Under the pieces are notes generated by a model that did not search any database, had not been told where the DNA came from, and was given only the letters and a program-made list of their open reading frames with translations. A stretch of 42,226 nt of DNA from an uncultured Eubacteriales bacterium (lineage in GTDB: Bacteria > Bacillota > Clostridia > Peptostreptococcales > Anaerovoracaceae): positions 1 through 42,226 of the forward strand of contig CACYHR010000014.1 of NCBI GenBank assembly GCA_902774265.1, in the 5' to 3' direction. The stretch's first letter is position 1; every line of letters begins with the position of its first letter. Below, one piece after another: positions 1 to 42,226 of the stretch. A program made the translations under genes and the position numbers.

Positions 1-93
1 ACAAACAGGTGCTATGCACCCAGCCGGGAGCATAGCGCCGTTTGTTGTCAGCAGCCCGTTTCACGGTCTGCGTGTAGTTCCTTGTAAACTGAC
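1..93. other. Unassigned edge sequence abutting the hsdM break
   Basis: These 93 bases do not continue the hsdM reading frame and I do not recognise them. They contain a strong stem-loop: positions 8-17 pair with 30-39 (ten pairs, one T-G wobble). On the plus strand a frame is open from base 2 to a TAA at 95-97, and one minus-strand frame is also open to the window edge. This fits the end of an inserted or recombined element. It could also be a gene end from a rearranged neighbour. Confidence 0.4.
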
Positions 94-1326
94 CTAAATA
101 TATGTAGCAATCCCCGTATTATAGAAAAGATCTGTAGGCAAACCTATAATAGCTTCAACTAAATCGCTTTCAAGGAGCCACCTTCTAATTTGACTTTCTC
201 CGGAGGCTGTACCGCCAGAAAACAACGGAGATCCATTCTCGATGATTGCTGCTCTCCCATAATTTTCATCCATTTTATCGATAGCTGACTGAAGAAATAG
301 CATCTGCATATCACCGGATCCCGGAAGACCTGCTCCCCATCGTCCGTCAAATCCTTTCAGATACTCTGTATTCACAGCATCCTCGACACCTTCTGCTGCG
401 TCTTTCCCGCCCCATGCAGTGCCAAAAGGCGGATTTTCAAGTACAAAGCGCATCTTCATTCCTTTGAAACGATCAGCCTTCATCGTATCCTGATAGCAGA
501 TATTCTCAGCATTCTGTCCTTTTATCAGCATCTCAGCAAGGCACATAGCATAAGACTCCGGATTGATCTCCTGTCCGAAGAGACGCACATCCGCAGATGG
601 ATTATATCGCTTGATGAAATTGTATCCTGTGGAAAGCATACCGCCTGTACCACAGGCCTGATCCAGAATAGTGATAACCTTGCCGTCATCGAAGATATCA
701 TCACAGCCTTCAGCAAGCAGGATATTGACCATCAATTTGATAATGTCACGTCCGGTGTAATGATCACCGGCTTCAGCATTTTCAGAAAACTTCCTGATCA
801 GTTCCTCGAAGATATATCCCATCTTCACGTTATCAATGGTTCTCGGATTCAGATCCAGTTCGGAGAATGCCTTTACCACGGAAAGCAGACGGTTGTTCTT
901 ATCCATCTTGTCGATCTGCTTGTTGAAATCCAAACCCTTCTCCGCAGACAGGATGATTTCCTGCACGTTCGGAGAGAATCCTTGGATATAGCTCTTGAAG
1001 TTGGCTGCAAGATGATCGGAATCATTTACAAGCTCCGCCAGATCATACTCACTGGTGTTATAAAACTGGAACCCAGAAATACGGTACATAGCTTTTGCCG
1101 GGAAATTCGGATTCGCTTTGTACTGATCGACAACCTTCTTCTTTGTCGGCTCCAAAGCACACTCAAAGCGGCGGATAATCGTCATAGGGATTATGACATC
1201 CTTATACTTATCGCTCTGATAAGGTCCACGCAGCTTGTTGGCGATAGACCAGATGAAGTTCACCTCTGTAGATACATCAATCGGGGAATCATCCCACATC
1301 GCGTCGATTACTGTTTTTTCAGCCAT
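94..1326 (-). pseudogene. hsdM: Type I restriction-modification DNA methyltransferase, C-terminally truncated
   Basis: HsdM is the N6-adenine methyltransferase subunit of a type I R-M complex. The product is 410 residues from the chosen start. It shows the N-terminal helical domain, the SAM-binding motif I (DQACGTGGM, residues 222-230) and the catalytic motif IV (ENPPFG, 297-302). The start at 1326 is preferred over an ATG at 1356 because GGAGAG lies eight bases before it. The frame ends at TAG right after GIATYI, a conserved stretch that in family members continues with Trp-Val and a further C-terminal region. Here the stop replaces the Trp codon, a Val codon follows, and similarity then ends. 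The S-subunit-binding C-terminus is therefore missing, and no hsdS or hsdR is seen in the window. It follows the RloC-like gene in the same operon. Methylation activity is doubtful. Confidence 0.85.
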
Positions 1327-1410
1327 TGTCTTATCTCTCCATTCTTTGTCGGGCACTCTTTCCGGATACTACCCATATTCTAAATGATTGCCTGTCCAAT
1401 AAAACAGACT

Positions 1411-3708
1411 TTAATCCTTTTTCCGCAAGCTTCCGGTCATCATCTCATAATGCTGATCCTGACCCATCGTATAGAAGATGAGCTTAAATACATCCTTATA
1501 CACATTCACATCATCGAAATCCTCCACGAAATTCAGACCGTCGCTGATCCCGTTCGGATTATTGATATACGCAAGCATCGTGGAAGCCAGCTGATACTTC
1601 GTCATATCCGGCTCACTGCCCGGTACCTCTACGATAAACTTCTTCTTGTTCTCTTCCTTTTCCAGAAGTTCTTCACGAAGGTTGCTTCCCTCATATCCGC
1701 AGAGCTGAAGGAAATAGTATTCAAGAATCCTGCGCATGACATTCAAAGCAGGAATGACGGAATCCGCATCCCTGAGCTCATCCCAAAGCGCCGCATAGGA
1801 ATTTTGAACCGGATTATAGTTCTCCAACTCTGTACGCGCTTCCTTCTTCTCGCGTTCACAGAGATGGACTGTTGATACATTTCCGCTCTTCCTGATGATA
1901 TAGAAGGAAGTACAGTCATAATATCCGACCTGCTGATATGTGATTTCCCTATGGAAATAAACATTGTGGGTGAGAATAAATATCTGCTTGATATAATCAC
2001 CCGGAACCTTCGGATTCTTGTACTCTGTATTGTTACGGCATACATTGACCATCTCTCTTACGATAGAGCTGACAAGGAACAGCGCCGTACTGTCCATACT
2101 GGAAACGGGATCGTCGATCACAACGATCTTATCCTTCAGTTCATCGCTGCTATGGCTGCCGCGTACAAGATGATAGAAATACAGGAACGCGATGAAATTG
2201 CGCTCACCTTCACTCAGGTTTTCCGCAACCTCTCCGTTCTCTCTGATTACTTCATATATGTTCTTAACACCGGGCTTAGCACGGAGACTGAACCCCTGGA
2301 AGCCGGAATCCTTCAGGATCTTATTTATTCCGGTAATTGCCGCCTCGGTATTTACCACCTGCAGATTCAGCTTGGAAATATCCGTCGCAAGCGTGCCGAT
2401 ATCCTTCTTCAGCTGACGCCCCTTATCTTCAAGAGCCTTTATCGCTGCCGCCTGCGTCTTCTTTTCATCCTGATAACTCTTAACCGTGTCCTTCAGTAAG
2501 AATGCCAGAAGTTCCACAACTTCCTTCTTGCATCTTGCTTTACTCGTACGCTTCGCATTAACGACATCATTGTTTGCCTTGATTTTCTTGTTGATATCAT
2601 CTATAAGTTCGCCGATTTCCAAAAGCAGTGAATCAGTATCTTCTAGAGCGATAACCTTTGATGGTTCCTTCGCCTTCTCAGCAAGTCTTCCGCTGTTAAT
2701 AGAAACCTTACTTTCAAGCAGCTCCAGCTTGCTCTTGTATTCATCCATCATATCGAGCGAAGGCATGACATCATCCAGATTGCCACGCAGCTTGCGTGTG
2801 ATTGCCGCCATCTCGCTGTCATAAGTGCTCTGGAACTCCAGCACATCGGAAACATCCTGCTGATACTGTTCATCAAAGCATTTCTTTATATCCTCTTCAA
2901 AAGTATCAGGCATTTTCTGCTGGCAGAACGGACACTTGTTTTCTTCATTCGGTATATAGTGCTTATGACCATCAAGCACCCAGTCAGAAGCCTTGATCTT
3001 CCTGACGAACTTTGCAAAATCCGTCTCTGCGCTGCTGACGATTATCTTATCCAGAAGGTCTTTCCCCGGAAGCGTTCCGTAAGTGGACTTTGTTCCTACC
3101 CTCTGAAACTCGGGATATGTTCTGGAAGTCGCATCAAACGCAACCTTGCACAGCCGCTTCAACTCTTCAGCATCATGTTCTGTAGGATTCACCTCTCCAA
3201 GTATTGCATCCGCAAAACCCTTCTTCGTTTTCTTTCCTTCAAGAGCATCCGCAAAATCAGCTCTCAGCTGCACAGTCTTATCCCAGCACTCATTCTGGAA
3301 TGAAGTCAGAAGCGTATTCTGAGCATCTGATTTCTTATGCCACTCATCCTGTGTTGCGGTGAACTCCCCGTCCAGTTTCTTCTTCTCTTCGTTCTTGGCA
3401 TCAATCTGAGCCTGTACTTCCTTGTTGACCTTATTGACGATGAAGACGCCCTTCAGATCTCCATAAGAAGAAAAGTTCTCTTCCACAAAGTCACGATTAT
3501 AAACCAGAACATCATAGTCATCGCGGGATCTTCCGTCCGCCCATGTCAGACCTTCATCCTCGTCGATAGCATAAGCGATTGATGACTTACCTGCTCCGTT
3601 GTTACCATAAAAGAAATTGATGAAAGAAAGCTTCTCAATCGGCGCATTATGAAAAGTCGCTCTATCGACTTTCATGCCGGTGATCAGCGAAGGGATTTTT
3701 CTGCCCAT
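1411..3708 (-). CDS. RloC/PrrC-like AAA_13 ATPase, predicted anticodon nuclease
   Basis: A 765-residue ABC-type ATPase of the AAA_13/RloC class. Seen: Walker A GNNGAGKS at residues 35-42, a long charged region predicted coiled coil, a CPFC pair (Cys259, Cys262) in the position of a Rad50-style zinc hook, the ABC signature LSEGE, and the Walker B run VVIDDPVSSMD. Near the C-terminus R659-x3-E663 and His753 resemble the R-E-H triad of PrrC/RloC anticodon nucleases. From established work, such proteins cleave tRNA anticodon loops when a linked type I R-M system is perturbed or DNA is damaged. The start at 3708 has a clean GGAGG. The gene sits between the HTH gene and hsdM, as expected for an R-M-linked guard. 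The nuclease assignment is inference from residue spacing, so a nuclease-less SMC-like defence ATPase remains possible. Confidence 0.75.
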   Translation of the reverse strand: MGRKIPSLITGMKVDRATFHNAPIEKLSFINFFYGNNGAGKSSIAYAIDEDEGLTWADGRSRDDYDVLVYNRDFVEENFSSYGDLKGVFIVNKVNKEVQAQIDAKNEEKKKLDGEFTATQDEWHKKSDAQNTLLTSFQNECWDKTVQLRADFADALEGKKTKKGFADAILGEVNPTEHDAEELKRLCKVAFDATSRTYPEFQRVGTKSTYGTLPGKDLLDKIIVSSAETDFAKFVRKIKASDWVLDGHKHYIPNEENKCPFCQQKMPDTFEEDIKKCFDEQYQQDVSDVLEFQSTYDSEMAAITRKLRGNLDDVMPSLDMMDEYKSKLELLESKVSINSGRLAEKAKEPSKVIALEDTDSLLLEIGELIDDINKKIKANNDVVNAKRTSKARCKKEVVELLAFLLKDTVKSYQDEKKTQAAAIKALEDKGRQLKKDIGTLATDISKLNLQVVNTEAAITGINKILKDSGFQGFSLRAKPGVKNIYEVIRENGEVAENLSEGERNFIAFLYFYHLVRGSHSSDELKDKIVVIDDPVSSMDSTALFLVSSIVREMVNVCRNNTEYKNPKVPGDYIKQIFILTHNVYFHREITYQQVGYYDCTSFYIIRKSGNVSTVHLCEREKKEARTELENYNPVQNSYAALWDELRDADSVIPALNVMRRILEYYFLQLCGYEGSNLREELLEKEENKKKFIVEVPGSEPDMTKYQLASTMLAYINNPNGISDGLNFVEDFDDVNVYKDVFKLIFYTMGQDQHYEMMTGSLRKKD

Positions 3709-3732
3709 ATTATCATCCTCCTTGTCTAAGGT

Positions 3733-3933
3733 TTACTCTTGTATCTTGCCTTCCCGAACCCACTCATCGATTTCGGAAATTTTGAATTTATATCTTTTTC
3801 CGGCTCTGTAGTATGGCAGTTTTCCTTCTTTTATCCATGTACGAACCGTATCTTGGCTAATACTCAGATGCTTTGCGACATCCTCTAAATTAACCCATTT
3901 TTCAACTTGCATTTCTTCGTATTCCTGGCTCAT
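3733..3933 (-). CDS. Excisionase-family helix-turn-helix protein
   Basis: A 66-residue protein that is almost entirely one MerR/excisionase-type winged helix: LEDVAKHLSISQDTVRTWIKE, then a short wing RAGKRYKFKISEIDEWV. Such proteins bind DNA as excisionases (Xis) or as small regulators of defence operons. It has a GGAGG seven bases before ATG and lies 24 bp upstream of the RloC-like gene, inside the same minus-strand operon. No integrase is visible here, so a role as operon regulator or specificity factor is at least as likely as excision. The HTH call is firm; the role is open. Confidence 0.8.
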   Translation of the reverse strand: MSQEYEEMQVEKWVNLEDVAKHLSISQDTVRTWIKEGKLPYYRAGKRYKFKISEIDEWVREGKIQE

Positions 3934-3970
3934 GTCTTACCTCCGCAACTCTTTATACGGTGAGTTGTAT

Positions 3971-4627
3971 TTATATCAATGTTATTTTGTGACCCGCTTT
4001 TTCCAATGTTTCCAATACATTGACTCTCTTAATTGACCAGTGCGTACAATCCAGCTCGTTCTTAAACTCTGTACCTTCAATCCCAAATTCCGCCGCGTGC
4101 TCATTAAACACCTGCTGCGTGACCTTTCTCATTTTATAAAAATATATCCAGATGCCCTCTTCCTTGATCTGCACATCCCTGATGATTCCGAAGAAGGCTT
4201 TGTGCGAATCATCCGTCTTTGCAAAGGAATGATTCTGATTGGCAAATATCGCCGGAAACGATTTAACAACCGCGATCTTCTCAGGTGTCAGATTCGCCAG
4301 CTCCATCAGGTCGGAAGGGGTACTCTCCGTAATTGCCTTATCCTTCGGCACAACAAAATACTTTCCCCTAAACTGTTCATCTGCTATTACAAAAAGGTTG
4401 TAGCAGCTGAAGTCCACCTCAATCTGTTCATCCGGTGTGTCATCGTCATCATCCGAATCGTTACTCGGAATCATCAACAGCGTTGTTTTCTTCGTGCTCT
4501 CGTATTTCTGCACATAACCGAATTGCTTGCCCTCGCCGCCGGACTGCTCCAAATGAACAGTAACCTGTTGCGGATGATCCTGCGACGGGAGCATGGAAGA
4601 AGCCGGCTGTAGTTCATCTTTATCCAT
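3971..4627 (-). CDS. Unknown operon protein with QSG-GY motif
   Basis: A 218-residue protein of unknown function. The start at 4627 is preferred over an upstream ATG at 4672: GGGAGAGG, embedded in the last codons of the upstream gene, sits nine bases before it, and it begins four bases after that gene's stop. Residues 22-42 (VTVHLEQSG..GKQFGYVQKY) closely resemble the C-terminal tail of the upstream protein. An Asp-rich linker (around residues 58-65) follows, then a compact domain with a conserved-looking THWSIKRVNVLETLEKAGH end. There is no signal peptide or membrane segment. Its place before the HTH and RloC-like genes suggests a sensor or regulator for the system, but no family assignment can be defended. 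Confidence 0.6.
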   Translation of the reverse strand: MDKDELQPASSMLPSQDHPQQVTVHLEQSGGEGKQFGYVQKYESTKKTTLLMIPSNDSDDDDDTPDEQIEVDFSCYNLFVIADEQFRGKYFVVPKDKAITESTPSDLMELANLTPEKIAVVKSFPAIFANQNHSFAKTDDSHKAFFGIIRDVQIKEEGIWIYFYKMRKVTQQVFNEHAAEFGIEGTEFKNELDCTHWSIKRVNVLETLEKAGHKITLI

Positions 4628-4631
4628 AGGC

Positions 4632-5540
4632 TTAATCCTCTCCCTTCTCATGATAATCTGCGATATATCCATATTGCCGTCCGTTCCCGGACTGATTCAT
4701 CGTGATATTGATAACCACAGGATTGTTGACACTTTGATTCACTGTCTGTGGCTGTGGTTCCGGCTCCGGATCCTTTGTTCCTTCCACAACCTCTGCTTCA
4801 ATGTGCTCAATCTCTTCATCCTGATCAGGAACCTCCACATCCCCCAAATAGGTCAGTCTGATATTCCTTGACAGGTTTTCGCCCATATGACCTTCATATT
4901 CTCTCGGAGCACCGCCCTTTGAAGGACACCACTCATTCATCGTGGCTTTTCCTATCGTATTTCCCTCGCGCCGCATTATCGCGTAATGCCAGACACCAAG
5001 AAGGAATGATTCCAAACAGACATCTTCTCCGTCAATCTGATCGATTCTCTGCTTAGTAACGGGCTTTCCATCCGGCATGATATAGAACACCTGGCTATTA
5101 TTGATGGAATCATCCCTCTCAATCAGATCAAGCAACGCTTTCACAAGATTCACATCCTGCTTGTCGCTACCCTTAACCCAGATGAAATTCTTCACGAAAT
5201 CACACATCGCCTTCAGTGCCTCTGCGTAATACCCCTTCACCCTATCATCAAACGCCTTCTTAGACTGCCTGTTGCTGAAAGGATAGTATCCTTTGCCGCC
5301 TGCAGTCTTGCATATCTTAAACTCTGTCGTATTTCCCTGGACCGTATCTTCTCTCGTCTTCGCAGGTCTCTTCAGATCAGGAACCATCACCTGCGCCAAG
5401 CCTATCAGCGTATCCATCTCTGAAAGCCCGTCTGAGTCTCCGGCAAAATGCTCTCTGACCCCGTACCTCTGCTGCCGTGCCTCCAGTATCAGAGTGAAGA
5501 CGGTACCACCGCACAATCGCGGAATCCCCGTATTTGTCAT
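4632..5540 (-). CDS. Unknown operon protein, first gene of the RloC-HsdM operon
   Basis: A 302-residue soluble protein that I do not recognise. The ATG at 5540 is preceded by AAGGTGA at a suitable distance. Residues 1-240 look globular (for example VFTLILEARQQRYGVREHF near the N-terminus and LLGVWHYAIMRREG later). After that comes an acidic, Pro/Glu/Gln-rich linker, then a tail from about residue 275 (INITMNQSGNGRQYGYIADY) that matches the N-terminal motif of the next protein. The two genes are coupled: the stop lies four bases before the next start. The shared motif implies that the two products bind each other or a common partner. It heads the operon of HTH, RloC-like and HsdM genes, so a defence role is inferred from context only. 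Confidence 0.6.
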   Translation of the reverse strand: MTNTGIPRLCGGTVFTLILEARQQRYGVREHFAGDSDGLSEMDTLIGLAQVMVPDLKRPAKTREDTVQGNTTEFKICKTAGGKGYYPFSNRQSKKAFDDRVKGYYAEALKAMCDFVKNFIWVKGSDKQDVNLVKALLDLIERDDSINNSQVFYIMPDGKPVTKQRIDQIDGEDVCLESFLLGVWHYAIMRREGNTIGKATMNEWCPSKGGAPREYEGHMGENLSRNIRLTYLGDVEVPDQDEEIEHIEAEVVEGTKDPEPEPQPQTVNQSVNNPVVINITMNQSGNGRQYGYIADYHEKGED

Positions 5541-5620
5541 AGATTTTCACCTTTTTTCAAAATTCCAACTTAACTAAGTCTGCCAACTATAGCACGACAA
5601 CTTTGCTAACTATCTGATGT

Positions 5621-5647
5621 CCCTGTGAGCAATCACAGGGATTTTTT
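5621..5647 (+). terminator. Rho-independent terminator
   Basis: CCCTGTGA and TCACAGGG form a perfect eight-pair stem around GCAA, followed by ATTTTTT on the plus strand. No plus-strand gene precedes it within the window, so it may be left over from the edge of an element or may insulate the operon promoter region. On the minus strand it has A-rich flanks and would be less effective. Confidence 0.75.
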
Positions 5648-5791
5648 CAATGCAAATAGCCGGGAAAAGGCGTTCCAACAAACCCTAACAAACCCGACTA
5701 AACAAGTATAGCACAGATCAACCCGAAATTCAATTTTTATCTGCTGCTTTTGAAAAATCCTCATGGGGTTGCTCCGGAATCCAAGTCAATC

Positions 5792-5830
5792 GGAGGAGCC
5801 CTGTGAACGGCAGGCCGTCACATCTCCTCC
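5792..5830 (+). promoter_or_regulatory. Leader hairpin before the sigma-like gene
   Basis: GGAGGAG (5792-5798) pairs with CTCCTCC (5824-5830). Inside, GTGA-CGG (5803-5810) pairs with CCG-TCAC (5815-5821). The hairpin ends about ten bases before the AAAGGAGG ribosome binding site at 5840-5847. Because the 5' arm itself looks like a Shine-Dalgarno sequence, it could decoy or shield initiation. Regulation is inferred. Confidence 0.55.
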
Positions 5831-5854
5831 ACGCCAATCAAAGGAGGAAAAAAG

Positions 5855-6574
5855 ATGGCAAGAGTAGCAGATTACAGTAACACACACAAGTACAGCAACC
5901 GCAGATCATTCGATGGTCAGCCGGTTCCGGTGGGAATGGTGCTCGTTCCCTTCCGCAAGGATCTCTACGACTTGAAGGAAGACGACTACATTGACGCCAA
6001 CTTCACCACCATGCACCTCGGCGAAATTCCCTATGTGATCGGATTCATGCCGATTAAGGAAGAATGCTTTGAAGGCTACATGAAGGACTTTTGGGCAGAG
6101 ATCAACGCAGATATGCTCATGAAGCGCGAAGGCCGCTGCATCATCGGTAAGAACCCTGACGGAAGCGTCAAAACCTGTCCTTACACCAGACGTTGCAAGG
6201 GGTGTCCCAACAAGGGACTTCTCGAACGTTACAACCCTAACCGCATTGAGATGCTCTCGATCGATTATGAGTACGATGGAGAAACCTTCGATATTGAGGA
6301 CACGACACAGCCGCCTCTCGAAGATCAGGTTCTGGATAAGCTTTGCCCCGGTCCTACCGTGGAAGAACTGCAGGTACAGCTTCTTGCTCACTTTGACAAG
6401 GAAAATCCCCGCTATGCCAAGATTATCCGTCTTAGCCTGCAGGGAGTACCGATCGACGATATCTGCGTCCAGATCAACCTCAAGCCCAGCCGTGGCCGCC
6501 AGGAGATCAATAACGCGCATGATGCGGTCTGTGAGTATCTGAGGCTCCGTCACCACAAGAAGAACCGTAAGTAA
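5855..6574 (+). CDS. Sigma-70 region 4-like DNA-binding protein of an integrative element
   Basis: A 239-residue protein. The C-terminal part (about residues 165-235: VLDKLCPGPTVEELQ..., HFDKENPRYAKIIRLSLQG, a helix-turn-helix around VPIDDICVQINLKPSRGRQEI) has the layout of sigma region 4. The N-terminal half has a Cys cluster (CIIG..., CPYTRRCKGCPNKG, about residues 111-132) that could bind a metal. Such proteins are common in integrative and conjugative elements of Clostridia, where they are thought to control element genes. The ATG has an excellent AAAGGAGG. It faces the minus-strand SymE pair and shares a terminator with it. The precise role is not known. Confidence 0.65.
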   Translation: MARVADYSNTHKYSNRRSFDGQPVPVGMVLVPFRKDLYDLKEDDYIDANFTTMHLGEIPYVIGFMPIKEECFEGYMKDFWAEINADMLMKREGRCIIGKNPDGSVKTCPYTRRCKGCPNKGLLERYNPNRIEMLSIDYEYDGETFDIEDTTQPPLEDQVLDKLCPGPTVEELQVQLLAHFDKENPRYAKIIRLSLQGVPIDDICVQINLKPSRGRQEINNAHDAVCEYLRLRHHKKNRK

Positions 6575-6582
6575 AGAAGAAA

Positions 6583-6625
6583 GAGCGGTAACATCCATCA
6601 TTCGGGTGCTACCGCTCCTATTTTA
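6583..6625. terminator. Bidirectional terminator hairpin between convergent genes
   Basis: GAGCGGTA (6583-6590) pairs with TACCGCTC (6610-6617), with further pairing of CATCC to GGGTG inside, followed by CTATTTT. It starts nine bases after the stop of the sigma-like gene and overlaps the 3' end of the opposing small gene, so it probably ends both transcripts. Confidence 0.7.
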
Positions 6626-6907
6626 ATGCTTATAGACCGGCTTCCTGCCGTTTAACTGAAACTGATCATGGGACTTGATATCCCTGATTGCCCTCCGAAG
6701 TGTCCCACACCGGGAATGGCTGTGATAGGGGTGACTGATCTTATGCTTGTGATATACCAGACAAACGTTCCGGTCTTTCAGCTCCACATTATGGATGTAC
6801 CAGACATGCTTCGTGTTATTGCTGATCAGAGTCACGTCATAGGCATCCGCAACGATCACCGTGAAATACTTCCGGTCGATTGCCTGTAATTCTTCCGTGG
6901 TAAACAT
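6623..6907 (-). CDS. Small unknown protein next to symE
   Basis: A 94-residue protein rich in His, Tyr and charged residues (for example YHKHKISHPYHSHSRCGTLRRAI). The ATG at 6907 is preferred over a GTG nine bases earlier because AGGTGG lies five bases before it. It begins just after the stop of the SymE-like gene, so the two are probably translated together. Similar small proteins sit beside SymE-like genes in clostridial mobile elements. I cannot name a family. The His-rich centre might bind a metal, but the spacing is not a recognised motif. Confidence 0.55.
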   Translation of the reverse strand: MFTTEELQAIDRKYFTVIVADAYDVTLISNNTKHVWYIHNVELKDRNVCLVYHKHKISHPYHSHSRCGTLRRAIRDIKSHDQFQLNGRKPVYKH

Positions 6908-6909
6908 GC

Positions 6910-7209
6910 TTACCACCTCGCTCCCGGCTCAGCCACCATCTGCGCCCGAATTTTGACTTTCTCGGCCTCGTAACGCTTCTGTAAGGCTTTCATCTCCCGT
7001 TCCATGTATTCAGCCTCTGCAGCCTTTACAGCCGCTCTCTCGGCGTCCGGTGTGATCACCAGTCTGCCGTCCTCGCAGGCGATGGAGATATAGTCTCCGA
7101 TCTTGAATCCCAGTTCTTCCAGCCACTTTCCCTTCAGCATGATTGTGGGCGTTTCCTGATACTTATAGCCTGACTGGCCATATACCTTGATGCTTCTTTT
7201 CTTTGCCAT
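6910..7209 (-). CDS. SymE-family protein (AbrB-like fold)
   Basis: A 99-residue protein starting at MAKKRSIKVYGQ. The core PTIMLKGKWLEELGFKIGDYISI..EDGRLVITP is the SymE/SpoVT-AbrB type swapped-hairpin strand pattern. The C-terminus is a charged helix (about residues 56-90). The start at 7209 is chosen over an upstream ATG at 7248 because GGAGGAAATC lies directly before it. E. coli SymE is an SOS-induced toxin controlled by the antisense RNA SymR and linked to a type I R-M locus. The copies in Firmicutes mobile elements are uncharacterised. The link with a damaged R-M locus six kilobases away is suggestive only. Confidence 0.75.
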   Translation of the reverse strand: MAKKRSIKVYGQSGYKYQETPTIMLKGKWLEELGFKIGDYISIACEDGRLVITPDAERAAVKAAEAEYMEREMKALQKRYEAEKVKIRAQMVAEPGARW

Positions 7210-7297
7210 TATGATTTCCTCCATTTCGTGATTGTCATTGATTGTCATCGCCTTCCGTCATCACGTGAGTCAGATCATAGGCACCACCTCCCTTGAT

Positions 7298-7341
7298 GCG
7301 AAAAGAGCCGCTAATGCTTTTTTGCATCAGCAGCTCTTCGC
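7298..7341. terminator. Hairpin downstream of rlmD
   Basis: GCGAA (7298-7302) pairs with TTCGC (7337-7341), and AGAGC-CGC-AATGC pairs with GCAT-CAGC-AGCTCT around a T6 loop. It lies 21 bases beyond the rlmD stop on the minus strand and has no good U-tract, so it is a weak terminator or a transcript-stabilising end. It also marks the border between the accessory genes and the core genes. Confidence 0.45.
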
Positions 7342-7361
7342 TTTAAGTTCGGTGTTTTATT

Positions 7362-8678
7362 TTATTCTGAGGCTTTATTCTTTTTCTGTTCGTCCTTGAT
7401 ACGGTAGTAATCTTCCAGATCCACATCGATCCTTACCTTCGTATCAGGTTTTCGGTTGCTCAAGAGACACACAGTCTCCACATGTTTTGTCATCGGAAAG
7501 TTGTCGTATGCTTTGATCTGTTTTATTTCGTAGCCGTTGCTGCGGAAGCTGTCGAGGTTGATACAAAGGGTCTTTGGGTTGCAGCTGACGTAGACTATTT
7601 CATCTATTCCGTATCTGCAGAGCATCGCTACGGCCTTGTCGTGTATCCCGACGCGCGGCGGATCAACCACGATTACATCAGGCTTGACAGGGATCTCGTC
7701 CAGCTTTTCCTTTACATCGCCGCAGATGTAGTGGCAATTGGTGATCCCGTTGAGTTCTGTGTTTGATCTGGCGGCCGTTATGGAATCCTCAACGATGTCT
7801 ATTCCGTAAACATCCTTTGCCGCCGACGCCATCAGCTGGGAAATAGTCCCGGTGCCGCAGTACAGATCGTAAACGGTTTTGCCCGATACATCCGGCACGA
7901 CTTCGAGTACATCACTGTATAGTCTCTCGACCGCATCTATATTTGTCTGGAAAAAGGCGAAGGCCTTGACCTTAAATCTAAGGCCAAGTATCTCCTCGTT
8001 GTAGTAATCGCGTCCGTACAGCAGCTTGTGGCTCTCATCAATTACGGCATCGGCTACACTGTCGTTGAGAGTCCTTAGAATTCCGACTATCTTCATGCCT
8101 TCAGTTCCGGCCGCTTTTTCCTCTTCGGATCTGAGATCCAATCCCAGAAGCAGGTCGCGGAACGCCTCTTCATCAAATCCCGGTTCGCTCGATGTCACGA
8201 CGTTTATCAGAAGCTCGTTCGTTCTGACGCCGCAGCGCACTACAAGATTGCGAAGCAGTCCGAGATGCGTTTTGCGGTGATACGGCACGTAGCCCCTTTC
8301 GCGGCAAAAATCGAGTACGGCTCTCAGCACGATGTTAAACGACGGCGGTACGAGCTGGCATTCGTCGGTCGTGATTATCGACATAAAGCGGCCCTTGAAA
8401 TGCATACCCAGTTCAAGTTCCCCGCCCTTTTCGAGATCGCCGAAAGTATATTCCATCTTGTTTCTGTATCTGCCTGTACAAATCGCCGGCTCCATGCCGA
8501 GATAGACGGATTCATCGATGTCATGCTTGCCGAGCAGCCTCCTGACAGCCTTATCCTTTGCGGCCAGCTGTTCCTCATAAGGCGTTCCCTGATAGATGCA
8601 GCCGCCGCAGTGTTCATACGCCGGGCAAAGCTTATCGGTAAACTCGCTTACAGTACATAATTTATTATTGTCACTCAT
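7362..8678 (-). CDS. rlmD: 23S rRNA (uracil-C5)-methyltransferase, RlmD/RlmCD type
   Basis: A 438-residue SAM-dependent enzyme that methylates C5 of uridine in 23S rRNA (U1939-type, possibly also U747 as in RlmCD). Seen: iron-sulfur Cys at 18, 24, 27 and 107, SAM motif DLYCGTGTISQ, DPPRVGIHDKAV, and the catalytic VSCNPKTL near the C-terminus. The N-terminal TRAM domain of longer relatives is absent, as the iron-sulfur region begins within 20 residues. It is the last gene of the minus-strand ruv-que run. Family certain; exact uridine target not decidable from sequence. Confidence 0.93.
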   Translation of the reverse strand: MSDNNKLCTVSEFTDKLCPAYEHCGGCIYQGTPYEEQLAAKDKAVRRLLGKHDIDESVYLGMEPAICTGRYRNKMEYTFGDLEKGGELELGMHFKGRFMSIITTDECQLVPPSFNIVLRAVLDFCRERGYVPYHRKTHLGLLRNLVVRCGVRTNELLINVVTSSEPGFDEEAFRDLLLGLDLRSEEEKAAGTEGMKIVGILRTLNDSVADAVIDESHKLLYGRDYYNEEILGLRFKVKAFAFFQTNIDAVERLYSDVLEVVPDVSGKTVYDLYCGTGTISQLMASAAKDVYGIDIVEDSITAARSNTELNGITNCHYICGDVKEKLDEIPVKPDVIVVDPPRVGIHDKAVAMLCRYGIDEIVYVSCNPKTLCINLDSFRSNGYEIKQIKAYDNFPMTKHVETVCLLSNRKPDTKVRIDVDLEDYYRIKDEQKKNKASE

Positions 8679-8823
8679 CTCTGTTCTCCATAACCATTAT
8701 TACTTTTATTATTTACAAGTCGTGCCGACCACTTTACAAAACTCTGTTTAATTTAGCGCCGGTATTGATATTAGTTCGCTATACAGAACCCTCTTTAGCT
8801 CCGTGTCTGTAATTCCAGTCATT

Positions 8824-9138
8824 CTATCTGAACCGGACAGCCCAGCAGGCCGAGTATATTATGCGTCTCAGGATGCGGTCCCCGCCATCTCTGAGGTTTA
8901 CCGGATCCGCATGCCTGACAGCCCATTTTGCAAATGAAGCCCGGAATAATCCGGGCTTTCTGAAACGATAGTAGATCACAGCATGAAAATAAATCTCACT
9001 CGCAAGCTGCTTTTCGTTCATCCTGCTGATAAGACCCTGACCGAGGATCTCACGCGCCTTAGCGAGGCAAGCGTCCCGCTCCAGATACTCACGCTTCACC
9101 GGCAGCTTTAATTTACTTATCTTTCCTCTGTTTTCCAT
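8824..9138 (-). CDS. Small unknown basic protein
   Basis: A 104-residue Arg/Lys-rich protein starting 11 bases after the tgt stop. The ribosome binding site is weak (AGAGCGG-like). It is mostly helical in appearance (LERDACLAKAREILGQGLISRMNEKQLASEIYFHAVIYYRF) and has no motif I recognise. Same strand and tight spacing with tgt support a real gene, perhaps translationally coupled. The basic composition suggests nucleic acid contact, but that is a guess. A gap of 145 bases to rlmD on its other side shows nothing notable. Confidence 0.5.
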   Translation of the reverse strand: MENRGKISKLKLPVKREYLERDACLAKAREILGQGLISRMNEKQLASEIYFHAVIYYRFRKPGLFRASFAKWAVRHADPVNLRDGGDRILRRIIYSACWAVRFR

Positions 9139-9149
9139 AATTTGCCGCT

Positions 9150-10298
<1,149 letters not shown>

Positions 10299-10310
10299 CT
10301 ATACTCAATC

Positions 10311-10434
10311 AAGTTTTATTTGCGCTTCGCATTATTTTTTTCAGCATCGCATTGTTCTATCTGCATTGCGCTACTTTTATCAGTATCACGCTGTTTTATC
10401 AGCAACGCATTACTTTATCAGCATCGCGTCGCCG
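10311..10434. repeat. Degenerate 19-20 bp tandem repeat running out of the queA 3' end
   Basis: About six imperfect units of the type TTTATCAGCATCGCG occupy the queA-tgt gap and reach into the last codons of queA. The unit next to queA is coding: it encodes the final Asp-Ala-Met-Leu-Ile-Lys and the stop. The units further downstream are progressively diverged copies. This looks like tandem duplication of the queA terminus by slippage or unequal exchange. Confidence 0.65.
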
Positions 10435-11621
10435 TAGCTGAAAAATCTGTATTTCTCTTCGACCGCTGTTCTGTACGCCTTCAGGATCTCTTCTCTGTCG
10501 TACAGCGCGGAAACGAGCATTATCAGCGTCGATTTTGGCAGGTGGAAATTCGTTATCAGCGCGTCGACTATCTTGAATTCGTAGCCCGGATAAATAAATA
10601 TCCCGGTCGATGTGTGGCCTGCATGCACGCGAAAATATTTATGTTTCGCGTTGCCTGCATCATTACCCGCTGCACCTGCGCCGCCTCCGACGGCAGCGCC
10701 ATCATCTGCTTTCCCGGAAGCCGGTGTGAACGGCTGCATAGGCATTCCCGCCATGCTTTCGAGCGTGCGTGTCGAAGTTGTCCCTACAGAAATTATGCGT
10801 CCGCCTTCCTCTATCGTGCGGTTGATGATCTCAGCGTTTTCTTCGTTTATAGAGCATTCCTCGAAATGCATTTTGTGTTCTTCGATGACATCCACCTTGA
10901 CCGGCCTGAATGTGCCGATACCGACATGAAGAGTCACATATGCGATGCGGACTCCTTTCTCTGCAGCCTTCTCAAGCAGTTCCTCCGTGAAATGCAGTCC
11001 GGCAGTCGGTGCGGCGACCGAGCCGTCGATACGGCTGTAAACCGTCTGATACATTTCCTTGTCGCTGTCTTCGACAGGACGTGAAATATACGGAGGCAGA
11101 GGCATGGAGCCTATCTCCTCGAGCCTTTCCATGAATATCCCGTCATATTCGAATTCGACCAGCCTCGTAGCATTGCCTGCGTCATGAATGCCCCTGATGT
11201 GAGCCTTGAATTTGCTCTCTATCCCGTTGACAAGGGTATAACCGCATTCCGGAGCCTCGCTTCCTGCCGGCACTGTCTCTGTCCGTCCCGCAAGTATCAC
11301 TGTATCTCCCTCATGCAGCCTCTTGCCGGGTTTGACCAGGCATTCCCAGCTGTCACCCTCTATACGCTTGATGAGGAGCAACTCAATATGAGCGCCCGTG
11401 CCCTCCTTGATCCCGTACATCCTCGCCGGAATTACACGTGAATCGTTCAGTACAAGACAGTCGCCCTCATTCAGGTAATCGAGTATATCGTAAAAATGCT
11501 TGTGTTCTATGGTCTTCGAAGCTCTGTCGAGCACCATCAGTCTGCAGCCGTCGCGCTGTTCCATCGGTGTCTGCGCGATCAGCTCTTCAGGCAGATCATA
11601 ATCAAAATCTTCTATTCTCAA
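10410..11621 (-). CDS. queA: tRNA preQ1(34) S-adenosylmethionine ribosyltransferase-isomerase
   Basis: QueA adds the ribosyl unit of SAM to preQ1 in tRNA to give epoxyqueuosine. Seen: [17 protein letters not shown] start, [21 protein letters not shown], the [12 protein letters not shown] core, and the C-terminal [17 protein letters not shown]. At 403 residues it is longer than the roughly 340-350 usual for the family. The extra length includes an Ala/Gly/Asp-rich insertion (about residues 298-327) just before the conserved [13 protein letters not shown] segment, and a further expanded loop at about 111-150. The insertions are in frame and look like surface linkers. It is co-oriented with ruvB upstream and tgt downstream. 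Confidence 0.96.
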
Positions 11622-11684
11622 TTCATTCTCCTGTTTGAATCTTTGGGAGTTGCATCTCCCGCTAATTATGTCAGCATGTAAATC

Positions 11685-12800
11685 TTAGATATCCAGCCTA
11701 AGCTGTTCACCGGACGCATCATTGCCCTGGCCTGATCCGCCGGTCCCGCTGTTCCCGCGGCCGGGATTTCCGCCGCTTCCGCCCGTTTTCTCATCGGGCT
11801 CAGTGTAAAATCCCATCAGCCCCAGATGCTCATAAGCGGCCTTTGAAGCCACCCGGCCTTTCTGAGTCCGGTACAGCAGCCCCGCCTGTATCAGATAAGG
11901 CTCGTTCGCATCCTCGATCGTCACGCGTTCCTCTCCGATAGCCGAGGCGATAGTCTCAATGCCGACCGGCCCGCCATTGAAGCCCTTTATTATTGTAGAA
12001 AGAATGTCTCTGTCCAGCTTCTCGAGGCCAAGGTCATCCACGCCGAGAGCGTCGAGGGCCTTGCGCGTGATATCAATATCGATATTTCCGTCAGATATTA
12101 CGGCCGAGAAATCTCTGACACGCTTTATCAGTCTGTTGCCGATACGCGGCGTACCGCGCGATCTCCTCGCCAGTTCGTCGAGCGACTCGTCATCTATAGA
12201 AGTATTCAGCACATTCGCCGTTCGCCTCAGTATCTCCCGAATCTCCTCCGGCGTATAGAATTCGAATTTTTCTACTATTCCGAATCTGTCTCTCAGAGGC
12301 CCGGAAAGACTCCCGGCTCTGGTCGTCGCGCCGATCAGAGTGAATTTCGCGATATCTATTCTGAGGGATCTCGCCGCAGGTCCTTTGCCTATGATGATAT
12401 CAAGTGCAAAGTCCTCCATGGCGGAGTACAGAACCTCTTCGACAGATCTGTTCAGTCTGTGTATCTCATCGATAAACAGGACATCGTTGTCGTTCAGATT
12501 GGTAAGTATAGCCGCAAGATCGCCTGCTCTTCCTATCGCCGGCCCGGACGAAATCTTGATATCCACACCGAGTTCGTTGGCGATGATCCCGGCAAGCGTG
12601 GTCTTTCCAAGCCCCGGAGGCCCGTAAAAGAGCACGTGATCAAGAGGCTCGTTTCTCATCTTAGCAGCCTCTATATATATCGACAGATTGCCCTTTGCCG
12701 CCGACTGTCCGCAGTATTCGCTGAGGTACTGCGGCCTCAGTGTCAATTCGCCGGCAAGCTCGCCGGGTGTCGCTTTTGTTTGTGTTATACGTTCTTTCAT
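11685..12800 (-). CDS. ruvB: Holliday junction branch migration ATPase RuvB
   Basis: A 371-residue AAA+ motor that forms hexamers and drives RuvA-bound Holliday junctions. Seen: Walker [11 protein letters not shown], Walker B DEIHRL, sensor [18 protein letters not shown] with the arginine finger, and the C-terminal winged helix ([25 protein letters not shown]). The last 30 or so residues are a Gly/Asn/Ser-rich tail ([18 protein letters not shown]) that most RuvB proteins lack. It follows ruvA with an 84-base gap and precedes queA by 63 bases. Confidence 0.97.
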
Positions 12801-12884
12801 TTCTATAAACTATGCTTCTATATACTATGATGTCAGAGTCAAAAGGTCGCCGCGATCCGGAAATTGCGCGAGCCAATAACTAAT

Positions 12885-13487
12885 TTACAATAAGAATTTC
12901 AGTGATTTCTTTACATATTCCTCGGCACTCAGGCCTTCTTCAGGCACAGATCCTACAGCCGCTTCGGCTTCTTTTTTGCTGTATCCGAGGGTGGTAAGAG
13001 CCACGACTGCTTCGCCTCTTTCGCCTGTTCCCGGCACTGCAGCCGGAGCCACGCCTTCGAGATCTGCTCCCTCAAGCGGCAGAGCAGAAACCTTGTCCTT
13101 TAGTTCGAGTATCACTCTTTCCGCTGTCTTCTTTCCTACGCCCTGAGCCATGGCTATCGATGCGGCATCGCCTGCCGAAATAACGGATTTGATCTGGTTC
13201 GGCGTGCCGAGCGACATTATGGCAAGCCCGGCCTTAGGTCCCACGCCCTTAACGGTTATCAGCTGTTCAAACAGCGACAGCGCCTCTGAATCGGCAAATC
13301 CGTAGAGTGCCATCCCGTCCTCCTTGACCTGCATATATGTATAAACCGATATCTCATCGCCCTCGCGTGCTGTCAGCAGGCTGCTTGAGTCCGAAACGAA
13401 AACTCTGAAACCGATGCCGCCAGGAGTTTCGATTATAATCGCTCCGGATTCATAATAAAGGTATTCGCCTTTAAGAAATCTTATCAT
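12885..13487 (-). CDS. ruvA: Holliday junction binding protein RuvA
   Basis: A 200-residue protein that holds the four-way junction for RuvB. Seen: N-terminal OB fold (MIRFLKGEYLYYE...), the double helix-hairpin-helix region (LITVKGVGPKAGLAIMSLG and MAQGVGKKTAERVILELKDK), a flexible linker, and the C-terminal RuvB-contact domain (LTTLGYSKKEAEAAV). Length is normal. Its start overlaps the ruvC stop by four bases, giving translational coupling. Confidence 0.97.
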   Translation of the reverse strand: MIRFLKGEYLYYESGAIIIETPGGIGFRVFVSDSSSLLTAREGDEISVYTYMQVKEDGMALYGFADSEALSLFEQLITVKGVGPKAGLAIMSLGTPNQIKSVISAGDAASIAMAQGVGKKTAERVILELKDKVSALPLEGADLEGVAPAAVPGTGERGEAVVALTTLGYSKKEAEAAVGSVPEEGLSAEEYVKKSLKFLL

Positions 13488-13972
13488 ATCCTCGGTCTCC
13501 TTCCGCCTGTGTGATGAGCATGGCAGATAGCCGCCGCAAGAGCGTCAGCCGTGTCGTCCGGTTTCGGAACCTCCGAAAGGCCAAGTATCATCCTGACCAT
13601 TGTCTGCACCTGCTTCTTTTCGGCGCGTCCGTATCCGGTCAGCGATGATTTGATCTGAAGAGGCGTGTATTCCGAGATCCTTATGCCGGCTTTTGCGCAT
13701 GCCAGCAACGCCATTCCTCTTGCTTCGCCTACCATTATAGCAGTAGTCGCATTAGTATTGTAAAAAAGCTCTTCTATTGAGGCTTCATCCGGCTCGTATT
13801 CTCTGATTATATCAGAAAGTTCGTCATACATTATCATGAGCCGCTCCTCGTTCGGAGTATGTGCCTCTGTCGTTATCGCTCCGTAAGCGACCGGAGTGAA
13901 TTTATTTCCTTTGTAATCCAGGATGCCGTATCCCATTATAGCGTATCCCGGATCTATTCCGATTATTCTCAT
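13484..13972 (-). CDS. ruvC: Holliday junction endonuclease RuvC
   Basis: A 162-residue RNase H-fold resolvase. Acidic catalytic residues are visible in IIGIDPGYAIMGYG (Asp7), IEELFYN (Glu), and DTADALAAAICHAHH near the end. It is the first gene of the ruvC-ruvA-ruvB run and is divergent from argR across a gap of about 600 bases. Confidence 0.96.
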   Translation of the reverse strand: MRIIGIDPGYAIMGYGILDYKGNKFTPVAYGAITTEAHTPNEERLMIMYDELSDIIREYEPDEASIEELFYNTNATTAIMVGEARGMALLACAKAGIRISEYTPLQIKSSLTGYGRAEKKQVQTMVRMILGLSEVPKPDDTADALAAAICHAHHTGGRRPRI

Positions 13973-14205
13973 ATAAAAGTTTTATCCTGTATTATTTCTA
14001 TTCACATTTTAACTGCTGCGGCCATATTGACCCGTACGGCATAATTACGCATACGGGAGATTACGGCTATCGCCTCAATGCTGCTTAACACGTCATTATT
14101 GTTTGGAAAAGCGCGTTTATCCCGACGCTGATTCTACACTATATGCGCCGGCTTGTCCATGTTCGTTTTTTGTTCGGTCATCATGGTGGGAAGCTCCTTA
14201 AAGCA

Positions 14206-14378
14206 ACTTCCGTCCTAAACAGTAAAAACAGGCTTCCGGGACGGAAGTACAGAGGCCACCTAGCTGTAAAACTTCCGTCCCAAACACTAAAAGCAGGCTT
14301 CCGGGACGGAAGTACGGTGGCTGCCCGGCTGTAAAACTTCCGTCCCAAACACTAAAAACAGGCCTCCGGGACGGAAGT
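14206..14378. repeat. Three 43-nt palindromes at a 65-bp period
   Basis: Each unit begins ACTTCCGTCC and ends GGGACGGAAGT, and can fold as a stem of about ten pairs with an A-rich loop: 14206-14248, 14271-14313 and 14336-14378. The intervening 22-nt stretches are also similar to one another (both end GCTGTAAA), so the whole 65-bp unit was duplicated in tandem. A fourth dispersed copy of the 43-nt palindrome lies at 38483-38525. Behaviour is like a REP or bacterial interspersed repeat. Confidence 0.85.
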
Positions 14379-14531
14379 ATCCCTACCCCCTCCTGATCAC
14401 AGTCATACACAACACGCACGACATTCTGCAATAATTGAATGACATCCTGCAAAATCTCACTGATATCCTGCAAAACTGTCACTTTGACTCCTCGAAACCT
14501 AAACTTTATGCATCAAAGCGTATTTTTATGC

Positions 14532-14537
14532 TATACT
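14532..14537 (+). promoter_or_regulatory. Probable argR -10 box
   Basis: TATACT fits a sigma-A -10 element 33 bases before the argR start. The -35 is weak. The AT-rich stretch overlapping it (TTTATGCATCAAAGCG, TATTTTTATGC) might be an ArgR autoregulatory ARG box, but the match to the consensus is poor. Confidence 0.4.
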
Positions 14538-14570
14538 ATATCTCAACAGCAGATTACGGAGGTTCGATAA

Positions 14571-15029
14571 ATGAGACTTTCAAGACAAAACAAGATTTTA
14601 GAACTGATCAGGACAAATGAAGTCGAAACGCAGGATCAGCTGATGAGCCTGCTCAGGGCCGCGGGCTATAACGTCACACAGGCGACGGTCTCAAGAGATA
14701 TACGCGAGCTGCAGCTTATCAAGGGGCAGAATAAGGACGGCAGATACAAATACATCACAGGTAAATACGATGAGCGCCCTATTTCCGAACGTTTTATCAA
14801 GATATTCAGAGAAACGACTCTTTCGTATGCATCGGCACAGAACCTTATAGTCGTCAAGACTCTGTCGGGCTGTTCAGGCGCTGCAGGTGAAGCTATAGAC
14901 TGTCTCAGTCTAGAACATATAGTCGGATCGATCTCCGGCGACAACACACTTCTGGTTATAGTAGACAAAGAGGAAAATGTTCCTGCTGTTATCAGCAAAT
15001 TCGACAGCATAATGAATAATCGTGACTAA
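14571..15029 (+). CDS. argR: Arginine repressor ArgR/AhrC
   Basis: A 152-residue arginine-responsive regulator. The N-terminal winged helix (QNKILELIRTNEVETQDQLMSLL, then TQATVSRDIRELQLIK) binds DNA. The C-terminal domain (about residues 80-150: VVKTLSGCSGAAGEAID, GSISGDNTLLVIV) binds arginine and forms the hexamer. A GGAGG precedes the ATG. It pairs with recN 14 bases downstream, the usual arrangement in Firmicutes. Confidence 0.95.
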   Translation: MRLSRQNKILELIRTNEVETQDQLMSLLRAAGYNVTQATVSRDIRELQLIKGQNKDGRYKYITGKYDERPISERFIKIFRETTLSYASAQNLIVVKTLSGCSGAAGEAIDCLSLEHIVGSISGDNTLLVIVDKEENVPAVISKFDSIMNNRD

Positions 15030-15043
15030 GGGGAAAATGCTCT

Positions 15044-16663
15044 ATGATCAACAGAATCATCATCGACAATTATGCAACTATCGAGCACATATCCTTTGAT
15101 CTGGGCGAAGGATTCAATGTGATCACCGGAGAAACGGGCGCAGGTAAATCTGTTCTGGTCACGGCGATCAGTACAGTTCTCGGCGGCCGTGCTGATACTT
15201 CTATGGTCAGGACCGGACAGGACCGCGCCTTTATACAGATCGCAGGCGAAAAGAACGGCGAAGATGTGATCATTTCGCGTGAGATACTCGCGTCCGGCAA
15301 AACCATTTCCAAGCTGAACGGAGAAATGGCGACGCTCGGTCAGATCCGCAGTTTCTGCGCTGACTGGGTCGATATACACGGTCAGTACGACAATCAGCAG
15401 ATACTCGATCCCGACAACCACATCCACATCACGGACAGTTTCCACGGTGAATCTCTATCACCCGAACTCGAAAAACTTTCGCAGTATTACACGGAATACA
15501 AAGCTGCCCAGAAGGAATATGACGATCTGCTGAGAGCCGAAGCGACTGCCGTCCAGCAGAAAGACTATTTCAGCTTTGAATATAACTATATAGAGGGACT
15601 GAAGCTGAAATCAGGAGAGGATGATGAGCTGAAGGATCAGCTGACCATGATCAAGAACAGCGCAAGGATATATTCGTCCGTCCGCACGGCTTATGATCTG
15701 CTGTACGAAAACGAAACTTCGGTACTGTCCGGCCTTTCGAGAGCCGCTGATGAACTCGAATCGGCAGGCAGCTACAGCGAGAAACTTGCAGCCCTTTCCG
15801 AACAGACCCGGACTTCATATTATGATCTTGAGGATATTTCGGGAAGGCTGCGCGACACCCTTGATTCCCTCAATTATTCAGATGAGGATCTCGACAGCAT
15901 TTCCGAGAGGCTTGCTGTTATCGAGGATGCAAAGCGCAAATACCACCGCAGCATCGATGAGATAATCGAATATCAGAGCGAGCTCGGCAGCAAGCTTAAT
16001 ATGATACAGAATTTTGATGCGGAGAAATCCAGGCTCTCCGAGGCTGCGCACCGCAAATACAGCATACTAGAGGATCAGGCTGCTCATGTAAGCAAGCTGA
16101 GACATTTGATCGCAAAAAGGCTTGAATCTGCCATGATAAGGGAGCTCCAGGACCTCGAATTCGCGAATTCCGAATTCAGAATAGATATCAAAAAACTCCC
16201 GGATATCGGTCCGGACGGTTTTGATTATGTCGAATTCCTGATTTCCACCAACCCCGGAGAGCCGCTTATGCCGCTTACGCGCATTGCTTCCGGCGGTGAA
16301 ATTTCGCGTATTATGCTGGCATTCAAACATATAATCGGTGACAGCGACAAGGTCGACTCCATGATCTTCGACGAGATCGATACCGGAATAAGCGGACACA
16401 CTGCGCTGGTAGTCGGCCGCAAGATGAGCGAGATAGCGGAACATCATCAGCTGATATGCATAACGCATCTGCCTCAAATCGCGGCATACGGCAGAGACAA
16501 TTTCCTGATCAGCAAGGCTGTCGGTGACGCAAAATCCCGGACCAGCATCGAACATCTCGATGAAGAAGGCAAAGTGCGCATGGTCGCCACTCTCTTCAGC
16601 GGATCATCCGACAACGAAAATGCCCTTCAGGCCGCCCGCGACCTCATCGCAGACACCCAATAA
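15044..16663 (+). CDS. recN: DNA repair ATPase RecN
   Basis: A 539-residue SMC-like protein for double-strand break repair. Seen: Walker A GETGAGKSV near the N-terminus, a long coiled coil (about residues 150-380), then the signature IASGGEISRIMLAFK and Walker B MIFDEIDTGISG followed by ITHLPQIAAYG. Length is near normal for the family. It is cotranscribed with argR. It ends the plus-strand run and meets the opposing GNAT fusion gene. Confidence 0.96.
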   Translation: MINRIIIDNYATIEHISFDLGEGFNVITGETGAGKSVLVTAISTVLGGRADTSMVRTGQDRAFIQIAGEKNGEDVIISREILASGKTISKLNGEMATLGQIRSFCADWVDIHGQYDNQQILDPDNHIHITDSFHGESLSPELEKLSQYYTEYKAAQKEYDDLLRAEATAVQQKDYFSFEYNYIEGLKLKSGEDDELKDQLTMIKNSARIYSSVRTAYDLLYENETSVLSGLSRAADELESAGSYSEKLAALSEQTRTSYYDLEDISGRLRDTLDSLNYSDEDLDSISERLAVIEDAKRKYHRSIDEIIEYQSELGSKLNMIQNFDAEKSRLSEAAHRKYSILEDQAAHVSKLRHLIAKRLESAMIRELQDLEFANSEFRIDIKKLPDIGPDGFDYVEFLISTNPGEPLMPLTRIASGGEISRIMLAFKHIIGDSDKVDSMIFDEIDTGISGHTALVVGRKMSEIAEHHQLICITHLPQIAAYGRDNFLISKAVGDAKSRTSIEHLDEEGKVRMVATLFSGSSDNENALQAARDLIADTQ

Positions 16664-16713
16664 TTATCATCAGGAAACGGTTTCGCTGCTTGCTATTGGG
16701 TGGTGAAGACACA

Positions 16714-17973
16714 TTACCCATATACTCTCTCAAATTTCACCACATATGCTCCGAGCACCTGTCTGCATTTTATCGCGGCAGCATTCTCAGCCGTGAAATC
16801 CACCGGCTCATATTTGTTTTGCATCAATGCGAATTTTGCAGGGATCATCGTACCATCGCTCTCGCCGTGAGCATCCCTGTCATTGAATTTCCATCTGAAT
16901 TCACAGCAGCAATACTCTTCCTTCTCTTCTATCTTTTCTGAAGGACGGAATTCTATGTCATTCCCGAGATAGTAACATCCTTCGTTATCCTGTTCAGCCG
17001 GGCATCCTCCGTATGCTCCTGTCCCCGAGTAGCTCAGATCCAGGAAAGGCGTAGTGATAAAAACTTCTTCATCGCATTTTTCGAAACGCATGCCTTCATC
17101 ATTGCTGCTCTTCCAGTTGTCGATATTGAGCCAGCCTTTCCTTCCGTCAGCCTCGACAGGAGTGTTGAATTCTATATAAAGGACTTTGTTATCGCGGATC
17201 TCGCTGTTGATGCGAAGCACAGGCCTCAGCGAACGGTATCCCGCAGGCAGCATAGCGCGTATGCGGTCCTGATCGACCTTGTATGCCATCACGAATTTCT
17301 CGACCCTGACAGCTCTTCTTTTGCTTTTGTCTGCTGTACCGGCATCCGCCCACTCTCTTTTGTAAACATATTTTTCTGTGAGTTCGAGCCTGTCCCTGCC
17401 CCAATCCTCATACAGGCCGCGGTATTTGTCGATAAAATCGTTATTCACAAGTACCGCTGCCGACGCCTTGTTTGAACTGAGCACATGAGCAGTCACAGTA
17501 CGCAGTCCGATATCATTTATCAGATAATCCCGCAGCAGCTTAGCAACCTCTGTTCCTATGCCCTGCCCCCAGACCTTGTCGCTGAGTCTGTAACCTATCG
17601 AAGCTTTTTCCTTTTTCTCTTCGTAATTGTAGATCTCGGCGATGCCGACAAGAGAATAATCATTATCGCGCCCTGCCCGGTTTACAGTTCCGTTATCAGC
17701 CTCCGCTGCATCAGAAGATTTCCCTGAGGCTGCTCCGGCTTTAAGAAATATTCCCATTATCAACGCCTCTCCGGTTTCAAAGCACTCATGATCGAGCTTT
17801 GCTATAACCGTTCTCTTGTCATCATATTTCAGCTCATAGAGAAAAGACGGAAGTGAGCTGTATACCTTTTCACTGGCAGTCAGTTCTGCCAGTGCCTCCG
17901 CGTCATCTTCAGTCATCTTCTTTATCATTAACCTGTCACTTTCAAGAACAGGATACTCTTTAAACAATTCCAT
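16714..17973 (-). CDS. GNAT acetyltransferase fused to an acetoacetate decarboxylase-like domain
   Basis: A 419-residue protein in two parts. Residues 1-200 are a GNAT domain: ESDRLMIKKMTEDDAEAL start, GYRLSDKVWGQGIGTEVAKLLRDYL (acetyl-CoA pyrophosphate loop) and LSSNKASAAVLVNNDFI. It is interrupted at about 76-103 by a low-complexity Ala/Ser/Asp/Asn insert. Residues 220-419 (MAYKVDQDRIRAMLPAGYRSLRPVLRI...) resemble the barrel of acetoacetate decarboxylase/DUF2071-like proteins, an assignment by motif only. The first half probably acetylates a protein N-terminus or small amine; the second half is unassigned, and no Schiff-base lysine can be identified with confidence. Convergent with recN. 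Confidence 0.75.
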   Translation of the reverse strand: MELFKEYPVLESDRLMIKKMTEDDAEALAELTASEKVYSSLPSFLYELKYDDKRTVIAKLDHECFETGEALIMGIFLKAGAASGKSSDAAEADNGTVNRAGRDNDYSLVGIAEIYNYEEKKEKASIGYRLSDKVWGQGIGTEVAKLLRDYLINDIGLRTVTAHVLSSNKASAAVLVNNDFIDKYRGLYEDWGRDRLELTEKYVYKREWADAGTADKSKRRAVRVEKFVMAYKVDQDRIRAMLPAGYRSLRPVLRINSEIRDNKVLYIEFNTPVEADGRKGWLNIDNWKSSNDEGMRFEKCDEEVFITTPFLDLSYSGTGAYGGCPAEQDNEGCYYLGNDIEFRPSEKIEEKEEYCCCEFRWKFNDRDAHGESDGTMIPAKFALMQNKYEPVDFTAENAAAIKCRQVLGAYVVKFERVYG

Positions 17974-18043
17974 TCTGTTTTATACTCCAATCACCACAAT
18001 AATTAATCCCATCAGGCACATGACGTCTTTCTCCCCGAATGGC

Positions 18044-19069
18044 TTACGGGCAGGCTGTAGCGGCAAACAGCTCAAGTGCAATGTCCTTATCTATATCGCC
18101 TCTCTTGATATCTCTGTCTATATTATAAAGCTGCACAAGCAGTTCTTTTATGCGGCTCATTCTGTACCGTCCGGCCGCCATATAGGCCTTCTTGAATCTG
18201 AATTCGTTAACTCCGGTCATCTTCGCCATCTGTGAGATGCTGTATCCGTCTTTTGAAAGCTCCATTGAATCATACATTATCTCGAACTGCTTAGTAAGAA
18301 GGGCCAGTACCTGCATGGATCCATCTTCTTCATGTATGATTGCTTCGGCAATACTGAGAGCCTTCGATCTGTTTCCTCCTGTAACAGCATCGACCAGATC
18401 GAAAACAAACTTGTCAGTCTCTCCAACCAGCAGCTCATCAATGAGCCCTGCCGTAATGCTGTCCTCGCTGCATGCATTTATCATCTTTTCAAGATCTGCA
18501 TCGAGCTGAGTCAGGGAATAAGAGCTTCCTTTAAGATAATACCCCGAAACATCGATCAGATAATCGAGTTCCCTTCGTGCGATTATCCTGCCTCCGGCTC
18601 GCACTCTCTTTGTGATAAATGATTTGAGATCAGCTTTGTCAAGAGAAGCAAATTCATATGCGGACGCAGCTTTTATCAGTTTCTTTGCATATGCAGTCAA
18701 ATCATCTGCATACCTGCTTTCAAGAACGAATACCACGACTGATGTATCCTGCTTTTCCTTTGCGAATTTCAGCAGATCGTCAGCACCTGCATCAGCCGTC
18801 TTTCGGTAAAGAGGCAGATAGTTACGAACGATTATCACTCTTTTTTCGGAAAACATAGAATAAGTCCTGGCCTCTCCCATGATATCCCAGGCACTCACCT
18901 TATCTCCCTCAAAAAATCTGACATCTATGTTTCGCGAGCTCTCATCGACATATCTGCCTGTTATCTGCTGCACCGCCCAGTCCATCAGATAATCCTCTGC
19001 CCCGTAAAAAAAGAGCACATCACCCATTATTCCTTTTTTGAAATCATTTGCAAAATCTTTGTATGACAT
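18044..19069 (-). CDS. holA: DNA polymerase III delta subunit
   Basis: A 341-residue clamp-loader subunit that opens the sliding clamp. Seen: MSYKDFANDFKKG..VLFFYGAEDYLMDWAV at the N-terminus, the beta-contact region, and the C-terminal collar (GNRSKALSIAEAIIHEEDGSMQVLALLTKQFEIM, then MAKMTGVNEFRFKKAY). Normal length. The gene is usually directly downstream of comEC; here the two are about 4 kb apart. The leader contains a 9-bp tandem repeat. Confidence 0.93.
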   Translation of the reverse strand: MSYKDFANDFKKGIMGDVLFFYGAEDYLMDWAVQQITGRYVDESSRNIDVRFFEGDKVSAWDIMGEARTYSMFSEKRVIIVRNYLPLYRKTADAGADDLLKFAKEKQDTSVVVFVLESRYADDLTAYAKKLIKAASAYEFASLDKADLKSFITKRVRAGGRIIARRELDYLIDVSGYYLKGSSYSLTQLDADLEKMINACSEDSITAGLIDELLVGETDKFVFDLVDAVTGGNRSKALSIAEAIIHEEDGSMQVLALLTKQFEIMYDSMELSKDGYSISQMAKMTGVNEFRFKKAYMAAGRYRMSRIKELLVQLYNIDRDIKRGDIDKDIALELFAATACP

Positions 19070-19075
19070 CCGTCC

Positions 19076-19115
19076 TCTTTGTTATCTTTGCTATCTTTGT
19101 TATCTTTGCTACCTT
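19076..19115. repeat. 9-bp tandem repeat in the holA leader
   Basis: On the minus strand, AAAGATAAC/AAAGATAGC units repeat about four times, alternating A and G at position eight, and run directly into the holA ribosome binding region (AAAGAGGACGG before ATG). Such arrays can change copy number by slippage and would alter the spacing upstream of the start. Confidence 0.7.
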
Positions 19116-19405
19116 TTCAATACGAAGTGCATTTCATTCCTGAAATAACACCAAGAACGCGCCTTAGAATAACTCTAAAAATGTCTTCGTCTATTATATT
19201 TGCTGCCGCTTTGCCAGTCAACAATGTGAATTCGCTGAATTGCTGCATTAGATCAAATACATCCAGATAATTGGACTTATCAAGGTGCTTAGTATCGTGA
19301 GTTTGTGTTAAAATCAAAAAAACGATTACTCTAAAGCGATAGAAATGCAGGAAGGCGAAATTGCTGAGATGCTGAGAGCCAAAGATGCAGAGAGGATGGT
19401 ACTTA
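19116..19405. other. holA-hydrolase divergent gap with a possible gene remnant
   Basis: No accepted gene. A minus-strand frame from about 19300 down to 19117 reads as plausible protein (SNYLDVFDLMQQFSEFTLL, then INIIDEDIF-like acidic helix) but has no good start or ribosome binding site. It may be a decayed gene end. A possible hydrolase promoter lies around TTAAAAT near 19309-19315; no clear -35 is seen. Confidence 0.35.
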
Positions 19406-21598
19406 ATGGTAACAGATAAAAACATTCAGAGATTCAGAACTGCGGCAGTGGTACTGATTGCCGTGATTATCAGCATTTGCTGTGCATCACAGGCATTTGC
19501 GTCTGTTGATTACATGCCGGGAGTAACAAAAGAAATGACTTATCCCGGCTATTGGGCAGATAAACTCGAAGAGCCTGATAAGGTGATCGCAGATCTGCCA
19601 CAAATCGATGCAATTAATAATGAACTTAATTCAAAGTTAAACAATGGATCTTTCAGAAAATATGATCTTAAGAACTGGAATGAAACTGTGGAAAAGGTCA
19701 GTCTCACGGATTCCATGCTGAACAGCCTCTGTGCTGATGCTGCATATAATTATGTAATAGATGGAGCAAAAGTGACAAAAACAGCTGAAGGAAAGTATAT
19801 CAGCTGCAGCGATCCGCCGGAGGCATGGTCAAAGATTTATAAAGATGCGGTCATCAACAGCATAGACCCTGAGGTAAAAGAATACTTCGGAGGGGATGAT
19901 CTGTCAGAAACCGAGCAAAAAGCATTGGATTGCTGCCGCAAATGGTGTGAATACTATGTTAATGGCGGTGATAAGCCGGAGGCAGTGAAATTCGTCACCG
20001 GTGAAGGCAGCCTCTCCAAAGGCATAGGATATGCGGTCTGCACTAAAAGAAGTGCGCTTCAGGGCTATCCGACTTATAACGAAATACTGGATGAGAAATG
20101 GACCGATACATCCGGAGATTCAAATTTTGATTATAAGTATCATACTTCGGTGCGTGTCAATGAACCTATGGTGACGCTGATGAAGTCGCTTGACGGCAAG
20201 TTCTATCTGGTCAGAACATCGTGCATGTCCGGATGGATACCTGCATCGGACATAGCGGTCTGCTCAGACAGAAATGAATGGCTTCAGTCATTTGATTTCG
20301 GCTCTGATGAATCGCTTATCGTATACGGAGACAAGATCTATACGGAAACATCAAAAACAGATCCGGAAACATCACAGGTGCAGCTGACTCTGGGTACAAA
20401 ACTCAGACTTGCAGCCAAAACTGAGTACAGCGGCCTCGTTACGAACCGCGCAACATACAACAATTATGTTGTATGGCTTCCTGTCAGAAATTCTGACGGT
20501 ACTTACAAAAGAGTTCTTGCTCTGATCAGCGAAAACCGCAAGGTTTGCGAAGGATACCTTCCTCTGACATACAGAAATATTTATAAGGCTGCACTTGGAG
20601 TACTCGGTGATGCCTACGGATGGGGCGGAAGCCTTGATTCCAATGACTGTTCCGGTTTGTACAGAGATCTGTTCGCATGCTTCGGATTAGATCTTACGAG
20701 AAATGTAACGAGCGGTGAGAGAAGCGTTGTGAAGAATTATGATCTTTCGGGAATGACCGATGCTGAGAAGGCAGATCTTATCAAAACCCTCCCTCCGGGT
20801 ACGGAACTCAACATGCCTTCGCATGAGACGATCTATCTCGGTTATGAAGGCGACAGTATTTTTGTAATCAGTTCTTCGAGCAGGATAAGACAAAGCGGAG
20901 TCGATCAGTCGAGGAGCCGCGGCTGCATCATAAATGATATAACATCTGCCGGCGGGACGACCTGGCTCAGTCAGATGAATAATGCAACTGTTCCGTTCTA
21001 TCTCCATAATGATAATATGCCTGAAGTCAGATACAAACCGGCAGCGCCAGCTGCTCCTGTAATCAGCTCAAGTGTGAATGTTTCAGGCAAAAGTGTCAGC
21101 ATCAGATGGGCTGCAGACGCAAATGCGGATGAATACCGCGCAGCATACCGCGAAGTCGGGGCGGATAGCTGGAACCGCAAGTGGGCGGACAGCAGAACAT
21201 CATGCACGGTAAAAGGTTTGAAAAAAGGCGGTCTCTATGATTTCAGGGTCAATGCCGTCAAAGAGGATGGCAACAGGCTGATATACAGTGAGGATTCGAA
21301 CATCTCACACAGCTATATCAATACTGTATCCGGTGTAAAAGTCAAGGCAGGCAGAAATTCCGTCACGGTCTCATGGAAGGCTGACAAAAAAGCGAGCGGA
21401 TTCATTATCCGCTGCTCTGCCAAAAAGAATATGAAGAATGCCGTAACTGTCACAGCTGAAGCCGGGAAGACATCCTGTACTATAAAGAAACTGAAGAAAA
21501 ATAAGAAATACTATGTACGCGTGATGCCTGTCGCTTCTGCAGGCGGAGAATTCTACAACGGTGCCTGGAGCAACAGGAAAGCGGTCAGAACGAAATAA
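19406..21598 (+). CDS. Secreted NlpC/P60 peptidoglycan hydrolase with SH3b and fibronectin III domains
   Basis: A 730-residue cell-wall enzyme, likely a gamma-D-glutamyl-diamino acid endopeptidase. A signal peptide (hydrophobic VVLIAVIISICC, cut after ASQAFA near residue 33) is followed by an N-terminal domain and an SH3b-like region (RTSCMSGWIPASDIA). The NlpC/P60 domain follows, with Cys415 in SNDCSGLYRD and His473 in MPSHETIYLGY. Two fibronectin III domains (about 545-630 and 635-728, with KGLKKGGLYDFRV and KKLKKNKKYYVRVMP) end the protein. The start at 19406 is chosen over 19385 because it opens directly on the signal peptide and GAGAGGAT precedes it. The order resembles the YkfC-type muropeptide hydrolases. 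There is no LPXTG or membrane anchor. Confidence 0.88.
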   Translation: MVTDKNIQRFRTAAVVLIAVIISICCASQAFASVDYMPGVTKEMTYPGYWADKLEEPDKVIADLPQIDAINNELNSKLNNGSFRKYDLKNWNETVEKVSLTDSMLNSLCADAAYNYVIDGAKVTKTAEGKYISCSDPPEAWSKIYKDAVINSIDPEVKEYFGGDDLSETEQKALDCCRKWCEYYVNGGDKPEAVKFVTGEGSLSKGIGYAVCTKRSALQGYPTYNEILDEKWTDTSGDSNFDYKYHTSVRVNEPMVTLMKSLDGKFYLVRTSCMSGWIPASDIAVCSDRNEWLQSFDFGSDESLIVYGDKIYTETSKTDPETSQVQLTLGTKLRLAAKTEYSGLVTNRATYNNYVVWLPVRNSDGTYKRVLALISENRKVCEGYLPLTYRNIYKAALGVLGDAYGWGGSLDSNDCSGLYRDLFACFGLDLTRNVTSGERSVVKNYDLSGMTDAEKADLIKTLPPGTELNMPSHETIYLGYEGDSIFVISSSSRIRQSGVDQSRSRGCIINDITSAGGTTWLSQMNNATVPFYLHNDNMPEVRYKPAAPAAPVISSSVNVSGKSVSIRWAADANADEYRAAYREVGADSWNRKWADSRTSCTVKGLKKGGLYDFRVNAVKEDGNRLIYSEDSNISHSYINTVSGVKVKAGRNSVTVSWKADKKASGFIIRCSAKKNMKNAVTVTAEAGKTSCTIKKLKKNKKYYVRVMPVASAGGEFYNGAWSNRKAVRTK

Positions 21599-21619
21599 AA
21601 GCAAAGATAAGCATTTAGC

Positions 21620-21656
21620 AATGAAATCCGGACTGTCCTATCGTCCGGATTTCATT
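21620..21656. terminator. 14-pair hairpin between convergent genes
   Basis: AATGAAATCCGGAC (21620-21633) pairs perfectly with 21643-21656 around a nine-base loop. The plus-strand side is followed by A-rich sequence rather than T. It is placed to end the hydrolase transcript and the opposing ClC transcript. Confidence 0.6.
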
Positions 21657-21695
21657 ACGAAAAAAAAATTATGTAGTATCACGGTAATAATATGT

Positions 21696-23003
21696 TTATG
21701 CTTCTTTCTTCTTTTCAATCATCGTTGCGAGACTGCTTCCGATGGCTGCACTCAAAAAGCCCCACAGCAGGAAGCGCGCCGGAAAGCATAAGAGCAACAG
21801 TACCGTCACGGCAAGTGGTTTCTTCATCTGTGCACCAAGCGCAGCCGCGGTAATAACGCCTGCTGCAAACGCAGCATGCCCTGCAGTCTCCGCGAAAAAG
21901 AGCTCGCCCAGCGCATATCCCATGCACATACAGGCAAAAATCACAGGAAAAAAATGGCCGCCCTTCATACCAAATTGCAGGCAGAAGGATGTCATTACCA
22001 ATTTCAGCAGGCATATGCCGATAAGAAACAGTGCTCCGTATCCGCTGTTTTCAGCAATCATTTCCCGCATCTGCTCTTCACCGGAGAAAAGAACCATAGG
22101 ACAGACCAGCGAGACCAGACCAATCACCAAACCGCAGACAGCCTCCTTTAGCACGGCAGGAACCCTGTCAGCCAGCTTCTCCATTACGGTTTCGCAGGTC
22201 TCATAGAGTAAAAACAGCAGAAATCCCACCGGGATGTATATCAGGATGAGAAATGCATCTGCTGTTCTCACCGGCACCTCCGAAAAGCCCGGGAAACCGG
22301 CCATGGATTTACCGAACAGATGATTTAAAGACCAGATCACGGCAAAGCTTGATGCCGTGGAAAGAGCATAGAGCAAAAGCTTCCATCCTTTCGGCAAATG
22401 GTCAGGTGCAAGCTGGCCTTTATCTTCCTCTACCACAAGAATACCAAAAAGAGGAGAATGGAAAATCTGTCCCAATGTGACAGCCTCCCCTACACATGAA
22501 TACAGATCTGCATTTGCTTTAGCGAAGGTCACATTGTCACCTACCCAGTAGCATAATGCTGCGATAATCCCGGTAAGGCCGGCTTCCGGACCGACACTTG
22601 CTCCGAATACAAGCGGCAAAAAAGCACAGAGCAGCATGCCGGCCATAGGATGATAAGAATAGTAATGCTCCTTCCTGATCTTTCCGAGCACCGTGTCCAG
22701 GCTCTCCGGATAATCACCAAATTTCCTGTGCACTACTCCGCATGCAAGACCACCCAGTATGCAGAACAAAACGATAATCTTTTTCCCTCCTGTATAAGCC
22801 GGAAATGTCTCCCAGATCAGGCCGGTGCAAACAGAAACGGCTTTCAGGAAGCACCATATTACAAGCCCGGCAAACATACCAAGCATAACCGTCAGAATAA
22901 GCACCCGAAATTGATTGGCAACCCCCGTCCGTGCTTCTGTCCTGTTTTCTTTTATTCCTTTATTCCTCATAAAATCACCTTCACTATTCTCCGGTTCATT
23001 CAT
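21696..23003 (-). CDS. ClC-family chloride channel or transporter
   Basis: A 435-residue integral membrane protein with about ten hydrophobic segments. The ClC selectivity motifs are visible: GASVGPEAG at 134-142 (equivalent to GREGP) and GGHFFP near residue 350 (equivalent to GxFxP). The position of the gating glutamate in GREGP is Val137 here, which in studied ClC proteins would favour a passive channel over a proton-coupled exchanger. The ion carried (chloride, fluoride or another) cannot be fixed. An AGGAAAGGAT ribosome binding site and an extended -10 precede it. It sits between the hydrolase gene and comEC. Confidence 0.85.
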   Translation of the reverse strand: MNEPENSEGDFMRNKGIKENRTEARTGVANQFRVLILTVMLGMFAGLVIWCFLKAVSVCTGLIWETFPAYTGGKKIIVLFCILGGLACGVVHRKFGDYPESLDTVLGKIRKEHYYSYHPMAGMLLCAFLPLVFGASVGPEAGLTGIIAALCYWVGDNVTFAKANADLYSCVGEAVTLGQIFHSPLFGILVVEEDKGQLAPDHLPKGWKLLLYALSTASSFAVIWSLNHLFGKSMAGFPGFSEVPVRTADAFLILIYIPVGFLLFLLYETCETVMEKLADRVPAVLKEAVCGLVIGLVSLVCPMVLFSGEEQMREMIAENSGYGALFLIGICLLKLVMTSFCLQFGMKGGHFFPVIFACMCMGYALGELFFAETAGHAAFAAGVITAAALGAQMKKPLAVTVLLLLCFPARFLLWGFLSAAIGSSLATMIEKKKEA

Positions 23004-23034
23004 AATATCCTTTCCTGATCGTTCTGTACTATGT

Positions 23035-23040
23035 ATTATA
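23035..23040 (-). promoter_or_regulatory. Extended -10 promoter of the ClC gene
   Basis: On the minus strand the sequence is TGATATAAT: a perfect TATAAT with a TG one base upstream, 31 bases before the start codon. The -35 region is poor, as is common with extended -10 promoters. Confidence 0.6.
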
Positions 23041-23150
23041 TCATTTCCGAATGCAGGTTACGTAACTATTACCTCTTTTGCGGCTGGTGCATAAGTTTGT
23101 GTCTCTTCCGCAGTGACAACAATGTTTTATTTCTGTAATAAGCTCCCGCT

Positions 23151-25874
23151 TCAGTCTATGACGGTATCTGTTTTGCTTACTCTGCCGTTTCGTATATCTA
23201 TCCCGACGGCTCCGCTCAGGTCGGTGCGGTATATCTGTATCCCTCTCTCTTCGAGTCTCTGCAGAATCTCCGCATGCGGATGGCCGTAAAGGTTATTCTG
23301 CCCGACCGAAATCACAGCTATGTCTGGATTAGCAGCATCGAGAAATACTTCACTGCTGCTTGTTTTGCTGCCGTGGTGTGCAACTTTGAGGATGTCGCAT
23401 TTCAATTCATCGCTGCGACTGTAGCGTTTTACCATTTCAAGCTCGTCCTCCTCTGTCAGGTCGCCTGTCACCATTATCCTGATCCCGTTGTAATGGATCA
23501 TATAGACCATATTGTTTTCATTCGCATCGTCCGGAGAAATATTACGGCGCACGCCGGGAGCCGGCCAGATCGGAACGATATATACATCCCTGCCAAGACT
23601 GATCCTGCTTGCGGGCTCGATAAAAGTGATATTTTCAGGCAGGCCGCCACCGTCCCGGTTCTTATCGCCGCTGTCGTCTGTAACGGTATCTGTTCCCGCA
23701 GGATTCTTTTTTACCTGAGCGCGTTCGTTTTCTATTGCTGTGCGGTAATCGGACGGTATCCCTGTTGTCTTCACCGGGTAAACTGCCTCGAGCTGGCTTA
23801 ACCCGAGGAAATGATCGGTATGCAGATGCGTTACGCATGCGATATCCACATCAGCTGCGCCGTTTTTCAGAAGATACGGCATCAGCGTTTTCTCACCCAC
23901 ATTGTAGAAAGTGTTTCCACCGCCGTCTATCAGCATATCTTCGCTGCCGCATCGTATATGCGTGCAGTCACCCTGTCCTACAGATACAAAAATGATCTCG
24001 TCATCGGCAAAATCGTTATATGAAACGGCGCAGAGCATCACAGCGGGCAGCAGCATGCAAAGCACGATGCATCTGATCGCGGCTGTATCCTTCCTGATCA
24101 GCAGTACTCTCATCCATTCCGAGCTAATAAGAAAAACGATAAGGTAAAACGATATGATCATAGCTGTGCCGCAGCCCGAAATGACAGCAGACGCACTGCA
24201 GAGAATATCTGAAATCTTTTCAGATATAACGGCTGATACGTCAGTATTCCCGCTTTGCAGAGCATTGGCAAATCCGGCTGTGACATCGGAAATAAATGAG
24301 TGCAGTCCTGAAGTAAGAAATGAATACTCACCGCCAAATGACAGCCATTCGTTCAGGCTGATAAGACCGCCGACCGCATCCCTGATAAGGCTGACGCAAA
24401 AGCCGGGCACATATCCTGTCACAGCGCTGACGAACACCAGAAATATACATGCAGGTATAAGCAATGATGCGATCATGAGTACCGGCACATTTATCAGTAC
24501 TGCAAGCGGATTGAATCTGTTAAAGGCATATGCTGTCAACGGCGCTATCCCGATCTGCACAGCAAACATTACGGCCAGTCCTTCGCCCGTGAAAAGAGAG
24601 AGCGGACCGGCGATAAAGCATATCGAAACAAGAGCCAGAAATGTCATCTGGAATCCCGTGCTGAACAGCTGATACGGCTCGAAAAACAGTATAAGCATGG
24701 CAGCAGCACTCACTGAAGTCAGCAGATCCGACCTCCTTCTGAAATGCACAGCGAGCAGGTTTATGCTGAGAACGATCACCGCTCTTATAGTAGATGCGCT
24801 CCAGAGGGTCATCTCGCCATACAGGATGATCACAGCAATAGTCAGCAGCGCCATCCCCTTTGTCCGCTTCCTTCCCGAAAGCCACCTCAGCAAAGCATAA
24901 AGGAATCCGATATGCAGCCCGCTCACCGCAAGTATGTGTCCAGTCGAATTGTTGTTGAAGCTTTCGGCGACATCTTCGTCTATCTCCGATTTGTCGCCGA
25001 ATATCATGCCGCGTATAAAGCCTCTTATATCATCGTCTTCGAAGCGCTCCAGAAATCTCTCGCGTTCTCCCAGTATGAAACGCCGGAAACCCCAGAAGCA
25101 TTTTGACAGTTTATTCGACAGTTTTCCTTGCAGTTTTTCCGACATTTTCTCTGACACTATTTCATGACCGGCCTCCCCTGTTGACAGATCAGAACAGACA
25201 TCCAGACTGTCCGACTTAAATGAATATCTGACGCCCTGTCCGCGCATATACAGCCGGTAGTCAAAGCATGCCGGATTTTCTCTGCTCCTGAATTCGCGCA
25301 TTTTACCATACGCCTCTATCCTTTTTCCCACCAGGCCGTACAAATTCTCATCGATCCCATCTGAACTCAGATCTACATCTGTCTCTTTCGCCCCGGCCAT
25401 CTTATTTGTCACAGCAGTCTCATTTGTTCCATATTTCCCGGCTGACCTGAAATCACCCGGAAATACATTTTCACTGTCTATAGTGATTTGAATTCGTCTG
25501 ATGCCTTTTATCCCGGTCTTGTCTATGACGATCCTGTATGTATCGTCCTTTCTGATGCACGATCTTACCCTGCCGCTCACATTCGATACAGCTTCAATCG
25601 CTGCTGTATCATTCGCATGTATCAGCGTTCCGTCAGGCAGGATGACAGGCATTTCATATGAAATATATGCCCGGGCGAATATGAGAAATCCGGCAGTCAG
25701 ACATATGATGAACCGGGCAATATCTTTTTTAGGCACAACAAAGCACAGTGACACGGCGATACTTATCAGCAGCAGTGTCCCGCAAATCAGCCTTTTCTGT
25801 TCAAAAATATAATAGCCGGAGGATATCCCGGCTATCATAGCGCATGTATACGCAAACAGTCTTCTTCTCAGCAT
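23151..25874 (-). CDS. comEC: DNA uptake channel ComEC/Rec2
   Basis: A 907-residue membrane protein that passes single-stranded DNA into the cell during transformation. The layout is an N-terminal DUF4131 region with two or three membrane segments and an OB-like part, then the Competence domain (FIRGMIFGDKSEI, NNSTGHILAVSGLHIGFLYALLR) with many membrane helices. A C-terminal metallo-beta-lactamase domain follows, with THLHTDHFLGL, VTGDLTEEDE and LKVAHHGSKTSS. It carries a hydrophilic Asp/Gly/Asn insert in that domain before LPENITFIEP. The long, intact frame suggests that uptake or a nuclease function is under selection. No comEA is seen beside it, and holA is displaced from its usual place. 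Confidence 0.94.
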   Translation of the reverse strand: MLRRRLFAYTCAMIAGISSGYYIFEQKRLICGTLLLISIAVSLCFVVPKKDIARFIICLTAGFLIFARAYISYEMPVILPDGTLIHANDTAAIEAVSNVSGRVRSCIRKDDTYRIVIDKTGIKGIRRIQITIDSENVFPGDFRSAGKYGTNETAVTNKMAGAKETDVDLSSDGIDENLYGLVGKRIEAYGKMREFRSRENPACFDYRLYMRGQGVRYSFKSDSLDVCSDLSTGEAGHEIVSEKMSEKLQGKLSNKLSKCFWGFRRFILGERERFLERFEDDDIRGFIRGMIFGDKSEIDEDVAESFNNNSTGHILAVSGLHIGFLYALLRWLSGRKRTKGMALLTIAVIILYGEMTLWSASTIRAVIVLSINLLAVHFRRRSDLLTSVSAAAMLILFFEPYQLFSTGFQMTFLALVSICFIAGPLSLFTGEGLAVMFAVQIGIAPLTAYAFNRFNPLAVLINVPVLMIASLLIPACIFLVFVSAVTGYVPGFCVSLIRDAVGGLISLNEWLSFGGEYSFLTSGLHSFISDVTAGFANALQSGNTDVSAVISEKISDILCSASAVISGCGTAMIISFYLIVFLISSEWMRVLLIRKDTAAIRCIVLCMLLPAVMLCAVSYNDFADDEIIFVSVGQGDCTHIRCGSEDMLIDGGGNTFYNVGEKTLMPYLLKNGAADVDIACVTHLHTDHFLGLSQLEAVYPVKTTGIPSDYRTAIENERAQVKKNPAGTDTVTDDSGDKNRDGGGLPENITFIEPASRISLGRDVYIVPIWPAPGVRRNISPDDANENNMVYMIHYNGIRIMVTGDLTEEDELEMVKRYSRSDELKCDILKVAHHGSKTSSSEVFLDAANPDIAVISVGQNNLYGHPHAEILQRLEERGIQIYRTDLSGAVGIDIRNGRVSKTDTVID

Positions 25875-26034
25875 AGCAGGTATCTCCCTGCCTGCAGTTT
25901 ACTACTAATAAAATCGCGATTCAGTACACATTTTTGAGGTCATTTTATGTCGGATCTCATGCAAAAATTGCAGGATCTCATAACGATATAAAACCTTATT
26001 ACAAGCAGATTCCGCTTCTTTGATCTCCTTTAAC

Positions 26035-26718
26035 CTAGTATAAACCCTTTATCGCCCTGATCGCTTCTGTGCGGTCGGAAGCCTTGAATACTGCTGATCC
26101 AGCCACGATAAGGTCTATCCCGGCTTCCCTGACAAGATGAGCATTCGCAGGACCGACGCCGCCGTCAACCTCTATTATGTAGTTGTAGCCGGCCATACTC
26201 TTCTTACGGCTGTAGTATTCGATCTTAGGCAGACATGACGGCATGAATTTCTGACCGCCGAAGCCCGGCTCTACAGACATGACCAGGATAAGGTCTATGT
26301 CTGCAAGATAAGGATCGAGCACCTCAGGCTCGGTCATCGGTTTGATCGAAACGCCGGCCTTCACTCCGAGACTGTGAATATGGTCAAGAGTTTTTGCGAG
26401 ATCTTCACATGCTTCATAATGCACTGTAATAAATCCGGTATTGTCCGTAACGAACTCCTCCAGATATCTGTCCGGATCCACTATCATCAGGTGCACATCG
26501 AACGGCACTCCCGCATGTCCCAGCAGGCTCTTCATTACCGCGGAACCAAAGCTGATATTAGGAACAAACATCCCGTCCATTACATCTATATGGACATAAT
26601 CTACGCCGCGTTCGCTTATATCTCTTACATCTCTTCCAAGTTCAGCGAAATCCGCCGCGAGTATGGACGGTGCTATCATTGCCGTCTGCGCGTTATTCTT
26701 TACTTGTGTTTCTGCCAT
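26035..26718 (-). CDS. rpe: Ribulose-phosphate 3-epimerase
   Basis: A 227-residue TIM-barrel enzyme interconverting ribulose-5-P and xylulose-5-P. Seen: IAPSILAADFAELG, YVHIDVMDGMFVPNISFG (metal His and Asp), FDVHLMI, SVEPGFGGQKFM and EVDGGV. The start is placed at 26718 (ATGGCAGAAACA), overlapping the last codons of rsgA, with GAGGCAAGGGC before it; the longer upstream frame only runs back into rsgA. Coupling to rsgA is the normal Firmicutes arrangement. Confidence 0.95.
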   Translation of the reverse strand: MAETQVKNNAQTAMIAPSILAADFAELGRDVRDISERGVDYVHIDVMDGMFVPNISFGSAVMKSLLGHAGVPFDVHLMIVDPDRYLEEFVTDNTGFITVHYEACEDLAKTLDHIHSLGVKAGVSIKPMTEPEVLDPYLADIDLILVMSVEPGFGGQKFMPSCLPKIEYYSRKKSMAGYNYIIEVDGGVGPANAHLVREAGIDLIVAGSAVFKASDRTEAIRAIKGLY

Positions 26719-27584
26719 GCCCTTGCCTCTTCTGTCATCATCTTGTATGATTCGTATCTGCTTTTGCTGATCCTGCCTGCTGCCAGCTCTTCCTTGACTG
26801 CGCATTCCTGTTCGTTGATATGCATGCAGTCCGCATATCTGCATTTGTGGTTCAAAGGTCTGAACTCGGGCAGCAATTCGCGTATTTCCACGGGCTCTGT
26901 CTCATCGAGATCGAGAGAAGTAAAACCCGGAGTGTCGTAAAGATAGCTCATGCCGCCGAGCGGAAAAACTTCAACATGCCGCGTCGTATGTCTTCCGCGT
27001 CTGGTCTTGCCGCTTATCTCGCCTGTAGCGACAGCAGCGACGCTGTCACCGAGTATGTGGTTTGTGATCGAGGATTTCCCGACGCCGGACGGTCCGGCCA
27101 GCGCTGCGCTTTTACCCTTAATTAGTTCAAAGAGTTCCGAAGTGCCATCCCCGGTATTACCGTTTACCGTAACGACAGGATAGATTCCTCTGTAAATCTC
27201 CATGCTTCTCTCCAGTTCCTCCGGAGAAACGAGGTCAGGCTTGGAAATACAGATCACCGGCCTGATGTTATTTTTCTCGGCACCGGCAAGGAGTTTATCT
27301 ATCACGGGATAGTTTACAGCCGGATGCTTTAAAGAAAACACGACCACCAGTATATCAAGATTAGATACGGGCGGTCTTGTCAGAAAATTGCGTCTCTCAA
27401 CGACGCTGTTGATAACACATTCATTGTCACTGTCGTTTACATCTATCTCAAAATCAACGATGTCTCCGACATATATAAGTTCTTTGTTCCTTTTCAGGTT
27501 GCCGCGGGCTTTGCCCATGACGGTTTCATTACCGTCATGAACAAAGTAAAATCCGCCGATTCCTTTTACTACTCTTCCTATCAT
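26700..27584 (-). CDS. rsgA: Ribosome small subunit GTPase RsgA
   Basis: A 294-residue circularly permuted GTPase that matures the 30S subunit. Seen: N-terminal OB fold (GRVVKGIGGFYFV), G4-like VICISKPDLV before the P-loop GPSGVGKSSITNHI, TRRGRHTTRHVE, DTPGF, and the C-terminal zinc site (CRYADCMHINEQECAVK). It follows the PASTA kinase gene and overlaps rpe by 19 bases. Confidence 0.96.
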   Translation of the reverse strand: MIGRVVKGIGGFYFVHDGNETVMGKARGNLKRNKELIYVGDIVDFEIDVNDSDNECVINSVVERRNFLTRPPVSNLDILVVVFSLKHPAVNYPVIDKLLAGAEKNNIRPVICISKPDLVSPEELERSMEIYRGIYPVVTVNGNTGDGTSELFELIKGKSAALAGPSGVGKSSITNHILGDSVAAVATGEISGKTRRGRHTTRHVEVFPLGGMSYLYDTPGFTSLDLDETEPVEIRELLPEFRPLNHKCRYADCMHINEQECAVKEELAAGRISKSRYESYKMMTEEARAWQKHK

Positions 27585-27608
27585 ACTGAGATGCTGAACG
27601 CGACACCG

Positions 27609-29369
27609 TTATTCTTCGGTTTCTTCGCTTTTATCTTTATCACCGGATGAACTGTCTGTATCTTCATCCTCAGAATCATCAGGCGTCTCAGGCTCCGGTT
27701 CAGGACCCGAACTTACCTGGATATCTATGGTAGTACCCTTGTCAAGCAGTGAGTTAGCCTGATACTGCTGATACATTACATAACCCTTGCCGACATTGTT
27801 GTCCCAGTCATATGTAACATTGCCGACCTTGAATCCAGCCGCATTTATTGCCTTTTTGGCATCGCTCAGCGAGAGATTCGTTACTGAAGGAACGGTTCCC
27901 TTCTCAGTTCCCTTGCCGTCCGATACGACTATGTTGATCTTGCTCTCTTTGTCGAGAGTTGAACCGGCAACAGGATCCTGTTCGAGGACCTTGCCCTCCT
28001 TCTCAGGTGATGTTTCGACTTTTACATTGCCAAGCTCATATCCGTACTGGGCAAGGAAATTCTCAACATCCTCGCGCTGCATGCCGACTACATTCGGAAC
28101 CATTCCCTCCTTGCTGCCCTTAGACAGATTGACAGTTATGGTGCCGTTCTTGAGCATTTCACTGCCGGCCTCAGGATCCTGCAGACACACAGTACCTTCC
28201 GGATATTCCGTAGAATAAATATCCTTACCCTGCTTCAGTCTGAATCCCTCTGATTCAGCTTTTTCCTGAGCATCCTCGAGAGTCTTGCCCATCAGATCAG
28301 GTGCTTCCTTTGTGGATGAGAATGCGCCCATTCTCCACGCACCTATAAAACCTAAGAGCATAATCACTACAACTGCCATCACTGAAATGATAATGATCTT
28401 CTTAGTTCTCGCAGGGTCTTTCTTCTTTTTGTTCTGATTATTGTGTGCTGCCTGCTGCTCGACCTCAGCCTCGACCTGCGCCCTTATCCTCTTGTTTCTC
28501 TTTTCGATAACATCCGAAGACTCAGCGAAGATCGATGATCCTGCAACATTGGTAACGAACGCAATATTGTCGAGTTCTTCGATCATCTCCTCGGCACTGC
28601 TGTATCTGTTTGTCTGATACTTGCTTGTCGCCTTCATCACACATCTTTCGAGTGCCGGCGGAATGCCGCTGACCAGCTCGCTCGGAGGTGTGATTTCCTC
28701 GTTTATGTGCTTGAGAGCGACTGTGACCGGGTTGTCTCCGTCAAACGGAACCCTGCCCGTCAGCATCTCATACATTACGATACCCAGCGAATAAATATCG
28801 GAACGCTCATCCACATAATTGCCCCTTGCCTGTTCAGGCGAGAAATAGTGGACCGAACCGACGATCTTGCTGCCGGTCGAAAGAGTTGCATCGTTAACAG
28901 CTCTTGCGATACCGAAATCGGCAAGCTTGACCACGCCGTCATTGGTGATCATTATATTGTGAGGCTTGACGTCTCTGTGTATGATCTTGTTCTTGTGAGC
29001 GACCTTGAGAGCCGAAGCTACCTGCTTGCTTATATCGATCACCTTGCGGTAATCCATAGGAGCCTCATCTTCGATTATAGCGTTGAGGGTCCTGCCCTCG
29101 ATCAGCTCCATAACGATATAGTTGATATTGCCCTCTCTGCCTACATCGTAAACGCCGACTATATTAGGATGTGAAAGACCTGCCGCCGCCTGTGATTCTC
29201 TTTTGAAATTCTCTACAAACGTAGCGTCTTTTGTGAATTCCGGTCTCAGTATCTTGACAGCTATGAACCTGTTCAGGAGTCTGTCTTTGCCCTTGTAGAC
29301 GACAGCCATACCTCCATCGCCGATCTTTTCGAGCAATTCGTAGCGGCCGGAAAGTAATCTGCTGCTCAT
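27609..29369 (-). CDS. prkC: PASTA-domain Ser/Thr protein kinase (PrkC/Stk type)
   Basis: A 586-residue membrane kinase that senses peptidoglycan fragments. The kinase domain (1-270) has GDGGMAVVYKG, Lys39, HRDVKPHNIM (131-140) and DFGIAR (151-156). A charged juxtamembrane stretch, one membrane helix (323-345) and three extracellular PASTA domains (about 354-416, 421-483, 490-553) follow, ending in an acidic Asp/Glu/Ser tail. It is coupled to the phosphatase gene with a three-base gap. B. subtilis PrkC also has three PASTA units. Confidence 0.96.
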   Translation of the reverse strand: MSSRLLSGRYELLEKIGDGGMAVVYKGKDRLLNRFIAVKILRPEFTKDATFVENFKRESQAAAGLSHPNIVGVYDVGREGNINYIVMELIEGRTLNAIIEDEAPMDYRKVIDISKQVASALKVAHKNKIIHRDVKPHNIMITNDGVVKLADFGIARAVNDATLSTGSKIVGSVHYFSPEQARGNYVDERSDIYSLGIVMYEMLTGRVPFDGDNPVTVALKHINEEITPPSELVSGIPPALERCVMKATSKYQTNRYSSAEEMIEELDNIAFVTNVAGSSIFAESSDVIEKRNKRIRAQVEAEVEQQAAHNNQNKKKKDPARTKKIIIISVMAVVVIMLLGFIGAWRMGAFSSTKEAPDLMGKTLEDAQEKAESEGFRLKQGKDIYSTEYPEGTVCLQDPEAGSEMLKNGTITVNLSKGSKEGMVPNVVGMQREDVENFLAQYGYELGNVKVETSPEKEGKVLEQDPVAGSTLDKESKINIVVSDGKGTEKGTVPSVTNLSLSDAKKAINAAGFKVGNVTYDWDNNVGKGYVMYQQYQANSLLDKGTTIDIQVSSGPEPEPETPDDSEDEDTDSSSGDKDKSEETEE

Positions 29370-29372
29370 TTA

Positions 29373-30107
29373 CTAACCCTCCATCAGTTCAACGCAAATA
29401 ACGGATATATTATCGTTGCCGCCGCTTTCATTAGCCATCGCCACAAGATCTTCGGCGCACATTACCATGTCATCGAATCTTGATACAGCGGCAAGAATAG
29501 ATTCATCATCGATCTCGTCATACAGTCCGTCGCTGCAGAGAAGTATCCTGTCACCTCTGCCGACAGGCACACTGAAACAGTCAGGCTCATTATTTGCATT
29601 GGCGCCGATAGCTCTGGTGATCACGTTCTTGCGTGCGTGATGCTGCGCTTCCTCTCTGGTGATCGCTCCCATCCTGACCAGATCGTTTACATATGTATGA
29701 TCCTCTGTGATCTGCTGTATCATGCCGTTGTGTATAAGATAAACTCTGCTGTCTCCTACATTGGCCACATAGAGATCACCGTCTCTTAAATATGCAAAAG
29801 CAAGCGTCGTAGCCATTCCGGAATACTGAGGTCTGGCCTCTGACAGCTTGATGATATAGTGATTGACATAATTAACAGCCGCACGGAAATACCTGAAAAC
29901 CTCATCACGGCTCTCCAGCCACTCCGGCGGATTGTGTGTGATGAATTTCTCCATTGCATCAAGTGCAGACTGACTGGCAACTTCACCGGATCTGTTACCG
30001 CCAACTCCGTCAGCCAGCATGAAGAATTTCTCTTTCTCCAGCACCTTTACAGCATCCTCGTTGGTAGGTCTCCTTCTGCCTCTGTCCGTCAAATAACCGA
30101 TTTTCAT
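29373..30107 (-). CDS. stp: PP2C-type protein phosphatase partner of PrkC
   Basis: A 244-residue manganese-dependent Ser/Thr phosphatase (Stp/PrpC). Seen: MKIGYLTDRGRRRPTNEDAV (metal Asp), MLADGVGGNRSGEVAS, VANVGDSRVYLI, TRAIGA, LLCSDGLYDEIDD, and ESGGNDNISVI. It reverses PrkC phosphorylation and is translated from the same transcript. Confidence 0.96.
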   Translation of the reverse strand: MKIGYLTDRGRRRPTNEDAVKVLEKEKFFMLADGVGGNRSGEVASQSALDAMEKFITHNPPEWLESRDEVFRYFRAAVNYVNHYIIKLSEARPQYSGMATTLAFAYLRDGDLYVANVGDSRVYLIHNGMIQQITEDHTYVNDLVRMGAITREEAQHHARKNVITRAIGANANNEPDCFSVPVGRGDRILLCSDGLYDEIDDESILAAVSRFDDMVMCAEDLVAMANESGGNDNISVICVELMEG

Positions 30108-30143
30108 TTAACAATTATCTCCATCAAGTTATACTTTCATAAA

Positions 30144-31403
30144 CTATTGGCTTTTTTCAAGAATACAATAGAAAAAGCCTACTGAACAATTATATGGCAA
30201 AATTGTCCGCATTTCAACAATGCTGACAAAACTGTAAGCCTCTATAACACTGTTTACAAGCCTTTCATTCTCATCTTTGTTGATAGTGCATGTCGAATAC
30301 TCTGTTCTGCCGCCTTCAGCAGTATATCTGATTGCGTTTTCGAGTATCGCGCGCTGGATCTTTTCAAGCTCCGCGTAAGAAGCGATATCTGATCTGTACT
30401 TAATCTCCGGCTTGCTTCCTATCACACCGAGGCCGGAGCACGGAACATCGGCCAGCACATAGTCAAATGATCCGTCAAGGTTTTCATCATGCACAGTTCC
30501 GTCCATCATGCGGGTCTTTACTATCTCCGCGCCTGTACGCCGCATGGCAGCATCTATAAGTCCGAGCCTGTGTTCATGTATGTCGCAGGCGGTTATGCTG
30601 CCTCTGTTCTGCATCAGCTCGGCCATAAATCCCGACTTGCCGCCGGGCGCTGCGCACATGTCAAGTACCCTGCTGCCCGGGTGCGGTGAAAGCGCTTCGA
30701 TAGCCTGTATCGATGAGAGACTCTGTACAGAACAAAGTCCTTTACGGTACAGCTCAGAGGAAATCACCCCGCTTCCCTCGGCGATCACGGCATGTTCCGA
30801 CTCATCCGCAGCCTTAGCGGCTATGCCTTCTTTTTCGAGCATTTCCGCTGCTTCGCTTCGGCTGCATTTAAGGCTGTTTATCCTGAGAACAAGCGGCGGC
30901 GGAGTGCTGAGTCCCTTAAGTATGGATTCTGTCTCATCGCCGTACTGCTCTTCGATGAGTCCTGCAAGATCTTCCGGGAAAGAATAGCGCACGCTGAGAG
31001 GCATTGTCTCCGGACGGAACGAATCCATTTCCCTGATATATACCCGCAGCAGTCCGTTCACGAATCTGTCGGTTCCGCGCGCAGTCTTTTTTGCAAGCGA
31101 AACAGCCTCATTGACTGCTGCATGGGACGGTATGCTCTCCATAGAGTCTATGGCATATATGCCCATCCTCAGGATTATAAGCGTACGTTTCTTTATGCCT
31201 CTGATTCCCTTCGCAGCAAGCCTGTCGATTATATAGTCGAGACGGATAGTATCCATCACAGTGCCTTTTGTAAAAAAGCGAACGAAGCTTTCTCTGCATC
31301 CTTTATGATGAGAGATTGCTTCGTTTAAAGCCATATTTGAATATGCGCCCTCCTGATAAATGCTTTTGAGGGCTTCGAATACAGTCAGCCAGTCCTGATT
31401 CAA
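30144..31403 (-). CDS. rsmB: 16S rRNA (cytosine967-C5)-methyltransferase
   Basis: A two-domain enzyme, 419 residues from the chosen start: an N-terminal NusB-like RNA-binding domain, then a SAM domain with MCAAPGGKSGFMAEL, VLADVPCSGLGVIGSKPEIKYR (PCSG loop) and YSTCTINKDENE (catalytic Cys). I place the start at a TTG at 31403, one base after the peptidase stop and behind AGGAGAG. An ATG at 31478 would lie inside the upstream gene and adds an unrelated leader. The last 20 residues (LPYNCSVGFFYCILEKSQ) match the usual GFF-type end. Confidence 0.93.
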   Translation of the reverse strand: MNQDWLTVFEALKSIYQEGAYSNMALNEAISHHKGCRESFVRFFTKGTVMDTIRLDYIIDRLAAKGIRGIKKRTLIILRMGIYAIDSMESIPSHAAVNEAVSLAKKTARGTDRFVNGLLRVYIREMDSFRPETMPLSVRYSFPEDLAGLIEEQYGDETESILKGLSTPPPLVLRINSLKCSRSEAAEMLEKEGIAAKAADESEHAVIAEGSGVISSELYRKGLCSVQSLSSIQAIEALSPHPGSRVLDMCAAPGGKSGFMAELMQNRGSITACDIHEHRLGLIDAAMRRTGAEIVKTRMMDGTVHDENLDGSFDYVLADVPCSGLGVIGSKPEIKYRSDIASYAELEKIQRAILENAIRYTAEGGRTEYSTCTINKDENERLVNSVIEAYSFVSIVEMRTILPYNCSVGFFYCILEKSQ

Positions 31404-31404
31404 A

Positions 31405-32109
31405 CTAATCTCTCCTGCCTCCTGCCAGTACAAGCACCCTGAGAAGGCTGGCAACAGCCGTTGCCAGTGCTGCGACATAAGTCATTGCAGCAGCTCTGAG
31501 AACTGTCCTGGATCCTACATAATCCTCCTCATTGACAAGTCCGAGAGTCCTCATCTGTTCAAGCGCCCTGTTTGAAGCGTTGAATTCAACAGGCAGCGTG
31601 ATCAGGTGGAACGCGATTACGACCACAAAGCACAGTACTCCTATATTGAACATCAGACTGCCGTATGGCGATGTTGCTGACAAGAGAAGCCCGATGAATA
31701 TCATCGGCCATGAGATCCACTGAGTCAGATTGACTACCGGAACTATGCCGTTTCTGAGAGCCAGCGGAGCATAATGCTGCGCATCCTGTATAGCATGTCC
31801 CACCTCATGGCAGGCAATGCACATGGATGATACCGAAGGCGAAGAATATACCTCCTGAGACAGATTGAGGCTCTTTGTCCTCGGGTCGTAAAAATTGTTG
31901 AGCGAATTGCCGCCGTGCACATTGATCGCAAGGCCCGAAAGACCGTTTGCGTCCATCATTGCCCTTGCAGCCTGTCCGCCCGTGATTCCTCTGCTGTTCC
32001 TGACCTGCGAGTATGTTCTGTAAGCCTGGTTGATTTTTGCCTGACAGATCATCGTAAATATCATTGCAGGGATCAGAACGATCCATGACATATCATAGTA
32101 AAAATACAT
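31405..32109 (-). CDS. Membrane zinc metallopeptidase, YugP-like
   Basis: A 234-residue protein of the Zn_peptidase_2 family. Seen: an N-terminal membrane helix (MSWIVLIPAMIFTMI), the zinc motif HEVGHAIQDAQHY, and further hydrophobic segments (WISWPMIFIGLLLSA, IGVLCFVVVIAFHLI, and one at the C-terminus). The substrate is unknown. It lies between fmt and rsmB with two- and one-base gaps; its ribosome binding site GGAGAGGAGG is inside the fmt end. Confidence 0.92.
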   Translation of the reverse strand: MYFYYDMSWIVLIPAMIFTMICQAKINQAYRTYSQVRNSRGITGGQAARAMMDANGLSGLAINVHGGNSLNNFYDPRTKSLNLSQEVYSSPSVSSMCIACHEVGHAIQDAQHYAPLALRNGIVPVVNLTQWISWPMIFIGLLLSATSPYGSLMFNIGVLCFVVVIAFHLITLPVEFNASNRALEQMRTLGLVNEEDYVGSRTVLRAAAMTYVAALATAVASLLRVLVLAGGRRD

Positions 32110-32111
32110 AT

Positions 32112-33059
32112 CTATTCCTCCTCTCCGCGAAATCTGTCGCCGATGCTGAGTTTATGTCCCCTCATGAAATCACCGGCGCTCATGCGCTTTTTACCCTGCA
32201 GCTGCTGCTCATATACCCTGAGCTTGCCGCTGCCGCAATTGATCGTGTAATGATTTTTGCCGGTCTCGCTTACCGTACCCGGCTCCCCGTCGGGAGTCTC
32301 ATCCATCAGAGCCTCCGCTCTGTAGAATTTGACCTGCTGTCCGTCGAGATAACTGTAGCATGCCGGCCATTCGTAGTAGGCGCGGATCATGCATTCTATA
32401 TCAAAGGCGCTTCCGGAAAAGTCCGTAAGGCCGTCTTTTTTGCTTATCATTTTAGCATAAGTCGATGCGCTGTCGTCCTGTTTCTCATAAACGGCAGTGC
32501 CGTCAGCTATATGCGGTATAGTTTCGATCAGGAGCTCTGCACCTGCAGAAGCGAGTATTTCCGTAACCTCAGTGATATTCTTTCCGCTTATATCACAGCT
32601 GACCCTGCTTATCATATCGCCGGTATCAAGGCCTTCCTCCATTCTCATGATGGTGACTCCGGATTCGTCCCTGCCCTGCAGTATCGCTGCCTGCATCGGC
32701 GACGCACCTCTCAGTTCCGGCAGCAGCGACCCGTGAACATTTATGCAGCCGAGGCGCGGGATATCCAGCACCGACTTCGGCAGTATCTGACCGAAAGCCG
32801 CAACAACTATCATATCAGGCTCTACGGCGCGCAGCCTCTCTATCAGCTCCTCATCCTTCCTGATCCTGTGAGGCTGAGCCACTTCAAGACCATGATCAAT
32901 CGCCAGCTGTTTGACTGCAGACAGGATCATTTTGTTACGGTGCCCTTTGCGGTCCGGCTGTGTGATCACAAGCGGGATGTCATAGCCCGCATCTATCAAA
33001 GCCTCCAGAGAACGCGCCGCAAAATCCGGCGTGCCCATAAATACTATCTTCATACTCAA
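32112..33059 (-). CDS. fmt: Methionyl-tRNA formyltransferase
   Basis: A 315-residue enzyme that formylates initiator Met-tRNA. Seen: KIVFMGTPDFAA, the active-site region NVHGSLLPELRGASPMQAAILQGRDESGVTIMRME with GLDTGDM, and a C-terminal OB-like domain. The first possible start is a TTG at 33059 with AAGG eight bases upstream; the canonical-looking ATG is six bases further in (33053) with poorer spacing. Either gives an intact protein. Pairing with def is usual because the deformylase removes what Fmt adds. Confidence 0.96.
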   Translation of the reverse strand: MSMKIVFMGTPDFAARSLEALIDAGYDIPLVITQPDRKGHRNKMILSAVKQLAIDHGLEVAQPHRIRKDEELIERLRAVEPDMIVVAAFGQILPKSVLDIPRLGCINVHGSLLPELRGASPMQAAILQGRDESGVTIMRMEEGLDTGDMISRVSCDISGKNITEVTEILASAGAELLIETIPHIADGTAVYEKQDDSASTYAKMISKKDGLTDFSGSAFDIECMIRAYYEWPACYSYLDGQQVKFYRAEALMDETPDGEPGTVSETGKNHYTINCGSGKLRVYEQQLQGKKRMSAGDFMRGHKLSIGDRFRGEEE

Positions 33060-33109
33060 ATTATATACCTTATCCGTAAATATACATTAAAACTACAATC
33101 TTTTGTCGT

Positions 33110-33130
33110 TCAACCGGGAGCAAGCGACGC
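33110..33130. repeat. Internally deleted copy of the TCAACC...GCGACGCC repeat
   Basis: TCAACCGGGAGCAAGCGACGC matches both ends of the 53-nt repeats at 40981 and 42067 but lacks the central palindrome. It ends right at the def stop codon on the minus strand. Confidence 0.55.
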
Positions 33131-33664
33131 CTATTCCTCGTCCGCATGCTCTTCTTTGAGAGCCTCGAGACGTTCGGCGTATTCCTCCGCAGTCATAGTC
33201 TCCTTGGCTATGTCTGTATATAGTATGCCGTCGAGATGGTCGTATTCATGACAGAATACGGTCGCAGCGAAGCCTTCGAATTCGTATTCGTGCTCCTCAC
33301 CCTCAAGATCCGTGCCTTTTATCCTTATTTTTTCAGGCCTGTCCACCAGCCCCATATATCCCGGAACCGAAAGACATCCCTCACTCGATTCCTGAGTGCC
33401 CTCTTTGTAAGTAATCTCGGGATTGATCATGACATAGATCTTATCCCTTAATTCCTCATCCTCTGCATCAACATGCGGCATTGCTATAAAAAATCTCTTC
33501 ATGATGCCGATCTGAGGAGCGGCTATTCCTACTCCGTCAGAAGCGAGCATGGTCTCTACCATGTCTTCACATGCCTGAACTATCCTCGGTGTTATAGCCT
33601 TGACAGGCTTGCATTTTTTGGCGAGAATCTCATCGCCCTTAACAGTTATTGTTCTGAGTGCCAT
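33131..33664 (-). CDS. def: Peptide deformylase
   Basis: A 177-residue metalloenzyme that removes the formyl group from nascent proteins. All three motifs are present: GVGIAAPQIG, EGCLSVPG and CHEYDHLDG (the family usually has Gln where Cys stands before His). The acidic C-terminal tail is a family variant. A GGAGT ribosome binding site precedes ATG, 15 bases after priA. Confidence 0.97.
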   Translation of the reverse strand: MALRTITVKGDEILAKKCKPVKAITPRIVQACEDMVETMLASDGVGIAAPQIGIMKRFFIAMPHVDAEDEELRDKIYVMINPEITYKEGTQESSEGCLSVPGYMGLVDRPEKIRIKGTDLEGEEHEYEFEGFAATVFCHEYDHLDGILYTDIAKETMTAEEYAERLEALKEEHADEE

Positions 33665-33679
33665 TGTTTTTTTACTCCT

Positions 33680-35674
33680 TTATGTAAACCCGTACGGATT
33701 AACATCGATCTCGATGAAGCAGTCCGCCTTCGATTCCGTCAGACGGTCTCTGTACTCCATATACTCGTTCATATATCCGCCGCGGCTTCCGAGCGGCGCT
33801 TTTATCAGGAATGCCGCTCTCGACATTCCGTCTGTCCTGCGCTCATCCAGCCTCGGCCTGAGTATTACCGCTCCTTCAGGCGCAGACCTCAGTCCTGCCA
33901 GCCTGTCTCTGAACGCTTTTGCATATCCCATTGCCTCATCCGGATCTTCCGATACAAAGCCGATTGAGATTATATCAGAATATGGAGGGTAATTCATAAT
34001 GTTTCTGTGAAGCAGTTCGGATCCGTAAAAAGAATCGTAATCCGCCGCTGCCGCCTCTCTTATGACATCGCTTTCCGGATCGAAGGTCTGTATCAGCACG
34101 CGGCTGCTGCCGCTTGCCCTCCCGGCACGCCCGGCAACCTGTGTTATCAGCTGAAAAGTTCTTTCCGACGATCTGTAGTCCGGAATATTCAGCCCTACAT
34201 CGGCATTGATCACGCCTACCAGACCTACATTACGAAAATCCAGCCCCTTTGCGAGTATCTGAGTCCCGACAAGTATGTCTGTCTTCCCCTTCTGGAAAGA
34301 ATCTATCACCTTGCCGGCGTCATCCGATGCCGCCGCGGTATCCAGATCGAATCTTGCCGTCTTCACATCCGGCCACAGCTGCTTCACTGTTTCCTCGACC
34401 TTTTCCGTGCCCGCTCCGACATATCTTACAAATCTGCTGCCGCAGTCCGGGCATTTTTCCGGCAGCGGATACTTGCGTCCGCAGTAATGGCATACAGCTG
34501 CATTAACCGATTTGTGATAAGTCAGACTGATCCCGCAGTCATCGCATGTCATCCTGAATCCGCAGTCCGGACAGAGAATCTGTGTCGAAAAGCCTCTGCG
34601 GTTAAGAAAGAGTATGATCTGCTCCTTTCTGCGCAGTGCCCCGTCTATCTCAGCTGCCAATTCTCTCGACAATACGGAAGTGTTTCCCGAAGATACTTCC
34701 TTTCGCATGTCGACTATACTCAGTTCAGGCATAACGCTTCCGCCTATGCGCTGATTCATTTCGAGCAGTTTATAAACACCTTTTTCCGCCCTGTTATATG
34801 TGACTATGCTCGGAGTAGCGCTTCCGAGCACCAGCGCAGCACCGTGTTCCGCCGCCCTTTTGTATGCAACATCTACGGTCTCATATTTAGGATTGTGATC
34901 GGATTTGAAAGTCGCTTCGTGCTCCTCATCAATCACAATTACTCCTATGTTGTCGATCGGCGCAAAAACTGATGTCCTCGGCCCGACCACTATACGCGCC
35001 TCTCCGCGCCTTATCCTGAGCCATTCGCCGAGCTTTGCCGAAGTTGTCAGCTTGCTGTGGAGAGTCGCGACAGTATCATCGCCGAATCTGTCCGCAAACC
35101 TTTTCCTGACCTGGTCCGAAAGTGCGATCTCGGGAAGCAGTATGATCGCTGTTCTTCCCATCTCAAGCGCCTTTTCAACAGCCCTCATATATACTTCGGT
35201 CTTGCCGCTGTTCGTGACGCCCTTCAGGAGAAAAGCCTCAAATCTGCGGGACTCAACAGCTTCGCATATGCTGTCCGCGGCAGCTTGCTGCTCACCGCTG
35301 AGAACCAGCCCCGGATCCGTACCCGGCCTGCCGGCAGATTTTTTCTTCGGCTCTCTTTTCCCGCCTGTAGTGAACATCTTAACAGCATCTATATACTTGG
35401 TGCCGTAACGCTTCCTCATCCAGACGGCCGTCCGGATCATCTCGTCGTTCAGTGAGCGCTCAGCTTCGTATGACTCTATCTCCTTTATGCGGCTCGCAGC
35501 AATCGAAGGCATCACGCCCGTTTCCACACAGTATGCATCAACAGGCTGCTTGCGCCTCGCAAAAGGCACAGACACTTTAGCACCTATGCCTACCTCATCA
35601 GGCGCAGCATAGGTGTAAAAAGTATCGGTATTATTGCTTTTATTATCTATCACGACATTTATATACTGCATCAC
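33680..35674 (-). CDS. priA: Primosomal replication restart helicase PriA
   Basis: A 664-residue 3'-5' helicase that reloads the replisome at stalled forks. Seen: N-terminal 3'BD (YINVVIDNKSNNTDTFYTYAAP), Walker A GVTNSGKTEVYM, DEEHEATFKSD, GSATPSI, zinc-binding CPDCGFRMTCDDCG and CHYCGRKYPLPEKCPDCGS, and late helicase motifs (GTQILAKGLDF, QVAGRAGRASG). It is somewhat shorter than typical, mostly in the region between the 3'BD and helicase domains. It heads the long minus-strand run. Confidence 0.95.
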   Translation of the reverse strand: MMQYINVVIDNKSNNTDTFYTYAAPDEVGIGAKVSVPFARRKQPVDAYCVETGVMPSIAASRIKEIESYEAERSLNDEMIRTAVWMRKRYGTKYIDAVKMFTTGGKREPKKKSAGRPGTDPGLVLSGEQQAAADSICEAVESRRFEAFLLKGVTNSGKTEVYMRAVEKALEMGRTAIILLPEIALSDQVRKRFADRFGDDTVATLHSKLTTSAKLGEWLRIRRGEARIVVGPRTSVFAPIDNIGVIVIDEEHEATFKSDHNPKYETVDVAYKRAAEHGAALVLGSATPSIVTYNRAEKGVYKLLEMNQRIGGSVMPELSIVDMRKEVSSGNTSVLSRELAAEIDGALRRKEQIILFLNRRGFSTQILCPDCGFRMTCDDCGISLTYHKSVNAAVCHYCGRKYPLPEKCPDCGSRFVRYVGAGTEKVEETVKQLWPDVKTARFDLDTAAASDDAGKVIDSFQKGKTDILVGTQILAKGLDFRNVGLVGVINADVGLNIPDYRSSERTFQLITQVAGRAGRASGSSRVLIQTFDPESDVIREAAAADYDSFYGSELLHRNIMNYPPYSDIISIGFVSEDPDEAMGYAKAFRDRLAGLRSAPEGAVILRPRLDERRTDGMSRAAFLIKAPLGSRGGYMNEYMEYRDRLTESKADCFIEIDVNPYGFT

Positions 35675-35731
35675 TTACTGAATAAACAATACAGAAGGAA
35701 TAATTTATTAAAGAATACTCCATCATGAATA

Positions 35732-36742
35732 CTACAGCAGGAAGATATTGTGCTCCGCGCACTCATCGTACATATCTTCCGGCCATACGGATACCTGTAC
35801 CTCACCGATATGAGCCTTTTTGAGGAAATACATACAGAGTCTGCTCTGTCCTATTCCTCCGCCTATCGTCAGAGGCAGATCGCTGTTGATGACGCCCTGA
35901 TGGAATTTCATGTCTTTGCGATCCATCTTGCCGTCGATCTCGAGCTGTCTCAGCATTGACTCGGCATCTACTCTTATACCCATCGAACTGATCTCGAATG
36001 CGTCCTCGAGTACGCTGTTCCACAGAATGATATCTCCGTTGAGTTCCCAGTCATCGTAGTCAGGAGCTCTTCCGTCATGCGGCTTGCCCGATCTGAGCTT
36101 GCAGCCTATCCTCTTTATGAATATCGCACCGTATTCCTTTGCAGCGATGCGCTCTCTTTCCTTTGGAGTCTTATCCGGATATCTGTCTTCGAGTTCCTGT
36201 GAATCGATGAATTTGATCTTCTCCGGCATATCCATGCCTATCTGCGGATAATAATCGTTCACATAATCACCGAGATTTCTGAGACATCTGTAAATCAGCC
36301 TTACTGTCTGCTCGAGGAATTCATCGTTTCTCTGCTCCCTGCTGATCACCTTTTCCCAGTCCCACTGGTCGACATATATCGAATGGATGTTGTCGAGTTC
36401 CTCATCCCTTCTGATCGCGTTCATGTCCGTATACAGACCGACTCCCGGCTTTATATTGTATCTGCCGAGCGCCATCCTCTTCCATTTCGCGAGCGACTGC
36501 ACTACCTCGACCTTTCTCTCGTCAAGATCCTTTATCGTGAATTCGACTCTTCTTTCATAGCCGTTCAGGTTATCATTCAGACCTGTTTCAGGAAAAACGA
36601 ACAGAGGCGCGCTTACTCTGCCCAGATTGAGCGCGCGGGCCAGTTCACTCTGAAAATGATCCTTGATCTTTTTTATAGCTCTCTGAGTCTCAGTCGGATC
36701 GAGAATCGGTTTGTAGTCTTTTGGAATGATAACTTTACTCAT
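35732..36742 (-). CDS. asnA: Aspartate-ammonia ligase
   Basis: A 336-residue asparagine synthetase of the AsnA class, using ammonia and releasing AMP. Seen: the class II synthetase-like core with NGYERRVEFTIKDL, VVQSLAKWKRMAL, SIYVDQWDWEKVI, GRAPDYDDWELNGDI and the C-terminal GGGIGQSRLCMYFLKKAHIGEVQ. Normal length. Its start overlaps the queH stop by eight bases. Confidence 0.96.
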   Translation of the reverse strand: MSKVIIPKDYKPILDPTETQRAIKKIKDHFQSELARALNLGRVSAPLFVFPETGLNDNLNGYERRVEFTIKDLDERKVEVVQSLAKWKRMALGRYNIKPGVGLYTDMNAIRRDEELDNIHSIYVDQWDWEKVISREQRNDEFLEQTVRLIYRCLRNLGDYVNDYYPQIGMDMPEKIKFIDSQELEDRYPDKTPKERERIAAKEYGAIFIKRIGCKLRSGKPHDGRAPDYDDWELNGDIILWNSVLEDAFEISSMGIRVDAESMLRQLEIDGKMDRKDMKFHQGVINSDLPLTIGGGIGQSRLCMYFLKKAHIGEVQVSVWPEDMYDECAEHNIFLL

Positions 36743-37430
36743 GGTTCTTCTCCTTTTCTTTTATCCCCGATAACCCTTTTGTCATTGCCTGTCTTGCATA
36801 TTCGCATCCGCAGAAATTCTGTCTGTACAGTCCGTATTGTTTCGACAATTCGACACTGCGTCCGAACCCGTTTTTCTTTTTGAAGTCCATATCCAGAAAT
36901 TTCACCCCAGTCTGCTGCTGTAGCGAAATGCCGAGAGTCTTTATCTTGTCGTAGTTCTTGTGCGGACTGACCGACATCGTAGTCGTGAAATAGTCCATCT
37001 CAAGCTCTGCAGCCATGCGCGCGGTCTCGGCAAGTCTCATGGCAAAACATACGTCGCAGCGTTTGCCGCCTTCCGGCTCGTCACGCAGAGGATCCGCTTT
37101 TTCGATGTATTTCTGCGGTTCATAGGCACCCTCAAGATATGAGATCACGAATTCGTCTTTGTGATCCTGATTGAACGCCCTTATGAACTGAATCAGTGTA
37201 TCGCGCCTCAGATAGTATTCTTCCCTGTCCGTGATATTTGGATTATAATAGTAAGCGGTCACGGCATAATCAGGCGCAAGTCTCTCTATGCATGATGTAG
37301 AGCATGGTCCGCAGCATGCATGGAGCAATACGCGCGGCTTAGTCTCCGCAAGCGAAAGTCTCGAGCCGCTCTCAAGCTGCCCGGGAAGACATTTATCCAT
37401 AAAAGCTACGCATCCATTTGCTTTTTTCAT
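36735..37430 (-). CDS. queH: Epoxyqueuosine reductase QueH
   Basis: A 231-residue iron-sulfur reductase that converts epoxyqueuosine to queuosine in tRNA. Seen: LLHACCGPCSTSC, YNPNITDREEY, GKRCDVCFAMRL and YRQNFCGCEYA, the Cys sets of the QueH (DUF208) family. The N-terminal 30 residues before RVLLHACC are an unusual extension and include other Met codons, so the start may be later. It completes the queuosine steps begun by Tgt and QueA elsewhere in the window. Confidence 0.94.
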   Translation of the reverse strand: MKKANGCVAFMDKCLPGQLESGSRLSLAETKPRVLLHACCGPCSTSCIERLAPDYAVTAYYYNPNITDREEYYLRRDTLIQFIRAFNQDHKDEFVISYLEGAYEPQKYIEKADPLRDEPEGGKRCDVCFAMRLAETARMAAELEMDYFTTTMSVSPHKNYDKIKTLGISLQQQTGVKFLDMDFKKKNGFGRSVELSKQYGLYRQNFCGCEYARQAMTKGLSGIKEKEKNHE

Positions 37431-37483
37431 ACAACCTTTCCTTTATACACTGATCTGCATGATACAATTCAGTAAAAGAGCTT

Positions 37484-37505
37484 AGAGATAAAGGATCTCT
37501 CTTTT
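37484..37505 (+). promoter_or_regulatory. Leader hairpin with T-tract before the radical SAM gene
   Basis: AGAGAT and ATCTCT form a six-pair stem around AAAGG, followed by CTTTTT on the plus strand. It lies between divergent genes, where a plain terminator is unexpected, so attenuation of the downstream gene is possible. The stem is short and the call is weak. Confidence 0.3.
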
Positions 37506-37553
37506 TCGGCATATAACCATATAAGTATATCACAACAGGAGGTCATATAAAAT

Positions 37554-38471
37554 ATGCAGGGCGGCGAAAGATATAACTCGATCAGCGATTATCTCAAATC
37601 AGAGTTCGGTCGCAAGACCGTAAAGCTCAGCATAGAAGCCGGATTCACCTGTCCCAACCGGGATGGAAAGATTGGATACGGCGGCTGCGCTTTTTGTTCC
37701 GCCGGCGGATCCGGTGAGCTCGCATCATCGGGTGAATCCGGCAAGCTCGCATCTTCCATTTCCGAACAGATAGAACTGCTATCGGCAAAATGGCCTGATG
37801 CCTGCTATCTCGCATATTTTCAGTCCCACACCAACACCTATGCGCCTGTATCCGTACTGCGCAGTAAATATTATGAGGCTCTTGGAGACCCGCGCATCAG
37901 CGGCATAGTTATAGCCACACGTCCCGACTGCCTCGGAGACGATGTACTCGACCTGCTCGAAGAGATAAACCGGGAACATTTCATGTGGGTGGAGCTTGGA
38001 CTTCAGACCATCCATCCTGCCACTTCCGACCTGATGGGCATAGGCTATCATGCGGATGTCTATGATGCTGCAGTCGATGCTCTTCTTTCACGAGGAATAA
38101 AAGTCGTATCACACCTCATTCTCGGTCTTCCGGGCGAGACACGTGAAATGATGCTCGAATCCGTGCGCCATGTGTGCAGCCGCAGCATATTCGGCATAAA
38201 ACTCCATCTGATGAATATAGTCAGGTCATCACGTCTTTACGAAATGATGCCTGACTATGTACCTTTTGATTCTATAGATGAATATGTTGATCTTGTAATA
38301 AGCTGCCTTGAGATAATACCGACCGGCATAACCATTCACAGGCTGACAGGCGATGTTCCGCGCAAAATCCTGGTATCTCCGGAATGGAGTTACCGCAAGC
38401 GCACCATTCTCAATACTATAAACCGCGAACTCAAAGCCAGAGGCACCCGTCAGGGCGCCGCCCTATTGTAA
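37554..38471 (+). CDS. TIGR01212-family radical SAM protein
   Basis: A 305-residue radical SAM enzyme of the YhcC/YtqA group. Seen: the cluster Cys in GFTCPNRDGKIGYGGCAFC (about residues 30-46), YFQSHTNTYAP, ATRPDCLGDDVLDLL, WVELGLQT and VVSHLILGLPGE. The substrate is not established from sequence; a tRNA role has been proposed for relatives. An in-frame near-duplication (GELASSGESG then GKLASS, near residue 52-66) follows the cluster loop. AGGAGG precedes the ATG. Confidence 0.9.
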   Translation: MQGGERYNSISDYLKSEFGRKTVKLSIEAGFTCPNRDGKIGYGGCAFCSAGGSGELASSGESGKLASSISEQIELLSAKWPDACYLAYFQSHTNTYAPVSVLRSKYYEALGDPRISGIVIATRPDCLGDDVLDLLEEINREHFMWVELGLQTIHPATSDLMGIGYHADVYDAAVDALLSRGIKVVSHLILGLPGETREMMLESVRHVCSRSIFGIKLHLMNIVRSSRLYEMMPDYVPFDSIDEYVDLVISCLEIIPTGITIHRLTGDVPRKILVSPEWSYRKRTILNTINRELKARGTRQGAALL

Positions 38472-38482
38472 TATCCTTGCAG

Positions 38483-38525
38483 ACTTCCGTCCTCGAGGTG
38501 CGTTTCCGGCATTCCGGACGGAAGT
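38483..38525. repeat. Fourth copy of the ACTTCCGTCC palindrome
   Basis: ACTTCCGTCC (38483-38492) and GGACGGAAGT (38516-38525) form a ten-pair stem. The total length is 43 nt, identical to the three copies at 14.2-14.4 kb; the loop is different. It lies between the convergent radical SAM and Hpt genes and could also act as a transcript end. Confidence 0.8.
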
Positions 38526-38548
38526 CGATGCACGAAATCGCTTTTGTG

Positions 38549-38887
38549 TTAAAGAAGAGCTCTGTACTCCTTCAGCTTCTCTGCTATCCTGTCAAGCAGA
38601 TCGCTGTAATCCATCTCCGTGCGGGCTCTTAAGTGTTCAGTCAACTCCATTATCGGCTCAGCCAGCGATGTAAGGGAAACATTGTTCAGAACACCCTTCA
38701 GAGCATGCGCCTTTTCAAATCCGGCATCCAGATCTCCCTTCCTTACCAGCTCATCAAGCTGTTCAAAGGAGGAATCATTGATTGCCATTTCTGCCATCTT
38801 AAGGTAGAACTCCTCATTATTCATGCATCTGCCGATGCCTTCATCAACATTTGCGCCAAGATTTTTAAGACCTTCTTTAGTAAACAC
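38549..38887 (-). CDS. Stand-alone Hpt-domain phosphotransfer protein
   Basis: A 112-residue four-helix phosphotransfer domain with the phosphorylatable His61 in KAHALKGVLNNVSL. It would pass phosphate between a hybrid sensor kinase and a response regulator, neither of which is nearby. The start is a GTG at 38887, nine bases after AGGAGG; a closer ATG is out of frame and stops at once. Full domain length, no other domain. Confidence 0.88.
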   Translation of the reverse strand: MFTKEGLKNLGANVDEGIGRCMNNEEFYLKMAEMAINDSSFEQLDELVRKGDLDAGFEKAHALKGVLNNVSLTSLAEPIMELTEHLRARTEMDYSDLLDRIAEKLKEYRALL

Positions 38888-39004
38888 TTTTCATTTCCTC
38901 CTGCTGTGAATCTGCATATATCTGAGATTTATTATACAGATGCAGTAAGTGCGATTCCACTTTTTTATTTTTTGTTTTTTCGCATTTCAGCCGTTGGTGC
39001 CTGT

Positions 39005-40963
39005 TCACTTACCAACTGCCAGCATTCTCATGGAGTTCAGTATGCAGATAACTGCGACTCCGACATCGGCAAATACTGCGATCCACATATTCGCTATACC
39101 CAGGGCTCCGAGGACCAGACAGACAAATTTGACCATAAGCGCAAAGACTATATTGGTCTTGGATATTCCTATTGTCTTGCGCGCGATCCTTATGACTGCA
39201 GGGATCCTTGACAGTTTATCATCCATTATCACGATGTCAGCTGCCTCTATCGCAGCATCCGAACCGAGCGATCCCATAGCCAGGCCTACATCTGCTCTGG
39301 AAAGAACAGGCGCGTCATTGATCCCGTCGCCTATGAACGCCAGTCTGCGTTTCTCACTGCCGCCGAGCTCATTAAGCATTTCCTCGACAGCTGCAACCTT
39401 GTCCTGAGGCAGCAGTTCAGCTCTGTAATCACTGATACCGAGTGTGGCAGCTGTAGCTGCAGCAGTCTTCTCAGAATCACCGGTAAGCATAACTATCCTG
39501 CGTACGCCTTCTGCGAGCATATCCTTTACAGCCTGCACTGCTTCCTCCTTAGGCAGGTCAGATACAGTAACCGTTCCTATATACTCACCGTTTTTTGCCA
39601 CATAGCAGTGTGTTCCGACTGCTTTTTCCGTGTCCGCAGGAAGATCAGGAATATCTATGCCAAGATCCGCAAAAAGTTTCGCGTTTCCTACAGCAATGCG
39701 ATCACTGCCGACGCTTGCCTCCGCGCCCTTGCCGGCATGGTTCTCGTTATTCTTCACATCCGAAGCAGGGTAAGGATCCTCACAGGCTGCAACTATCGCA
39801 GCTCCGATAGGATGCGTAGAACCCGTCTCCACAGCTGCCGCATATCTTATAACGTCCGTTTTATCGTATCCCGGCGCTGCTTCAACGCTGCTCACACGGA
39901 AAACCCCTTCTGTCAGGGTTCCTGTCTTGTCGCTCACGACCGTATCAAGGTGTGCCATCATCTCAAGATAATTGGAACCTTTGACGAGAACGCCGTTTTT
40001 TGATGCAGCTCCTATGCCTCCGAAGAAAGCAAGCGGTACAGATATGACCAGAGCGCACGGGCAGGATATTACGAGGAATGTACACGCTCTCAGCAGCCAC
40101 ATGCCGAACACCTCTGTGAAATGTCCTGATACCAGCGGCGGTATAAATGCAAGCAGAACTGCGCCGATGACGACGGCCGGCGTATAGTAGCGCGCAAATC
40201 TCGTGATGAAATTCTCAGTCCTGGATTTCTTCGAGGCTGCAGTCTCAACCATGTCGAGTATCTGCATAACAGTTGAATCATCGTATTCCTTGAGAGCCTC
40301 GATGCGGAGCAGATCCTCGCCGTTGATGCATCCGGATATCACCTGATCACCCTCTCCCACAGGCCTGGGAACAGATTCGCCGGTCAGAGCCGCAGTATTG
40401 ATAAAGCCCTGTCCTTCCAGCACAACACCATCGGTAGGAATCTTTTCGCCCGGCTTTATTACGAGTATATCTCCTACTTCTATATCATCGGGATCTATGA
40501 CCTCCGTACTGCCGTCTTCCGTCTCTCTGTTGGCATAGTCAGGAGCAATGCTCATAAGCTCCATGATCGCGCCCCTGGACTTACCGACAGCATAACTCTG
40601 AAAGAATTCACCGATCTGGTAGAATAGCATTACGGCCACTGCCTCTTCAAGCTCCCCGCAGCCGAACGCTCCTATAGTCGCTATCGTCATAAGAAAGCTC
40701 TCATCGAAAAGCTGTTTATTTTTTATCCCAAGGAGGCACTTTCTCAGTACATCATGACCGACAATAAGATACGTTATGATATAAAGTATATCCACTATTA
40801 TCTCAGCGATCATATACGGCGTGCCCGGTGCGCTCTCCGGCCCGCCGGACAAACCGCAGCGAGGCAGTATCAGATGCTCCGTGATCATCAGTAAAATAAA
40901 CATCACAAGAGCGATAATAATCCTCTTTAATTCTTTTTTCTGTTTATCGGTAAATTTATCCAT
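39005..40963 (-). CDS. cadA: Zn/Cd-type heavy metal P-type ATPase
   Basis: A 652-residue P1B-type pump exporting zinc, cadmium or similar ions. The start is placed at 40963 (MDKFTDKQKK), behind GGTGGA; a longer frame back to 41164 runs through an intergenic repeat and is rejected. Seen: TGES (194-197), the CPC transport motif (301-303), phosphorylation site DKTGT (345-349), STHPIG, and GDGINDAPVLSRADVGLAMG. It has no N-terminal HMA domain, which is instead encoded as a separate protein just upstream. Ion selectivity is inferred from the CPC core and the CzrA-like regulator. Confidence 0.93.
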   Translation of the reverse strand: MDKFTDKQKKELKRIIIALVMFILLMITEHLILPRCGLSGGPESAPGTPYMIAEIIVDILYIITYLIVGHDVLRKCLLGIKNKQLFDESFLMTIATIGAFGCGELEEAVAVMLFYQIGEFFQSYAVGKSRGAIMELMSIAPDYANRETEDGSTEVIDPDDIEVGDILVIKPGEKIPTDGVVLEGQGFINTAALTGESVPRPVGEGDQVISGCINGEDLLRIEALKEYDDSTVMQILDMVETAASKKSRTENFITRFARYYTPAVVIGAVLLAFIPPLVSGHFTEVFGMWLLRACTFLVISCPCALVISVPLAFFGGIGAASKNGVLVKGSNYLEMMAHLDTVVSDKTGTLTEGVFRVSSVEAAPGYDKTDVIRYAAAVETGSTHPIGAAIVAACEDPYPASDVKNNENHAGKGAEASVGSDRIAVGNAKLFADLGIDIPDLPADTEKAVGTHCYVAKNGEYIGTVTVSDLPKEEAVQAVKDMLAEGVRRIVMLTGDSEKTAAATAATLGISDYRAELLPQDKVAAVEEMLNELGGSEKRRLAFIGDGINDAPVLSRADVGLAMGSLGSDAAIEAADIVIMDDKLSRIPAVIRIARKTIGISKTNIVFALMVKFVCLVLGALGIANMWIAVFADVGVAVICILNSMRMLAVGK

Positions 40964-40980
40964 ATCAGATCCACCAAAAT

Positions 40981-41033
40981 TCAACCAGGAGCAAAGCTCC
41001 AACAAGCTCGCTTGATTGGAGCGAGCGACGCCG
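40981..41033. repeat. 53-nt palindromic mobile repeat, copy A
   Basis: Starts TCAACCAGGAGC and ends GAGCGACGCCG. The centre folds as GCTCCAA-CAAGC-TC-GCTTG-A-TTGGAGC. It is identical in 52 of 53 positions to copy B at 42067-42119. The flanks of the two copies differ on the left. A second hairpin (CGGAGG...CCTCCG, 41041-41059) follows. It lies between the HMA protein gene and cadA, in their probable transcript. Confidence 0.88.
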
Positions 41034-41121
41034 TACTTATCGGAGGAGCTCAGCCTCCGGAGATCAATGCTTCCGAAAAACAAGCCGATGCAAATCCAGC
41101 TGTCTTCCGAACGCATATATA

Positions 41122-41340
41122 TTACAGAATCACCTTGCAATCCGGCTCTACCTTTGCGATGCATTTGACTGCTTCCTCGACAACCTTATCGAATACGGCG
41201 TCGTCAGCATCTATCATCATCTTCTGAGTCATAAAGCTTACGGATGCGTCATTGACTCCGTCGATCTTTTTGATTGCATCCTCCATCTTTGCAGCACAGT
41301 TAGCGCAGTCAAGATCCTGCAGTTTGAATTTCTTTTTCAT
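41122..41340 (-). CDS. HMA-domain metallochaperone
   Basis: A 72-residue heavy-metal-associated domain. The metal loop DLDCANCAAKMEDAI carries the CxxC pair near residues 12-15. It probably hands metal to the ATPase encoded downstream, replacing the N-terminal domain that the pump lacks. It lies between the ArsR-type regulator and the pump on the same strand. Confidence 0.92.
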   Translation of the reverse strand: MKKKFKLQDLDCANCAAKMEDAIKKIDGVNDASVSFMTQKMMIDADDAVFDKVVEEAVKCIAKVEPDCKVIL

Positions 41341-41386
41341 TGTCCTTGTCCTCCGGTTTTAAACATCTCAAATCAATATTGAACTC

Positions 41387-41701
41387 TTATTCCTCGATGT
41401 GTTCCTTACCCATCGCGATAATAGTTTTGACATGATCATCATCAAGAGCATATACGATGGATTTGCCTTCACGCCTGCTCCTGACCAGCTTGGCTGTCTT
41501 GAGAACCTTGAGCTGATGAGAAACGGCAGACTGATTCATGTCGATATCCTCGCAGATCTCCGTTACATTCTTCTCACCGTCAAAAAGATCATACAGTATC
41601 TTGATTCTGGTGGAATCAGAGAACATTTTGAACAGATCGGCAAGCTCCAGCAGCTCTTCTTCGCTCAGACCTTTGAGCATATAGTCAGCTCTGTCTCTCA
41701 T
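41387..41701 (-). CDS. ArsR/SmtB-family metal-responsive repressor, CzrA type
   Basis: A 104-residue winged-helix repressor. Seen: ADLFKMFSDSTRIKILYDLF, the recognition helix MNQSAVSHQLKVLKTAKLV, and the wing SRREGKSIVYAL. The last helix has D-x-H-x10-H-x2-E (DDHVKTIIAMGKEHIEE), the alpha-5 metal site of CzrA/SmtB sensors of zinc and cobalt. The alpha-3 Cys box of cadmium/lead sensors is only partly suggested. It is first in the repressor-chaperone-pump operon and should be released from DNA by metal. Confidence 0.93.
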   Translation of the reverse strand: MRDRADYMLKGLSEEELLELADLFKMFSDSTRIKILYDLFDGEKNVTEICEDIDMNQSAVSHQLKVLKTAKLVRSRREGKSIVYALDDDHVKTIIAMGKEHIEE

Positions 41702-41731
41702 CGCATTCCTCCTTTGTTATGAACACGTTTT

Positions 41732-41753
41732 CATATGAATATATTATCATATG
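41732..41753 (-). promoter_or_regulatory. Probable CzrA operator
   Basis: CATATGA and TCATATG form a perfect inverted repeat (41732-41738, 41747-41753) spaced by eight bases, about 30 bases upstream of the repressor start. GAACA and TGTTC flank it. The AT-rich ATATGAA/TTCATAT style matches known ArsR/SmtB-family operators. Confidence 0.7.
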
Positions 41754-41846
41754 TTCATTAAAAGTCAAGTCAGAACACATAATTTATGTCGTTAAGCAGA
41801 TATATGATTACAATTCAGCCATCGGCCGAGCAATTACAATTTACGG

Positions 41847-42034
41847 ACTGTAAGGCAGCGACAGACAGAGAATTTGGAGGAACCGCTAAGAGTGCTGCGA
41901 GAAGGCTGCAGGCGAGCGGCTAAGGACCGGCCGCCTGAAAGCGAAGCGTCAGACTAGGTCCTCCGCGAGGCAAAGCCGACGAGCCAAGCACCCTCGGTGA
42001 CGGAAGCCTTCTCTGGATGGCACTGCCTTACAGT
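41847..42034 (+). ncRNA. Structured RNA of about 188 nt, possibly raiA-like
   Basis: A closing stem of 12 perfect pairs (ACTGTAAGGCAG at 41847-41858 with 42023-42034) encloses several long-range pairings: GGAGGA (41876-41881) with TCCTCC (41959-41964), GAGAAGGCT (41899-41907) with AGCCTTCTC (42005-42013), GTGCT (41892-41896) with AGCAC (41987-41991), and CAGGCG (41909-41914) with CGCCTG (41932-41937). CCGCT (41883-41887) with AGCGG (41915-41919) crosses the last pairing, a pseudoknot. Linkers are purine-rich on the plus strand, and a TACAAT -10 box at 41835-41840 lies seven bases before the stem. No coding sense. Features recall the clostridial raiA motif RNA; this name is a guess from memory of its style. 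RNase P, 6S, SRP and tmRNA landmarks are absent. Confidence 0.75.
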
Positions 42035-42066
42035 ATATGACTTTTGATAAGCAGAGCATTTCGCTT

Positions 42067-42119
42067 TCAACCAGGAGCAAAGATCCAACAAGCTCGCTTG
42101 ATTGGAGCGAGCGACGCCG
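42067..42119. repeat. 53-nt palindromic mobile repeat, copy B
   Basis: Same 53-nt repeat as at 40981 with one substitution, which breaks one pair in the central stem. It lies 32 bases after the structured RNA and directly before the terminal hairpins. Confidence 0.88.
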
Positions 42120-42226
42120 TCAACAGGCACCGGGAGCTTCAGCTCCTGAGAGCATCAGTGGGGGATTGTTACCCACCACTGATGGTCGAAAATGGAACCC
42201 GCCGCCTAAGAGGCGGGGGACATCCG
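42120..42226. mobile_element. Hairpin cluster resembling an IS200/IS605-type element end
   Basis: Three hairpins run to the window edge: GGAGC/GCTCC (42133-42146), CATCAGTGG/CCACTGATG with a further GGG/CCC step (42153-42184), and CCGCCT/AGGCGG (42202-42216) followed by GGGACATCCG. This GC-rich layout is like the right end and overlapping guide-type RNA of TnpB elements. No tnpA or tnpB is in the window, so it is a remnant, a non-autonomous copy, or the edge of an element beyond the window. Confidence 0.45.

Follow-up and report, generated by a model that had tools for sequence, protein, structure and literature searches.

At 41847-42034, near the end of a 42,226-nucleotide stretch of DNA from an uncultured Eubacteriales bacterium of the family Anaerovoracaceae (contig CACYHR010000014.1, referred to here over its whole length as the window), a short segment beside a metal-resistance operon raises the question of what kind of structured element it encodes. 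The initial annotation described it as a large pseudoknotted RNA preceded by a suitable -10 box, and proposed either a raiA-motif RNA or a new class. The features of this region are the following.

41808 to 41818, + strand: left end of a miniature inverted-repeat element, TTACAATTCAG
41835 to 41840: TACAAT, by guess the -10 box meant in the initial annotation
41847 to 42034, + strand: structured RNA element of 188 nt, from closing stem to closing stem
41847 to 41858, + strand: 5' arm of the closing stem, ACTGTAAGGCAG, pairing perfectly with CTGCCTTACAGT
41889 to 41896, + strand: 5' side of the central helix (helix 6), AGAGTGCT, with its partner at 41987-41994
41923 to 41928, + strand: 5' side of the inner helix (helix 10), AGGACC, with its partner GGTCCT at 41957-41962
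41937 to 41952, + strand: terminal hairpin region, where conservation in the family is highest (family sequence GCAAGCGAAGCGTCAG, here GAAAGCGAAGCGTCAG)
41957 to 41962, + strand: 3' side of the inner helix, GGTCCT
41987 to 41994, + strand: 3' side of the central helix, AGCACCCT
42023 to 42034, + strand: 3' arm of the closing stem, CTGCCTTACAGT, forming 12 bp with ACTGTAAGGCAG
42035 to 42065, + strand: right-hand flank common to some copies in the same genome

Several of the initial observations on the single copy hold. The perfect 12-bp closing stem is present as described, and no open reading frame of at least 60 aa overlaps 41847-42034, in agreement with the absence of coding sense. The minimum free energy of the + strand of this segment is -82.4 kcal/mol, compared with -66.3 +/- 4.2 for shuffled sequences (n=200, z -3.8, no shuffle as low), which bears out the claim of strong structure. 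The strand is undecidable from the single-sequence fold because the reverse strand of the window copy folds slightly better (-84.5, z -5.0). Measured against its family, the window copy is somewhat degenerate: the covariance model R1 places it at 41849-42037 with 133.4 bits, against up to 204.6 bits in other species. Its terminal hairpin region reads GAAAGCGAAGCGTCAG, leaving the 3-bp hairpin stem degenerate, and its central helix forms seven of eight pairs, with an A-C mismatch at 41891/41992; across the family, double changes are found at all eight pairs of this helix.

None of the 4227 Rfam families reaches its cut-off anywhere in the window. At E<=10, the segment 41700-42226 yields three weak matches, none of which overlaps the element and none of which is raiA, and two other members of the family, searched at E<=5, match nothing. 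The raiA model RF03072 does find a place in the same genome, G000:C6:14817-14978 (126.6 bits, cut-off 101.3), with no other place reported. The raiA identity was therefore rejected, since the element lacks an RF03072 match at E<=10, the raiA of this genome lies elsewhere, and the fold is a rod with neither a branch nor a supported pseudoknot. The proposal of a new class stands as far as Rfam goes, given the very strong covariation described below. No paper on the family was found in the literature listings searched, including for its 12-nt motif, and an unnamed earlier listing in the supplementary tables of an RNA-motif screen is possible.

The fold of the family was derived from an alignment (A1) of 37 homologues and the window, aligned by sequence alone, whose consensus contains 48 pairs, 36 of them with a kept double change. 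A later alignment comprises 76 aligned model matches from 74 distinct places, two rows repeating places in overlapping loci. In these 76 rows, 96.1% of the cells are paired, and the covariation check named in the initial annotation returns double changes at 41 of the 48 pairs, with a covariation score of 0.631 against 0.188 +/- 0.006 for shuffled and 0.065-0.102 for slid alignments; this alignment was made by fitting to the model and is biased in its favour, and the sequence-only A1 gives the same pairs. The closing stem (helix 1) is paired in 94.1% of cells, with double changes at 12 of 12 pairs, and in other species its sequence varies from locus to locus with pairing retained. Double changes also occur in every one of helices 2-10, at one or more pairs, bringing covariation to 10 of the 11 helices overall. 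The consensus fold joins 11 helical segments into a rod with no branch point, and its unpaired core is 70% purine (36% A and 33% G). Comparison among homologues shows the + strand as an unbranched rod of about 185 nt, in which the closing stem varies freely, short helices alternate with internal loops rich in purines, and the hairpin at the tip is conserved.

The pseudoknot, for which the initial annotation gave no helix coordinates, did not find support in a scan of all column pairs (54 sequences), in which nested pairs rank strongest and no stacked crossing helix occurs among the 90 top covarying column pairs listed, the few isolated crossing pairs ranking lower. Separately, columns 86/267, 57/282, and 61/282 (0-based) of alignment A2 covary strongly in a non-Watson-Crick manner and face each other across internal loops, so that they are possibly conserved non-canonical pairs.

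The family also offers a means of telling the folding strand. In 60 rows, the + strand shows 74 G:U against 31 A:C combinations, the latter being the wobbles of the other strand (9 of the 31 come from a single pair), and this excess has the same direction whether copies lie sense (16:10) or antisense (50:17). Of 21 members, 19 have a lower minimum free energy on the + strand than on the other; the window copy and one copy in G017 do not. The wobble pairs, like the base composition, indicate that the + strand is the one that folds.

Searches with R1 revealed 75 matches in 24 of 47 genomes of the same genus, with 1-12 matches per carrier and 12 in the genome of the window; many of the 23 genomes without a match are incomplete. 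At the family level, 29 of 349 genomes matched, five of them in four other (sister) genera with one match each, including a strong one in G254 (122.7 bits) and one in G274 (25.6 bits) that may be due to chance. Sampling of the order gave 15 of 393 genomes and 3 of 158 genera, all within the same family. R1 searches over more than 40 genomes, as all of these were, run under stricter filters that lose weak matches. A DNA search with 41780-42226, a query that also contains a second repeat and whose matches include diverged copies of the RNA core (~71-78% identical), matched 24 of 60 relatives, all in the same genus. Furthermore, the conserved 16-nt motif with a short tail occurs in 38 stretches of the named genome collection, 37 of which belong to assemblies with the title Mogibacterium sp. 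or (uncultured) Clostridiales bacterium, the titles of many pointing to goat or sheep gut. On these searches, few members of the family fall outside a single genus of bacteria from the ruminant gut. A motif match in Billgrantia shares the motif only and was dropped as unrelated, as was the sole match in a viral contig, which does not align beyond the motif. A phage or plasmid origin was likewise dropped, R1 matching nothing in the collections of plasmids and phages, and a search of viral contigs with the neighbouring ArsR-like protein returned nothing useful.

The genomic setting of the copies is varied. According to simple ORF calls, which disregard short overlapping ORFs and give an ORF overlapping the element in 8 of the 73 copies, 73 of the 75 copies could be placed, comprising 33 antisense and 11 sense between collinear genes (a count that includes the copies of the window's own genome), 18 between divergent genes, 9 between convergent genes, and 2 lacking one neighbour. 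The same calls often place an end of the element within 20 nt of a stop codon. Neighbouring genes recur only at orthologous sites. The position of the window copy beside the metal-resistance operon, pointed out in the initial annotation, looks coincidental because copies elsewhere flank unrelated genes. Outside the window's own genome, the + strand lies on the C-rich strand in 39 of 58 copies (GC skew negative in 39, positive in 19); strict single-strand insertion of the HUH type was rejected, the orientation being biased but not exclusive. The 15 other genomes with at least two copies contain seven pairs within 20 kb, one of them tandem, against at most 1.72 expected. Copies recur within ~20 kb of the LtaS-like and rho genes in several species (G065:C44, G017:C35, G011:C131, G016:C1, G013:C12, G030:C8, and G070:C6), a possible hotspot.

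Signals expected of an independent transcript are not evident around the copies. In the 75 nt upstream of 55 copies, a crude hexamer score for promoters is 11.75 against 12.11 after shuffling, which gives no support to the suitable -10 box of the initial annotation. Counts of -10-like hexamers 10-40 nt upstream are 34 against 18 in a control flank, with any such hexamer present in 28 against 24 of the 55 copies. The TACAAT hexamer itself sits in a flank that is common to several copies of the same genome and that was not seen in 20 aligned copies from other species. No terminator-like T/U-run follows the 3' end, the first 12 nt having T and A frequencies of 0.338 and 0.342. A general target-site duplication was not found either, the best direct repeat averaging 4.5 against 4.13 +/- 0.13 in controls, and the excess is carried by copies with repeats of 10, 13, and 20 nt, traced to a tandem pair in G020, one copy in the window's own genome, and a 10-nt repeat at gyrB-gyrA in G002, the last a candidate duplication.

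Orthologous sites, whose filled, remnant, or empty states were judged by eye and whose gene names (gyrB-gyrA, LtaS-like/rho, rnfC) were read from the sequences rather than from profile results, provide evidence of turnover. Among 30 gyrB loci, the gyrB-gyrA spacer is readable in 25; the element is present in G002 and G019, remnants occur in G016 and G020, and G018 is clean, and some other spacers contain different repeats. At LtaS-rho, G065, G006, G013, G026, and G017 carry the element in the spacer, G015 has a remnant, and the site is empty in G004 and G033; a model match also lies beside the LtaS-like gene of G016. No hairpin that could have served as a pre-existing closing stem of the target was seen by eye at the empty sites of G018 (gyrB-gyrA) or of G004 and G033 (LtaS-rho), where later loss is possible, and this origin of the closing stem was set aside. 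As a side observation, the gyrB-gyrA spacers of G003, G008, G069, and G030 carry, at the same site where other species have the RNA, another, unrelated-looking repeat of the form CTCGGGTACGGCTCTCGCCTCG...GCGGTACTAAGCTCTG...CCAATCGCTAAGTGCCGGC, with variations, and several repeat families seem to occupy the spacers of this genus.

At the rnfC locus, flanks and element are kept in three species, and the closing stem reads GGAGACAAT, GGAACCGAA, and GGGTTCGAA, each with a matching partner; the comparison of G033 with G017 there gives seven kept double changes and none broken. Altogether, 37 orthologous comparisons, which share species and hence are not independent, yielded 330 kept double changes, 68 of wobble type, and 96 broken. 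The 16 comparisons between close orthologues gave 52 kept, 25 wobble-type, and 39 broken, against an independence expectation (loop divergence 11.1%) of ~9.5 double changes of any kind, with 162 changed pairs. Broken pairs equal or exceed compensations in some comparisons, as at one locus of G015 and G017 (0 kept, 4 broken), and in the tree, loci and genomes are mixed in their relations. Site turnover, together with selection on structure in place, is shown by these comparisons.

Within the window's own genome, the element has an additional context. There are 38 DNA matches to it, window included, many of them partial, and several copies reach ends of the TTACAATTCAG / CTGAATTGTAA type. The exact 11-mer TTACAATTCAG occurs 36 times in this genome, compared with once for the pattern read backwards, and short versions without the RNA were recognised by eye (L056, 92 bp; L053, 266 bp). 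Such fixed ends were seen in this genome alone, in several copies; in other species, closing stems differ. The RNA therefore travels in this genome, at least in part, inside a miniature inverted-repeat element. Among the 36 exact matches, no two face each other at a distance of 3 kb or less, as the ends of an autonomous partner would. These sites and the loci L048, L053, and L056 make up a miniature inverted-repeat family with a variable interior. In the window copy, the expected right end of the miniature element is missing, and a second dispersed repeat (42066-42226) follows at the contig end. This repeat has ~78-98% identical matches in many genomes of the genus and a partial copy near 40982-41036, and its last ~35 nt may resemble the right end of IS200/IS605 (TnpB) elements.

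The preferred reading, to which a probability of roughly 0.55 is assigned, is that of a lineage-specific dispersed structured repeat, ERIC-like in behaviour, with the folded + strand as the selected unit. It builds on the family, its fold and folding strand, its presence or absence at orthologous sites, and the compensation in place, as these emerge from comparison, and would further have the RNA form active, self-spreading, and recognised by a protein. The element would be a small non-autonomous, ERIC-like repeat whose folded + strand, most likely as RNA, would be recognised by a trans-acting factor or protein; such recognition would be needed for spread, for a local effect on the transcripts of neighbouring genes, or for both, and selection would for that reason keep the fold. 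In the window's own genome, the miniature element with TTACAATTCAG ends may have picked up the RNA element, followed by copying many times over. Mobility is here inferred from presence/absence and copy number, because the ends are unconserved outside this genome, a general duplication is lacking, and no transposase was identified. Several points weigh against this reading: read-through from host operons would usually give the other strand, because the collinear flanks are antisense 33 to 11; the window copy folds slightly better on its - strand; broken pairs match or outnumber compensations in some comparisons; and the compensation in place is easier to reconcile with a host function than with a purely selfish element.

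The compensation in place also counts for the strongest competitor, a trans-acting noncoding RNA gene present in several independently transcribed copies per genome, which is doubtful but deserves consideration. Strong RNA-type covariation, specificity for the + strand in both orientations, and the weak upstream excess of -10-like hexamers (34 vs 18) would all suit such a gene; the combined promoter score is nevertheless not above shuffles, no T-run lies past the 3' end, 23 of the 47 same-genus genomes (many incomplete) lack a match, and copies decay. A palindromic DNA repeat without RNA function, whose arms remain complementary through template switching or gene conversion rather than selection, is unlikely. 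It would account for the rod-like near-palindrome, the amplification of the miniature element in the window's own genome, the clustering of seven pairs within 20 kb, and the mixing of loci and genomes in the tree, but would produce neither a one-strand preference for G:U over A:C (74:31) nor the retention of internal loops rich in purines and of a conserved loop in the hairpin, and the covariation extends beyond the closing stem into each of helices 2-10.

Slightly bolder, and rated a little lower as rather improbable, is a new kind of bacterial mobile element, copied by way of its folded RNA (or single-stranded DNA) rather than its linear ends. It would insert without target-site duplication, favour the C-rich strand, and exchange its closing stem freely, as a bacterial counterpart of SINEs that some machinery would mobilise. 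A cis-acting leader, riboswitch, or terminator of a neighbouring gene is highly improbable: the location of copies in spacers, often with an end close to a stop codon, would be in keeping with it, but the neighbours are unrelated with no shared set of regulated genes seen so far, the orientation is more often antisense, no U-run follows the 3' end, and the site is lost in relatives. The raiA-motif RNA, similar in size and host group, is refuted by the model searches and retains a negligible probability.

The coexistence of filled, decaying, and empty orthologous sites with compensation in place provides a good system for asking if the dispersed repeats of bacteria serve themselves, have a function, or do both. 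Among known systems, the OMEGA/HEARO RNAs of IscB/IsrB and TnpB elements are multi-copy structured RNAs near mobile DNA; unlike them, the present element has no Rfam match and no gene recurring beside its copies beyond orthologous loci. The bcr1 repeat of the Bacillus cereus group is a lineage-specific mobile repeat with conserved secondary structure that makes a target-site duplication, which was not found in general for the present element. The raiA/ModT RNA resembles it in being structured and ~200 nt long and in having a representative in the same genome, but its updated consensus is described as containing two pseudoknots, and the clostridial species studied in that account share a conserved SigA promoter (PMC11706538); neither was found here, nor does RF03072 match. 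The closest parallels are ERIC/IRU/RU-1, Correia/NEMIS, RUP, YPAL, and CIR, described as noncoding repeats of ~100-200 bp lying mostly in spacers, whose transcripts are predicted to fold into long paired stems; ERIC acts on mRNA stability, with its orientation making a difference (PMC2229807). The present element is likewise noncoding, short, multi-copy, and dispersed in spacers. According to that source, most such repeats make target-site duplications and have terminal inverted repeats, the latter less marked in CIR and YPAL (PMC2229807); as far as that description goes, the present element differs in its locus-specific closing stems, its lack of a general duplication, and its conserved interior. 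The usual bacterial miniature elements have fixed ends, whereas this RNA family, missing from Rfam, combines a conserved interior with freely replaced paired ends.
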